The position numbers and the translations under genes were made by a program. From the NCBI RefSeq assembly GCF_025602895.1, contig NW_026516216.1:310001-374000 (forward strand): a stretch of 64,000 bases of DNA. Reading direction: 5' to 3'. This stretch comes from Polychytrium aggregatum. Its lineage: Eukaryota > Chytridiomycota > Chytridiomycetes > Polychytriales. The notes beneath the pieces are model-generated. The model was not told the origin of the DNA. It searched no databases and was given only the letters and a program-made list of their open reading frames with translations. Position 1 is the stretch's first letter. Every line of letters starts with the position of its first letter. Positions 1 through 64,000 of this stretch are shown piece after piece.

Positions 1-750
1 GTCGAGGCAACGGTCGAGAATTCAAATGCACTTCCAGCCAATCCAATAATTAACGGGACAGCCCGGATTTTGATCGTTGGTGAATGTTATCACTCAAAAC
101 ATCGCGTGCTGGCCATGACCGTTCAGTGATGTGTTTCTGGATCTGAATCAAGGACGCTTTCTCCCTCAGATGGCTCCCCGGAAGCGAAAGGCACCACCCG
201 GGCGACGGTGATTCAGGGGACTCGATCTCCAGGTGTGCCCACAGTGCCGGGAAGCCAAGCGACTCGAGAAGGCCGATTATCTCGATGTCGATACACCCTG
301 GAGCAGTCCAGAGAGTCGCTTGTCGGCAGAGTGAAGCATCAACTGAGGCTCACTCTCAGACTCCCGCCCCTTGGTCGAGCTTTTGAAACGGCATTTGTAT
401 TGCGCGCTACTTCAAATACAGCAAAGCTCCAAGCATATATATATACAACCAAGGGCAAACGTAGGAACATACAGGGACAAGGGAACGGAAAGGGGGTGGG
501 TGGGAGCAAACAGCGGAGCAATGCATACGATATAAAAAGAAGGGGTGGGGCAACGAAAGGCGCAAACGGCAAGAAAGTACAACTGGCCGGGCTTGTGAGC
601 GCAGAACGAAGCCCAACGGAGAGCGGCTACGGTCGAACTTGTCGCACGCTTGTCGTCCGCAGGCCCCGGTGGCTATCACATCCCGCCGATCGGGCACTTT
701 GGGCAGCAGTGTCCAGAGGTATATTCTCATCAAGAGCGCCAGAGGGATCC
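1..750. other. Left-edge non-coding tract
   Basis: No convincing gene was found here. The open frames on both strands lack recognisable motifs, and their composition looks like shadow frames. The tract lies just beyond the stop codon of the minus-strand kinase gene, so part of it is probably that gene's 3' UTR. A short TA-rich run (about 435-448) is the only visible compositional feature. Confidence 0.5.
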
Positions 751-3700
751 TTAGCCATTCACAATTTCGGGCCGGTCGCCAAACTTGACTTGACGGCCCT
801 GTTTCTGCTTCAGCTGCAGGAGCTCGCTTCTCAGTCGCTCAAGCTCCGCCTTCAACTCGGAGTTCTCGTTTCTGAGACGGGTGTTTTCGTGAGAGAGCTC
901 ATTGACATCCTGTTGGAGAGGGACAGGCCGCAAGGACATAGACGTTGGTATGGATGCGCAGGCTAGATGGCGAACGACGCCTGCACCAGAGGCGGGTCAT
1001 GCGGTGGTCCTGGGCAAGGGTGGGTGGTGGAGTCAGCGACTTACCTCGTTGATTGAACTCGAAATTGAGCGGGACATGACCTCCCGCAACTCATTCAGCA
1101 GAATCTTCTCGTTGTTTTTCAGCACGGTCTCGACCTGGCCCAACAGCGAGGCTGGCGGAGATGACGACGAGACAGCGGTCATGGGCGGGGTCATCAATTG
1201 CGACGCCGTCAGCTCCGAGGTAGGCGACGCGTGTTCTGGCTCAAAGAGAGGGGGGTTGCGCTGCAACAGCGACGACCCGGACTCTGAGGGGGCCAGTGCC
1301 GGAGCCATCGGAACAGGCGGCAGCGACGAGATTGGTGCGCTCCGTGAGGCAGAAAGCGAGGGACTGCTCTTTGGAGAATGCGTTGTTGCCATAAAAGCGT
1401 ACGGGTTCGAGTGGATTGTCTGTGCGGCGGTCGCAAAACGTGACGGACGACCGAGCGAGTTGGACGGAGACGTGTGGGTCGAGGAGGCATCGCTGTTGGA
1501 GTAGATCGAGGGGCTCCCCGAGAGCACCTCGAAGCGACCACGTCGGTCGGCAACTTGCGTCGCCCCGGTGAGCGATGTGGTAGCAGGCTCTGGGCCATGT
1601 TCCTGACTCACGACGAACCGACTCAGCTTGCTCGCTGCACCGGCTTGGTCGCCAAGCGATGATACCGAGTTGACCCGGTAGACTTTGCGTCCAGCCTCGG
1701 AGCTGCCAGGATCAACATACAGGTTGGGGATCTGGCTCTCGCTGGCGCTAAAGAAGCTTGGGTGCTCGCTAGTGATGCTCGTCGAGGCCTTTGAGATGGT
1801 ATGGACTGGGCTTGAGGGATTGGAGGGCGACGAGTAGAGCGTGCCCGACTCGACGACACTAAACCGGCCACGTTTGATCTCGGTGATGCCCACGTTGCTG
1901 GCGGGGATGGAGCCACTGACATTGCTGTTGAATGGCACATCGACGGGAGCCGACGCAGGTGCCTTGCCAGCCAGATGATCAGAAGTGTCGACGATGAAGC
2001 GGCTCTTCTTGATGGGGGCGTCGGAGGGCACGCTCGACTGCGGAGTCGACAGGGCGTGGCTGCGAGGCGGGTCGGATACAGTTGAATGGCTGGAGGTGTC
2101 GGAGCGGAAGGTCCGCGCCTGTTCGTCGTCCGTGTGCTCAAAGTCCCACACGCCAGCCTTGAGGGAGTTGTCCTTCTGGGGAGGGATACGTTTGTTGTGG
2201 GGGCGGGCGGAGATAGGAGGTAGGTCGGCAAGAACCTCCCTGACCAAGTAGCTCTTGTGCTTGGCAGATCTAAAGAACGGATGGGCCAGGAGCTTCTCTG
2301 CAGAGGGTCTGCACAGCAACAGTGTCGATGGGACAGCCCGGATCAGCAAAGACACCATGGCACCAGACACGTCTGCCCGCATGAATGTACCCTCGCATGA
2401 CCATGGCGAATCCTCACGGGAGGGCTGCGCTCGGACGCTCTGAAGATTGGACACTGAAACCGACGCCGCGATCTGATGCGTCGCCGAACAGCACGGCGCC
2501 AGGGATAACAGACGCACCGTTTTGTGGGGTCTTTGTTGAGACAGAGGTCAATCATTTCCTTGAACAGCTTGGAGAACTTGTGCTTGGTCCCCTCGCGGTC
2601 AAGAGTTGGGGGATCGTTTTGCAGAGTAAGCATCAACACCTACGGAGTCAGCAGAGTCGAGAGATTAGGGCGATGAAAGCGGGGGGTGGCCATGATAGCC
2701 ATAGCAGCAACAGCAGCAGCGGACGTCAGGTGATTTGATGACAATACGATGCAGCGCATGCTGGCGACTGCTCCATACAATGCATAGCAACCGGCAGTAC
2801 CATACCTTGATCGGCGGGAACTTTGCAAACGGGGCGTGTCCAGTGGCCAACTCGAGGGCCGTGATGCCAAAGCTCCAGATATCGGCCTTGAAGTCGTATC
2901 CAGATTGCTCCATAACCTCCGGAGCCATCCAGCACGGTGTGCCGACAAAGGTCTTTCGCAAGCCCCGGCGCTCGCCAGTCTCCATCAGCGAGTTGCTGAC
3001 GCCAAAGTCAGCCAGCTGCACCAATCCATCGGCGTCCATCAGCAAGTTGCCGGCCTTGACGTCGCGGTGAATGAGCGAGTTCTTGTGCAGATAATCCAGG
3101 CCCTGGAGCGCTTGCTTGAGGATGGTAGCTATGGACGCCTCTTCCAGGCCATCCGGAAAGGCCGTGCGCATGATGTCAAGGCAGGAGCCACCGGCCAGGA
3201 GAGGCGCTACAATATGCAACTTGGATCCGTGCACAAAGGAACCATACACAGGCAGCAGGTTTGGGTGTTTCGAGAGACTCATGATCTGGATCTCTCGCTA
3301 CGGGGTGTGGCGGCGTGAGGCATCGGGGCGAGGCAGAGCACAGCACGGGATAGGATAGAGGGCGCACGAGAGTCAGAGCGAGAGAGTCGCAGCGGGAGGA
3401 GCCAGAGTGGAGGAGGCAGGACGAGCGACGGGCGGCGGAGACAGCATCGCTGACGATACCAACCCTCAGCTCATCTATCTGGTTCCCGCCAAACATATCC
3501 AGGTCAATCAGTTTGATCGAGACCTCCTTATTGAGAGGCTTGTATTTTGCCGTATAAACGACAGCCGAGGAGCCGTAGCCTGTGGTGCGGCATAAGACAG
3601 GGGGTTAACGGCAGCTGAGCGGCGGGCGTTTGGAGACCGCATGGGTACCGATCGGTGATGTCAGAGGATGCTCTCGGCCGGCTGGTGGCAAACCCAGATG

Positions 3701-3960
3701 CAGTTGGCGAGGCACAACCCACCGATTGCTGGGCCCATTTCGTAGTCCTGGACATTCATCGAGAAAGTCTCTTCGGCCGCAGAGGCAGAGGGAGGCGCGG
3801 AGCCGTTCGACATGGACACCAGCGAGACACTCGAAGAGCTGCCCTTGCGGGCGGTCGACTCGAGAGAAATCAAGGGCCGATCCATTTGGTCGATGATGGA
3901 TGCCTTTCTTGTGAGAATACTGCTGACTCCAGGCGACGAAGAGATGTTTGGAGAAGGCAT
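751..3960 (-). CDS. OSR1/SPAK (FRAY)-like Ser/Thr protein kinase
   Basis: Six exons: 3723-3960, 3464-3579, 2806-3297, 2518-2639, 1045-2308 and 751-909 (complement). All phases agree, giving 796 aa. The STE20-family kinase domain spans about residues 72-340. It has a glycine loop ([10 protein letters not shown]), ATP-binding Lys102 in VSIK, catalytic HRDVKAGN (Asp197), DFG Asp215 and activation-loop GTPCWMAPE. The segment [19 protein letters not shown] after the lobe is typical of OSR1/STK39 rather than of PAK or GCK-III kinases. In animals this family is activated by WNK kinases and controls ion cotransporters and cell volume; the fungal role is not established. The long Ser/Pro-rich tail carries RFIV, RFSV, RFVV and RFEV (residues 426, 471, 553, 581). 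A predicted coiled coil (about residues 745-785) ends the protein. I saw no CCT domain, which the animal enzymes use to bind RFxV. Confidence 0.9.
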
Positions 3961-5521
3961 GCGATAATCAGGCGACTATTGGTCGGTGGGATGGGCTAAG
4001 TTTGAGAGAGGGTGCAGGGGGGGGACCTGGGTAAGTAAGAGCCGGATGGTCAAGCAGGAGCACAATGAGTCACGGCGCGAGGCAAACCCGGACACACCAG
4101 CGAGGTTTTGCTGGAATCACATCGCCTCATCCGAGTGGCCTCCATCCATCCGGCCAAGATGGATGGACGGGGCCGTTTCCGGTGGAGCAGAAGCCATGGC
4201 GGCATCGGGAGATCGAATGCTGCGACGCTATGGCTGCATTCATGATTCTCGGTGGACTGTCATCCTCAATGTCCATCCTCAATTCACACCAGCGACCCTG
4301 TCGTCGTGCACCTCTGGAGGGCGGAGGGATGCACAAACAATGCCGAGAGCCTCACCTTGTATATCCAGAGAAGCGGTGATGTCCTCGCCAGCTGAGGCTT
4401 ATCGAAGAAGAATCAGGTCCAATGCAGATGGCTGTGAGGAGGGGCAGGGAGGCAATGGTTAGGGATACAGCCGGAAGGGGGATGAGAGAAGGACACGACA
4501 GCGAGCCGTCGTTGGCGCCGTCGTCGGTGTCGCCGTCAGTGTCGTCGTCGTTGCCTTTCGTTGCGAATACCCCCCCGGACTTGCAGACGACTGATGCAGC
4601 GGCACAGCCACCAACGGGAGCCGGCCCGAAGGACTGCAAGAGGAAAGGCGACGCCGGGGCCTGCAGGGCACGAGGTCAGACGAGGCACCTTTTGTTTATT
4701 TCTGTCGAGCCGCTGGCCAGACGCTGGACAAGACGCTGGGCAAGATGCCGTGGACAGCGAGCACCTCGATGGAGCGACGAAGACGGGCGGCAGCGTGGGT
4801 TGCTGGCGTTGCCGTCGGTTGGCGTCGGCTGGCTCGGTGGCCGTTGCAAGGCGCGGCGAAAAAAAAGGTCTTGGTTGCCAACAGACACACTGCATCCGCG
4901 GTTCGCGCCGGATCGAGCCGGCACGGTGTGCGGCGCGTGTGGCTGTGCGCAGCTGTGGCCTGTGTCGTGACAGTGTCGTGTCTGTGTCGTGTCTGTGTCG
5001 CTCGGCATTGGGCGAGGTTCCCACGCACATCAGCCCAGGGACGGTACGAGCATCGAGCATCGAGCACCGAACATTGACAAATCGAACATCGACAAATCGA
5101 TATTCGCAACACGAGAGCCGACAGTGACCACCGGCCGTTACTCAGGGGTTGGCCATTTCCGACACACTCGGGGCCATATCCCCGCATCCGCAACAAGAAT
5201 CGCGAGCCGCCCGAGGACACGGCCACTCAACCGGTATCGCGCCTGTTTGCTTCTCGAGACGAAAGCACCGGAGGCTATCAAATGCCGCAACAAGCACCGC
5301 GACAAGTTTGTTCATATCTTCGTCATCGATGACAACAGGACCACGGGCCCGGCGCTTCAGGGCCCGCTTGGGACGCTTGCGCTTCTCCGAGGCTTTCGGA
5401 CATAAAGCGTGAAGAGGGATATAGAAATACCGCTGGATGAGTCAAATATCTGCACGAGTCGCTGAGTCCTGAGAATATTCACCGATAATGGGCGTACTGA
5501 ACTTGTGACCGTATGCACCCA
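3961..5521. other. Intergenic tract upstream of the kinase gene
   Basis: No confident gene. It should contain the kinase promoter and 5' UTR near 3961-4400 and the 3' end of the uncertain minus-strand gene that follows. On the minus strand, 5300-5435 has a lysine/arginine-rich open stretch (KASEKRKRPKR) behind a possible acceptor. This could be the true last exon of the gene at 5522-6583, but the phase does not settle it. Confidence 0.4.
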
Positions 5522-6583
5522 TCAACTCTCCGTGAACCCACCGTTTATCGTCAGAATCTTGATCGGCCCTGTTCCGTTCGTGCCCTTGTGCAGACAATGG
5601 TACAACATCTGGAAGTAGGACTTGATATATCCGAGCTTCATGGCGTTGCTGCTGGCTTGAGAGATGGCCGCAGATATGATGTCTCTTCGCGGACTGGCCT
5701 CGAGCACTGGACGCAGCACCAGCTCCGAGAATGAGCGAGCAATCATAAACCAGTTGGGGAGGGTCTCTTTTGCATCGTATTTCCGTATCACTCTGACAAG
5801 TAATGCGTGCGGATCGGTGGAGGTGACGCTCGCAGTCAGATTGGGCTTCAGTATGTGGCGCCGAGAGCGGTCGATTTGGCTGTCGCTTCGTGGAGTTGAC
5901 TGCGCTTGCGAGCTTTTCGAGTGGGGGCCCGAGATGACCATCCAGTCCGCCGGTGCAGCTGCGTTGGCATCGCAAACAGGTAGATCCAAGCGAACAAACA
6001 ATCGAGCGCATGGCTTATATGGAATCGAGCATACATAATACCAGCCCAGCCGGCTTGCATGATAAATGTGAATAGTGCGATTGCATGTTGGAATCAAAGC
6101 CAGGCTGCAGGTCCCTGGGCAATTCATTTGCAGATATTGGAGCCCCGAGACGACCGAGAGGATGATGGAGGGGTGGGATGGTACCCCACAATGAACGGTG
6201 TCGAGATTCAGAGATACGGAATCCTGATCGTTGGAGGCTTGAGGGTTTGAGTGCAACTGTGGACGCCCGCCGGGTATTTGACACTCGTCCGGTGTGTGTG
6301 TGATTTGATGCGTGCTTTCGATGCCTGTGAACATCACGGCGGGCCTAAGAGACAAAATCTGACTGTAATAAGGCGCCATTCGGGATGTCCCAGCGCCACC
6401 AACGGCAAATGTGCTCCAATATGAGCTGCGACTATATGCTTTTTGGATTGGAATAGGGCTCGACGCCGTGCGGTCTGGATCGTATTGGAGCGGGGGGTCT
6501 TGTTCCGTCGGGAGTGAGAGGCTGGAAATGCTTGGCCGTAAGTGGAGGACAAAACGGGACACCTTGTCGGTGAGAGCAGTCAA
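5522..6583 (-). CDS. Hypothetical protein
   Basis: A single 353-residue open frame on the minus strand whose family I do not recognise. The C-terminal third looks most protein-like: an amphipathic helical stretch containing NWFMIARSFSELVLRPVLEA and IKSYFQMLYHCLHK. The middle has less natural composition and contains candidate splice signals (a possible donor near 6040 and an acceptor near 5965), so the frame may cross introns. The 3' end may also continue by splicing from a GTGGGT donor close to the stop into about 5435. Neighbours are the OSR1-like kinase (same strand) and EMC3 (divergent). Treat both the boundaries and the gene itself as provisional. Confidence 0.4.
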   Translation of the reverse strand: MTALTDKVSRFVLHLRPSISSLSLPTEQDPPLQYDPDRTASSPIPIQKAYSRSSYWSTFAVGGAGTSRMAPYYSQILSLRPAVMFTGIESTHQITHTPDECQIPGGRPQLHSNPQASNDQDSVSLNLDTVHCGVPSHPSIILSVVSGLQYLQMNCPGTCSLALIPTCNRTIHIYHASRLGWYYVCSIPYKPCARLFVRLDLPVCDANAAAPADWMVISGPHSKSSQAQSTPRSDSQIDRSRRHILKPNLTASVTSTDPHALLVRVIRKYDAKETLPNWFMIARSFSELVLRPVLEASPRRDIISAAISQASSNAMKLGYIKSYFQMLYHCLHKGTNGTGPIKILTINGGFTES

Positions 6584-7032
6584 TCAGGGAAAAATACAAC
6601 ATTGTCTGCTCCATTGAATATGTAAGCTGTGAAAGGGACCGTCCAGGCAACCCCGCAGTCCAGTGGCGAATGGTGCCCTTGGCACACTGACAATGGCTGG
6701 GCGACGTTTCCCAGGCCGCGGATCAAGGCACGTGTGTGTGTGCTCTAGGGTTGTATAGGGCTGGGCTAGGGCCGCACCCTTTCGCCCAACCCTGCCGCCC
6801 CTGTCGCGACCAGCCGATCGAAAAGGGTGTCGGCCGCCCCGATTGCTTCCTCTTCGTTCATCGACCGGGATCAACACGCAAGCGATGGCTGGATTCGACA
6901 GGCATGTAGCGAGTAGGCGCTGCGTGCGCGGGCCGAGAGGCCCTCCGGCTTGTCCGTGCGGCCCCCTGACCCGGCCTGGTTGGCTGACGCTTCGTTTCTG
7001 CCTCCGTGTTTCGCTCGCCCTCCAGTGAGGCA
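6584..7032. other. Divergent promoter region before EMC3
   Basis: About 450 bases between the uncertain minus-strand gene and the EMC3 start codon. No coding signal is seen. It presumably holds the EMC3 promoter and 5' UTR. Confidence 0.4.
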
Positions 7033-8512
7033 ATGTATTTGGACCCAGCGATCCGGGACTGGTGAGTCCGTCCATGTGCACGACAGCTGCCCCTCCTGTC
7101 CTTTGATACACGCTGCTGTGGCCTGGGTTGGACTCGTCTTGAATTCTCAAATGAGATTCTCGGCCTCGTCGTGAATCCAGGACCGCTCAGGTTCCATCTC
7201 TGATCATGGTCTTGCCGCTGTGTTTGTGCTCATCCTTCGGCACATTAATATGCCAACCGTCCTCTGAAGGGTCCTGTTCCCGATTATGATCGTCATGATC
7301 ATGGTTGGTGTGTTGAGACACCACGCCACCCAGCTGCTCAACTCCCCGCCCAAGACCACCTGGAAGGCTGTTCGTGAAAGGTTTGCCTTGCTGCCTGCGA
7401 CAGATTGCAACAACAGCGACTTTTGAGTCTATCGGAGAGGACAGCCCTCTTCATGGGCACGCACCGAGACCCCCATAGTCGACGGGTCCGCGCAGAATCA
7501 TCGCTCGCCCGAAGTCTGTTGACGCGGCGAATGTACTGAGTCGCCATCATCTCACGTCCCTGATCGCCGTAGCTCTGCTTTGGCTCGCTCGCGCATCATC
7601 CGAGCCCAGAGCCGCTTCATCCCTGCCTCCGGATTCAAGGCTCGCAAGGAGTATCTGTCATCGTCGTTCGAAAAGGGTGCCTATCTCAAGAACCCCGACC
7701 CCAATGCCGCCGCCGCCAACCCCATGCAAGATCCCCAGGGCATGGAAGCCATGGCTGACATGATGAAGAAGAACATGGCCATGTTCATCCCGCAGACCCT
7801 GATCATGTCGTGGATCACCTTCTTCTTTTCCGGATTTGTTCTGAGTGAGTTTGGGTCCCTTACAGCTGCCTCATCCGTGGTGTTCGTGTAGGATGCTTTT
7901 GGTCAAGTGCTGATCGATATGCGTGGCCGAGACCGCTGCTGACATTCCGACCACTGGGTGCTGTGCACAGCCAAGCTTCCCTTCCCGCTTACGGTTCGCT
8001 TCAAGGCCATGTTGCAGCGAGGCATCGAAACGAGTGACATGGACGTGTCCTGGGTTTCGTCGCTGTCTTGGTACTTTCTCAACCTTTTTGGTCTGAAGAG
8101 TATCTATGTCCTGATTTTGGGTGCCGGAAACGGTGAGTGATCTCCGAGACGCAGGCGTCGTTGTTGCCGTGGATGATGGTATGCATTTCACCTGGACGGA
8201 AACCGAGTGCTGGCCCAGGGTGATCGCGAGCGGTATGTCGCATCTACTGAGCCGACCAATCTTTCCATCAAACGCTCGTCTTATGCAGAGGCCGACGGTA
8301 GCCGCGACATGCAGCAGATGCAGATGATGGGCGCAACGCAGCAGCCTATGCAACAACCCAACGAAGTTGCCAACATGTTCAAGAGCGAGAAAGAATTCTT
8401 GAACCTGGCCACACACGAGTGGGCTTACGACGACGTCGAGGACCGCGTGCTTGGTCTCTACGGCAAGGCCCAGACAAAGACCCTCTCGGCCAAGGGAAAG
8501 AAATCCCAGTAA
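7033..8512 (+). CDS. EMC3: ER membrane protein complex subunit 3
   Basis: Five exons: 7033-7061, 7270-7380, 7573-7844, 7971-8132 and 8289-8512, giving 265 aa, the usual EMC3 length. The start is set by the family-typical [10 protein letters not shown], with the Trp codon split across intron 1. Three membrane segments are visible: [18 protein letters not shown] (about 11-28), the one ending in [12 protein letters not shown] (about 117-137), and one in the segment [37 protein letters not shown] is the conserved cytosolic/insertase block. EMC3 is a YidC/Oxa1/Get1-superfamily protein that forms the insertase core of the EMC, which inserts tail-anchored and multipass membrane proteins into the ER. 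The C-terminus ([13 protein letters not shown]) matches the family's acidic tail. The next gene (CDC20) begins about 520 bases downstream on the same strand. Confidence 0.95.
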
Positions 8513-9030
8513 TAGAGCGCCGCCATTGCTCTATTGCGTTGTCGGATTCTGAATCCGGTCTGCCTTTGTTGTCTCCCTCATCTGAATGCGAAATGGCGGT
8601 CCAACCGATGCAGGGGTGATGCGCTGCAGCTGAGTGCGTCGCTGCTGGGGGGGGGATTTGCCGATAGAGTGGGAATCGCACTCGGCGGTGTCTGCTTCCT
8701 GATGCAGCCAGGGACGCGGCTGCGGTGCTCGTGTCCATCGCACATGCCGATTGCACATATCGACGGACCAGCGGCGTTCCAGGGTATGCTCTCCAGAAAC
8801 GGCAGGGACGGGTGTGGGGCCATGGGCTCCTGGACGAACCGGGTTTCCCAGGGCTGTTTCCAAAAGCGCGGAATGGCGGCTGTCATGTTTCCCGAAAAGG
8901 ACAAAATTGATTGCCGCCTGCGTCGTCTCGGCCTGCCCGTTCGCCCATCGGCCGCCCGTTTTTTCTTCCTTCGTCTTGCTGGCGTGAAAGCGCTGCTCTC
9001 CAGACTCGCCTGCGCGTAGCCTACATAGTC
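8513..9030. other. EMC3-CDC20 intergenic
   Basis: About 520 bases with no coding signal. It should contain the 3' UTR of EMC3 and the promoter and 5' UTR of CDC20. It includes a G homopolymer at about 8648-8654. Confidence 0.4.
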
Positions 9031-11135
9031 ATGGTCATCACCGGCAACTCGGTCAAATCCCAGAATATCCCTGGGAGCCCGCTCACGCCTCGCCGACAGA
9101 ACGCCGTCGGCAAGGCCGGCCGTTCGCCGCGAAACTTCCATTGCTCGCCGCGTGGCATGATCAATCTGCCCCCCTTTTCGGCCAAATCACCGGTCGTGGT
9201 AAAGTCGCCAAAGTCAGTCGTCCAGCACCAAAACGTGCTGCAGCCCTCGCCCAAGCCCGGCATCACCAAACGGCGTGTCGAGGCCGTGGCTCGGCAGCAG
9301 AGCCCCCGCAAGGTCCTTCCCAGCAAAAACAAAACCGTGAGTAGCGGCTCCCGTCAATCGTCTTTGCTTTTGTCTCGGCCGGCTTGCGGATTGGGGCTCG
9401 CCCTCGTGCTACGAGAGCCAGAGCTTGCAGGCGAATGACTTGCCCAAGTGCATGTTGTGAACGCAGTTTCCAGGACCAGGGCATCCACGGATGGGCAGCC
9501 ACAGGCATCATGGTCCACGTTTTGCTACTGGCTCTGCCACGCTTGCGGCTGCGGATACGAGGCTAACATCTCGTGGTATGGGGTTTTTGCCTCACCGGCT
9601 CCGCCCACGGCCGCTACCCAAAAGTATGACCGCTTCATACCCAGCCGCGCGGCAATGGACCTGGCCACCTCCCAGTTCAATATGTCGATCCCAAGTCAAA
9701 CGTCAGCGTGTCATCTGGACGCCTCCAGCCTGGCTTACCAAGAAGAGCTCGCCAAGGCGTACGGGGTCGAGATCAACAAGCGCATTCTCGCCTTCAATGT
9801 CGAGGCGCCGTCTTCGGAGAAGCACGATGTTCGAGCAACCTGGAATCGCCCGCTCAAGCCCGCCTACCACAAAACCAAGAGACGGATCCCCCTGGAGCCC
9901 GTCCGGGTCCTGGATGCCCCAGGGATGGTCGATGACTATTATCTTAACCTGCTGCACTGGTCGTCCCAGAACGTGCTGGCCGTGGCCTTGGATAAGACCA
10001 TCTTCATGTGGCATGCCGACAGCGGCGATGTCGTCGAGTTCTGCAACACGTCTGACACCGACTCGATCGCGTCGCTCCAGTTCGACGCCAGCGGCGATAT
10101 CTTGGCGATCGGAACACACTCGGGCGAGACACAAATATGGAATGTCGAGAAACGGTCCAAAATCCGAACGATGAAGGGCCGCCTGAGCCGGGTCGGTGTT
10201 CTGTCGTGGGACAAGCACATCTTGTCGGCTGGAGCACGGGATGGCTCCATCTGGAATCATGACGTGCGTGTGCAAAACCACAAAGTCTCGGAGTTCCTCG
10301 GACACTCAGAAGATGTCTGTGGACTCCAGTGGCGGCTCGATGGACAGCTGCTCGCCAGTGGTGGCAACGACAACCTTGTGAACATCTGGGACGCTCGCTC
10401 GTCGATTCCCAAGATCACAAAGTCCAACCACATGGCGGCCGTCAAGGTGAGCGTTGTCGCAGTGTGCATGGCAATACGGGTTGGTCTGGCGATATGCGCA
10501 TCGATGATGCTCGATGGGACATCATGCTTGTTTGTGCGGATCGCACCGCTCCTACTCTGCCTGTGGCGTCGTCAGACTTTGACAGGCGAGCGCCGATCTC
10601 GGTGGCATCTCCCAGCCTCCATGTTTTGTTATTGATGGGCCATCGGAGGCTCTGACGCTGAATGATCTCTGTTGTTTGCCAGGCTGTAGCCTGGTGCCCA
10701 TGGCAGCTCAATCTACTGGCCACCGGCGGAGGAACATACGACAGGATGATCCACTTTTGGAACTCGACGACGTCTTCAAAGTCTGCATCGATCGACACCG
10801 GTTCTCAAGTAACCTCGATCATCTGGTCCCGCCAGTACAAGGAGCTGCTCTCTTCGCACGGCAACACCACCAACGGAGCTCACGGCTCACTGCGCAACCA
10901 TCTCACTCTCTGGAACTACCCTTCGCTCAACAAGGTCGCCGATCTCGGTGGACACGAGTCCCGCATCCTGCACACGGCCTTGAGTCCCGATGGCGAGACG
11001 GTCGCATCGACGGCTCCGGATGAACATCTCAAGTTCTGGAAGGCATGGGAAGCCAAACCCAAGACCAAAGCCAAGGCGGCAGCGGCATCGCTACCGGGCA
11101 TCACTGGCGACGTGCAGAAGATGAATATCCGCTAG
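9031..11135 (+). CDS. CDC20: APC/C activator Cdc20 (Fizzy), WD40 protein
   Basis: Three exons (9031-9336, 9625-10446, 10683-11135), all phase 0, give 526 aa. Exon 2 opens at the C-box (DRFIPSR, residues 104-110), which docks on the anaphase-promoting complex. The basic, Ser/Pro-rich N-terminus precedes it. A seven-bladed WD40 propeller follows, with family signatures VLDAPGMVDDYYLNLLHWSS, SGGNDNLVNIWD and AVAWCPWQLNLLATGGG. The protein ends in Ile-Arg, the IR tail that binds TPR subunits of the APC/C. The propeller opening and the ILAFN element before it fit Cdc20 better than Cdh1. Cdc20 recruits securin and mitotic cyclins for ubiquitination at anaphase and is the target of the spindle checkpoint. 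The 288-base first intron has a CTAAC branch point near 9563. Confidence 0.95.
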
Positions 11136-11989
11136 TGGTCGAGGGTGGGGGCCCGGTGACTCGGCGGAGCGCCCCTCTCCTCAGCCGCCCTGTTTCTTGG
11201 AGTTTGGGTCGAGCCAGGCATCCTTTTTTTTTTTTTGGAGAGACGAGAAACGGGCATAGACTGCACATGAGCGCAATACATCGAGCACGTTGAAACGACG
11301 CTTGAGCCCCAGGCGGCCGCGCTGCCTCTTGGTGCAGGATCATCTGCGGCTGTCCACCAGGACTGGGCCTTGGCTGGGTGGAGTGGACACGTGTGGGTCG
11401 TGGCCATGGGAATCGCAGCGCCGGTCAGGCCCCGAAACCCAGGGCGGTCCATATCCCAGTTCCCTCCGCCAGCCAGCCAGAGCGACAGCCAAACAGCCAC
11501 CGCCCTGACTGCTGGGGACTCTTGGCGCACGGCATCTCGCCAGCAGCGGCGAGATGGCTCCGTTGCCGTCGCCCAGCACCGGTCCCTGTCTTGGTTCGTG
11601 CTCGAGCAGCAGCTGCGACCCTCGGATGTGCATACGACGCGGTGTCTCATGGAGCAGCTGGGGTGTTGGAGACGAGGCGGGCATCGACGTCAGGCCCCTC
11701 TCGTTCCGCATATCCCAGGCCGGCGGCGGGGGGGGGAGTGGGTGGCGGATTCTCTCTTCCCAGACCCTGCAGGAAGCCATCGAAACGGCACCTCCAACCG
11801 TCCTCTGCATTCGCTACAGCCAGCATCGTCGCTGAGGTGCCGACATTCATCACTCGCCACCCCAGACTTGATAGGCTTCCTGATCGGTCTGCGCCTGGGA
11901 TTCCTCTGTCCTCTCAAATTCTTTCTGCAACTCTGAAGCTTCCCCACGTCTCCAAATCACCTTTGCGCGTCGCAAGACCTCTCGAATCA
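11136..11989. other. CDC20 3' flank and promoter of the F-box-like gene
   Basis: About 850 bases with no convincing gene. A long open frame runs into the next gene from 11378, but its upstream part is low-quality sequence with no motifs and is probably 5' UTR or promoter. There is a T homopolymer at 11224-11236. Confidence 0.4.
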
Positions 11990-13880
11990 ATGAGCCACGA
12001 TCTGCTCAGGAATCGCCTGACACCATTGGATGTTCCGGAGCTGCTCTACTCCACTCTCTACCACCTGCCGGTCAAGACGCTGGCGATATGCCGGCGGGTC
12101 TCGCGGCTGTGGCGAGCATGCGCCGAAGTCGTTCGCAACGACCGAAAACAGGAGCAAACGCAGCTCATTCTCATTCTCTCGCGCCATCGTATGGACGCTG
12201 CCTCGGTGGAGGGGCAGCCGAGTCTGCGGGGCTGGGGCAGTCTTGACGGTGGCTCGATTCTGCACTATCCTATCCCGGAGGAATCGCATGTCGTGGTGAT
12301 CCCGCTCAGGCTAAAGGACCGGTTCTTGCTGGACCACTACCACACCGTCTGCGAGTATCACACCGACGGCGGGGATCTCGAGAAGGCTTTCGAAGCCGGA
12401 TGGCTCCCCATCACCGACAGCTTTGACAATCCTGCTGCGTTTGCGGTGCATTTCGGTCCGCCCAGCGCGAACATGGCGTTTCCAGTGCTTGGAGGCGCCC
12501 CATCGCGCTCTGCTTCAACCGCCCGGATCGATGTCATGGCCCGTCAGCTATGCAGCCTTGGCGACAGGAAGCTGGAGTACTACGGGCCCGATTTTGTTCT
12601 CGACCTCTCGTATCTTAACCCAAAGACTCTGGCATGGATGCAAGACCGGCCCATGGGGCCGCACCGACGCGGACTGAACCAAAAGATCGTCATGGTCAAG
12701 CGCCTGGCTATCAATGAGAGCTGGAAGACCATGAGATCGGGTCGGATCTACTCGAGCGACGGACTGGGCTTGCTCGGGAGAGCCTTTGGCAAGCATAACA
12801 TCCACGACCCGTACGAACGACTCAGGGGCAAGGCCCAGTTTCTGCTGCGGAAGCAAATCTTTATGAACTCCGAGGGAATCGCAGACTGGAGTGCTCTCTC
12901 GCAAGAGATCAGTAGCTCGTGGACCGACAGGGTGAGTCCGGGTGCCTAATAGCCACTCGGCGGGGCCGATAAGACCGAAGGTTGGACAGATCTAAGCAGC
13001 ATTGCGCTAGTTGAGCACCATCCAAAGATACAAACATCCGCTCGAGGCACAGATGCACCTGGGACGCTGCCTGGGCCATCGTTGTGTCGTTTGTCGTCCC
13101 ACCGTAGACCTCGCCATCTCTCGCTTCTGGGATGACTGCCCTGGGCATACATGCAACCATGCAACCATGCATACTTGCTTTCTAACGCACCCGGTGCGGT
13201 CGCCTCTCGCCCTCGCTCTCACTCTCGCCCTCGCCATTGCAGCTGATGCAATTCATGGATGTGGATTTCAAGATCAAGCAAAAGCAGATTCAGATCGTAA
13301 ACAACATGCAGATCGGCGCCGCCGTCCGGGACCAGCTGGCTCTGAAGCTCAAACGTGGCACCGTCGATGCCCTCACGTCTCTGCCGCTGGGGATCTGCTA
13401 TCTGCGCCGCATCGGCTACGCAGGCGACTGCTCAAACCCAGCCAGTATTTTCGACTATTTGTCAGCATATGACCCGTGGGACTACTATCTGTAAGTACGC
13501 CGCTTGCGTCCCAATGCCATCTAGAACGCATTCAGATCGCTGCCTCGGGATAACTGCCATTCGATATTTGGCTTCGAGTTACGACACCATGGTTTGAGCG
13601 AGGAAACCATATGCCTGGACACATACAGACATTTGTATCGAGTGACCATTGACGCACACCATTCATATACGACTCCAACTCCATCAGCCACAACACGACA
13701 CATCCTCAAGAAGAAAAGGAAATGAACGAGGCCTCGGCTATTAAAGCAATCACCAAGCGCCCCCGAATCCAGGAAGCCGAGAGACACGGCCTCTACACCG
13801 AGGGAATCCAGGTGCTTGAGCAGATCCACGCCACATACAAGGAGATGATTGAATCGACGGCGTCGAGCGAGCAGCCGTAG
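11990..13880 (+). CDS. F-box-like protein of unknown substrate
   Basis: Three exons (11990-12931, 13243-13490, 13688-13880) give 460 aa. The start is the ATG in MSHDLLRNRLTPLDVPELL. Residues about 8-45 resemble an F-box: a Leu-Pro core followed by LAICRRVSRLWRACAEVV. An F-box would recruit the protein to Skp1-Cullin-F-box ubiquitin ligases. I do not recognise the rest, which has no LRR, WD40 or Kelch repeats, so the target is unknown. The second donor overlaps an in-frame stop (CT|GTAAGT). The third exon was found by phase and composition: an acceptor at 13687 restores the frame and reads to a charged helical C-terminus. If that intron is not removed, the protein would end at 13494. Confidence 0.65.
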
Positions 13881-14485
13881 CGAGCCCCCTGTCTCTGGCT
13901 GCCGGAGGTCAGCCCGGTACTCATCCGCAGTGAGAAGGCCGCTCGATTCAGCACGTTCTGTCGCCAAAGGCGGTGTGCTGGTGGATCAGAACAGATGGCT
14001 CGAGCGAATGAACTCTGCGGTGTGGTGGCATGCCACCAAGATACAAAGCACACTGCCCCGTTGTTCCGTGCACATTCCCACCCAAAAACAGCAGCCAGCC
14101 AGCCAGCCAGTTCCCACGACCGTCCATCGGTGTGGTGTGGTGTGGTGTGGTGGGGGCGATTGTTCGAAGATGGGCTGAGTCGAAGTCCAGGGTAGAAGTG
14201 CGAACAAGCAGAGGGGCTCAATTTATGAAAGCACTGACTGTAGCTCTGGGCTGGCGTTTGCATAGCCGATCACAGATTTGCATTGCACCGGATCCGATTG
14301 TGCATGGCCGGCGGGACCGCACAACCGGGCGACCCCCCATCGTATTTCGGCTGCGGCCATACCAAGACTCTGTTTGCCTTCTGCCATTCACCGGCTGCCT
14401 TCTACCCACCATCGATTTCGCTCTGCTCCCACTGGCTTGTTTGTCGGCCAGTTCCCGTCTATCCGCCATCAGAGCCGCTTTAGTC
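13881..14485. other. Intergenic with short simple repeats
   Basis: About 600 bases separating the F-box-like gene from the HMG-box gene. It contains a CAGC tract (about 14091-14110) and a GGTGT tract (about 14129-14153). The open frame extending upstream from the HMG gene is not supported as coding. Presumed promoter and 5' UTR of the HMG gene. Confidence 0.4.
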
Positions 14486-16519
14486 ATGGAGAATACAGCC
14501 AATCCTGGAAACCCGCTGCCCCAGAACAATGTCGCCGGTCCGAATGCCACAAGGTTTGATCTCCAGGCGTGGTTGCGGCACTCGTTGGTGTCGCTGTCGA
14601 TGCTCTCAGGCAACCCGCTCCTTGCCCATTCCATCAGCCAGCCCTCGCAGCTGCAGATAGACATTGCGAGTATGTGCGTCTCGGCCAACCCGCAGGGCAA
14701 CGTGATCTTGGTTCCTGTCGTAGTCTCTGCCGACGGCCCGGTCGAACCACTTTCCAAGAGCGATGCCGAAGAGCCGAAGCGCCCCGTAAACAGCTTCATG
14801 TGCTTCCGTGCAGCCATGTACCCTATCCTGCGCGAGCAATATCCGAACAAGAACAGTCGAGACATTGTCCTCATCATCAGCAGCTATTGGCGGGAAGCGT
14901 CGCCGGAAATCAAGAGCTATTTCAGGAAAGAAGCTGCAGCCATCAGGGCCGAGCACAAGAAAACATGGCCCGATTACCAGTACAACAAGCCCTCGAAGAA
15001 ACCCGCGGTTGCCTCGGAGATTCCAGCGACGCCGCTTCCACTTCAGCTCCAAGGCAAAGGCACCATCAGCATCAACAGCAGCAGCAGCGGCAGTAACAGT
15101 CGCGGTAGTAGTAGTGCCTCTCGGAAGAAAAGCTCAGTCCGGTCTGTGGCAAACAAGACCCCTGACCCCCGACAGCTCCCAATCGATTATCCAGGCAGCC
15201 TCATCGAGCAGGTCAGCTGGAATGCGCTCGGGTCTCTTCATCCCGATCTCGGCGCTCCCGTCCTGGCGAACCAGCCCGTGGTTGCTTCCAATTCGTGGAA
15301 CGGCCAGGCATCACAGAGCACCGAGTCGATCGCTGAATCTCTCGAGAGCGTCGACACGGAGCCCCCTGGTCGATGGGCCGAATGGGCTCTCCCGGGCTCG
15401 TTCGCAGTCGCTGAAGGCAATGCCGCAGGCTGGGTTGTCAGCATGAACCATGAGGCAGCCTTGGGCTCGAGCTCATCTTCCAGTTTGAACTCGTCGAGCT
15501 TTAGTCTGCACCAGCCCGACAACTCTATCCAAGCCATGTCCGTGCTTGAGGCGGCCGTCGCACCACAGCCATTCACCGCAAACGAGCTTGCTGCAGCCTT
15601 GGAACTGGGCTCGGCTCAGCCATCGCTCACAGAGTCCTCCACCAAGATGTCGGTACTGAACTGGCGCCAGGAATCCGAGCTGCTCCAGGAAGGATCCGCG
15701 CTTGGATCAGTCATTTGTTCCGGGGCGCCAGCAGCCGGCCAGGTCGATGCGAATCTGCTGACAAACCTTGGATTCAACGTCTCCAGCCATCTCGGTCTGG
15801 GCCGAACTGGTGAGTCTGGATCGGGCAACCGGACCCAAACCGATGCAAAGCAGTACGGCATCGGACATGGCATGGATGAGGGCGGGGCTGTCCCCGAGCC
15901 TGTTGGTCACTCCGACCTCGCCGAAAGTACCATCGCCCCGGACACACATGATCAAAACGAAGCTGCTCTCCCGACCGAAAGCTCGACTCTCTGCAGCAAC
16001 GTAGTCGAAACCGGCGCCGTTGCTCCAGGCGAGACCGGTCTGGAGCCTGGTGCCGTGTCTCTGATATCCAAGGCCACTGAGAGGTTGACCGACCAGAGCC
16101 GGAGCCGACGAGGTTCCTTCCGTGAGAAGTTTGCATCGTTGAATCCATCGACGACCCTGGTGCGTCCAGCCGACCATGCCGAGCAGGTGTTTATACACCG
16201 ACCCATTACCGAGATGGTTGGGCCCATCTCAAGCAGCCTACGCCGATACACCCCGCGATCGGCGACGTCGAGTGACCTGGACCAGCTCGCGGAATCGTTT
16301 TTGCACATGCCTTCGCCAAGCATGCAAACGGATGGGTCGGCCTCGGCATCGAAGTTGTTCACGCCAAGAAAGGGCGGCATCTTCAGCTTCCCAGCTCCAG
16401 CACTTGCGTTTCCGAGCAACAGGATCTCGCCAAAGCCACCAGGTCTATCTCCTCCAGGATACTTGACCCGTGCACTGATCATCTCGCCGTCGGCACTGAC
16501 TCGGTCTCCTATAATTTAG
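14486..16519 (+). CDS. HMG-box transcription factor, MATA_HMG-like
   Basis: An intronless frame of 677 aa. The ATG at 14486 is chosen because protein-like sequence begins there. The HMG box lies at about residues 97-166: PKRPVNSFMCFRAAM starts helix 1, and YWREASPEIKSYFRKEAA covers helices 2-3. The first-helix motif (R-P-x-N-S-F-x-x-F/Y-R) is characteristic of the sequence-specific MATA_HMG/SOX-type group, to which fungal mating-type and sex-locus HMG proteins belong, rather than of abundant HMGB-type proteins. Basic residues follow the box, then a serine-run linker and a long low-complexity Ser/Ala/Glu-rich tail. It is probably nuclear and DNA-binding. The flanking genes (F-box-like and enoyl-CoA hydratase-like) are not the flanks known for Mucoromycota sex loci, so a mating role is only a possibility. 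Confidence 0.8.
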   Translation: MENTANPGNPLPQNNVAGPNATRFDLQAWLRHSLVSLSMLSGNPLLAHSISQPSQLQIDIASMCVSANPQGNVILVPVVVSADGPVEPLSKSDAEEPKRPVNSFMCFRAAMYPILREQYPNKNSRDIVLIISSYWREASPEIKSYFRKEAAAIRAEHKKTWPDYQYNKPSKKPAVASEIPATPLPLQLQGKGTISINSSSSGSNSRGSSSASRKKSSVRSVANKTPDPRQLPIDYPGSLIEQVSWNALGSLHPDLGAPVLANQPVVASNSWNGQASQSTESIAESLESVDTEPPGRWAEWALPGSFAVAEGNAAGWVVSMNHEAALGSSSSSSLNSSSFSLHQPDNSIQAMSVLEAAVAPQPFTANELAAALELGSAQPSLTESSTKMSVLNWRQESELLQEGSALGSVICSGAPAAGQVDANLLTNLGFNVSSHLGLGRTGESGSGNRTQTDAKQYGIGHGMDEGGAVPEPVGHSDLAESTIAPDTHDQNEAALPTESSTLCSNVVETGAVAPGETGLEPGAVSLISKATERLTDQSRSRRGSFREKFASLNPSTTLVRPADHAEQVFIHRPITEMVGPISSSLRRYTPRSATSSDLDQLAESFLHMPSPSMQTDGSASASKLFTPRKGGIFSFPAPALAFPSNRISPKPPGLSPPGYLTRALIISPSALTRSPII

Positions 16520-16749
16520 GGCCCAGACGCCTCCCAAACACCTCAGCCGCAATATACCAAACAGGACGATGTCGACACGCTGTCGATATGCTCGGCTGAC
16601 CGCGCGCGGTGCAAGGAGGCGTGTGATCAAACTCCGTTCCAAGAGTCGATTTGAGATACACCCAGCCGTTTCAGATTCTAGCCGGGATGGCAGAGCCTAG
16701 CTCTTCTCCTGTTACCAAGAGCGGTGAACAGTAGGGGATGTCGCCATCG

Positions 16750-18786
16750 TTACTGGCCCTTGTAAACAGGCTTGCGCTTTTCCTGGAAGGCGCGGAGACC
16801 TGCATATGCAACCATGACGCAATATTCAATACGTTACTGAGTACGGATCGGATCGAAACTAATCGGATCGAAACTAATCGAGTCGAATAAAATAGAATCG
16901 ATGGTGCCCAGACGATCGTCTTGTCGTGCAAGGCATTGGCTGCGTTGGCAGCCAGCGGACAGTGGACAATGTACCTTCCAGACGATCTTCCGTGGGAATC
17001 ACCTGGGCATAGCATGTCTGCTCAAATGCCATTCCAGAGGCGCTGGGTGCCAGACAGAAGAGCAATGGGCAATCAAGCATACGGGTCAGAAAGCTGATTG
17101 TGTCATGGCGTTGTCTTGGCTACAGCCTCGACTTGCGACACGGTCGTCGGGCAGCGATCAGATAATATCACGCACCTGTCCAGCTGGATACCCCGGTCGA
17201 CAGCCAGCTTGGCCATACGAATGGCAATCGGTCCTGCAGCAACATTCATGGTAATCAGCAGGCTGCAGTAGGACACATCCACGATCGAGTCCCTCCGTGG
17301 CTTCTCTCAAAGCATACACACCTTGAGGCAGGATCTCTTGGGCAAGTTCAACTGCCTTGTCGAAGGCAGATCCTTCGACGGCATAGTTGCAGAGTCCTTG
17401 AAGCAAGGTCGGCGATTTTGCGTTCGATGGGAGCCACGCATAACACTTTTAGTATGGTATATGCGGGTTGGCAAGCGATGCCGGCACCATCTCAACGTTG
17501 GCCAAAGCGTCCGAGGAGCTGCAGGTACAGGTCGTCTCTGTGTCTGCCAGGTCCCTGTCCTGACGAACAATGCTTACCCCAGTCAACAGATTGCTTGTAG
17601 TTCAAGATGCGTCCTGTGAAGATGAGCTCCTTGGCCTTGGCCGCACCGATCAGCCGAGGCAGTCTCTGGGTGCCTCCGGCTCCGGGAATAATCGCCAGCT
17701 TGGTTTCGGGGAGGGCCAGCTTGGCGCCAGTTCCTGGAGCGGGTACATTGCGGGTTCTTGGGTTGAGGGATGGCTCTCGAGCACACCCTGCAGGCCCGTG
17801 CCAATCGAATGCATCTCAATCTGTCTTACCCGCCACTCTCATGTCGGTTGCAAGAGCCACTTCCAGGCCACCACCCATGGCCGCGCCGTCGATCGCAGAA
17901 ATCGTGGGCATTGGGAGAGTCTGGAAATCGGGACAAACAGGAGAGCGATCAGCATATGGCCCCAGCGTAGCCAACGACGAGCAGCACACACCGACTCTCT
18001 CCTGTGACCTACTTCCAAGTCGACAAAGGCTGTTCTTAGACCGTGGACAAAGGCAGCGACCTCGGCCTGGGTCATCTTTTGGCGCTCCTGAAGCCAATGC
18101 AAAGTGAGCAACTCTGGTTGATCGATAGCTGGCCAGCAAGCATCTATCCCAAGCGGATGCAAGGGTGACCCACCTTGAGGTCGGCACCGGCGCAGAAGAC
18201 TCGATCGACTAGGCTCCGGACGATCAGGACGCGGCAGTTACTGGGATAAGAGTCGGTGAGGTTGACTTTGACAAAGATGACTGCTCGTCCTGTGGATCGA
18301 CGAGCTATTGCGAGCGAGCAGGTGAACTTACGGGTCAAAGCGGAGCTCATGAAGATTGCTGCGGAACTGATCCATGAACGCCTTGCCCAGAGCATTCTTG
18401 GCAACCGGGCGATTCAGGTTGAGGATATAGATGCCTTTGGAAAAGAACCGAGGGTCAGGACGATGCCCATGTGAAGCAACAGATGATATGATACTGTTGC
18501 GACGTCAGCAAGCTCCATAGTGAGGAACCCCGCCAGCCAGGGCGGTCCTTGTGCTTGCGATGGGATCGGGAAGCCATCTGCCCCATCGCACTTGCTCTGC
18601 GAAAGCAGATGAACAGTCCCTGAGATAACTAGATGCGTCCATACCCTCGCGATCGCCCGAGAGCCTCTCGACGAAGCACTCGGCCGCATTGTTGGCGAAG
18701 CTGGAGTCAGCGCGGATGCCTCCCGCTCGTCGGGACGAGATTCGAGGAATCGAGGCGAGCGGACGTCGAAACAGGAGCGAGTTCAT
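16750..18786 (-). CDS. Methylglutaconyl-CoA hydratase-like enzyme (crotonase), mitochondrial
   Basis: Ten exons (complement): 18645-18786, 18332-18434, 18174-18240, 18013-18087, 17830-17920, 17578-17733, 17322-17396, 17176-17233, 16975-17042 and 16750-16799. Every phase joins, giving 294 aa. The N-terminus ([20 protein letters not shown]) is Arg-rich without acidic residues, like a mitochondrial presequence. Crotonase signatures are FCAGADLK and [20 protein letters not shown] (oxyanion hole), then [20 protein letters not shown]. The C-terminal [15 protein letters not shown] and [12 protein letters not shown] match AUH best, the enzyme that hydrates 3-methylglutaconyl-CoA to HMG-CoA in leucine breakdown. 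A general enoyl-CoA hydratase is the alternative. It has far more introns than its neighbours. Intron 16800-16974 holds a short ATCGGATCGAAACTA repeat. Confidence 0.92.
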
Positions 18787-19247
18787 GGCGGTCTGGCAGT
18801 GCGTTGGCGCTGACGGCAGGGCTGATCAGGACGACGGAGGGAAAGGATGCAGCCAGCTGGGCGGGCAAAGGTCGGGGACGGCCTCGGGACAGAGCCCGGG
18901 ACAGCAGGGGCCATTCCCGGTTCCGATGGGGCTCGGAGGAGGGGACACCCCTCTTTGGAACAACGAGCACGGCCGGTGCTGGGCAGGGAGAGGGCAGCGC
19001 CGCCTCTTTATGCCAGCCCCGGTGCTGGATGCGGAATCAAGTCTAATGTCAAATGCAGCGTCAAATGCAGCGTCAAATGCAGCGTCAACTCCAGTGTCAA
19101 ATCCGGTGCCGAATGCAGAGCGACAAGACGAGCCGGTGTTGACCAAAACAGTCGCCAATAACCGTCCAAAGCCCGTCCAAGCGACCCGCTTCCTCTTGCG
19201 GCACACTCTGCCCCCATCTGCCATCGCAACAGCCCCGTCCAACAGCC
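18787..19247. promoter_or_regulatory. Shared divergent promoter region with 12-base repeat
   Basis: 460 bases between two divergent start codons, the crotonase (-) and the DUF4097-like membrane protein (+). Both promoters must lie here. From about 19048 to 19117 there are three perfect units of GTCAAATGCAGC followed by decaying copies with the same period. No TATA element was identified with confidence. Confidence 0.45.
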
Positions 19248-21246
19248 ATGAGCAACGTCAAGAAGGACCTGCTGTTCAACACACACGGCACCAGCAGCCA
19301 GCCCGAGGAAGAGGCCCTGCCTGCTTACGGACCAGCTCATCCTGTGCCTGCCTACAGCCAGCCCTTGCTCGCAGACCCAGGCCAGGCCAGCACTGGCCAA
19401 AACAACGCCTTCGTCTATCCTCCTCAGCCTGCCCACCCCGTGCAGTACGATCCTACCGCAGATAAACATGTCCGCCGACTGCGCAAGTTCCGATGCTGTG
19501 GCCTGTCCATCGGCGGTGTGGTGCTGGTGGTGCTCATCGTCGTTGGGGTTGTGCTTGGCGTTTACCACGTACGTCTTGCTTGACAACCAGCTTGGCAACC
19601 AGCTTGACAACCAGCTTGACAACCAGCTTGACGACCCGCTTAGCAGCGGCGACGAAAGCCCCAATTGCGATTCGCTCACTGCATGGTCCTGTCGACCACT
19701 CTCTTGGTCCGCAGAACGTCATCTTTGGAGCAATCCAGGGCAACTACCAGTGGCCGTCAAACTCGAACCTGCAGCCTCAAAACGAGTTCGAGAGTCCGTT
19801 CCCGATGATCCCCGAAGGCAGCTATCCTTCGTATCCGCTCCAGTCGCCGATCAGCGTCAGCGGTATCTCGGCCGTCTCGGTCAGCGTCCAGGGCTCGATT
19901 GTAAGTGGTTGTTGGTTGTGCTTTGCCGATCTTGGCCCTGGCATGTACAGTCTTGTCTCTGCGATGCCACCGTTCCCTCACGTCCACCGACTTGTCGCTA
20001 ACGATGCTCTCAATGCTGCCAACCACACTGCACACACTGCACACACTGCTCAACTCATCGCCTCGCACCTCCAACAGTCGGCCGGCTTTGTCCTCACCTC
20101 CCATAATCTCAACAACTCCAATGTCCTCCTCACCTACCACTACCATCTCTCGGACCAGTCGCTGCTGAGCCAAGTATCAGCCACCGTCAACACTCAGGGG
20201 ACGCTGTCGCTCCTGGTCCAAGCCCCAACAGCGACTGCCTCACAGAGCTACTTTGTCGCTGTCGAGGTCCAGCTTCCCCAAGTTCTCAGCAGTGCCCTCA
20301 ATATCAGTCTTACGTGCGCAAGCGGTACCATCTCGATCGTCAATCTTCACCCAACACAGGCTCTGGGACTTGTTCAGATTCAGGCTGCAAGCGCCGACGT
20401 TGCCGTTTCGGTAAGCTTGCCAACTGCTGCTAGTACCGCAACATGCGCATAGAATCGTAGGCGATCTGATGTGACCTTTATATTGTTGTCTGGCTCTAGA
20501 ACGTTGTCACCGCAGCCTCTTCAAACATCACCCTTCAGACCACAAGTGGTAATCTGGCCCTGCAGGTAGGAATCAGTCGCTCTTGCCCACAACTTCCCGA
20601 TGTTGTTCTCGGGTCGTGTATCTCACCAGCGGCTGATCCCTCCCTCTAGAATTCCAACATCAGCGCCCTCTCTGTCGTCAGCACCAGCGGCAATGTCGGT
20701 CTCACGGCTGTTGTTTCGACCTTGCTCGATATCTCAACCAACAGTGGCAGCATCCAGACGACCGTAAGTGTTGCGCTGTATGGTGCAAGTCGCCTGCTTT
20801 CACTCTTGGGATGAGGCAAGAGTGCAGCACGAAGGCAGCTAACAACTGGTGGCATATTATAGGGATCCTCGGCTTCTCAACACGCCGGCTTCACCACCAC
20901 GAGCGGACGATTTAGTGGCGATATTTCCATCGGCTCTCAGCTCAAGCAGTCCTCCACTAGCGGTGATGTTTCGCTGGGTGTCTCGCTCACTGGAACTATC
21001 TCGACCGCCTACTCCCTTGACTTCCATTCCACCAGCGGCGATATCAGCCCCCGGTTCTCTGGCCCGATTGTCGGCTCCATCGACATCACCACCAACTCCG
21101 GCTCGGTCCAGGTCAGCGGCAGCTCGGTCGTGCTGAGCCCCTCAACAGGCTCAAAGGAAGTCACCGGACAGGTTGGCGGAAGCACTTCGCCGAGCCATCT
21201 GACCGTTTCCACGACCAGCGGAGATGTCAACGTCCAGTTTTCTTGA
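19248..21246 (+). CDS. Single-pass membrane protein with DUF4097-like repeat domain
   Basis: Six exons (19248-19568, 19715-19900, 20078-20410, 20500-20565, 20650-20763, 20863-21246), all joined in phase 0, give 467 aa. The first exon encodes a Pro/Ala/Tyr-rich cytosolic N-terminus and a strong membrane helix after a basic stretch (GGVVLVVLIVVGVVLGVYH). There is no cleavable signal, so a type II orientation is likely. The extracellular part is rich in short repeats of the form (S/T)TSG(D/N)(V/I)xxx, such as TTSGRFSGDISIG and TTSGDVNVQFS. This pattern resembles the beta-strand ladder of DUF4097/adhesin-like domains and also LEA-2-type proteins of fungi. Function unknown; an adhesive or wall-associated role is only a guess. 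The phase-0 introns between repeat blocks would allow exon loss without frameshift. Confidence 0.75.
19580..19640 (+). repeat. 12-base tandem repeat in intron 1
   Basis: About five copies of TTGACAACCAGC with single changes, inside the first intron of the DUF4097-like gene. The unit length matches the promoter repeat 500 bases upstream, but the sequence differs. Confidence 0.8.
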
Positions 21247-21672
21247 GGGACAACCTAATGCGGTCCTGTCGACTATACCTTTTGGCTCATCCGTCCCATG
21301 ACGGCTTCACTCTTGTTGTTATTTCTTGGCTTTACTGGCGCCACTGACCAGTGACCAAATACAAGTCCGACAAATATATCGATTTTGGACACACGATTTG
21401 ACCATGATGGGCGGGTGTGTATTCGGGACCAGAGAACAGCGACACATGGACCCGGCTCAAAAACAATGTCCCGCTGTCGCGCCGTAGCTTTGCAGGAATC
21501 CCACTCGCATCACTTGATAAATAGAGACATGTATTTAAGCAGAGACCACAGACAGAGACCATAGACAGAGAAAACAAGCAGAGAAAACAAGCAAAGAAAA
21601 CAGTATCGTCAGGCCGCACCCTCGAGTCACTGGCATCGCCAGAGCGCTACATTGTGTCGGCGGCTTCTCTGG
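21247..21672. other. Convergent 3' flanks
   Basis: About 425 bases between the stop codons of the DUF4097-like gene (+) and the LRR gene (-). From about 21539 to 21602 there is a purine-rich tract with repeated AGAGAAAACAAGC/AGAGACCA units. No gene seen. Confidence 0.45.
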
Positions 21673-24627
21673 CTAGTTCGAGAACAGCGAAAGCATAGCC
21701 AACATATACTCGAGAGTTCTCAGGGCAATCAAGCCCTCGATCAGGTCGGAAGTTGTTTCGTTATCCTCGTCCAGGTCTTCAACGATAATGTCGGGCCGAT
21801 AGGACTGGATGGCTGATGCAAGGTCCTGAGCACTCGAGTTTGACGGATGCAGCTCAAGTTTCTCCAGATTGGGCATCTGTGGCATTCCAGCCACCAGTTC
21901 CGTCGACAGGCTCGATCCTACGGTGAGAGTCTTGAGAGACTCCAGTGTCGGAGCCAGTCCCTCGAGGCTTTCCACTGAGCCCGAAAGATCAAGGCACTCC
22001 AGCATTGGCATCAACGGACACCCCTCGAACTTTGTGGCGCCATCACTGCGCTCGTTTGTGTTTGCAATTCGAAGGGTCTTCAGCACAGGCAAAATCGGCG
22101 GAAGACCCGTCAAGTTCTTGAGGGATTGAGGAAGCACCAGGACCTCCAGATTCGGGACTTCGGGGAAGCCCTGCAGCGACTCCAGAGACGAGCACGATTG
22201 CAGCGACAGTTCCACAAGCGATTCCAAGCACACGGACGCAATGTCGAGGGACGTGATACTGTCAGGGAGCTGAAGCGAGCGCAAACTGGGGAGACTGACG
22301 AGACCACAGAGGGACTGCAGATCGCCGCATTTCGAGATGTCCAGGACTCGGAGGTCTTGAAGAGAAGACATCCCCTCCAGGGTCTCGATCGACGATGGGA
22401 GCTCGAGCTTCGAAATCGATCCCATGCTCGACAGTCCTTGGAGCGATTTCAGGTTTTTGCAGATGGTGAGTTCAAAGTTGACGAGCGAATCAAGCGACGA
22501 CGGCATGCCTTCGAGCGATTCAATGGACGACGGGAGTCGGAGGCAGATCAACAGAGGCATCTCCACCATTCCCACGAGCGACTTGAGGCCCTCTACCTCC
22601 TCCAGGTGCAGATGTTTTGCCCAGCCACAGAACTCGGCTATGTACTCCAGGTTGTCAAGAGGGCCCGTGATCCAAAGTTCTTCCAGAGCAGGCAGTGGCG
22701 GTGACTTGATGACGGACTTGAAGTCTCCGTATGATCGCAACCAGACAGTCTTGACTGACTCAAATGTCTTGTCAAGCCCATCCAAACCGACCAGTGACGT
22801 GGACAGCCACATGGCTTCGAGCGATGGCATGAGCGAGGCGAGCGAGCCATCCGATGAAAGGTAATCTTGGTATTCTGGGAGCGACCGAACCCAGTCGGCC
22901 CAATCGGACAAACTCAATGCCCCCTCGCTCGGATGTGGCAGCTTCAGCGACTTCAAGCTGGGGAGCGGATGCAGGCCCTTGAGCGAGCTGAGGAGGCAGC
23001 ACTTGGACATGTCCAGGGTCTCGAGTTGCTTGAGATCGGAGGGCATCCCGTCCAGCGAGCGAAGAGACTCGGGCAGTTCAAGCGACTCGAGTCGGGGCAT
23101 GGAGGACATGCCCTTGAGGGACACAAGCCTCTCGCAATGTGAGAGATCAAGCGACTTTAAGTCCTCGAGACAGCTTGGTAGCCCTTCGAGGCTCTCGATA
23201 GACTCTGGAAGCTCGAGCACGGACAGAGACGATGGTGAAGCCATAAATTCCAATGAGGTCAGTAGATTGCAGCGCCTCAAGTTGAGGGTGTGAAGGCACT
23301 GGAGTGTTTCGGGCATTCCTTTGAGGGTTTGGATTCCACTCGGTAAGATAAGGATGCCCAGATTCGGGATGGACGGCATTCCATCCAGTGACGAGAGCTT
23401 GGAGCAGCTGCTCAGGTCGAGCACCCTAAGACTCTCGAGGCCGGAGGGCATTCCGGCAAGTGTCTCGATCGAGTCCGGAAGAGTCAGGCTGGTAAGCTGG
23501 GGCATCTGTGCAAGGCCAGCCAGTGATGAAACATTGTTGCACGCAGAGATGTCCAACTCAATGAGCGAGGGCAGACACTCTGGCATCCCTTCGAAGCTGC
23601 GGCCCGTGCTTTCGATAACGAGCTTGGTGAGGTCCGGCATCGCAGGCATCCCGGTCATGTTTATAGTGGTCTCGGACCGGTCGCGGATACACAGTGTAGC
23701 AATTTGAGTGATCACTTGTGGCCATCCGGACAACGAAGAGAACGAACAGTTGGTCAGATGGAGAACCTCGACGTATATGTTGTTGAGAAAGTGAGTTTCG
23801 TGAGGGAGAAGGTGCGACCACTGCTCGTCAGTGTGGAATGGATGCTCGGCAAAGCGGATGATAGTTCGTGTCGGCGTTGGTGAAGAAAAGATTGATGATA
23901 GCAGGCGACAGGAGGAACATTGCTGGGAGTAGGCGATCCAGGAACTGTCCATCAAGTTGAACTGGTGGGCGGGGCTGAGGTCATTCAGATCATCGGGAGT
24001 AAGAGCTGCCACTTGGCACGGACAGGCGCCACCAGTCGACTGGAACGTATCCGGTAAGATCGCTCCGGCGATCTCTCGCAGTTTCTCGGATTGTTCCATG
24101 GCCCGCCAGAGGGCCAACTCCTTCTGATAGGAAGAGAACCCAGGCGGGAGGTCCGTCGTTCGTTTGTAGAAGCAGTAGCATCCCTCGAGGAGGAGTCTTC
24201 GATGAGCGGGTTCGAGATACACCGTTCTGGCTTTGAAGGCGTCGATATTGATTCCCATATCGCGGCAAAAGTACTCCATCCAGATATCGCTTGGGATGAG
24301 GGCCAGGATGCCCTTGTGCTCTTTGGCAAGCTGAGGGAGTCTTGAGAGCGTGGTGAGATCGATGTTCTCGAGGAAGGCGTCGTTGCAGATGAGTACGGTG
24401 AGGAGGTCCTGCTCGACGAGGGACGAGTGGACAAGGGCACCTTGCCGCTCTGCAACACCAGGCTCGGGCACATTGGCCAGGGGAGCGCTGGTCGAGCATT
24501 CTTGGGCATCAGAACATGAAATGTCCTCGTTTGGCATGGCATTGGCAGCAACGCTGTCCAACCCGAGCCCAAACACGGCTGTGGTGTCATGGTGAAGTGC
24601 ATTGAGAGTGCAAACAGGTTCGGACAT
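21673..24627 (-). CDS. Large intronless leucine-rich-repeat protein
   Basis: One uninterrupted frame of 984 aa. The first 280 residues lack repeats. They contain a helical stretch around residues 95-150 (LIPSDIWMEYFCRDMG), weakly reminiscent of an F-box, and a Cys-rich patch. From about residue 310 to the end, roughly a dozen modules of about 46 residues follow. Each is two LRRs of the type LxxLDLSxCxxLxSLxGM and MPxLxxLxLPxSIxxLEG. Near residues 575-690 the modules are degenerate. No signal peptide or membrane helix is seen, so it is probably intracellular. LRR arrays bind proteins, but the partner cannot be deduced. In a region where nearly all genes have several introns, a 3-kb gene with none suggests recent expansion, retroposition or transfer. 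Confidence 0.8.
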   Translation of the reverse strand: MSEPVCTLNALHHDTTAVFGLGLDSVAANAMPNEDISCSDAQECSTSAPLANVPEPGVAERQGALVHSSLVEQDLLTVLICNDAFLENIDLTTLSRLPQLAKEHKGILALIPSDIWMEYFCRDMGINIDAFKARTVYLEPAHRRLLLEGCYCFYKRTTDLPPGFSSYQKELALWRAMEQSEKLREIAGAILPDTFQSTGGACPCQVAALTPDDLNDLSPAHQFNLMDSSWIAYSQQCSSCRLLSSIFSSPTPTRTIIRFAEHPFHTDEQWSHLLPHETHFLNNIYVEVLHLTNCSFSSLSGWPQVITQIATLCIRDRSETTINMTGMPAMPDLTKLVIESTGRSFEGMPECLPSLIELDISACNNVSSLAGLAQMPQLTSLTLPDSIETLAGMPSGLESLRVLDLSSCSKLSSLDGMPSIPNLGILILPSGIQTLKGMPETLQCLHTLNLRRCNLLTSLEFMASPSSLSVLELPESIESLEGLPSCLEDLKSLDLSHCERLVSLKGMSSMPRLESLELPESLRSLDGMPSDLKQLETLDMSKCCLLSSLKGLHPLPSLKSLKLPHPSEGALSLSDWADWVRSLPEYQDYLSSDGSLASLMPSLEAMWLSTSLVGLDGLDKTFESVKTVWLRSYGDFKSVIKSPPLPALEELWITGPLDNLEYIAEFCGWAKHLHLEEVEGLKSLVGMVEMPLLICLRLPSSIESLEGMPSSLDSLVNFELTICKNLKSLQGLSSMGSISKLELPSSIETLEGMSSLQDLRVLDISKCGDLQSLCGLVSLPSLRSLQLPDSITSLDIASVCLESLVELSLQSCSSLESLQGFPEVPNLEVLVLPQSLKNLTGLPPILPVLKTLRIANTNERSDGATKFEGCPLMPMLECLDLSGSVESLEGLAPTLESLKTLTVGSSLSTELVAGMPQMPNLEKLELHPSNSSAQDLASAIQSYRPDIIVEDLDEDNETTSDLIEGLIALRTLEYMLAMLSLFSN

Positions 24628-24827
24628 GGCGGCGGAGATGAATCAGGTCCAAATCAGGAAGAGGGATGGTCGATGAGGAATCGGATGCAGAGGCGAGACG
24701 AAGAGGCGAGACGAAGAGGCAAGATGGAGAGGCGGGGGTCAGGAAGCCGTCCCCGAATATATGCTGGGTGCGGCCGGTATCACATCGCCAGCGTCGAACC
24801 ACTCAGAGGCAGGGGATGATACCGGGG

Positions 24828-25808
24828 TCACGGGAACCCATTGGGCTCTGGCTTCATGGATCGAGGCGACGAGATACCCTCGAGCACGGGCGCTTTGGGA
24901 GCACCACCGCCACCAGACGACACATGGACAGGTTGTGGCCGTGCTTCGGGTCGGGTCTCCGGAAACGACCGCTTTGGTCGGCAGCAGGAGATGTCACGGA
25001 GCGATGATTCGATGAGACCTGCATCGACGAGCTTGCGTATAGAGGCGTATATTTGGATGACCCGCTTTCGCTTTGTCTGGGCCATGCACCCACCGAGTCA
25101 GAGGTCGGGTCGATGGAGGGCACTCCCGAACGTCAGCCATTGGTGTTTGCAATCAGGGCCACCAGCACCGGATCGCGACGAGCAGTTTGTCGACTCGGGA
25201 TCGGAGCCAGTGGATCGATGCACGCCTCCGGTTGTCGATTTCTGCCCTGGCGTGCCGACTTGGCGAACCACGAGGTGATTGCAAAGCCAGTCTTGCTTGG
25301 ATCCCAGCTCACACAACTGGCGGAATTTACGAGATGTTGGTGAGTCGGAGCTGCCATCATTGTATCCAGCCAGACAGTTGTCTTCTTCAAGCGGGAACTC
25401 GTCCGACTTGCTCTCCCGGATGAGCCTGGCTCCCTTCTGCTTGTCCTGTTCGACACCATGGCCGATGAACGAGAACCAGGCTCGCAGGAAAACAACATGA
25501 AGGCGACCGTCGCCATGCCCTTGGTCGGCAGCTTTGGTATACCACTCGATGGCTGTGTCGAAATCTCGATCGAGAGCGGAAGACGGCTGGGCTCAATCAC
25601 AAACAAGCAGCCTCAGGCCTGCACAAACAACCACAGGAGAGAACGGCGACAGGTGGCTGGCTCTCTGATGTTCATCATCCAAGCGCATTGAAACGTTGGT
25701 CAGGGCTCGTGGCTCATAAATTCCTTGTGCCGACAGCTCCTGAGATCCAGACCGATCGAAGCCATCGCCGGATCCACGGAACTGCGGATACTCCTCGAAG
25801 CACAGCAC
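24828..25808 (-). pseudogene. Sel1-repeat protein remnant
   Basis: The minus strand reads a clear Sel1-like repeat in the frame open from 25592 to 25098: DRDFDTAIEWYTKAADQGHG, then HGVEQDKQKGARLIRES. Upstream in the same frame (25808-25593) is another protein-like piece containing GIYEPRALTN, cut off by a TGA at 25593-25595. A roughly 100-base intron from a weak GTTTCA donor to GAGCCCAG would remove the stop, so the gene could be intact there. Downstream the repeat degrades into poor sequence. A separate short minus-strand frame (25085-24828) with KRKRVIQIYASIRKLVDAG may be another piece. Sel1 repeats are solenoid scaffolds related to TPRs. I favour a decaying copy of a multigene family. Confidence 0.45.
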
Positions 25809-25950
25809 AAACTACCACACAGATTCGTCGAGCGTCGAGGTACGATGCAACGATGGAGTGTGTATTCAGACCCGAGTTCCAATCTTGTACAGAAGTCAGG
25901 CGACAGCATCAAGTACATGACAGCAGTTGTGGCATCCGGTGGTGTGCCAT

Positions 25951-28817
25951 TTACTTCTTTGGCGTTGGTTTCTTGGCTTTCTTCTGCTGTTGCTGCTTCT
26001 GCTTGGCCTCCTTGTCGATCTGCTGGCGGCGAGCACGCAGCTTCTCGGCCTGCGGAAGTAAGTGCGAGAGAGGGGGGTGTTATTATCCCTGAACAACAGG
26101 TGCGTCCCTGCTCCTACGGCGCCATTGCTATCGATCGTCAATACGATTACTCACCTCCACCTCGCGGCGCTTCTTGCCATACTGGATCTTGCTGTAGAGG
26201 TGCTTGTCACGCTTCGACATCATCATCTTGGCAAGCTCCTTTTCTTCGTCTTCCTGAGTAGACTTGCGTTTCTTGCTTCCGGCATTGGCTTTGCCCGCGC
26301 CGGTGAGACCCTTTTGTTGGACATACTCTGAGAAGGACACACCGGCAGCTTCGGCTTCGAGCTCTGCCTTGTGAATCGCCTCTTCGTCCTCATCGCCATC
26401 GTTCTCTTCCTCAACATCGTCTTCATCATCTTCGTCATCCTCGTCATCGACACCTTCTGCATCTTCATCTTCGCCCTTCTCGGCTCCCTCGGCTTCCTGT
26501 TCATTGGCCTGAGCCTCCGGAGGAACATAATCGCCATCTCGGAGGACAGCAAAGGGCGACATGTGCGGGGGCAAAACCTCGCCAGGGTGGTACCCGCGCG
26601 TCTTGACCAGGAACTTGGCATTGACGCAGTCGTAGATCCACTGAGGCTGGAGATACTCGCGAGTATCGATCTTGCTGGAGCTGTCGGTCAGGGGGCGGTC
26701 GATGATGTGGTGGGTGATGCGCGGGTCATCTTCGCGGAACGGCGATCCCGCTCCCGATGTTGCATCCCAGCCAACTTGGCCACCACATGCCCGGATCACA
26801 AACTCGAGCGAGTACCGGGGCACTTCGCGAGACAGCCAAAAGATGCATCCGGAGAATAGCTTCTGCATTGCATCGGCGCTGGCGAGCTCGTGCTTGATAT
26901 CAGAGATCGAGGGCAAAATATCCGCGTCGGCCTGGGCGCTGGCAATGGGCTGAGGAACGCTGTCACCGAGGGTGTTCTCGTCCTCCTCGGGCCCAGCGGC
27001 TCCGTCGTCGTTGCCATTGCTGTCGTTATCGTCGGTGGACTGAATCTGGCTGATCTTTGCATTCAGACTCTCCAGTCGCTTGCCGGTTTTGGCTTTTTGT
27101 TGCTGCATTGCGTATCGGAATGAGCGATGCCATATTGTAATGAGGCGCAGGCAAAATCAAGATAGGTTCATGTACCAGCCGACCAACAATCGATTTGGCG
27201 CTACGCAGCGCACACAACATGGCGAAACATGCCAACAACCCATCAAAGAACCAGACTCTAGATTCCAAGCTCCATAAATGCATGCAGAAACTGCGTCAAA
27301 GCAATGGCGTGGGTGCTTACATGGGTAGGTCGAACCTCGGGCTCGGCCTGGTTCTGCTTCTTCTCAAGGGCGTCCAGGACCTCGCGACCCTGTGCGCTCT
27401 GCAGGATCAGCGAGCTGAGACCAACGGCGCCAGACTCCAAGCTGTCATCCAGCTTTGGCGGATAGATCAGATTGAGCTCGGAATACAGCTTGAAGTTGAC
27501 AAAGCCGAGGAGCGTCTCGTAGAGCTCCAGGAACGTCTGCATGACCCTGAAGTCCACGTCGGTGGGAATCTGTGCAAAGACCACGAGGAACACAATCCAG
27601 GGGCGGAGCCGTGAGCTGCTTGGCATCTCAAACGCAGATGCAGGGCGAGGAAGGGACATGGAATCCCGGGAGGAATCGCACTGAATATTGCTCTGCCCTT
27701 CTCTGCGCCATCGCACTCACGCTGGCGCAGAGGTGAGAAGACAGGACAAGATACGTACGTTTTGCGAGAACTGGTATGGCGTAATCCAGAGGACCGGCTG
27801 GCCTTTGATCTCGACCTCGTAATAGATTCCCTTGATGGACAGGAACACCCGCTTCAGCGCACGGCTGGTCACCACCCAGTTTTGGAACTCAGCCGCCAAG
27901 CGCTGGCACTTTTGAACATGATGCGCTTGGACCTTGTCGCCGGCAGGCAGCGTCGAGAACAAAAACACCATTGACAGCGCATCGTCTAGATCTCGAATGG
28001 CATCCACAAAGGACGGGTAGCGCTCCTTGATGAGATGGTTGACTGTGTAGTTGGGCTTTTGCTCACGCAGACGGTCGACGGACGACCATTCCTTCTTCGA
28101 AATGAGCTTGGTGAGCTTCTTGGCAAAGGTTTTCTGCTCACGCAGCTTGTATAGGATAGGCTCGTGCAAGAGATACTGGATATCCTTGCGGTAATAGTAC
28201 GTTCTCGGCGCCGTCGAGCCCTTGCCGACCTTCTTCTTGTTCTTGGGCTCACGGGGATAGATTCCCTTCAATATACAAAGCCGTCTGAGGGCGGTAATGA
28301 AGCCCAAGGTCCGAGAGATGTCCAGAGACATCCCAGAGATGTTCCAACCGGCGGCGGAAGAGGGCGTTAGCAAACAGCACCATCGAGCGGATACGCCTCC
28401 TCGGTGTGGCGGCCGCCAGCAGACTAGCTGCGGAAACGCCTCGAATGCCTCAAAGTCTGGCAATCTGCCATTGCTCGCACCTGAATGTTGCCAGAGACAC
28501 CTGCAGCTTCCTCACGGCAGCCGTGCGGGTGATGAAGTTGCTGACGGCTCCGCTTTCTCCCTGCAGAGCGCACGCGCAGACAGAATTGTGTCATTTCACT
28601 CGTTAGAGACGTGTTCCCAGATCCAGTCACTCAAGCCCGCGGGTGCAGCTCCCTCCGCCGTGGCATCGGCCAGAGGGACGAGGCTGTGACGAGGAAATCG
28701 GCTGGGGATGTGTGCTCGAGGGATCGGGACAGACAGCCGAGTGTATTGCGCAACGTCGCGACTGCTGAGCGGCAGCGACAGCATGTCTGTTCGCACCTTC
28801 TTCTTGATCTTGCCCAT
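25951..28817 (-). CDS. NOP7: Pescadillo homologue, ribosome biogenesis
   Basis: Six exons (complement): 28797-28817, 28481-28560, 27759-28284, 27321-27569, 26155-27102 and 25951-26049, giving 640 aa (human PES1 588, yeast Nop7 605). The first exon codes only for MGKIKKK. The Pescadillo N-terminal domain follows ([19 protein letters not shown], then [20 protein letters not shown]). A BRCT domain lies around residues 340-440 ([34 protein letters not shown]). An acidic tract and a Lys/Gln-rich basic tail ([11 protein letters not shown]) complete the protein. Nop7/PES1 acts in the nucleolus with Ytm1 and Erb1 (PeBoW) in 27S pre-rRNA processing and 60S assembly. It lies head-to-tail behind Ku80 on the same strand, 213 bases downstream of the Ku80 stop. 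Confidence 0.96.
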
Positions 28818-29030
28818 GTTGGATCTCAGCAGTGCTCGGGGAGAGATGGTGTGCCAAGGTGTATGCGCACGGTCCGACCCAGGCCGCCCCGAATCTGCCC
28901 AGCCGATTCCAAAAAAAAAGAAAGCCAAATGAAGTGGCCCGAAAAAAAGCCCCGCGACGCTGGTTGGCTGGCGCCGCCGACACGTGGGCGCAGCATGCGA
29001 TCGGCCCCGGTTTCGACAGGCGCCCTTGCC

Positions 29031-32000
29031 TCAGTGCGCACCACAGTCCGGGCACTCGTCGCTGGTGATGGCGCCGATGCCACCGGGGACGACATGGCCG
29101 CTCCAGAACCGGTGGTGCAGGCGGGTCTTGACGAGGGTCTCGGTTTGGAGGCGCTCCAAGAAGGCATTGAAGCAGTCGCTCTCGCTCTCGATGATGCAGC
29201 CCCGACGAAACTCGTGGATGGCCTCGAGAGCCTTGTCGTAGTACTCGCCATCGGCTGAGTTGGTGATGAGCTGGAGAATGACTTGGGGCATCTGCTCCAT
29301 AGCTGTCCGGCGTGTTAGTGCTTGAACATCGGCAAACTGTCATAAACGCGGCCGTCCAGGCCCAAGCACTTGGTGGATCCATTGCCCCGCTCGCTCGTTT
29401 TCTGACTCACCAGCAGGGATGCAGTCCTTGTCCCGACGAGCACACATGGCGCGGAAATCAGCAGCAGGAGTGATGGATCCGATTTTCTCGACCTTGGCAA
29501 CGGTCAATTCGGCCAGGCGGCGCTTCTCCGAGGAAACGCTGGACTCGGACGGCGCAACCGAGCCCTCGCGGCCATCGAGAAGCGGAAGGTTGGCGTTTCT
29601 CGCTCGGGCCATCCATACATCCTTTGTTGTGTTGGACTTTTTGCTCTCGACTGCAAATTCAAGTCCATATGATCGATTGTGAAAGAGGTGAGAAGTCCGA
29701 GTGCAGTACAGGGTTGAGACCGAACAGCAGTTCCTCCCTTCATGCCACATATTAGCGATCGAGAAGACCGGCCGGATGCTTCTGGTCCCACGTTGTCGGC
29801 GCAGCAGCGACGAAATGTGCATGCCAGTCTGCCACACTACCTTTCTTGACATTGAAGGCCTCGGAGAGCTTGAGCGATGCATCCTTGGCCCGCTCCTCCA
29901 GCTCCGGTAGTGGTTTGATCCCCGCCATGAACCGAGCATCCACCGGGGGGATCTCCGAGGCTGGCCCGTTCAGAGCCCGCGCGATGATACACTGCCATAG
30001 CCGCTGGTACACCGGATTGAAGACGTCTTGCGATTTGAATGCCTCGCTGAATCTGAGCAGAGAGAATGAGATCACTGCGGGGCCAGTGTGGCCGAGCTAT
30101 CTACATCCATGCCTGGCGGCATTGTGCCTGGAGTCAAGGACTGTCGACACAAGTCTTACCCGTCTGAGCCGCTTGGTGGGGGATTCATCAGATCCATCGA
30201 ATCGACAAAGTCGTCCATGCGATGACGAACCTCTTCGTCCGAGCACCGCCGTGCATCGAACTTCATTCGCTTGGCGGGCGGGCCGGCAACGGACGTACCC
30301 TTTGAGACACCCGAGCCCACAGAGTGGGCATCAAAGGACGTTGACGAGTTCAAGACGCTGGCGACACGGTTACTCTCGGGTAATCCGAGCGTGGGCTCGG
30401 TAAGAGGGCGCAGTGATATGAACGAATAGTCTCGACAATCCTCGGCGAACGGCAGCTGAACAGTGCCTTGGATTAGCACAGGCTCTGCGGGACACCATTT
30501 CATGGACTATAACTTCGATGGCTCCGCACAAGCCGCGTTCTGCTCTTCCTCCGCGAGCGGCATTGAAGATGCAGCGTCTATCGTGAACAACAAACCGGCC
30601 CTCACCTGTACAAACAGACAGTAGGTCTCGCCAGTGTCGATTCGTGGTATAAGCGCCCCGATTTTCGGAGCAAGGCTGTCTCTGGAGACGTAGCGCACAA
30701 GGGCGCATGCCTGCGTTTGATAGAGCGACCGACAGAACGCATAGAACGAGCGGCTGGCGCTGAGGTTGCCAGGCTCGGCCATGACCGAGGCGACGCTGCC
30801 CATGAACATCCATCGGTGGACCTGACAGTTGGTTTGTGTGGCATTTCCAAAGTAAGTGATCATCCGAGACGAGGATATGTTCAGTGTCGCCGTCCCAGGA
30901 GTCTCCATCCTAGTTTTCCAGCATGAGCATCGACAAAATCGGCAATTTTGCACCGCACGAAGCGACTCCCACCTTGTCCAAGCTGATGAATCCAATAATG
31001 TTGAAGCTCTTCTCGGTCTTGAGCTTGAAGGCTTCCTCGTCGACGGTGTTGAAGGGCACGATTGTTTTGCCGTACTTGTATCCCTTGATGACTTCATGTC
31101 TCTCTAGCCGATCGTCACCGGGCTGCAAATTACCGTCGAGACCATCCGAATGGACCGAGTAGTACGCTTGGCTCGCCCGAACCATGCAGACGGTCTCTTG
31201 GTTCGGCGCCACCTTGGACCACTTCTTGGCCGTCGGCAGCTTTGCTTCGACCGTCCGGTTGTACATGAAGATGGGGATCGCCAGCGTCTCGGTCGGATAA
31301 CGCTGCGGGTCGCCCAAGACCAAGGGCCCCCGGAAGAGAGTCGCGGGCCTGACATTCTTCGTGTGGAGACTCTGCAGAAGCGCAAGGGCCTCGTCGCCAT
31401 CCCAAAGCTCGCCGTCGGTGGTTTCCATGCACTGGCCCAGATACTGCTCCGTAGACCGCTGGAGAAGTCGAATTGAGGAATCGAGAGCGAGTGAGCCAAG
31501 AAGCCAGAGGCAACATGGATGCGTGTCATTCAGCAGCAAAGCTCGTCACTGCTAGCTCCGGCGAGTGCAAGGCTTGCAAACCTTGATTTCGCTTGACTCT
31601 GGCTTGCCGAAATTAAATCCGCTGGTGCACCACAGCACTCTAGTTAGCGAGTCGATCGAACCCAGGCGGCCGTGAACAAGCTCGAGCCGGCAATCCAGAT
31701 GGGCTCGGTAAGCACGAAGGAAATTGCAGGGAAATCGATGGGTTTGGAGCCAGAGTATCCAAAATGTCGAGTCGACCGATGACTTACATGACATTCACGG
31801 CGACATTCATTTCCTTTGCTCGGTCAATGACTTCGTCGCTTCCGTCGACGACGAAGGCGCTCTCGGCACATGTGTACAGAAATATTTGCTTGGTGTACTT
31901 GAGGTTGCGGCAGAACATGTCGATGGTCATGAGTCCGATAATGAGTCCGTCGACGACTGCGGGATTGGTGAAACGGCCGGTTCGGAAACAGCAGGTGTCA

Positions 32001-32758
32001 GCAAAGCCATAGGGCAATCTGGATAGTTGCCGACGATGCAATCCAACACGGGCTGCTGCGAATCGAGACCAGCGGACACACGGATGCCAACCATCGCACT
32101 CGTCTTGGCCCTCAAGGCTCTCGGGCTTCTGGATCGCCTCGAGCAGCGAGAGGCTTGGAACAGCCAGCAGGTTGAACTGGTCCGGAAACAGGATGCTGAC
32201 GTGCTGGTACTGCTCAGAGTCGCCCAAAGCAAGATAGTTGTGGGTCTCTGTGAGGGCGACGGGGAACGATGCAGCGGGCGAGTGAGCGGCAGGCTCGTCG
32301 TGATGGAGGCTCGTTATGCGTCAACATGCCCTTGACCGGTGAGAGACATTGAGAGTGGCTGTCTCGCCAGGATACATGCCTTGGGTGCCCATCAGAATCA
32401 CGCAGATCACATCGGTTTTGCGACCCTGGATGAGCTGGTTGCCCGGAACAGGCCGGTGACGCATCGCCAGATCAGGCCAAAGCGGCCATGGTGCAGATGA
32501 GAGGCGCCCGAATGTCGTCAGCTCGAGCATCGCAACATGCGAGGAGAATACCCATGTCATGCAGCGTGCCAGCGCAGATGCGGATGTGGATGTGGATGTG
32601 GATGGGGATGTGGATGCAATGCGGGTTACCTTGGCCTGGACTTGCTCGCGGATGCAAAACAGGGCCTTCTCGAGATGGGACGTTTCGCCCGGCGCCCTGG
32701 GATGGGCATACATGTGTCGGCTGACATCAAGCAGATAGACGGTTGCATCTTTGGACAT
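29031..32758 (-). CDS. KU80: Ku80 subunit of the Ku DNA-end-binding heterodimer
   Basis: Eleven exons (complement): 32630-32758, 32348-32425, 32092-32245, 31788-31956, 31582-31621, 30973-31458, 30606-30821, 30160-30455, 29841-30052, 29411-29650 and 29031-29302, giving 763 aa (human 732). The N-terminal von Willebrand A-type fold begins SKDATVYLLDVSRHM. The DNA-encircling beta-barrel core carries YKYGKTIVPFNTVDEEAFK. QLPFAEDCRDYSFISLRPL and VYQRLWQCIIARAL mark the arm region. The C-terminal helical Ku-PK-binding domain is present (ALEAIHEFRRGCI). Ku loads on double-strand breaks and starts non-homologous end joining, and also acts at telomeres. The vertebrate DNA-PKcs-binding tail is missing. 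Intron 3 uses an unusual GTTGGC donor, and the exon 3 acceptor (GAG) is the least certain junction. Confidence 0.93.
32577..32620 (+). repeat. GATGTG hexanucleotide repeat in Ku80 intron 1
   Basis: Several GATGTG units with one GATGGG variant, inside the intron between the first two Ku80 exons. Confidence 0.8.
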
Positions 32759-33381
32759 GGTGGCGGATTGCGGGGCCAGAAGGCGGTTGGCAGATCGGCT
32801 GCAGGTGGCCTGTCGAAGAGACCGCCCTCCGCCCTGGGCAAAAGCGGGGTCTGGCCCGAAGCAGGGGCTGCGCAATTGCAACTGTGGCAGCCCGCAAACC
32901 CTTTCGATGCCATGTCGAGAGCATCGCCATGGCTTTGGGGTCGGGCCGAGCCGGACATGAACCCGAGCAGCGACATGCCGACGGGGACCTGTCTGGGACA
33001 GCGCTGTGCCGGGGGTAACCAGTGCTCAGAGACAGCGATGCAGAACCCACTCTCCGCCGGGCCAGGGCAGCACCCGCAAGGGACAGCCCTCGGCTGGCGA
33101 GCGAGCAATCTCGGCACCAGCAGGGCCACTCCACCCCGCCCTCTTGCTTGCTTTTGTAATCCGTTGCTCTGCCATCTGTCGTTCTGCTCGCACGGCCAAC
33201 CCATCCCTCGTTCTGGCCTCCCTCTCTCCACCTGTATCCTCACTGTCCTGCCTCGCCTCGCTGGACTCGGCCATCAACACCCCGACATCCTTCGAGATCA
33301 CGCTCGCAGCAACCCATCACAACCCATCCCATCGCAATCCATCCCATCGCAACCCACAGCAATCCGCAACGCCAGCAAACA
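32759..33381. promoter_or_regulatory. Divergent promoter between Ku80 and the HD-domain gene
   Basis: 623 bases between divergent start codons. Just before the plus-strand ATG lies a short AATCCATCCCATCGC/AACCCATCCCATCGC repeat (about 33308-33360). No other motif is claimed. Confidence 0.45.
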
Positions 33382-35700
33382 ATGACCAACTCGTTTCCTT
33401 GGGCAAAGGTCATCAACGACCCGATTCATGGACACATCAAAGTGGATCCGGTCGCAATGGATTTCATCGTACGTACGGGCACCTCTCATCCGTGCCGACA
33501 GCAAGCTGCATTGGGTCCTCGTGGTCAGCCATCCAGCTGTCGCATTGCTCCGTGGCCATCTCTGTGCTGACACACAGCGAGAGCCCGCAATTAGGGACGC
33601 TGCAGCATATCTGGCAATCCAGGCTGTGGCGCTTTCGGCGGCAAATGCCCCCCCCCTCCTGCTTGCTGACCATCGTTTTCTGCAGGACACGCCTGAGTTC
33701 CAGCGTCTTCGGGATCTAAAGCAGCTTGGAGCCGTCTACTACGTTTTCCCGGGTGAGCAGCCACCGCTCTGCCTGCTCTTGTCTGACTTCTCTGGCTACT
33801 CCGTACGATCTGTCTGGTCTGAATATGCCCTGTTGGTCACCTCTTTCGGCGCATCCCACCTCCGCCTCGCGGCAACCGGCATCAACCTCTCACACTGCCG
33901 TTTCCAACCAGGCGCATCGCACAATCGCTTCGAGCACTCGGTTGGAGTCTACCACCTCGCCTCGCAGCTGGTCAATCGCTTCAGGGCAGAGCAGCCCGAG
34001 CTCGACATTGACGAGAGCGACGTCAAGTGCGTCGGTCTCGCCGGCCTCTGTCACGACCTCGGCCACGGCCCGTTCTCGCATACCTTTGACCATGTCTTTA
34101 TCAAGAAGGTCCGGCCCGATATCCAGTGGACGCACGAAGTGGCTAGCGAGATGATGCTGGAGCAGATCGTGTCGGGCGACAACGGCATCGACCATGTAGA
34201 TACCTCGGAGATGAAGTTCATCAAGAGCCTGATCCAGGGCGAGTCCAAACCTGGGGAGACACATAGACGGAGAGAGAAGCAGTTCCTCTTTGACATTGTC
34301 GCCAACAAGCGCAATTCGATCGATGTCGACAAGGTGCGTATGCGGGCCAGCGATCGACGGGGCCGTGGGGCTCGGACTTTGGAATTCGGAGGACGCCTGA
34401 GCAGCAGCGGTTGTTGGGCCAGGTCGATATCCAGGCTATCCTTGCTCACGGCCTGCACAGTTTGACTATATTAAGCGAGACTCGTTCAACATCGGCACGA
34501 GCTCAAGCTTTGCTCTAGACCGCCTCATGAACCTGTCGCGGGTCGTCGAGAACCAGATCTGCTACTCCTTCAAGGACACCTTCAACATATACGAGGTAAA
34601 GCCTGTGGGGCCGTCGCCGAGCACGGGGCTGGGTCCGCAACGGCTTTGTTTCGGCGGCGAATATGTGGATCCGACTGCAAACCTCATCGCTGTTGCCTTC
34701 GGATCTGCAGCTCTTCCACACTCGATACTCGCTGTTCAAGCGCGTATACACCCACAAGGTCGTCAAGGCGGTCGAGCTGATGATTGTGGATGCCCTCGTT
34801 GCGGCCGACCCGCACTTGAACATCTCGTCCATGATCGACGATCCGGAGCGGTACGTGACCCTGAACGACACCATCATTGGCGAGATTGAACGGAGCAAGT
34901 TGCCAGAGTTGGCCGAGTCACGGTCTGTGATCCAGCGCATCCGCCGCCGGCAGCTCTACCGGTGTGTTGACGAAGTAATCGAGCCCCCGGGCTTCCGCGC
35001 GGCCCTGCGTGACGAAGTCAATATCCAGAACATCCTTGCCCACCAGCCCGCTGGTGCCGGACTGCGCGAGAGCGACATTTATCTGGACATGGGTAGCCTC
35101 AACTTTTCGATGAAGGACCGCAACCCGGTCGACAATGTCAAGTTCTACGGCAAGTACAAGCCCGATGAGCCGTTCCACATCCGCAAGGACAATGTCTCGC
35201 TGCTGATTCCTGACAACTATGAGGAGAACGTGCTCCGGATCTTTGCCCGCGACGAAAACAAGATGAAGAGCATCCAGACGGCCTTCCGCAAGTGGGTCGA
35301 CCAAATCAATGTCGAGCTCCGGGGCCGCTCGGTGATCGAGGACGACTCAGATCGGCTGAGCCTTGGATATGAGCGCGGCGACTCCCAGCGCGACCGGAGC
35401 TGGTCGCCCCAGCGCAATTCTGGCCGGTTCAGCTACGGCTACGGCTACGGGTCCGGTCCCGGCTACGGATCCGCCAGCACATCAACGACCCCGTCGCCCT
35501 CCAAGTCAGCGACAAGCATATACGCGGCGATTCAGTCTCGGTCCCCGTCGCTCCCTCCGCTACCCGATTGCGGACGAATCGCAGCCGAGCCGTCGGGGTC
35601 ACAGACGCCCGTCCGAGGACTGACGCCGAGCCAAGGCAAAACCCTGCCTCAAAACTTTGCACCGTCACCAAAGAAGCGCAAGCACTCGGAGTTTATGTGA
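33382..35700 (+). CDS. SAMHD1-like HD-domain phosphohydrolase
   Basis: Five exons (33382-33468, 33686-33752, 33912-34333, 34461-34595, 34711-35700) give 566 aa. It opens [19 protein letters not shown], the typical SAMHD1/dNTPase start, and has no SAM domain. The HD metal site is complete: His60 ([13 protein letters not shown]), His99-Asp100 ([16 protein letters not shown]) and Asp191 (IDVDK, followed by FDY in the next exon). [16 protein letters not shown] is the family helix after the catalytic core. SAMHD1 hydrolyses dNTPs to nucleosides plus triphosphate and limits the nucleotide pool; the fungal relative probably does the same. The C-terminus has a Tyr/Gly-rich stretch ([13 protein letters not shown]) and ends in a basic KKRKHSEFM, possibly a nuclear signal. 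It is divergent from Ku80. Confidence 0.92.
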
Positions 35701-36573
35701 GGGATCGGCGCTGTGACCCTCCCGATCGTATCCGCCAGGTTGGTTTGTGAGATGCCCACGCGGTATTTCTCGATGCCCAAGCGCTTGAGTGCGATGCACC
35801 TGGACGTCGCATCTTGGCGGCATATCTTCCAGCAATACACCCCGTTGCACCGATCCGATCGTGGGAGTGAGTGGGAGTGGTGGGAACGAGCGATGAGGTT
35901 GGCGGCGTGTGGGAGTGTTCCCACGTTCCCAGCCAAGCCACACACGTGCATCCTGGGGCGGGTGCTGGCGTCTGGCACCACGGAACGAGCATTCGCCTTT
36001 TGTGGGCTGCGCGAACGGGGATTTTGCAACCTCCCTTCCCAACTCTTTGAACGTGCAAAATGGTGAGTCTGCGCTGGCCATGCAGCTACAACGATGCCGT
36101 CCATCCACACATCCATCCACACATCCATCCACACATCCATCCATCCATCCGTCCATCCACACATCCATCTACCGGGCAATCGGATGGAACGGCCAACATC
36201 ACAGTCGTTATGACACTGCCAACAGCGCCCGATAGCAAATCAGTTTGCTGGTCAAGTCTGGAGAGTCTCTGGCGGCACAGACGACACATTGTAGACGCGG
36301 ATCGACAGTGATCGTGGCGATATAGCACTGCGGAGGAACTCGACCGAATCACCGGCAGCATGAACGAGCCTTTTTGAACCAAGATCAAGTTACTGGAGGC
36401 GGCTCGTTTGGGATCGGCAGTCGGCGACAGGATAGCGCACCACCAGCAGACAGGACACTCCTGCAACCAACATGGCTCGGAAGGACATCTGGCGGATTCT
36501 ACAGAGTCCGTAGCAGCACGGACAGCGGCAATCGATCCATCTCAGCGCGGCGCTCGGTTCTCAAGCAATATTC
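35701..36573. other. Intergenic with CATCCA minisatellite
   Basis: 3' flank of the HD-domain gene and promoter of RPS28. No gene is recognised; the long minus-strand frames here follow the repeat and look spurious. Confidence 0.45.
36100..36172 (+). repeat. (CATCCACA)n-type minisatellite
   Basis: Tandem CCATCCACACAT units, partly shortened to CCAT, run for about 70 bases. Related TGGATGGGATGAATGGGATGG sequence of opposite polarity lies 400 bases downstream, inside RPS28 intron 1. Confidence 0.85.
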
Positions 36574-37117
36574 ATGTCGGTGGATGGATGGGATGAATGG
36601 GATGGGATGGGATGGCCCAAGTGGCCAACTCCGCCTTTCGGATCTGTCGGAGTCGTCTGTGTCCTAACGCCGGGTACGGATTCTGCCGTGCGATCCTGCA
36701 GGACGCCAAGTCTGCTGCTCCCAAATTCGCCAAGGTTGTCAAGGTTCTCGGCCGCACCGGCTCTCGGTAAGTCGTCGGACGAGTTCTTGGGCAGCATTAG
36801 CCGAAACAGCAGGGACTCGATTTGTGGGGGGGGGCGATCGGGCAATCGCACTCGAGCCTGCCAATCAATGGCATTCCCAGCAGCCTGGATGGGGTAGCTG
36901 GCCTGCGAGAGCGCCAGGCTCGGGCTGTTTCGGCAAGCAAACTGACAATCGCTGTGTGGTTGCGTCTCTTGCTTTCAGTGGTGGTGTCACCCAGGTCCGC
37001 GTCGAGTTCATGGACGAGACCTCCCGCTCCATCATCCGCAACGTCAAGGGTCCTGTCCGTGAGAACGACATCCTCACCCTTCTCGAGTCCGAACGCGAAG
37101 CCCGCCGCCTCCGATAA
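36574..37117 (+). CDS. RPS28: 40S ribosomal protein S28 (eS28)
   Basis: Three coding exons (36574-36579, 36702-36766, 36979-37117) give 69 aa; yeast S28 is 67 aa. The conserved core is unmistakable: [37 protein letters not shown] and [10 protein letters not shown]. The last intron is certain. The first coding exon is proposed as only ATG TCG before a GTGGAT donor. A CCTAAC branch point (about 36663) and GCAG acceptor (36701) show that an intron precedes DAKSAAPKF, and M-S-D-A-K matches the usual N-terminus. The alternative, an unspliced start at ATG 36612, would add an atypical 30-residue leader. S28 sits at the mRNA exit region of the small subunit. Confidence 0.9.
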
Positions 37118-37431
37118 GCGGTGGATGTCTCTCATGCGACCAATCTTGTGTCTGTAACCAATTGCCACCCGCAATTCATCCGTCCACACGGGTCTGACCG
37201 TCGTCTGCCCAGGCACGGAATCCAGCAATGCCTGGAGAGTGGCCGGGAGGCATTGGGAGCAGGAGTCCAGGTTGAAGCTCAAATATATTCATGCAATATA
37301 TTCGTACCTGCCACACATGGATACGATATGGATTGGATGCTGTCGGTGGTGCCTCATGGCTTGTCCAGGTGGTCTGTTGCGCTCGTCGGAGATGGAGGAT
37401 GGGAATTCGCGTCTCGACATCGGCCCCGATC

Positions 37432-37496
37432 CCGATGTCGATTTCAATGTCGATTTCAATGTCGATTCCAGATCGATTTCGATGTCGATTCGTCTG
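37432..37496 (+). repeat. 12-base GATTTCAATGTC tandem repeat
   Basis: Five to six units, some altered to GATTCCAGATC or GATTTCGATGTC. It is non-coding and part of the gene-poor tract. Confidence 0.75.
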
Positions 37497-37806
37497 GATG
37501 TCGAGAGCCACGAGCTGTGCATCTGACCTTGCCTCGAGAGGGACAATGGGCCGCGCTGTGCCCGGCGTCTTTGATGATGGGGGTCAACTGGGTACGAGCG
37601 GCAGCGGGTCGTGCCGCCCAGGCAAGAAGACCAAGCGGATCGGTCCCAGCTGCCCGGACAGTGTTTGGCCCAGCGGCGTTGGGCATTGGCCAGCACCACC
37701 CAGATGGGCTGCCGGTGTTCCCCGACGGACTGGCTGATATTGCAGAGCATTGCTGTGTGGGGGCCCTGTATTGTGCATGCTGGCTGCGGCCGTCGCAGCC
37801 CAAAGT

Positions 37807-37886
37807 CATGGAATCCCATGGAATGTCATGGACTGCCATGGATTGCCACGGATTGCTCTGGATTGCCTTGGACTGCTCTGGAATGG
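37807..37886 (+). repeat. 10-base CATGGANTGC tandem repeat
   Basis: Eight consecutive 10-base units (CATGGAATCC, CATGGAATGT, CATGGACTGC, CATGGATTGC, CACGGATTGC and decaying forms). The period is close to one helical turn. No coding role is evident. Confidence 0.8.
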
Positions 37887-38413
37887 CTGGGCGAGAGTCT
37901 GCCGTCGACACAAATCTCGGGCTGCTGGGGCCTGACATCCCTGGACTTGGACATGCGCTTGCCAACACCAAGGCCATGCCTCCCCCTCCCCGGCGCTGAT
38001 GCAGAGGGTCCGTTGGGAATGGCGACCGGACAGACCAGCGGCCGTCCTGTGCAATGCTCCTGCCTCGGCCTCTGTCTCGGCCCCCGTCCAGGCCTTTGGC
38101 CAGCCACCACCGCCCCCCACGGCGACGGCGTCGAGTGGAGCTGCAAGCCCGTCCCGCTGGACTCCACCCTGGTCGGCGGCCGAGCCAGCCAGGGTGTCCG
38201 GATGGGCCGTCGCGGCATATAAAGCAGCGCAGATCCGCCGTTTGGTTCTTGGTCCGCAGGTCGACCCTCCAGGCACTCCACCCCTCTCCTCTCTGCTTCC
38301 TCTGCCAACCTTGCCTGCCTCCGGTCTCTGATGCGCTCCCTTGCCCTCTTCTGCACAACATTTCCGACAACACACCCCGACCTGAGTCGGCTTGCCCAGA
38401 GCCCGCCATGCCC

Positions 38414-38511
38414 TACCGTTCTCGTCCTCCGAGTTGCATCTCCCAATCTTTCATTGGCCGGCTGAACGTGCCCGTCAGATTGGGACATGTAACTTGGAGC
38501 AGAGAGTGGTA
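38414..38511 (+). ncRNA. Structured hairpin RNA element, copy 1
   Basis: A 98-base segment that folds as one long hairpin. Outer stem TACCGTTCT (38414-38422) pairs with AGAGTGGTA (38503-38511), 9 bp including two G-U pairs. Middle stem CCGAGTTGCAT (38429-38439) pairs with ATGTAACTTGG (38487-38497), 11 bp with two G-U pairs. After a C/C mismatch, TCCCAATC (38441-38448) pairs with GATTGGGA (38478-38485). The G-U pairs exist only if the plus strand is the RNA; on the minus strand they become A-C mismatches. A similar unit follows 96 bases later. It does not match tRNA, 5S, U1-U6, SRP or hammerhead patterns known to me. Transcription is inferred, not shown. Confidence 0.45.
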
Positions 38512-38607
38512 TGGCAGCGGCTCTCGCATGACTTTCTCCATGACCTCTGCTGACCCCTGTCTCCCATTGCCCCCCGCCCCTCTCGCCCATCCGCTTGAAC
38601 ACCCCAA

Positions 38608-38695
38608 TACCGTTCTTCTTCCCCAAGTTGCAACTCCCGGCAACGGCAGACACCAGTCTGGCGCTGGGACTTGTAACTTGGAGCAGAGAGTGGTA
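38608..38695 (+). ncRNA. Structured hairpin RNA element, copy 2
   Basis: An 88-base relative of the element at 38414. The outer stem (38608-38616 with 38687-38695) is identical. The middle stem CCAAGTTGCAA (38623-38633) pairs with TTGTAACTTGG (38671-38681) and carries a compensatory change: the closing T-A of copy 1 is A-T here. The inner stem TCCCGGC (38635-38641) pairs with GCTGGGA (38663-38669) and differs on both sides from copy 1 while keeping its pairing. The tip contains AGAC-ACCA-GTCT (38648-38659). TAACTTGGAGCAGAGAGTGGTAT is shared exactly with copy 1. A T-run (about 38807-38811) lies about 110 bases downstream. Confidence 0.45.
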
Positions 38696-41600
38696 TCGCC
38701 AGGCTCTCTTCGCCTTCGGCACCGAATCGAGACACCCTCATTATCCACAAGGATATGATACTGACGCTCGCCACAAACGCTCGGGTGTCTCGTTGCTTTG
38801 CTTATGATTTTTGTTGTTGTTCTGTATCGTAATACACACCCCGCACATTCACAATAGTAAAATTCGCCTTTGGCGGCCAGCCCAAGGTCATGTGCACCCA
38901 TCCGACTCGCTTGCTCGCCCCGACCATCTTGATATCAAATGCTTGCGCATTGAATGGGAGTGTCGTGTACAAAGGGCGAATCATGCATCCATGCCCCTGT
39001 CTTGGAAACAATCGTGTGGGGCCGGGTCATGCAGAATACGGATCATCCATCAGGCTCATGATTGCTGCAGCGAGAACAGAGACGCTCCTGTTTGTTTGGC
39101 ACTGGCTGTCATATGGCAAGAGAGTATCCGGTATGAGACTGCCCAGCGCGAGAGCAAAGGCCGTCGAACATTCCGTGGCCCTGGGTCGGACATGTCCTTG
39201 GTTCCGACACAACCCGTCATGGCCTGTTTGTGCGCTTGTCTGCACACATGGAAGCGCGCCATCAAGCAAGGCCGCACTCCACGAAGCCGATGCGCTGCGA
39301 TAGCGCCGGAGCCATGTGAGCAATCAGCTGGCTTGGAAGCAGGCAGACGAGCGAGATGGGGGGGGGAGGAAGACGGCCGGCCACATCCGTCTGTCCGGCT
39401 GGCCGACCATCCGGCCTTGCGACTGGGCAATCATGGCCTTGGGGCAGAACGCCGTGGCACCAGTTCGCCAGACCGACACGACCTGGTGGTCTTCATGGCG
39501 CACCCGGCCCACTCGGCCGGCGACGCTCCCGACATGCAATGCCTGACCATGCTTCGACAGCCGTCGCTGCCTGCAGTGCCCTTGACCAACGGACCCTCGT
39601 CTGGCCGACGACGGGTCTCGCCGAGAGTGGCCGGGGCTGGCCGGGGCTGGCCGAGAGGACCCTCTGTCCTCAGACTGCGCTCTCGCCGAGGACTCCGACC
39701 CAGCGCCCTTCCCACCAAGACCCTCGACACTGCTCCTCTGCCCCTCCCCTTCCCCATCGCCGTCATCGGCGGCTCATCCCTCCCTCCCGCTCTCTTCTTT
39801 CTGTCTCTGGACTCTGCATTCATCATTCATCATTCATCATCCTCGCCATCTCCATTACCATCAGCATCGTTGCTATCTTTGCCATTTCCACCACCAAACC
39901 TCCTCGCCCGACTGTCTTCCGTTGCCGACCAGCAGCTTCCGCTTTGCCTCGCTTTCGCCTCAACTACCTTCGCTGCCTCCAAATACCTCCGTCTTCGCTG
40001 CATCGCTCCTCGGAGCCATCCGTCCGCTTCGCACCTCTGCCTGGCGCACCTGCCCTGCGTACCTCTTACACCCATTCACTGTGTTGCGAGGCCTCTCGAT
40101 AGAATCACACAGCACCCGTCTGAAGCCGCGCGCTGCTCCGCCCTCGTCTCGGCTCGTTCAGTCGGCTCGTTCAGTCGCCAGAATCCGGCAGCTTCCCTCG
40201 CATTGTTGTCGGGCTGCCTCGGTCTCCAACCATCCTTCCTACACGTACATCGGTCGGCAGTAGGCTCCTGCCCAACTACCGCTTCCAAACGGAGCCTCCA
40301 CCGTTCTGCGGCCGCTGCCCATCCCTCTTATGGACTGCAGACCTCCGCCCGTCCGTCTCGAAGATCTAGCCCAGTCCACTCCCAAAGCCAAGTCGTTGCC
40401 CGATAGGGACGCATCCGCTGCTTCAGGACGTCTTCTCTTGACTCCGGCCTCTGGCTCAAGGTAGCGTTGCATTTCGCCCTGCTGTTGGCTGTCAGCCATC
40501 CGCAGCATCCGCCGGCCCTCTGACGTGCAGTGGCCGCTCCGTCGCATTACATCGCATGGTCCTGTCTCGCGCTCGCCTTATTTCGTGCGGCTGTCGCCAT
40601 CGGCTTTGTGTCGTCGGTCCTCTGCGTCTGGCCGCTTCTTCTCCTTGGCTCTTTCATCCTGCGCGGCTGTGGGCATCCGTCTCTCCGAGAGCCCGCTCTG
40701 GATGACCTTCATACTGATTGCCCATGCTCCCGACACCCAATAATCCCCGCGACCCGTCCTCTCTCGACCAAAGAGCTCCAAAGCGGAAGGGTGTCTCGCA
40801 AGAAACCCCAACAAGAATATCTAAAAGGTCGGGAAACAGGCTTCTGCCGCCTGTTCGCAATAAATGCGACGGAGGGTGTTGCTGCTGCTGCTGCTGGTGA
40901 TGGTGATATGGTGGTGTGGATAGCGATGGTGATGGTGGCTATGGTAGTGGTAGTGGTAGTGGTGCTGGTTCGACTCTGGACTGCCTCTGCTTGTTGCGGG
41001 ACGCTGCTGCTTGGCTTCGTCCCCAAGCAACGCAGCATCCTATCGCCTGCTTCAGAGCAGAGCATTGGAAAGGACACCGGCCCTGCGTACTGGCTCCTCC
41101 AGACCAGGCCGTCTCGATCTGTTGCTTCGGGCAGGTCTGCGGCGCATTCGAAATCGCCCGTCTGCTGTCCCTCCTCTGAGACTCGGGCTCGCCCTGAACT
41201 GTGTTGGCTGCGGCCAGAGCCCAAGCACTCCAAGCATCGTTCGGGTGCTGGATGAGGGTTTCTTGGGCACTATCCAAGCACAATCCGAACGGCCCGAGGA
41301 CATCCGGCTCGAGCAGTGGCCGTCAGCATCCAGCGCCTTGTGGTCGCTGCTGTCAAGACCAGAATTCTCTATCCTTGGGGCTAATCCATCTCTCTTCTCA
41401 TTGCTCCCTCCTGCTGTGCTTCCCGCTCTGACGGCTGGCCCGCTCGCTGCCGCCATCCCGCCATCGCTCGTCGTTTTCGCCGCTCCCTGCCCCTGACCCC
41501 GGCCATCCCTCAATACCCCGCCGGCCTCCCATCGTTTCCCACCGACATCCTTCCCCGCCCGATCTCGCAATCGCCTTGTCGCCTGCAGAATCAGGAAGCT

Positions 41601-41754
41601 TGCCCCTGATTCCGACCCGATTCTGCTCCCATCGCATCCGTCGCATCCGACTACCCCTCAATTCACCCCAGAGCCCAGCCGGTTCCGTCCAACCAGCCCC
41701 GGCTCCAAGCCCCCCAGGCGCCTCCGCTCTGTGCTCTCTCCGTCCACGAGCCAC
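38696..41754. other. Long gene-poor tract upstream of the HECT ligase gene
   Basis: About 3 kb with no supported gene. Many overlapping open frames exist on both strands, the longest about 530 codons, but none has a recognisable motif. Their composition is Ser/Pro/Arg-rich, as expected from CT-rich non-coding DNA. Pyrimidine-rich sequence from about 39720 to 41750 suggests a large promoter and 5' UTR for the HECT gene. A trinucleotide GTG/GCT run lies near 40877-40970. A small unrecognised gene cannot be excluded. Confidence 0.4.
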
Positions 41755-44700
41755 ATGCAACCCTCATCTCCCGGATCGCCGAGGTCAAAGGCAGATCGCC
41801 TGCTGGCTGCTGGAGACGCTGCGGCCGCTCGCCGCGAGCGAGATCCCTCAGGCCCAGAGTCCCAGACCCACTCGCGCAAGTCCTCCAAGACTCCCACAAA
41901 AAAATCCGCCGACAATACACCTCGCTCCAGCCGCTCGCCCCGGACCAAGAAGCACCAGCGATCGCCCTCCGAGGACGAAGACCTCCAGTGGGCTTCGAAC
42001 CTCTCGGCCTCCTTCGCCCCGACAGCGGGTGCGCAGGCCGATCCTGGAAGCGACGCCAATGACGATCGCGGTCCAAGCCAAAAGGATCCCGAGCCCGCTC
42101 GTCCAGAGCTCAGCCATCCCGCTCGCCGTCTGGCTGCTGCCCTGGCCGACAGCGGCTTCGATGAGTCCCAGCTCAGCGCCATCCTCGAGGGCTCTGGCCT
42201 GGTTGGCCGCCTCGAGTTCTCAAACCCACTCGCAGGACGCCGTGGTGGGCAGATGAATTCGGAGCTTGCTTCGATGTTGGAGGTTTTGAAGCGCCGCCCG
42301 AACCCGACCATGATCATCGGGACTCTGCAGGAGCTCGCTGAGATGCTCAGCATGGCCACTGGTAAGCGTCGTGGAGCGCTGCGCTCGAGTGACTGGTTTC
42401 CTGTCGATCGGCAACGTCGTTGGCCGAACCGAGTGCTTGTCGCAGCTCCGATGGCCGTGGTTCATGATATGGCCTCACGCTATCAGCGTCGGTGTGCGAA
42501 TGTTGTGGACTGCTCGCCGCAATCCGCGACACGTATCGCTATCCATGGCTTATTCCTGTTCTACGGCTCCACTGTTCTACTGTGCCGTTCGTGTCGGCTC
42601 GCTCTCGGACTCATCCCGAAGAGGAAACCTTTGGCGGCTACGGTGTCACAGGTCGCATGAGCGGATTCCAGACCGAGGCGTTCGTCAAGGCATTCCTCGA
42701 CATCCTGCAAAACCCCATCATCATCGACGAAGACCTGATGGACTTTGGTGGAGCCGAGATTGGACTGCAGCTTGACTTTGGTGCTGGTAACAGCGTACCC
42801 GATCTCATCTTGCTGACCTGCCGTTGTCTCAGCAACCTCATCGAGGCCCTTCCCTCGAGTACCATCCACATCCTGCATCACGGCGGCGTCAAGATCCTGG
42901 TCAGCAAGCTCATGGAAGTCGAGTTTATCGATCTGGCTGAGCAAGTCCTCAGCGTACTGGAAAAAGTCAGCGTCGACTACCCGAGCCCGATCATCCAGGC
43001 CAACGGACTCTGTGCCGTGCTGCAGTACATTGATTTCTTCAACATCCATGTGCAGCGGACAGCTGTCACGATCGCAGCCAACGCCTGCCGCGGTCTCTCG
43101 TCCACGACACGGCCAAGGCTACTCCCGTCCGGTAAGGATCGGGGACAAGCGGGGTGTGAGTGTTTGGTCCGAGCTGGGCTAGTGCGCACAGGCCCCGATT
43201 GCCCTGGGCGCGACAACCCCAGCCCGGCCTGCATTGACATTGGAGAGTGCAATTGTCTTACTGACAGCATTGGTGCCCTTGTCCCGCAAACAGACGCCAG
43301 CAGAGAGCCCTCGACCCCCGACCAAATCTACAGCATGATTCGCGACGTCATGCCCATCGTCGAGCGCCTTCTCGCCTACAGCGACCACAAGCTCGTCGAA
43401 CAAGTTGCCAAGATGCTTGGCCGGATCGTTGACTGGTGCTGGAGACAGGGAGACAAGCTCGAAGGCTTGGTCTCCTCGACCCTGCTCAAAGTGCTTGTTG
43501 ACCTTGTCATCTCCATGGCGGCTTCTGAGCACTCCAACTCGACCGTGATCACGCAGTTGCTCAAGATCATGTCCACCATCGCCAAAGGAAGCCCACGACT
43601 TGGCATGGAGCTGTTGTCGACCCACCCGGCAGTGCCGATGATTGAAATTCTTCTTGTTGGTGATGGGACGCGAGCCAACGGTGTCCCGATCCAGGAATCG
43701 GAGAAGCTCGCCTCGAACGTCATGAAGACTGTCATCGGTAGACCTGTCGAGCAGCTACTCCAGCTCCTGGTCCTCGCCTCCGATCTGCTGCCCAATCTGC
43801 CCTCCGATGGCTTGTTTCAGATGAGCGCGTCGGCTCGCTCAGAAGGCGAGGCAGAAGAGTCTGCTCTTTTGCCGATCCTGGCCGATAGCTCAACTCCCAA
43901 AAGGCTCGTGGGGGCCGCTTCCATTGGAGCCGACCAACAGCGCCGCCTGCTCCTGCAAGAACAGCCCTTGGTGCTCGAGCCGTATCTCTCCGGGCTCGTT
44001 CCGGTGCTTATGGAGGTTTTCGGCGCCACCATGAACGCAGGACTCCGGCGCCACGCTGTCGAATGCATCGTCAAAAGCGTCTGGTTCACCAATCCTGCAC
44101 GCCTCGGCGCTCTGCTCATCAAGATCCCAGGATTTGGCAAGTTTGTCAGTGAGCTCATCGGCCTCAAGGAGCACGCGTTCCCTGACCTGGACCCTGACCT
44201 GGACCTGCCCCAATCGGATATTGCTGGCGCTTCGTCCAAGGAGAGACGTGACGCTCTTTTGCTGGTGGTCTCAGGCGTCCAAATCATGGAGATTGTGTCG
44301 CTTCGGGGCGCCAAGAGCTTCGAGGCGCTTTTTATTCGCGAGGGCGCCGTCATCGAGATTGAGAAGCTGCTGTCGCTTGCCCGTACGGCCCGAGACCGCG
44401 CACACAAGCTGACCGTGAGAACTGGCGACGACCACCCTTCCCGCACCACCAGTCTTCCGTCTGTGGGTCTGTTCACCCGCACCAATCCCTCGTTTGCCCA
44501 GCGGGCACACAATGCCCCCGAAGCCACAACGACCGCTGGCTCCTTCGGAGGTTTGGATATACCCGGTCGCAGCTCCGGGCCGTCAAATCCGACCTCGCCA
44601 AGATCTCAGCTCCGCGGACGCGACAAAGGCAAAGGACGGCTTACTTCGGATGGATCCCAAGGGAGCCTCGGTCCAGACGACAAGAAGAGCTGCGGGGCTG

Positions 44701-47700
44701 CTGAAGGCGGCGCCCCCCGTGACCCCGAGTATTCTGCAAGCTCGATGCTGGCGACCATGAAAGGCTTCCTCGAGCGTCTAGGCCGCGACTCATCTGTATC
44801 ATCCGGTGTTCTGCAGGCCTCGCGGCCAGAACCGACTGAGGTGCCACTCTTCAAACGAGAAGCCGTTGCCTCGTTTAGCGGCGAACGCTACACCGAGCTC
44901 GACACATGGGGCTGGATCATCGAGAGATGCCAGGGCCTGATCAAGGCACAGATCAAGGACCGGCCACATGATGTCGCCAACGGAGGCAGTAATTCTGTGC
45001 TTGCTCAGGTCCGCGCGATTGCCGAAATCCTGTCGGGTAGCGCCAGAATCTCGAGTGACAAGAGCCCCGCTACTCTCGAGGGCTATCTGCAAACGCTCTG
45101 CTCTCTGGCTCAGCTTATTGTCGGCGGAGGCCCCTCTTCGGAGGGCATCGTTGGTTTGACAGCCTTCGAGATCCTGGAGAGCGGTGTCCTCGATGCCCTT
45201 TCAAACTTTATGACCTGCCCTGGCCCCGGAGACCTGATCCCTGCCTCTCTACCCGATGCTTCTCTGGCATACAGCGTGCCGCTACGTGAGCGGTTCCGCG
45301 GATTCCTCCATGTGTTCATGAATGGACCGGCACCCGGACGGGTGCTCGACAACTACCACGTGCCGCAGTCTTTTGCTCTGTTGGTCAAGCGTCTGCAAGA
45401 GACACTGGGGCGCACCGAAAAGTTTGAGCTGGCACTTGCGTTCCCGACCGGAAACGGCGTGCCTTCGTCCTCAAGCTTTGGCGAGGGGTTCCTGGGCTTC
45501 TCGGCCTTCCTGAGGGACATGGAGTCAGTACAGCAGCATCAGAGCGGCTCCAATCCCGGCGCTCAGTTGAATCGACAGATCCGGATCAGACTCTCTCCAA
45601 AGGAAGATCATCCGCGATCCAAGGACCTTGCCTCGATCGTCGTTAGCGTCCATGCCGTGGCGACGTTCAGGACGATTGAGGAGTATCTGCTTACACGCGT
45701 GCTGGTCCAAGAAGACAGTATGGATCTGGGTGTCGTTGGTTCAAGGCTTGCGCGCCGACTCCAAGACGCCGCTGGGCTTCCCCGACAGCTGTCTGGCCAG
45801 CCCTCGATAAATCCGAGTGCCAAAGCTGGCACGGCTGCTCCCGAGCGAGTCTCAGGAGCCTTGGAGACAACCTCAGCCAAGACCAAAGGGCTGCTGCAGA
45901 CCGAAATGGCATCGGAAGAAGACAGCGAAATGGATCAGAGTTTCCGAGAGTACGCCGAACGAATGCTGATCGATGGAGAGGACGAAGATGACGAGGATGA
46001 AGATGAAAACGGATTTGGGGACGACGACGACGACGAGGAGGAGGAGGAGGACGAAGTCGACGCCAGTGGGCTCTTTGGACGCGAGGTACGTGGGACTCTG
46101 AATGGGAACCCGAGGGAGTGTGATGCATTTGACGAGCTGAGCCGATGATATGCATGACCATCCATCACTGCCATTGGTGCTGGTGCTGGTGCTGGTGCTG
46201 GTGCATGGCAATGCCTCCTCTTGTCGTCCTCTGGATATTCCAGCGACATGTGTCTCTATGTTCATGGGTCGGCTGGATTCTGAACTGATCGCCATCCCTT
46301 GCCTCCTTCCAACCTCGCTGTACTGAATTAGGAGCTCCGGGTCAGCAGCATTATCCTCGGTGGTCGACAGCGCTCGCCTGGCAAGTCGACCTCGGATGCA
46401 TCAAACCAGCCTGGATTTGAGTCTGCCGCAAGCTCCCAAGAAGATCCCGATCGCCGCGATAGCGTCCTGGACAGCGCCGTTACCATGGTCGGAGCCAGCC
46501 AAAGCCCTACCTCGGCTGCCACATGCGAACAAGCCGGATTGATTGCCTCAGATAAGCAGCCCATCATGGCCCGAGAAGAGAAGCCGTCGATCGTCTCGAC
46601 ATCAGCTACTAGCGACTCGCGATACTCGTCTTTATCTGTCAGCGTGTCTCCACCCAAGGGCAAATCGGGACCGGAGCCTCGGGCTCCGGCCACGAGCTCG
46701 ACAGTGGTGCAGAAGCCTGGTCTGGAATTCAGCCTCGGCGAACAAGTCCTCAGCAACGACTCGACTGTCTTTGGCGCACTATATTCGTACGAGTCCAAGA
46801 GACGCTCTGGCGATGGCGTCCCGGCGACCCCCATCAACGTCTGGAGCCAAACCTACACAATCGAATACACAAGAGTATCCCGCGGAGAGCCTGCTCGGCC
46901 AAGTATCTCGCATGGAGTCAACCCTGCCTCGCCTCCCCAGCTTGCCAAGATGGAGTCGCAGATGTCGATCAAGCTGCCGTTCCACACGGAAGTACCAGAG
47001 AGCATCGCTGCCCTTGATATTCCAAGCCGAATTCTGAAGCTGATGCGCATTTTGCACGGCCTCAACACACGGTGGGAAGAAGTTTATGAAAGTGCGGCAT
47101 TGCAGGGACGAGCTGGCGGTGTCCCTGCGGTGGAGTCCGCAGAGGATGCCGAGGCGATGGCCATCCATACGCTGCCAGCAAGCGCCTTCATAAGCAACAA
47201 GCTTGCCGCCAAGGTCAACCGGCAACTCGACGAACCGCTGATCGTGGCCTCCAAGGTGCTGCCCAGCTGGTGTGAGTCGATGGTGCGCGACTTTGGTTTC
47301 TTGTTTCCCTTCAAGACGCGGCTGGTCTTTTTGCAGAGCACATCGTTTGGACATCCTCGATGTCTGAGCCGCTGGCAGCCCTCCCAAGGCAGCGCAGCCT
47401 CGGCCGGGCTTGGCTCACGTGCAGGACACAGCGAAGCCCCCGCCTTTGGCAGGGTCCCGAAGCAAAAGGTCCGCCTGGCCCGTGTGCGCCTTGTGGAGTC
47501 CATGATGAAGGTCATGGAGCTATACGGCACGGATCAGTCGTTGCTGGAGATTGAGTTCTTTGACGAAGTTGGCACAGGACTGGGACCAACAATCGAGTTC
47601 TATACGCTCACCAGTCGAGAGCTGCAGCGCCTTGGCGGCGTGGCCGTTGCCGACCCGATGCGTTCGTCCTCGTCGGGACGTGGCCAAGTGGGAGTCTTGC

Positions 47701-49450
47701 TCAAGCCATGGCGCAACTCGAACGTGGTTGCCGATCAAGCGAACGGGTCTGTTTCCGAGTTTGTAGACACCAAACTGGGGCTGTTCCCTGCCCCGATCGA
47801 CTACAACGCAGTGTCGACTCGAGAAAGGTGAGTGGCAAAGCATCGCCCTGTGAGGATGGGAAGAGAAGCATTCGATGGGGTTGCGACTCGGGATGGTGCT
47901 GGGATGCTAGGGGGGGGGTTATCTTTGCGATTGTTTGCGGAGTTGTGGTGGTTCTCTCTGTGCCACTCTCTCTCTGTTCCTCAGTTTGGTCACGCTTGTC
48001 TCTGCTGCTGCGTCTGTTGAACTCGATGCTGCGCTATTGATGCGCTCAATCCGCTTTATCGCTATGTCGCTTTCCAATCGCCTGTATTGTTGGTCGCCTC
48101 ACTGGATCCTAACCGCCCATGCACACACATCTCGCGCACTCTCTTCCATGATCACACTCACACTCGTTCCGGCTACTTACGGCGGAACAGCGAGGCTCTG
48201 TTGACGCTGTTTAGGCATCTTGGCACCTTTGTGGCCAAGGCTCTTCTGGACAACCGCATGATCGATCTCCCCCTCAGCCCGATCTTCCTTGAGATGGCTG
48301 TTGGCGAGGAGGAAGACGAAGAAAGCGCCTCTGAGCGTGCGTTTGGACACAAGGGCCGCGTCGGTGCGGAGCTGCATCTCGTCAAGGTGAGCTTTCCAGG
48401 TCGAGGCGCTGGGATGCTGATGTACTGATGTACTGATGTGCGATGCGAACGGACGATGCAATGGACACGCCTTTACCCACCGCCATGAGATTGGGGACTT
48501 GCGGACCAAGGCAGCGGCGACTCACCACCTGCTTGATTCTGCCGCGCAGCACGTCGATACAGCCCTGTATGCGTCCCTGCTGGATCTTCGCAAGTACGCC
48601 GAGGCGCGGAAGCGCATTCAGCTGCGCTCAGATGTCAGCGACGAACAAAAGCGCACGATGATATCCCAAGCTCGGGTCCGAGAAGCTCTCCTCAGCGACC
48701 TCGGGCTCGACTTTACTCTGCCCGGATACCCCGAGATCGAACTCTGCCCCAGTGGCTCGGCTGTTGCCGTCGATATGGAGAACATAGATGACTACATAGA
48801 GCAGGTCGTCGAGTACACGGCCGGCAAGGGCGTCCGACAACAAATCGAAGCGTTCCGCCAGGGCTTTGTGAAGGTGTTCCCGATCACCGATCTACGGGCC
48901 TTTACGGTGCAGGAGCTGGGACTGTTGATTGGCGGCGCCGAAAACGAGGACTGGTCCTACGATGGTAAGCTGGCCTGGTCTTCTGGTGGAGATTGGCAAA
49001 GGACAACCTATTGCACAAGTCATGGGATGATAGCTGTTTCGCGGCCGGAGCTGACCTGTCCTCCCCCCCCCGTTGCGACCCATACTGCATGACCATTCAG
49101 CCATCTACGATGCACTCAAGGCAGACCACGGCTACTCGAAAGAGTCCAAGACCATCGCGCACTTGTGCCAGATCATGAGCGAGTACTCCCTGGCCGAAAG
49201 GCGCGAGTTTATGCAATTTGTAACGGGATCGCCCAAGCTGCCGGTTGGTGGATTCAAGGCGCTGAGCCCACCGCTGACAGTGGTGCGCAAAACCGTCGAA
49301 GAGCACGACAGGCAGCCGGACGACTATCTTCCGAGCGTCATGACGTGCGTCAACTACCTCAAGGTCCCAGACTACACAAGCAAGAGCGTGATGAAGAGCC
49401 GCTTCGAGGTCGCTGTGAAGGAAGGACAGGGCTGCTTCCACTTGTCCTGA
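41755..49450 (+). CDS. UFD4: HECT-type E3 ubiquitin ligase, UFD4/TRIP12 family
   Basis: Seven exons (41755-42361, 42622-43131, 43294-46085, 46332-47827, 48191-48386, 48511-48964, 49101-49450) give about 2134 aa. A disordered Ser/Pro N-terminus precedes an armadillo-type helical region (about 180-650: LLTCRCLSNLIEALPSSTIH, HGGVKILVSKLMEVEFIDLA). A very acidic tract is encoded at 45976-46060. The HECT domain fills the C-terminus: FFDEVGTGLGPTIEFYTLTS, FRHLGTFVAKALLDNRMIDL, LGLDFTLPGYPEIEL and FVTGSPKLPVGGFKALSPPL. The catalytic Cys2101 is in SVMTCVNYLKVPDY. UFD4/TRIP12 ligases elongate ubiquitin chains in the ubiquitin-fusion and N-degron degradation pathways. The second intron (43132-43293) is 162 bases long and has no stop in frame. 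Confidence 0.95.
46175..46205 (+). repeat. GGTGCT hexanucleotide repeat in UFD4 intron
   Basis: About five GGTGCT units inside the intron that follows the acidic-tract exon. Confidence 0.85.
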
Positions 49451-50567
49451 GCAAACGAAGCATCCCCAGCCGGCTGCTCGGGTGTGAGGGAAGGAGCTAT
49501 TTTCAATGAAGAACACTGTCATTGATATCGATGCGCCCTCTCTGGGCCTCCAACTCGCGGGAGGGAGACCGGCGTATTGTGAGCTCGACGGAATGAGTGA
49601 TTGTTCGGTCTGTTGCCACGGGAGAATCGTGACAGAATTCAGAACGGGCGCGCTGGATCCCACAGACTCACTCTGAGATGCCACTTGCTGTCGAGCTCTT
49701 GCTGTTGAACGCTCGCTGTTGTGCTCTCGCTTGCTTGCTGTCCATCCAACGGTTGATTGTGTCTGCCGCGCCGCTTTCCTGTTTGTTCGTGCTCTGTGTT
49801 CTGTCCACCCATCCGGCTCAGTCCTGTATGGATGATTTGACTCGCCACTTGCCCGCCCCGCTTGCCTGCTTCGGCTGCCATGTTAAATCGCAGCCGCGGG
49901 CTGTCGGCTCCATCATCCACCATGGATATCTGACGATCCCCCCCCCAGAGCCTTCGCTGCTCTGCGCTTCTCGGCACTCCTGTTTTCGACGGATACGACT
50001 GGTCTGGTCGGCAGTCCTCTTGGGAAGCTTCGTTCTTTGTGCCCGTGCTCCAGCCAACCACTGTTGCACGACCTTGCTTCCACTTATGCGCCTCAATCCC
50101 GCCTTGGACAAGTCGTGCGTCGATCAACGGCGGCTGTATCGCCTCGGTGGCCAGGCACACGCTCCTCCTCCTTGATGGACGACCTCCATGGGAATGGGGC
50201 AGTCGATCGGATACCCCCGGTCCTTGCTCCGGCGTGTTAACCCACAAGCAACCCCACCCTGTCTTCTTTTCTGCTGATGGATGCGTTTTTCGCTCGCGTC
50301 GTTGTGGCATGGCCTCCGTGGCAACGGCTCAAGCAATCGTGCCGACATAAAACACCTTCCTGCCGCTCCAGCCCGCCTTCCTGTCTGCCTTCCTGCTTCC
50401 CCCTCACCGAACGTCCGGCCAACGGCTTTGTCTGCTATCCCCTACGCTTCTGTCCCTCATTCGAGCTTACCCATCCCTCTGCTCCTCATCGTTCTGCTCC
50501 ATTCCCGTCCGGCCTGGTCTTGGTCGCTTTGGCTTTTTGCTTTCCGCTGTCCCCCAATATCGCCACG
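49451..50567. other. Intergenic, UFD4 3' flank to the next promoter
   Basis: 1.1 kb without a supported gene. The frame open upstream of 50568 encodes a hydrophobic stretch that could be mistaken for a signal peptide. Comparison with the paralogue at 61627-62828 argues that translation starts at 50568. Confidence 0.4.
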
Positions 50568-52588
50568 ATGGCCAACAGCCCCATCCCAATCAACCCAAAT
50601 AACGTCCAGTGGTTCGTCCAGCACAGCTCAACGCACCATGTCCCCAGATGCCTGCCGCCTGGGTCCCCGTCGAGCATCGTTGGGTCCTTGGGCGATGTGT
50701 TCAGAGCAACCAACCGCTGCGACTGCTTCCCAGCCACAGCAACGGCTGAGAGTACCTGCCAGTATTACGGTACCCAGCCTGGCGACAACAATGTCTATTC
50801 GTACAGCTGTGGGGCCGACCCTACCTGCACCCAAGAGTGTACACTCATCGGGGCCTATCCAACCGGCAACTTTGACCCGTGCACCAGCGGCAAGGCAACG
50901 GGCAATCTGACAACGAAGAGCGTCGAGGACACCTCGTGAGTAACCGCGGCGCATGCACGGCCGCCAGTCTCGATCCTGTTGATCTCCTCGCTTTGGACGC
51001 TATCGGCAACCACTGATGCGCCACCTGTCCAACACATGTCGTTGCTGCCCTCTCCTCCGCAGTACATGGGACCCCGACTTCAAGACGCCGTACTTTTACT
51101 ACTATCTCGAATCGATAAACGACGCAAGTTGCTCAGTCGTGAGCTCGGCGGTCCGAATCCCCCTATATCCAAAGTGCACCTATCTCACCGGCTCCACCTA
51201 CGCCATCACCCTCCTCCACTCTGCCACCCAAATGATTGATCGATACGCTTGCAGCGACCCCAACTGCAATTCCTGCCAGCTGGTTTATACCGATACTATT
51301 TCCAGCTGCCACATCTACGCCGCCGGAACGGGCTCCTTCTATACGAAATATCTCACAGGATCGATCGTCAAAGACCCTGCCCTGGTGCTGCCCACTGTCT
51401 TCCCGAACCAAACGGCTCCGAGCGACTTCCCACCCACGCCAGTATCGACATATCAGCCCCCACCGGCACCAGGGCCTCAGGCGGGCTTGACCAGCGGAGC
51501 GGTCGCTGGCATTGCTGTCGGTGTAGTTGGTAAGTACAGCCCACCTCATGCGAACTGCCCAGCTCCCGTGATCAGTCCAATCGATATATCGGCGTGATAA
51601 CCTGGAGCATGTTAGCTGTCCTGATTCACTCGCTGGTCCCATCTATCCATTTGTGTGTCTCGTCTCTTCATGTGCTAACCCATTCCACTATCTCATGGTG
51701 TCTCTGCATCGTGTTGCTCGCTCAGCCGTCATTGCATCCGTGGCCGCAGTGCTGTTCATCAGGCTCCGCAAGCGTACCAAGCACCACCGAACCAGCATCT
51801 GTGTCGAGGACTTTGATCAGCCCCCTCCTGAGTATTCCCAAGTCATGAATTCGCACCTCAGCCTCAACCCAGCCTCCAACACAAGTGGTGTCAGCATCGA
51901 AACGCCTTCCGGATCAGAGCATCCCTCATATCAGATCGTCCCCACCGCTTCCAATCCAGGCTCGCCTTTCTCGCACACTCACCTGATGGTCAAGCAGCCG
52001 CTCCCGGCCCAGGACTATATTGGCGATCATGCACACGACAACTCAAGCGTCTCTCGCCACAGTTACTCGGCTGGCACCGACGAAAAGTCGCACCTTGGTA
52101 GCTTCCGGCCAGACAGCACCGAGCCAACCTCTACGAGTCATTCACATGGTCAGAGTCAAACGGGGCGGTCTGAGCTCCTAAGCAGTCGCTCGAGCGACAG
52201 TCGAGCTCGACGATATGTGGCCATTGCCTCGGTGGATCCTAAGGGACCCTCGGATCTCCATTTGCGTCTGGGAGACGTTGTCTCGCTGAAATCCGAGTTC
52301 CAAAACGGCACTGCTGAGGTGAGCCCTGCGACTTGCCGCCCCCCTTCCTGCTCTCCTCATTCATGAACGAGAACGCTTCCAATCGCCGACGCTTGTAGCA
52401 CACCGTCGCCTACTTTCGATACTAATGACATGGCTCGGCGCCTCTCCATCTCCACCCGCACGTCGATTGGTCTGCGGCTGTCCAACCAGGCGTTCAATCA
52501 AGCCACTGGCATGACCGGACTTGTGTCCTCGACCAGCGTTGTGATGCTCAGCGAAGGCATTGAGCCTGAGAGTCAGTCGCAGCATTAG
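50568..52588 (+). CDS. Cys-rich transmembrane protein with PPxY and SH3-like tail
   Basis: Four exons (50568-50935, 51063-51529, 51726-52318, 52490-52588) give 508 aa. The N-terminal about 260 residues are a cysteine-rich presumed ectodomain (NRCDCFP, CQYYGTQPGDN, CGADPTCTQECT) with no obvious cleavable signal. One membrane helix follows (GIAVGVVAVIASVAAVLFIR), then a basic stop-transfer RLRKRTKHH. The cytosolic tail holds PPPEYS, a PPxY motif for WW domains such as those of Nedd4-type ligases. It ends in an SH3-like domain (YVAIASVDPKGPSDLHLRLG, then FNQATGMTGLV). The start was chosen by alignment with the minus-strand paralogue at 61627-62828 (PINPNNVQW against PINASSIQW). The final exon was found by phase and by its SH3-type ending. 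It is probably a surface sensor or scaffold; its ligand is unknown. Confidence 0.75.
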
Positions 52589-53190
52589 ACTGATCGTGTC
52601 GACGCCAACATATTGCACCGCCCTAGCTTCGAGTTCCTCTGCCTCCGCCTTGGTCCTTTCCGCAGAGTCGGACAAAGGTCGCTCTCCGTCGATTGATGGC
52701 AAACCGATCCTTGGATGCAGATCCATTGGGGTTGGTTTGCCGCACCACCTGCTGCATCGTGAATTTTTGTCGTTTCCGCGACGCCTTGATCAATGAACGA
52801 GGACACACTGTCGTAGAGTACGCTTCTACTTCTTCAATATATGGATTCTAATGTGTACAAGAAAGCGTCCTGAACAACAATGTTGGCACCGCCAGGGTCC
52901 CAATCCCGGCCCTGTGCGGATCTGGGGAGTGATTGGCGCCGTGATGGTGAAAAGCCCGCTTCGTCTCCGTGGGCCGGCACGTCCTTGCCTCCTCGCCCTC
53001 CTGGAGCACGAATTGGCAGCGGCAGTTCTTGTCCCAACTCTCTGCGGTCAAGTTCATTCCAGCTCTGTCCCGCCCCATTCTCCTCTGTTCAGATTTGCCG
53101 ACCTCTCCCTCCGCACCCACACGCCCTATCGCTTTGGCAACCGAAGTTGCCCACCGCTTCCGAGAGCCGATCCGTGTGAACGCGAAGACC
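52589..53190. other. Intergenic, promoter of the TIR-NACHT gene
   Basis: About 600 bases without a recognised gene. An open frame from 52969 runs into the next gene, but its upstream part has no protein-like features. Confidence 0.4.
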
Positions 53191-56100
53191 ATGACCAGCA
53201 CAGCAATGCCGGCGCCACTGGACCAAATCATGCATCATCTTCCGTCGATCGCCTTGAGCGCGATCACCGCCGTGGTCGCTGTCGCTGTGAGCCAGGCTTT
53301 GAGATCATACGACGCCTGGGGTTTCGTGGTCGTCGGCCTTGCGGCGATCGCGGCTGGCACAACAGGAGCCTTTGCCTGGTACTGCTGGTCAATGAAGCAG
53401 CAGCAGTTGACGACGAAACAGAGAAAAGCGAAGGAGTTTCTGGAGACCCTCCATCTCGACTCGTACTGGACAAAGTTCCTCGACAAGGGCTGGGACAGTA
53501 TGGAGCTGGTGAGGCCGGACGCGGAGTGAGAGCCCGTCGTCGCGCCGGCTGGGATGAGCGTCTGGTTGATGCATGCACGGAATGATGAGCATCGCCATAC
53601 TGTCGTCCTCACGCTCTCCCACATGCGTCCCGAACAGATCCTCGCAATGGACGATCTTGCCCTTCAAGATGTGGGGCTTCAGTTTGGCCACATCTCCAAG
53701 TTCCATCGGGCAGCCTCAAAGGCAAAGTCTGAGCTTTTTGACAATGCGGCCGAGCCGACCCTCCCGGCACCGAGTCCATCGGACCAGATCGAGGTCTACA
53801 GCGCACCGAAGCAGCCGTGTCCTATCAGTGTTCCTGCCATCGCCGCTCCGTCAGAGAAGGAGATGTCCGCCGAGCCCAGTTCCAGGCCCGAGCCTCCACC
53901 GCCTGTTTCGCAGCGGTCTTCGCTCAAACGGCATGGCATTCATCCTCCTTTTCTCGCGGCGCCTGTAGCCACACCAGTCATCAATGTGATGGGTCCGGCG
54001 GACGTCCTGGCGGTACCGGGCGAGACGGCGGCGGGTGGGGCCCAGTTTCCAAGGGTGGCCCTCTCTCCGAGCGTCGCCACTCTTGTTGCAGGCAGCAACA
54101 TAGAGATCACAAGTCCGAAAGAGCAATACTCCGACGCCGAGCCCAGCATCGACAATCAAGATGCAGCAGCAGTATTCAAGGCGGATGGCTTGACGCCTTT
54201 GTCGCTTGATTTGACGGCCGATGCTCTGGTGAGCCAATTGAAAAGCGGGCCTCAGCCAGACTCTGCGGTCCAAGTCTCGCCAAGTCAAGGAAACCCGTGC
54301 TCCCCTCCTCCGATGTCGATATCCAACTCGGAGCGCAGTTTGGACACAATCAAGGACGGCAGCAACCAAGTTAGTGGTGCGAACGAGTGCCAACGGGAGG
54401 GAGACACCGCCGATCCAGTCGTATCTCAAGAGCATGTGCTGGATGCGACGAAGCAGATCCGGGACCTCGAGGTCGCCGACTGGCGATGTGCGAACCAGGT
54501 GTGCGACCATGACTTTTTCATGAGGTACGTTCCGATTTCAGCAAGAATCGCTGCTGTTCCGTTTGGGCAGGATGGGGCGAGAGAGTTGTGCAGAGCTTAA
54601 CCGACGGCTGCCACTGATGGAACATGATCAGCTATCGAGTCCGGAACGACAAGGAATCTGTGCGTGCGCTCTATTGTGCCATGATGGCCAAGCCCCACAG
54701 CTACCACATCTACTTTGACGAGCTGTGTCTAAACAATGGACAAGACTGGGAAATCGGATTCATCAACGGACTCAAGCGATCCAAAGTCATCTTGCTCTTC
54801 GTGTCCGAGGGAGGGCTGGAGCGGATGAAGCTGGCCCACGAGCAGCCCGATAACTTGTTGCTGGAGGTGAGACTGGGCGAGGCTGGAAGGCCATTCGCCT
54901 ATCGAGTGAGGCGGCATCTAGCTGATGTCTCAAGTGGCGTCAGGGAGGTTCCGCACAAGGCCTCTCTATTGGGTCTTTGACTAACAATGCGGCCGATGCC
55001 GTTGCTCGTCGACGTGTGCTGGTCGGACCTGCATTAATGTCACAGTGGGAGCTTTCTCTCGATCTCGAAAACGCGATTGTCCAGCCGATCCTCATCGACC
55101 AGATCGTTCAGATCGACGACGAGACCTACTCCAAGCCGTTCTTCCCTCTTCTCAGCGAGTTTCCCGACAAGATGCCGATCCATCCGCGCAGCTCCAGGAA
55201 AAAAACGATTCGGAGAATTCTCGAGGACTTGATGAAGAAACAGGCCGTGAAACTGTCGTACTCTGGTGGTGCTCGTCAGTGAGTATCAGGTTCTCGCTCA
55301 GCCGGTTTTGTTGCTGGGAATGTTTTTCGTCGATCGGAAGAGAGATCCTTCGACATTGTGGGCATAGAATTCGCCAACAAGTCACTGGAAACGACAGATG
55401 CACTGACACTCTGCGCCTTGCCCAAGACTGGTGTCGTCTGTGTTGGAGCTGCGTGCCAAACTACAGCATGCTTGTGAATCCAAGACGACTGAAAAGCCAG
55501 CGATACAGAGCTTGATGTTGACGGCCAAAGAAGAAACCCAACTCCTCTCGCTCCTGCGACCCTTTCACCAAACTGCCGAGCTCCAGGCCCAGCGCGAGCT
55601 ATACGCCAAAGACACGCGGCTGTGGCTATGTGAAGAGGTCATGGAGTGGGTCGAGAAGGGACAGGGCTTGCTCTGGTGGATCATGGGCGAAAGTGGCATT
55701 GGCAAGTCCGTGTTCAGTTCGCTGTTGATTCACGAGCTCAAGGCACGCGGCCAGCTGGCAGGGTATTACTTCTGCAAGGGCAACCACGAAGAGCGAAGCA
55801 GAGTCCGCAATCTGATCCAGACCCTGGTCTTTCAAATGGCCTTGTGGAATGCCGCATTTGGGCGACAGATCCTGTCGAGCGGATGGAGTCTGTCGGGGAT
55901 GGAATGCTTGAACTCGGCCGATCTGTTCGGCTGCTTGATTACCGGCTCACTCAGACAGCTCAGAAAGAATGGACAGAAGGACAAACTCAAAGGTGTCTTT
56001 GTGATCGATGGGCTGGACGAGTGTCCTGAACGAACGCAACTACTTGACATCTTGACGCGGGACGGCGCAGAGGCATCGCTGTCGGGGCTCAAGTTTTTGC

Positions 56101-57662
56101 TGACAGCCCGGTCGGATACGGGCATCCAGGGTGCAGTCCCGGCAACGGCACAAACCGTCCTGGATCCACGATCAAGCAGGAATAGAGAAGACGCCATGAT
56201 CTACATCGTCAGGCAGCTCAAGAGCCATGTTGATCAAGCGGACATCAGCGCCGTGGCTCAGCAGATGCTGGAGCAGTCCAAGGGCAATTTCATGTGGATC
56301 CGGCTGGCAACAGACACTCTTCTAAAACAAGACGAGTCCCAGAAGAAAGGAGTCAAAGCCAAGATCGGGGCCTTCTTCAAAAACATCCGAGACAAGAGTC
56401 CACTGTCCCGAAAAAGGTCATTGCTGGATGATTCTGACCGCGAGCCGCGGATCCGGCTGACCACGGGACACTTGCATCCTTTTCGCAAGCTGGACATTAA
56501 CCAGCTTTACGGACGGATTTTTGACGCACTCTTTGAGATCCCACGCGACGCCCCAGCGAAGGCACCAGAGCGCGAACAGCTCCAGAGCCTTCTCCGGGTC
56601 CTTGGTGCTGCAATGGAACCCATGAGATTGCAGGTGCTCATGGACTTTACCGGCTTGAGCCGGCAAGATAGCAAGAAGTACATTCGGAAGCTCAGCCTGG
56701 TGGTTTGTCCGGAGATCTTCCAGAACTGGAATGCCAACGTCGTTGAGTTCAACCACAGGCTTGTGACAGACTTTCTGAGCAATGTTTTCCTGACAGCCAA
56801 CAAAGAATACAGCCTCGTCAACGGCTACCACGCCCAGATGGCAATCGCGTCGCTCGAGCTGATTCTGAAGCAGCCCAAGCCAGCCAACATCTGCGGACTC
56901 AAGAGAAAGCACGACGAGATTGCCGACATTGACGAGCTCGTCGAACGACACATCTCGAGATCAGTCAAGTACAGTTGCATCTACTGGGTTGACCACATTG
57001 CGCGCGCAAAGGAGATGAACAAGCTGAACCGAAGCCAGGAAGGCCAAGTGTGTGTGCTGGTGCGTCAGCTTCTTTCATCGCATTTACTCTACTGGATCGA
57101 AGTGCTGTCACTCGTGAACGAGCCTACGATGGCGCTGCGAAAGCTCCAGCAACTCAAGAGACTCCTATTGTTCGACTCGGCCCGACAGCCTCTGGCTGCG
57201 CTGACGAACAAGGACAGCGTGGTCGATCTTGCAATTCGACAGCTTGTGGTGCACCAGGATGCGATCGCCCAGTTCGCACCCGAGCTCTATGTGGTTCTGG
57301 GAAACTGCTTCGTGGAGCATACGGACAGTTGGTCCAGCCCACGTTGTCTGTGCGTCCCATACGCCCTGGATTTGGACTGTCCCCGCGTTAGCGAGATGGT
57401 CGAAGAACGCAAGAAACAGAATATGCAGTCAGGATCAGGAAGCTCCGAGGGCCTTGATCCCTGGGGCAGGATCTTTGCCAAGCGACCTGCGCGCTCCAAC
57501 CAACGAACCGATCAAACGGGGTCATTTATCGCCGAACGAATGCGGCGCGGTGCGCGAATGCCCATGGAATCGGCCATGGAGGAACGCAAGGGAGACGGAG
57601 GGGGGTCTCGAGCTGGACGCCCATCGCGCCACCCATGCTGCCCAAACTGCGTGATGCTCTGA
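53191..57662 (+). CDS. Membrane-anchored SAM-TIR-NACHT (NLR-like STAND) protein
   Basis: Five exons (53191-53508, 53638-54524, 54632-54866, 55046-55278, 55427-57662) give about 1302 aa. Two hydrophobic helices (about 18-37 and 44-66) are followed by a SAM domain split by intron 1 (KEFLETLHLDSYWTKFLDKG, then ILAMDDLALQDVGLQFGHIS; 77-136). A disordered linker leads to a TIR domain (about 395-545: DHDFFMSYRVRNDKESV, IYFDELCLNNGQDWEIGF, RSKVILLFVSEG, DNLLLEWELSL). Glu442 in DWEIGF sits where NADase TIRs keep the catalytic glutamate. A NACHT-type NTPase follows, with Walker A GESGIGKS (645-652) and Walker B VFVIDGLDECP (about 748-758). No C-terminal WD40, ankyrin, TPR or LRR array is seen. Such proteins act as oligomerising immune or cell-death switches. 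The last acceptor (55426) is the least certain junction. Confidence 0.85.
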
Positions 57663-58436
57663 GGAATCCGAGAGAATACACCCAAGCGCAGGTTCTTGGA
57701 ATCTGTGGTGAGAAAACACGAGGATGGGAATCTGGAGAAACCGGGGGGGAAGTTGCCCTCACGTGTGCGCAGACCAGGACCCGGGCCGAACTGGACAACG
57801 CGGGGCCCCTTGTGGCGGGGGACCAGAGGGCTGGACCAACCAGCGCGCGGTGCGGTGCGGGACGGTTGCACAGACACTGGCCGGATCCGGACCGCGCGGG
57901 GACCGGGGCTCCAATCCAGTGCGGCCAAGGCCGACAAGGCGAGAGGGCACGAGAGGGCAAGCGAGAGCAAGCGAGAGGGCAAACGAGAGGGCAGGAAAGA
58001 GCCTCGCCGAGAAGCCAAGGCGAGGACGGTGGCGGGGGTGCAAGAGTCAAGGTGAGACAAGGCGCGTCGGGGCAGCACAGAGACAAGGCACATTGGAACA
58101 CAGTCCAACACAGTCCAACACAGTCCAACACAACACAGCACAGAACAGCACGCACACACACACACGCGCGGTCGCACAGCCATATTGCCCGCCGCTGGCC
58201 CCGTTCGTTATTTTGCCTCGCCGATTTGCCTCCCGTCGCTTGCGCAAAAGCCGCAGCCTTTGCCTCCTTCCTGCACCTCTTTTCTGTCTTCCATCTCCCC
58301 CAGGTCGCTGCCGTCTTGCCTGCTCTGGCTGCCGCCATCTCAAAGCACCAAGACTCGCGCCTCTAGAACCCCCGTCTCCTCAGCCAGACCAGCCTCGCCC
58401 CGTCGCCAGTCCGTCTCTGTCTCTCGCTGCGGCTCC
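57663..58436. other. Intergenic, promoter of the LysM gene
   Basis: About 770 bases without a gene. It contains a GAGAGGGCAAGCGA-type purine repeat (about 57940-57995), a CACAGTCCAA repeat (about 58099-58132) and a CA run (about 58150-58166). Confidence 0.45.
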
Positions 58437-60862
58437 ATGATGTTCATGCGTCCTTCCTCAACCGTGGCCCTGCTCTCGCTGATGTCGTCGGCCCTCTGGG
58501 TCAACGCCCAGCAGCCCGACTGCACCAGCTTCAAGGCTGTTGCCAGCGGCGACTCGTGCTCGTCGCTCGCAAAGGCCATTGGCGTCAGCACCTTCACCTT
58601 TGTCAATGTCATGAACGTTGGCATCGACTGCAACAGTAAGCCATTTGCTCCATTCATTGGCGGCAACATGATCGCCACGAGACCGGGAGAAGTCCTGTGC
58701 TCTTGGCGGCCCTCATGGATCGAAACCGAAGGGGTGGGTCTGCATAGTTCTACTGTAGCGTTGCTGACTCTCCACCGCCCTCGCCAGACTTGACGGCCGG
58801 AACCCAGGTTTGCGTTGCCATCGACAACACCTCTGCTTCAGCTTCAGCTTCAGCTTCGGCTTCGGCTTCGGCCTCCGCTTCGGCCTCCTCGACCTCGACC
58901 TCGACTCCTCCCGCTCCCCTGGGAGACTGTTTGACCCAATACGTTGTCAAGGCCTCCGACTACTGCTACGAGATCTGGGTGCGTACACCTTTGGTGGACT
59001 GGAGCTGGAGCAGCAGCAGCGCACGGGCAACAGCACACATACAGCAATGCACGGACAGCAGCCCGACTCGCCCAAGACCGAGCTCGTATGGAGCATAGAT
59101 CCATGCAAACCGCTGGGCGACCGAGGAGGCTTGCCTCTTGCTGGAATGTGGGAGACTAAACCTGCCCTCGGTCACTGCTGCATACTTGTCCATTTCAGGA
59201 GAAGAACACCGATCTGTCTCTCGAGTACACCACCTGGAAGGCCACCCTCGGCGTCGACTGCAACAACCTGCAGATCGGTAAGGCTGCCGCAGTGCCATCC
59301 TCGCCAACATCTCGCCCCCCATCGTTAACTTTGCCTCATTTCCAGGCCAGACGATCTGTATCCAGCGCAAGCCTGCCACTGGCACCCAGAGCGCCAACAG
59401 CACCGTTTCGGCCACCCCCACCTCGGCCGCGGCCAACACTTGCACCAAGCCCTACACCATCCAGCAGGGCGACTACTGCTGGAAGATCTGGGTAAGCAAA
59501 AGCGGTCTGGCCTGCGAAGCATACGCGGTCTCTGTACTGATATCGGGTGTTTCCCACACGGCGAGCCGTGCCGGGTCGAACGCCAGTCTGCGTATCCTAA
59601 TACTCGCCCTTTGTCCTTTGCCTCCAGAACGACGAAACCGACAAGAGCCTCTCCTTCCAGAAGTGGAAAAAGGCCCTGGCCACTCCTTTGGTCTGCAGCA
59701 ACCTCCCTGTTACTGGTGAGTCGACAAAGCTGCCAACCCCGCTTCGTGCCCCGTACTCTGCAGCAGCACCAAGACCATGCGTCGTGAGGATGTGCTTCAC
59801 TGACCTCTCCTATCTTGACAATGCGTTGCTCCTTACCACCACCCAGGCACCTCGATTTGCTTGGACCTCTCCGGCTCCAGACCCCCAGCCCCCACTGCCA
59901 GCCTTGCCGTCAACAACGGCACCTCGACCAACTCCACCGCCAGCAGCACCTCGGCCAGCAGCTCCACCGTCAGCGGCACCCCTGCTCCCCAGTCCTTTGT
60001 CCAGACTAGCAACGGCACCGACTCGTCCGCAACCTCGTCCTCATGCTCTGCCGAATACTTTGTTCAGGCCGGAACTACCTGCACGGACGTCTATGTACGT
60101 ATCTCTGCTGTATCTCTGGTGTTACTTGTTCTTGACCAACGCGCCAGCTGCTCATGTCGTACGGTTGTATTCTCCACCACCGCATAGAACTTTGTCTTCT
60201 CCGATACCAAGCCGATCTCCTTCTCCAAGTGGGTTTCTCGAACTGGCCTGGATTGCTCTGGCATCTCCAGCGGCAAGTACGACAACCAGATTATCTGCAT
60301 CGACGGCCAAAGCACCTCCGTCGTTAGCGGCTCAAGCCGTGGAAACGCCCGCGTCCTCGCCGCCGTCAACACCAATAGCACCGAGACGCCGCTTGCCAAG
60401 CAAGCCAACGGCGTTCCTCTTCTGCGCGATGGTGACGGTAATGTTGTGAACAACAGCACTGGTACCAGCACCGGCAACAGCCGCATCATGGTCGCTGTTG
60501 CGGTCAACCCTCCCGCCACCTGGACCCCTACTCCCACCGCCACCTTCACCTCCACCCCTACCGCCACGGCCGGGTCCGTGGTGCTCCACAACCTCGTCGC
60601 CGACGGCCCCAGCAACTCGACCCCGACCCCGACCGCCATCCATGCCGATGGCAAGCCTCTGTTCTGGAACGCCAACCCGGCCACCACCGCGACCGCAACC
60701 GCCACCCCCTCCTCCGACTCCCACTTCTACTATGCCAACTACGTCGCCCAGACTGTGACTCCCACAGCCACCCCCACGGCAACCCCTACCCCCACTATCG
60801 GTCCTGACGCCGATGCTGCCTACTATGCCAACCCTCACCGCCACTCCTCGAAGAAGAACTGA
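58437..60862 (+). CDS. Secreted protein with four LysM-type modules
   Basis: Seven exons (58437-58635, 58788-58978, 59199-59277, 59346-59491, 59628-59715, 59847-60094, 60188-60862) give 541 aa. A signal peptide is evident (STVALLSLMSSALWVNAQ). Four Cys-paired LysM-like modules follow. Module 1 is near CTSFKAVASGDSCSSLAKA. Modules 2-4 begin YVVKASDYCYEIW, YTIQQGDYCWKIW and YFVQAGTTCTDVY, each closing with an (I/T)xIC(I/L)-type strand. Ser/Ala/Thr-rich linkers, likely O-glycosylated, separate them, and a 200-residue Thr/Pro/Ala tail ends HSSKKN. LysM domains bind chitin or other GlcNAc polymers, so wall binding or masking of chitin fragments is likely. Introns recur at the same place in modules 2-4, after W/Y at the end of the first LysM helix (phase 0). 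Confidence 0.88.
58842..58900 (+). repeat. GCTTC(A/G) repeat coding for a Ser-Ala linker
   Basis: A six-base repeat in exon 2 of the LysM gene encodes alternating Ser and Ala, followed by Ser-Thr. It is coding and probably length-variable. Confidence 0.85.
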
Positions 60863-61626
60863 TTGACTCGTCCATCAACGGGCGAGAAGCATGGCTACGG
60901 GCTGCCTCCGACATGCTCCGGTAGTAGCGCGGAAGCACCGGGACGCGACGCTTCTTGCCGTCCAAACTCTCGATCAAGCTCATGATCTTAGTTTCCTTTG
61001 CCTTTTCTTCCTTTTGTTTCGTTTGTTTGCCAGCGTTGTCGTCTACATCCCTATTTGATCCGTGCTGCATTTTGTTACGCTAGCTCCTTCAATCCCAGGC
61101 CACATGCATAATCCTGCTATGGATTCTTGACCGTTTTCCACACCATAGAAAGACAAATTCAATCAGATTTGACTACAATCGCTATCCTCCGTGTCCCTGC
61201 TTCTCCTCGTGTTCCCCACTCCCTCTGGGGTTCGCTGTGGCTCGCTGTGGCTCTCCTGGGTCGGCCATGATGAGTGCATCAATCATCATACTGGGGCGCT
61301 TGGTTGGAGTTGTCGGGATTGGTGGTTAAGGGGGGCATCATCATCCGTCCACACCTCTTCTGCGACGAAGTAAACCACAGCCGGGTGTACTCTCAAGTGA
61401 CGTGAGTACCAGGGGCGACTCAAGTATGCATTACGAGGCAAAGACAGTATCATCACACCATCCTTGGTGGTGAACGGCATATTCCGGACGGTTCAGCGTC
61501 TCTGACCAAATGTATTACTTCATGGACGAGTAACACTCATCGAGATTGGACTTCAGCAGCAATATTTCTGTATGATCATATATGCAAGAGTAACAAGGAC
61601 TTGATGCGTTTCGCGCGTTGAGTCAG
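60863..61626. other. Convergent 3' flanks
   Basis: About 760 bases between the LysM gene (+) and the tail-less paralogue (-). No gene recognised. Confidence 0.45.
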
Positions 61627-62828
61627 TCAGGAGATGAGAGCTAGAATTGGAGCGGGCGTTAGCAAGACAAATACACGCGAGAAGGACATATCGACTCGGA
61701 CGCCCTGCGAGCGAAACACTCGGCCACATCTCAAGCAGTGGTCCAAAGAAACCGCGAGAGTATCATAGGGACCGGCTCTCGGATTTGCGGAGCCGGTGTT
61801 GGACGAGGAAACAGTCGAGGACGAGACAACTCACAAGCAGCCCCAGCGGTGATGAGGATGGCGTATACGAAGGGAAGAAGGATCGAAGCAGAATTTGGAA
61901 AATCTGTGAGGAGTTTTTGATTCGGGTTGGAAAGGATGGCACCTTGGCGGTATTGCGTGAACGACGGTCCTGAGTACAACGTGTCCACAACGCAGGAGGC
62001 GTTCAGGCTGATGCTATACGAAAGCCAGCAAACGCCACAGTATGCACTGTTGCAGCCGTACTGATCCAGTTTGCCGGTAGTGGTGTTGAGGATAGTCAAA
62101 CCATAGACGTTGCCCGCAATCCATGTGCAGTTCGGGTATATCGGAACCCGATCGGCTTTGGCGACTGTGGAGCAGGTTCCGTCGCCGAGAGCATAGGGAT
62201 AGTACGCAAAGTTGGAGGTGTTGAAACTTGAGTCCCAGCCTCTGTGCAGGATGGGAAGCGCAGGCAAAAGTCGATGGGTTCGGTTAGAGCGATGCAAACA
62301 AGCCAATGGTTTGGGTAACCACGATGGGCTATGGATCCCAATCAGAGCACTGCGGCATCAGGAGCTCGAGCCTGCTGACCGACGCAAAGCCACCCACGGC
62401 ACAGCCGAGGATCGATCAGGCAGTAACGGAGATACTGACGCAGATGTGGCATAAGCGCCGACCGAGGAGGCATTTGTGACTCGGATGGGAGCGCAGGGCT
62501 TTGAGCCCGTTCCCGGATATATCGTGAGGAGAGTGCAGTCGCTCGTGCAGGTTGTATCAGAGCCGCAGCTGTAGAGATAGACCAGGCCGGTGGTGGCATC
62601 GATGGCGTAGTATTGGCAGCTAGCAGGTGAGCCGATGGAGACGGGCGAGCAGTAGCATCGGTTGGTCGCTGCGATGGTGTCCCCAATTTGATAGATAAAG
62701 CCGCTGAATGTGTTGCTGGAATTTGTGCACCTGGGCGTTTGGAGGTCAGGACTGTATGTCACGATCCACTGGATGCTGCTGGCGTTGATGGGGATGACGG
62801 CAGAGATGTTAAACCCGCTGATGGACAT
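61627..62828 (-). CDS. Short paralogue of the Cys-rich transmembrane protein, lacking the cytosolic tail
   Basis: Three exons (complement): 62398-62828, 61835-62241 and 61627-61640, giving 283 aa. The ectodomain parallels the protein at 50568-52588: PINASSIQW, TIAATNRCYCSP, CQYYAIDATTG, CGSDTTCTSDCT, then a second Cys block (YGCNSAYCGVCWLSYS). The two genes share intron positions and phases (2, then 1). The last exon is only 14 bases (Ser-Leu-Ile-Ser-stop) behind a GCTAAC branch point and TTCTAG acceptor. The protein therefore ends right after the hydrophobic segment ILLPFVYAILITAGAASLIS. It has no PPxY or SH3-like part. The end could be a membrane anchor without a tail or a GPI-attachment signal. 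The first donor (GTGGGT) was chosen by phase. Confidence 0.7.
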
Positions 62829-63495
62829 GGCTGACAGAGGGGCGCTGAGTGATTGTTTTTTTCAGACGAGATCTCGGACCAGATCGGGCTGCAAGAGGAC
62901 TGAGGCGTTGGACCAAGATCGAAGGTGGATGGACGGGCAAGCAACACCGAGCTCGCCCAAGCTGAAACAGGGTATCACTGTACCACGCAAGTACAGCGCA
63001 CATAGATGAAACAAGCCACGTGATTTGGTCGATTGCCATTTTTGGGTGCTCGTCAGTCCCCTGCCCGGTGGTCGTGGCGATGCCGAATCGATACGGCCAG
63101 TTCATTCTGAAACGGAACACCTCACGCGGATGGGTTGTGCAGATCAAACGATGTCGATCAATCTGGTTGAACGATGTCGATCGGCTGGCACTACTGGCCT
63201 GGCTTGCGGCGTCAACATCTGCAGCAACTCGCTGGCCCACTCGATTGTTCATAGCCGAGTGCATGATATGGTCCGAACCAGACGATGGACCCCATTGTTT
63301 CTTCACCACGCTGTCGATTCGCCAACCAAAATACAATCACAGACAGGTGGTGTGTATGCCAGTGTGCGGTGGACGTTTGCGGCGCAATATCTGTCGCTCA
63401 AAGGATGGCGTGTATTCTGTCTGGCTGCTGCCCAGAAATTTGCTACAAATGGGCCCCAAGACAGCCGGTCGTGCGGCAGTAGATTCTATCGGCTG
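62829..63495. other. Intergenic between two minus-strand family members
   Basis: About 670 bases holding the promoter of the short paralogue and the 3' flank of the edge gene. No coding signal is accepted. Plus-strand frames here are antisense shadows. Confidence 0.4.
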
Positions 63496-64000
63496 TCAAA
63501 AGTACGAATACTCGGGCGGTCGGTCGTCCGGATCGCCGATGATGGGTGAATTGCCGCCCGCGACATCGACAAAATCTCCACGGCCCTCGGCATCATGCCC
63601 GGGACTATGCACAGTCGACAGCTGAATGTGGCTGAGATCAACGATGCCCGCGGCTCCGCTCGAGGTGTTGCGAACCTGTCAAGCAGCGAAAGATAGGAAG
63701 TGTGAGTAAATGCGAGCAGATCTCGAGCTCCTCGTCCCGACAGACAAGTCCCGCTCAGGCGTCCATGATCGACGAGGCATCGCCTTGCTCCCGTCTGCGC
63801 CCGCCATCCACTCGCGCTCCGTTCATCAATACTCTTCATTTCGCTGACCGTTCCACTCGCGCACATAGGACACACATTTCCGGCCGCCCAAACCAGTTTG
63901 CTCATCCACAGACATCGCATGGCACTCTTACCTGGGCATAGTTTTCATTCAGGCGCACAACCAGCTCGAGCGTGTCGCCCGTCGCCAGCGATATCTCGTG
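63496..64000 (-). CDS. 3' end of an SH3/PPxY protein gene (partial)
   Basis: Two exons are visible (complement): 63932-64000, running off the window, and 63496-63675, joined in phase 0. They encode the last 82 residues. The first part reads as the core of an SH3-like domain (ISLATGDTLELVVRLNENYA, then GAAGIVDLSHIQL), parallel to the SH3-like end of the protein at 50568-52588. The C-terminus is DDRPPEYSYF, a PPxY motif with the same PPEYS core as that protein but placed after the SH3-like domain instead of before it. The gene's 5' part, presumably ectodomain and membrane helix, lies beyond 64000. It is probably a third member of the local family. Confidence 0.65.

Follow-up and report, generated by a model that had tools for sequence, protein, structure and literature searches.

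The window analysed here, a stretch of 64,000 nucleotides from contig NW_026516216.1 of Polychytrium aggregatum, carries a five-exon gene on its forward strand (Table 1). When spliced, the gene gives a frame of 1302 amino acids with no internal stop and GT-AG introns, which reads, from the N to the C terminus, as two hydrophobic helices, a SAM domain, a Pro/Ser/Ala-rich linker (about aa 141-385, by composition), a TIR domain and an NPHP3_N/NACHT NTPase.

Table 1. Features of the gene, in window coordinates
Feature	Position	Strand	Remarks
Gene model	53191..57662	+	start 53191, stop 57662; 5 exons, 1302-aa frame
Exon 1	53191..53508	+	start codon, two-helix hydrophobic hairpin, first SAM half; spliced model
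Hydrophobic helix 1, aa 19-37	53245..53301	+	19-residue Kyte-Doolittle peak of 1.98
Hydrophobic helix 2, about aa 43-64, then Lys/Arg-rich stretch	53317..53382	+	19-residue Kyte-Doolittle peak of 1.81
SAM domain, about aa 79-135, split by intron 1	53425..53724	+	SAM_1 and SAM_2 over cut-offs for segment
Intron 1, within SAM domain	53509..53637	+	best of 1910 candidate splices by SAM profile
Exon 2	53638..54524	+	second SAM half, Pro/Ser/Ala-rich linker, TIR start; spliced model
TIR domain, from about aa 388, three exons, introns 2 and 3 inside	54481..55278	+	profile of relatives
Intron 2, within TIR	54525..54631	+	corresponding joint in paralog loci
Glu442 codon, Glu of DWE	54750..54752	+	residue of first-pass annotation; off the SARM1 glutamate position
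Glu480 codon, closing exon 3; candidate NADase glutamate	54864..54866	+	aligns with Glu of SARM1 DWVHKE
Intron 3, immediately 3' of Glu480 codon, within TIR	54867..55045	+	GAG|GT donor
Intron 4, separating the TIR part from the NACHT part	55279..55426	+	counterpart in paralogs
Exon 5	55427..57662	+	NACHT-type STAND NTPase, helical region common to paralogs, unique tail
NPHP3_N/NACHT NTPase domain, aa 623-786	55620..56111	+	PF24883, E 1.7e-24
Walker A GESGIGKS, aa 645-652	55686..55709	+	lines up with paralogs
Walker B VFVIDGLDEC, aa 748-757	55995..56024	+	lines up with paralogs
C-terminal tail, aa 1180-1302	57291..57659	+	paralogs here continue towards WD40 repeats

The exon joints were assessed by comparison with paralogs elsewhere in the genome. 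The splice chosen for intron 1 scored 40.5 bits against a SAM profile built without the window sequence, compared to 27.6 bits for the runner-up. Nineteen of the 20 loci in which exon 3 was read, the window included, gave a joint corresponding to intron 2, and the intron 3 donor fell at the same residue in 20/20 loci read. The intron 3 acceptor at 55045 ranked first of 11 tested, with 143.7 bits against a profile from which the window and locus L061 had been left out, compared to 138.6 bits for 55051 and 130.0 bits for the in-frame acceptor at 54943. The latter, which adds 34 residues after Glu480 and had been picked by a script that favours longer frames, was rejected on these scores. A counterpart of intron 4, which the first-pass annotation of this DNA had already proposed, was found in the paralogs: the donor phase was identical in all nine paralog loci printed and the acceptor corresponded in eight, none being assigned at L061, although this comparison was read by eye and some of the nine loci are near-identical. 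Exon 5 was 25-32 % identical to paralogs, with the longest matches covering query residues 7-628. The linker may hold more introns.

The N-terminal hydrophobic peaks agree with the two membrane helices described in the first-pass annotation, and their hydropathy makes a membrane hairpin likely. This part of the protein found no second match in the genome at E values up to 1. The SAM domain scored 13.5 bits in the full-length Pfam scan, below the cut-off, whereas the 63-residue SAM segment alone passed both SAM_1 (25.2 bits, cut-off 23) and SAM_2 (21.4 bits, cut-off 20.5). A profile built from six paralog SAMs, to which the window sequence did not contribute, gave it 42.0 bits, whereas 1000 shuffles reached no more than 9.3 bits, which confirms the domain originally read here. 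Five of eight paralog SAM segments exceeded a SAM cut-off in Pfam and three fell under, both L061 segments among the latter. Against the six-paralog profile two L061 segments scored 23.8 and 21.8 bits and a partial one 16.2 bits; a fourth L061 segment scored 4.0 bits, under its own best shuffle of 8.4.

On its own, the window TIR reached 22.5 bits with the Pfam TIR_2 model, below the cut-off of 28, and a phmmer search with it against solved structures returned nothing up to E 10. However, a profile built from ten relatives, the window not among them, gave it 143.7 bits, which argues, by sequence, for a TIR domain as first annotated, and a paralog 44 % identical to it reached 39.9 bits with TIR_2. 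Searched against solved sequences, the TIR profile matched 36, of which the top 19 were all SARM1 or tir-1. The likeness to SARM1 that had been proposed for this TIR is therefore well supported.

The same cannot be said of Glu442, which had been put forward as the NADase glutamate. In the alignment with SARM1 it is Glu480 that occupies the catalytic glutamate position, a membership feature of TIR NADases. The position of Glu480 held Glu in 12/12 rows of one alignment (A4) and 21/21 rows of another (A2), the two having members in common. Position 442, in contrast, varied: the six A4 TIRs of the SAM-TIR-NACHT class had Glu there and the other six R, Q, K, R, P and H, and Glu442 was rejected as the catalytic residue. 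Glu480 is thus the candidate catalytic residue of a putative NAD+ cleavage. The Trp that SARM1 has four residues before its catalytic Glu was replaced by Asn or Ser in 12/12 rows of A4, with Asn in the window protein; hence, the TIR pocket is not identical to that of SARM1.

The NACHT NTPase with intact Walker A and B motifs was borne out by the NPHP3_N match and by alignment with 12 paralogs, which GESGIGKS and VIDGLDE matched. The NACHT model itself (PF05729) scored 28.5 bits in the genome search, above its cut-off of 26.7, and 24.4 bits, below it, in the protein scan. A solved-structure search with the paralog alignment (A3) was uninformative on the NACHT part, as WD40 repeats of the paralog rows dominated the best 60 of 430 rows. 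In that alignment the window protein was 22-29 % identical to 12 paralogs, and homology stopped near APELY. No WD40 match was found in the tail, and no repeat family in the Pfam scan of the protein; the sole WD40 profile matches within the window lay at 9439-11132, far upstream of the gene. This agrees with the earlier remark that an obvious C-terminal sensor repeat is lacking. The features of STAND/NLR membership that were present are a NACHT-type P-loop NTPase with both Walker motifs and an N-terminal effector (SAM, TIR). Because no C-terminal repeat sensor was found, the protein is better described as NLR-like, or as a truncated relative, than as a canonical three-part NLR.

Our analysis revealed that this domain order is not confined to the window. 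At 93 of the 97 NACHT places in the genome, the window included, a TIR was located no more than 2 kb upstream, although these 93 places include alleles or duplicates. Of the 18 non-seed loci tested among the paralogs, 16 had a SAM upstream of TIR (36.0-47.9 bits, with controls reaching 8.6 at the highest), and WD40 repeats occurred in all four paralog frames scanned. Since it recurs in paralogs, the order is beyond chance. The architecture had been called unusual, and this holds for the window copy, with its hairpin lacking a genome homologue, its long linker and its missing WD40 repeats, but not for the order of the domains. With SAM, TIR and NACHT in order and corresponding introns, the window protein belongs, judged by its sequence, to a SAM-TIR-NACHT-WD40 family, of which it is an atypical representative. 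The window gene was single copy, whereas many paralogs appeared as identical-scoring pairs in the assembly. There were many further TIR places in the genome. At one locus (L082) an unspliced TIR-NACHT frame of 1604 aa was discarded as proof of fusion, as the frame is simply open through the introns.

SARM1 orthologues have the domain order ARM-SAM-SAM-TIR. The window protein shares with SARM1/tir-1 a SAM upstream of TIR, but the Pfam scan gave no match to ARM, a single SAM was found and a NACHT is added after the TIR. The SAM profile matched a Caskin-1/Eph construct at E 2.9e-12 and the SAM of SARM1 at just 0.11. Plant TIR-NB-ARC-LRR receptors likewise fuse a TIR effector to a STAND NTPase; the window protein, however, has NACHT rather than NB-ARC and no LRR. 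The HET-NACHT-WD40 and NACHT-WD40 NLRs of fungi combine a NACHT core, WD40 repeats and an N-terminal effector (PMC4986451, PMC12881547). The family has in common with them the NACHT core, WD40 in the paralogs and an N-terminal TIR/HET-type effector, whereas the window protein carries TIR instead of HET (no HET match in the Pfam scan), a SAM in front, a membrane hairpin and no WD40. TIR has been reported in NLRs of Chytridiomycota, in an account whose available part makes no mention of SAM before TIR, a membrane hairpin or expansion (PMC9815663). Amphioxus has TIR-NACHT, TIR-SAM and TIR-NB-ARC-WD40 proteins, but as separate hybrid gene kinds, with no SAM-TIR-NACHT order mentioned in the part of that source available (PMC2575513). 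No description of the order was found in the literature searched, and no close bacterial or viral relatives were confirmed among 38 and 68 matches to patterns that were narrow. While TIR in chytrid NLRs is known already, the SAM-TIR-NACHT variant appears to be new.

Taken together, the initial view that the protein is NLR/STAND-like and its TIR resembles that of SARM1 is well supported. The gene product is probably a membrane-anchored receptor or helper of the NLR/STAND type, in which NACHT and SAM would cluster a SARM1-like TIR with putative NAD+-cleaving activity. A trigger would cause the NACHT module to exchange its nucleotide, after which oligomerization driven by NACHT and SAM would bring the TIR domains into proximity; the TIR assembly would then cleave NAD+ through the catalytic Glu480, leading to cell death or a nucleotide signal and possibly serving immunity, defence or non-self recognition. 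The missing WD40 sensor, the membrane hairpin and the long linker make a standard sensor NLR less likely than a helper, an executor or a sensor that operates via its membrane or linker portion.

It is also conceivable, though unlikely, that the TIR serves assembly rather than catalysis, with the protein acting at a membrane as a scaffold or decoy for the recruitment of other TIR or SAM proteins. The replaced SARM1 Trp in every aligned row, the missing WD40 sensor and the many other TIR places, as possible partners, are all compatible with this, but Glu480 does not vary among the aligned TIRs in either class, as a catalytic role would predict. A role in allorecognition (fusion incompatibility), as for Podospora HET-NACHT-WD40, rather than in pathogen defence would be compatible with an NAD+-cleaving receptor or helper; the family has the same NACHT-WD40 chassis with a TIR-type effector, and incompatibility is under the control of HNWD genes (PMC12881547). 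We nevertheless consider this role distinctly unlikely, as the organism looks flagellate and fusion between individuals may not belong to its biology. A decaying family member, drifting towards a pseudogene after loss of its WD40 repeats, could explain the unique tail, the low identity to the 12 paralogs and the single copy; this is quite improbable given the intact frame, GT-AG introns, Walker motifs and Glu480, and the coherent two-helix N-terminus. Finally, although the joined model was built from sequence, the mistaken joining of two adjacent genes (TM-SAM-TIR and NACHT) is barely credible, because the paralogs support the introns, with a matching joint of identical phase, and have TIR just upstream of NACHT and on its strand at nearly all places.

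If the protein is active, it would link the axon-death chemistry of animals with fungal NLRs and allow a direct test of NAD+ destruction as an old opisthokont death output. The setting is an apparently flagellate fungus with a TIR that resembles SARM1 and a family in which SAM and TIR recur before NACHT. Such a fungus might have built a large NLR repertoire by fusing a SARM1-like SAM-TIR module to NACHT-WD40; with a shared fungal and animal SAM-TIR ancestry, SARM1 would derive, without the NTPase, from an older opisthokont receptor effector, and the window protein would act in that network as a membrane-tethered executor. We offer this wider scenario as speculation that is unlikely to hold in its entirety. 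Elsewhere in the genome, one locus (L032) carries a frame with TIR plus NB-ARC.

Splicing out four GT-AG introns (see table) leaves a single frame of 1302 residues at 53191-57662. NPHP3_N, a NACHT-type NTPase family, matched residues 623-786 in the Pfam scan (E 1.7e-24), and the NACHT model itself scored 24.4 bits in the full-length scan (cut-off 26.7) versus 28.5 in the genome search. In the full-length scan TIR_2 (22.5 bits, cut-off 28) and SAM_2 (13.5 bits, cut-off 20.5) fell below their cut-offs, and both domains were therefore put through further tests. The 63-residue SAM segment scanned alone exceeded both SAM cut-offs and scored 42.0 bits with a profile of six paralog SAMs that left out the window sequence, compared to 9.3 for the best of 1000 shuffles. 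The spliced TIR scored 143.7 bits with a profile from ten relatives, itself left out, and shares 44% identity with that of paralog L061, which matches TIR_2 at 39.9 bits (E 7e-10); another paralog TIR (21.8 bits) falls below the TIR_2 cut-off, as the window TIR does. Two hydrophobic 19-residue peaks (residues 19-37 and ~43-64) are followed by a Lys/Arg-rich stretch and, as the positive-inside rule orients membrane helices by flanking positive charge, both ends of this predicted hairpin would be cytosolic. At the sequence level, the spliced frame, the hydropathy peaks and the segment and profile scores bear out the domain set of the first-pass annotation: two hydrophobic helices, SAM, TIR and NACHT NTPase in one frame.

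Introns of the window gene
Feature	Position	Strand	Splice sites
Intron 1	53509-53637	+	GT-AG
Intron 2	54525-54631	+	GT-AG
Intron 3	54867-55045	+	GT-AG
Intron 4	55279-55426	+	GT-AG

The proposed joining of the TM-SAM-TIR and NACHT parts as one gene is backed by genome-wide pairing and agreeing paralog introns. A search of the same genome with a paralog NACHT returned 107 rows, of which 97 places were kept once nine rows belonging to split hits and a solitary fragment of 46 residues had been set aside; the TIR set held at least 162 places (at least 150 from one search, plus the 12 of 16 from a second that were new), both counts including allelic or duplicated contigs and the searches scoring only the best candidates. 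Among the matches listed, 93 of the 97 NACHT places, the window's own among them, were preceded on the same strand by a TIR <2 kb away, and one of the other four sits at its contig's start. Intron 1 ranked top of 1910 candidate splices (40.5 bits, runner-up 27.6) by a SAM profile built without the window. Exon 3 was readable in 20 of 22 loci (window included, some near-identical), all 20 with a GAG|GT intron 3 donor immediately 3' of the conserved Glu, and 19 of them allowed the joint preceding SYRV; with a looser pattern this exon end was also recognised in L054, but not in L056. The intron 3 acceptor is probably 55045, a choice less plain than for the other joints: with a profile lacking the window and L061 it led 11 candidates (143.7 bits), followed by 55051 (138.6) and the in-frame 54943 (130.0). 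The intron 4 donor has identical codon phase in nine of nine paralog loci (some near-identical), and its acceptor, read by eye, yields L-(V/S/A)-P in eight, versus LVS in the window; no acceptor was assigned in L061.

The architecture had been called unusual, which holds only in part. Of 18 non-seed paralog loci, chosen by best TIR match rather than at random, 16 had a SAM upstream of the TIR in a splice-aware scan (36.0-47.9 bits), with none in L039 and L041; over the full set of 23 stretches scanned, reverse complements reached at most 8.6 bits and shuffles 6.9. The 16 form about seven groups by similar scores and coordinates, and Pfam SAM_2 matched close upstream of the TIR at seven paralog places. 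The order SAM-TIR-NACHT is thus not unique, and it is the predicted hairpin and the sensor-less end that are odd. The window TM-SAM part matched nothing in the genome but itself at E up to 1, the linker spans ~245 residues, and the protein aligns with 12 paralogs to ~residue 1179, then diverges. WD40 repeats occur in all four paralog frames scanned; none was found downstream in the window gene, the window's sole matches falling within 9439-11132, a region whose first frame belongs to the CDC20/Fizzy type. The annotated lack of a C-terminal sensor repeat therefore stands, and the window copy is set apart by its predicted hairpin, long linker and missing sensor. In nine paralogs inspected, Met immediately precedes the SAM in five, and some upstream frame carries hydrophobic stretches >1.8 in four (L042, L045, L049 and L051, in the last within an open frame running into the SAM), so these four may have hairpins of their own.

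Many paralogs are present twice in the assembly, with identical scores on two contigs, as though both haplotypes were partly present; unlike these, the window gene had no second copy among the genome matches. Zn_clus, a fungal family, gave 27 matches in this genome and IFT57, a ciliary protein, was located at two places, a combination that suggests a fungus with flagella. L061 (1-2060) carries two SAM-like domains in tandem, perhaps more, ahead of TIR-NACHT-WD40, unrecognised by Pfam alone. By eye, each of L060, L061 and L082 has WD40 repeats that closely resemble one another; such likeness is described for HNWD genes in the available text of PMC12881547.

A profile of 12 TIRs, six of the SAM-TIR-NACHT class and six of a second class, matched 36 sequences of solved structures at E up to 10. 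The top 19 were SARM1 or tir-1 (E 2.7e-8 to 5.5e-5); plant Roq1 came next (E 0.002), then bacterial and plant TIRs and, weakest, a few unrelated proteins. The family motif DNxxLE aligned onto SARM1 DWVHKE, whose Glu we take to be the catalytic E642, and the corresponding window residue is Glu480, a Glu in all 12 rows and in 21 of 21 second-class rows (the alignments share members). Glu442, the Glu of DWE to which the NADase position had been assigned, is Glu in all six TIRs of the SAM-TIR-NACHT class; the six others have R, Q, K, R, P and H there, and that assignment is not upheld. Four residues ahead of the Glu, SARM1 has Trp whereas every family row has Asn or Ser, which counts against an easy NADase claim. 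One point against common ancestry with SARM1 is that the SAM profile fits a Caskin-1/Eph construct best (E 2.9e-12) and reaches the SARM1 SAM at no better than E 0.11.

On balance, we favour a STAND receptor or helper tethered to the membrane, whose NACHT and SAM parts would bring TIRs together so that the clustered TIR would cleave NAD+ through Glu480; the lack of a sensor speaks for a role as helper or executor. The sequence establishes the domain anatomy, from which clustering, catalysis, membrane location and role are inferred. According to the available text of PMC9815663, TIR has been reported in NLRs of Chytridiomycota, and a SAM_Ste50p family stands at N-termini of fungal NLRs. The available text of PMC4986451 reports none in chytrids. 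In similarly partial text, PMC2575513 lists TIR-NACHT, TIR-SAM and TIR-NB-ARC-WD40 in amphioxus and PMC12881547 describes a HET/TIR relation. The order SAM-TIR-NACHT is absent from the available portions of PMC7075850 and PMC7159879, and searches of the open-access literature yielded, in the text that was available, no description of such a protein.

The second class is abundant and has a single-exon TIR (L026, L030, L032, L033, L062, L064-L074, L076, L077, L079-L081). In L032, the sole frame of the class scanned, the TIR (22.6 bits with TIR_2, below cut-off) runs on into NB-ARC (26.0 bits, cut-off 23.5), an order like that of plant TIR-NB-ARC proteins, but fungal. An NB-ARC genome search gave only six matches, one (C201:290927) close downstream of a listed TIR, so for the rest of the class this order is at most putative.

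Elsewhere in the window, 21676-24642 (-) holds a 989-residue leucine-rich repeat frame (LRR_4, E 1.4e-22). At 33386-35697 an HD-domain frame (39.6 bits) precedes a frame without Pfam match, whose residues may resemble those of SAMHD1-type dNTPases. Downstream of the window gene, from ~58430, the start of a frame resembles, by eye, a secreted LysM-type protein.
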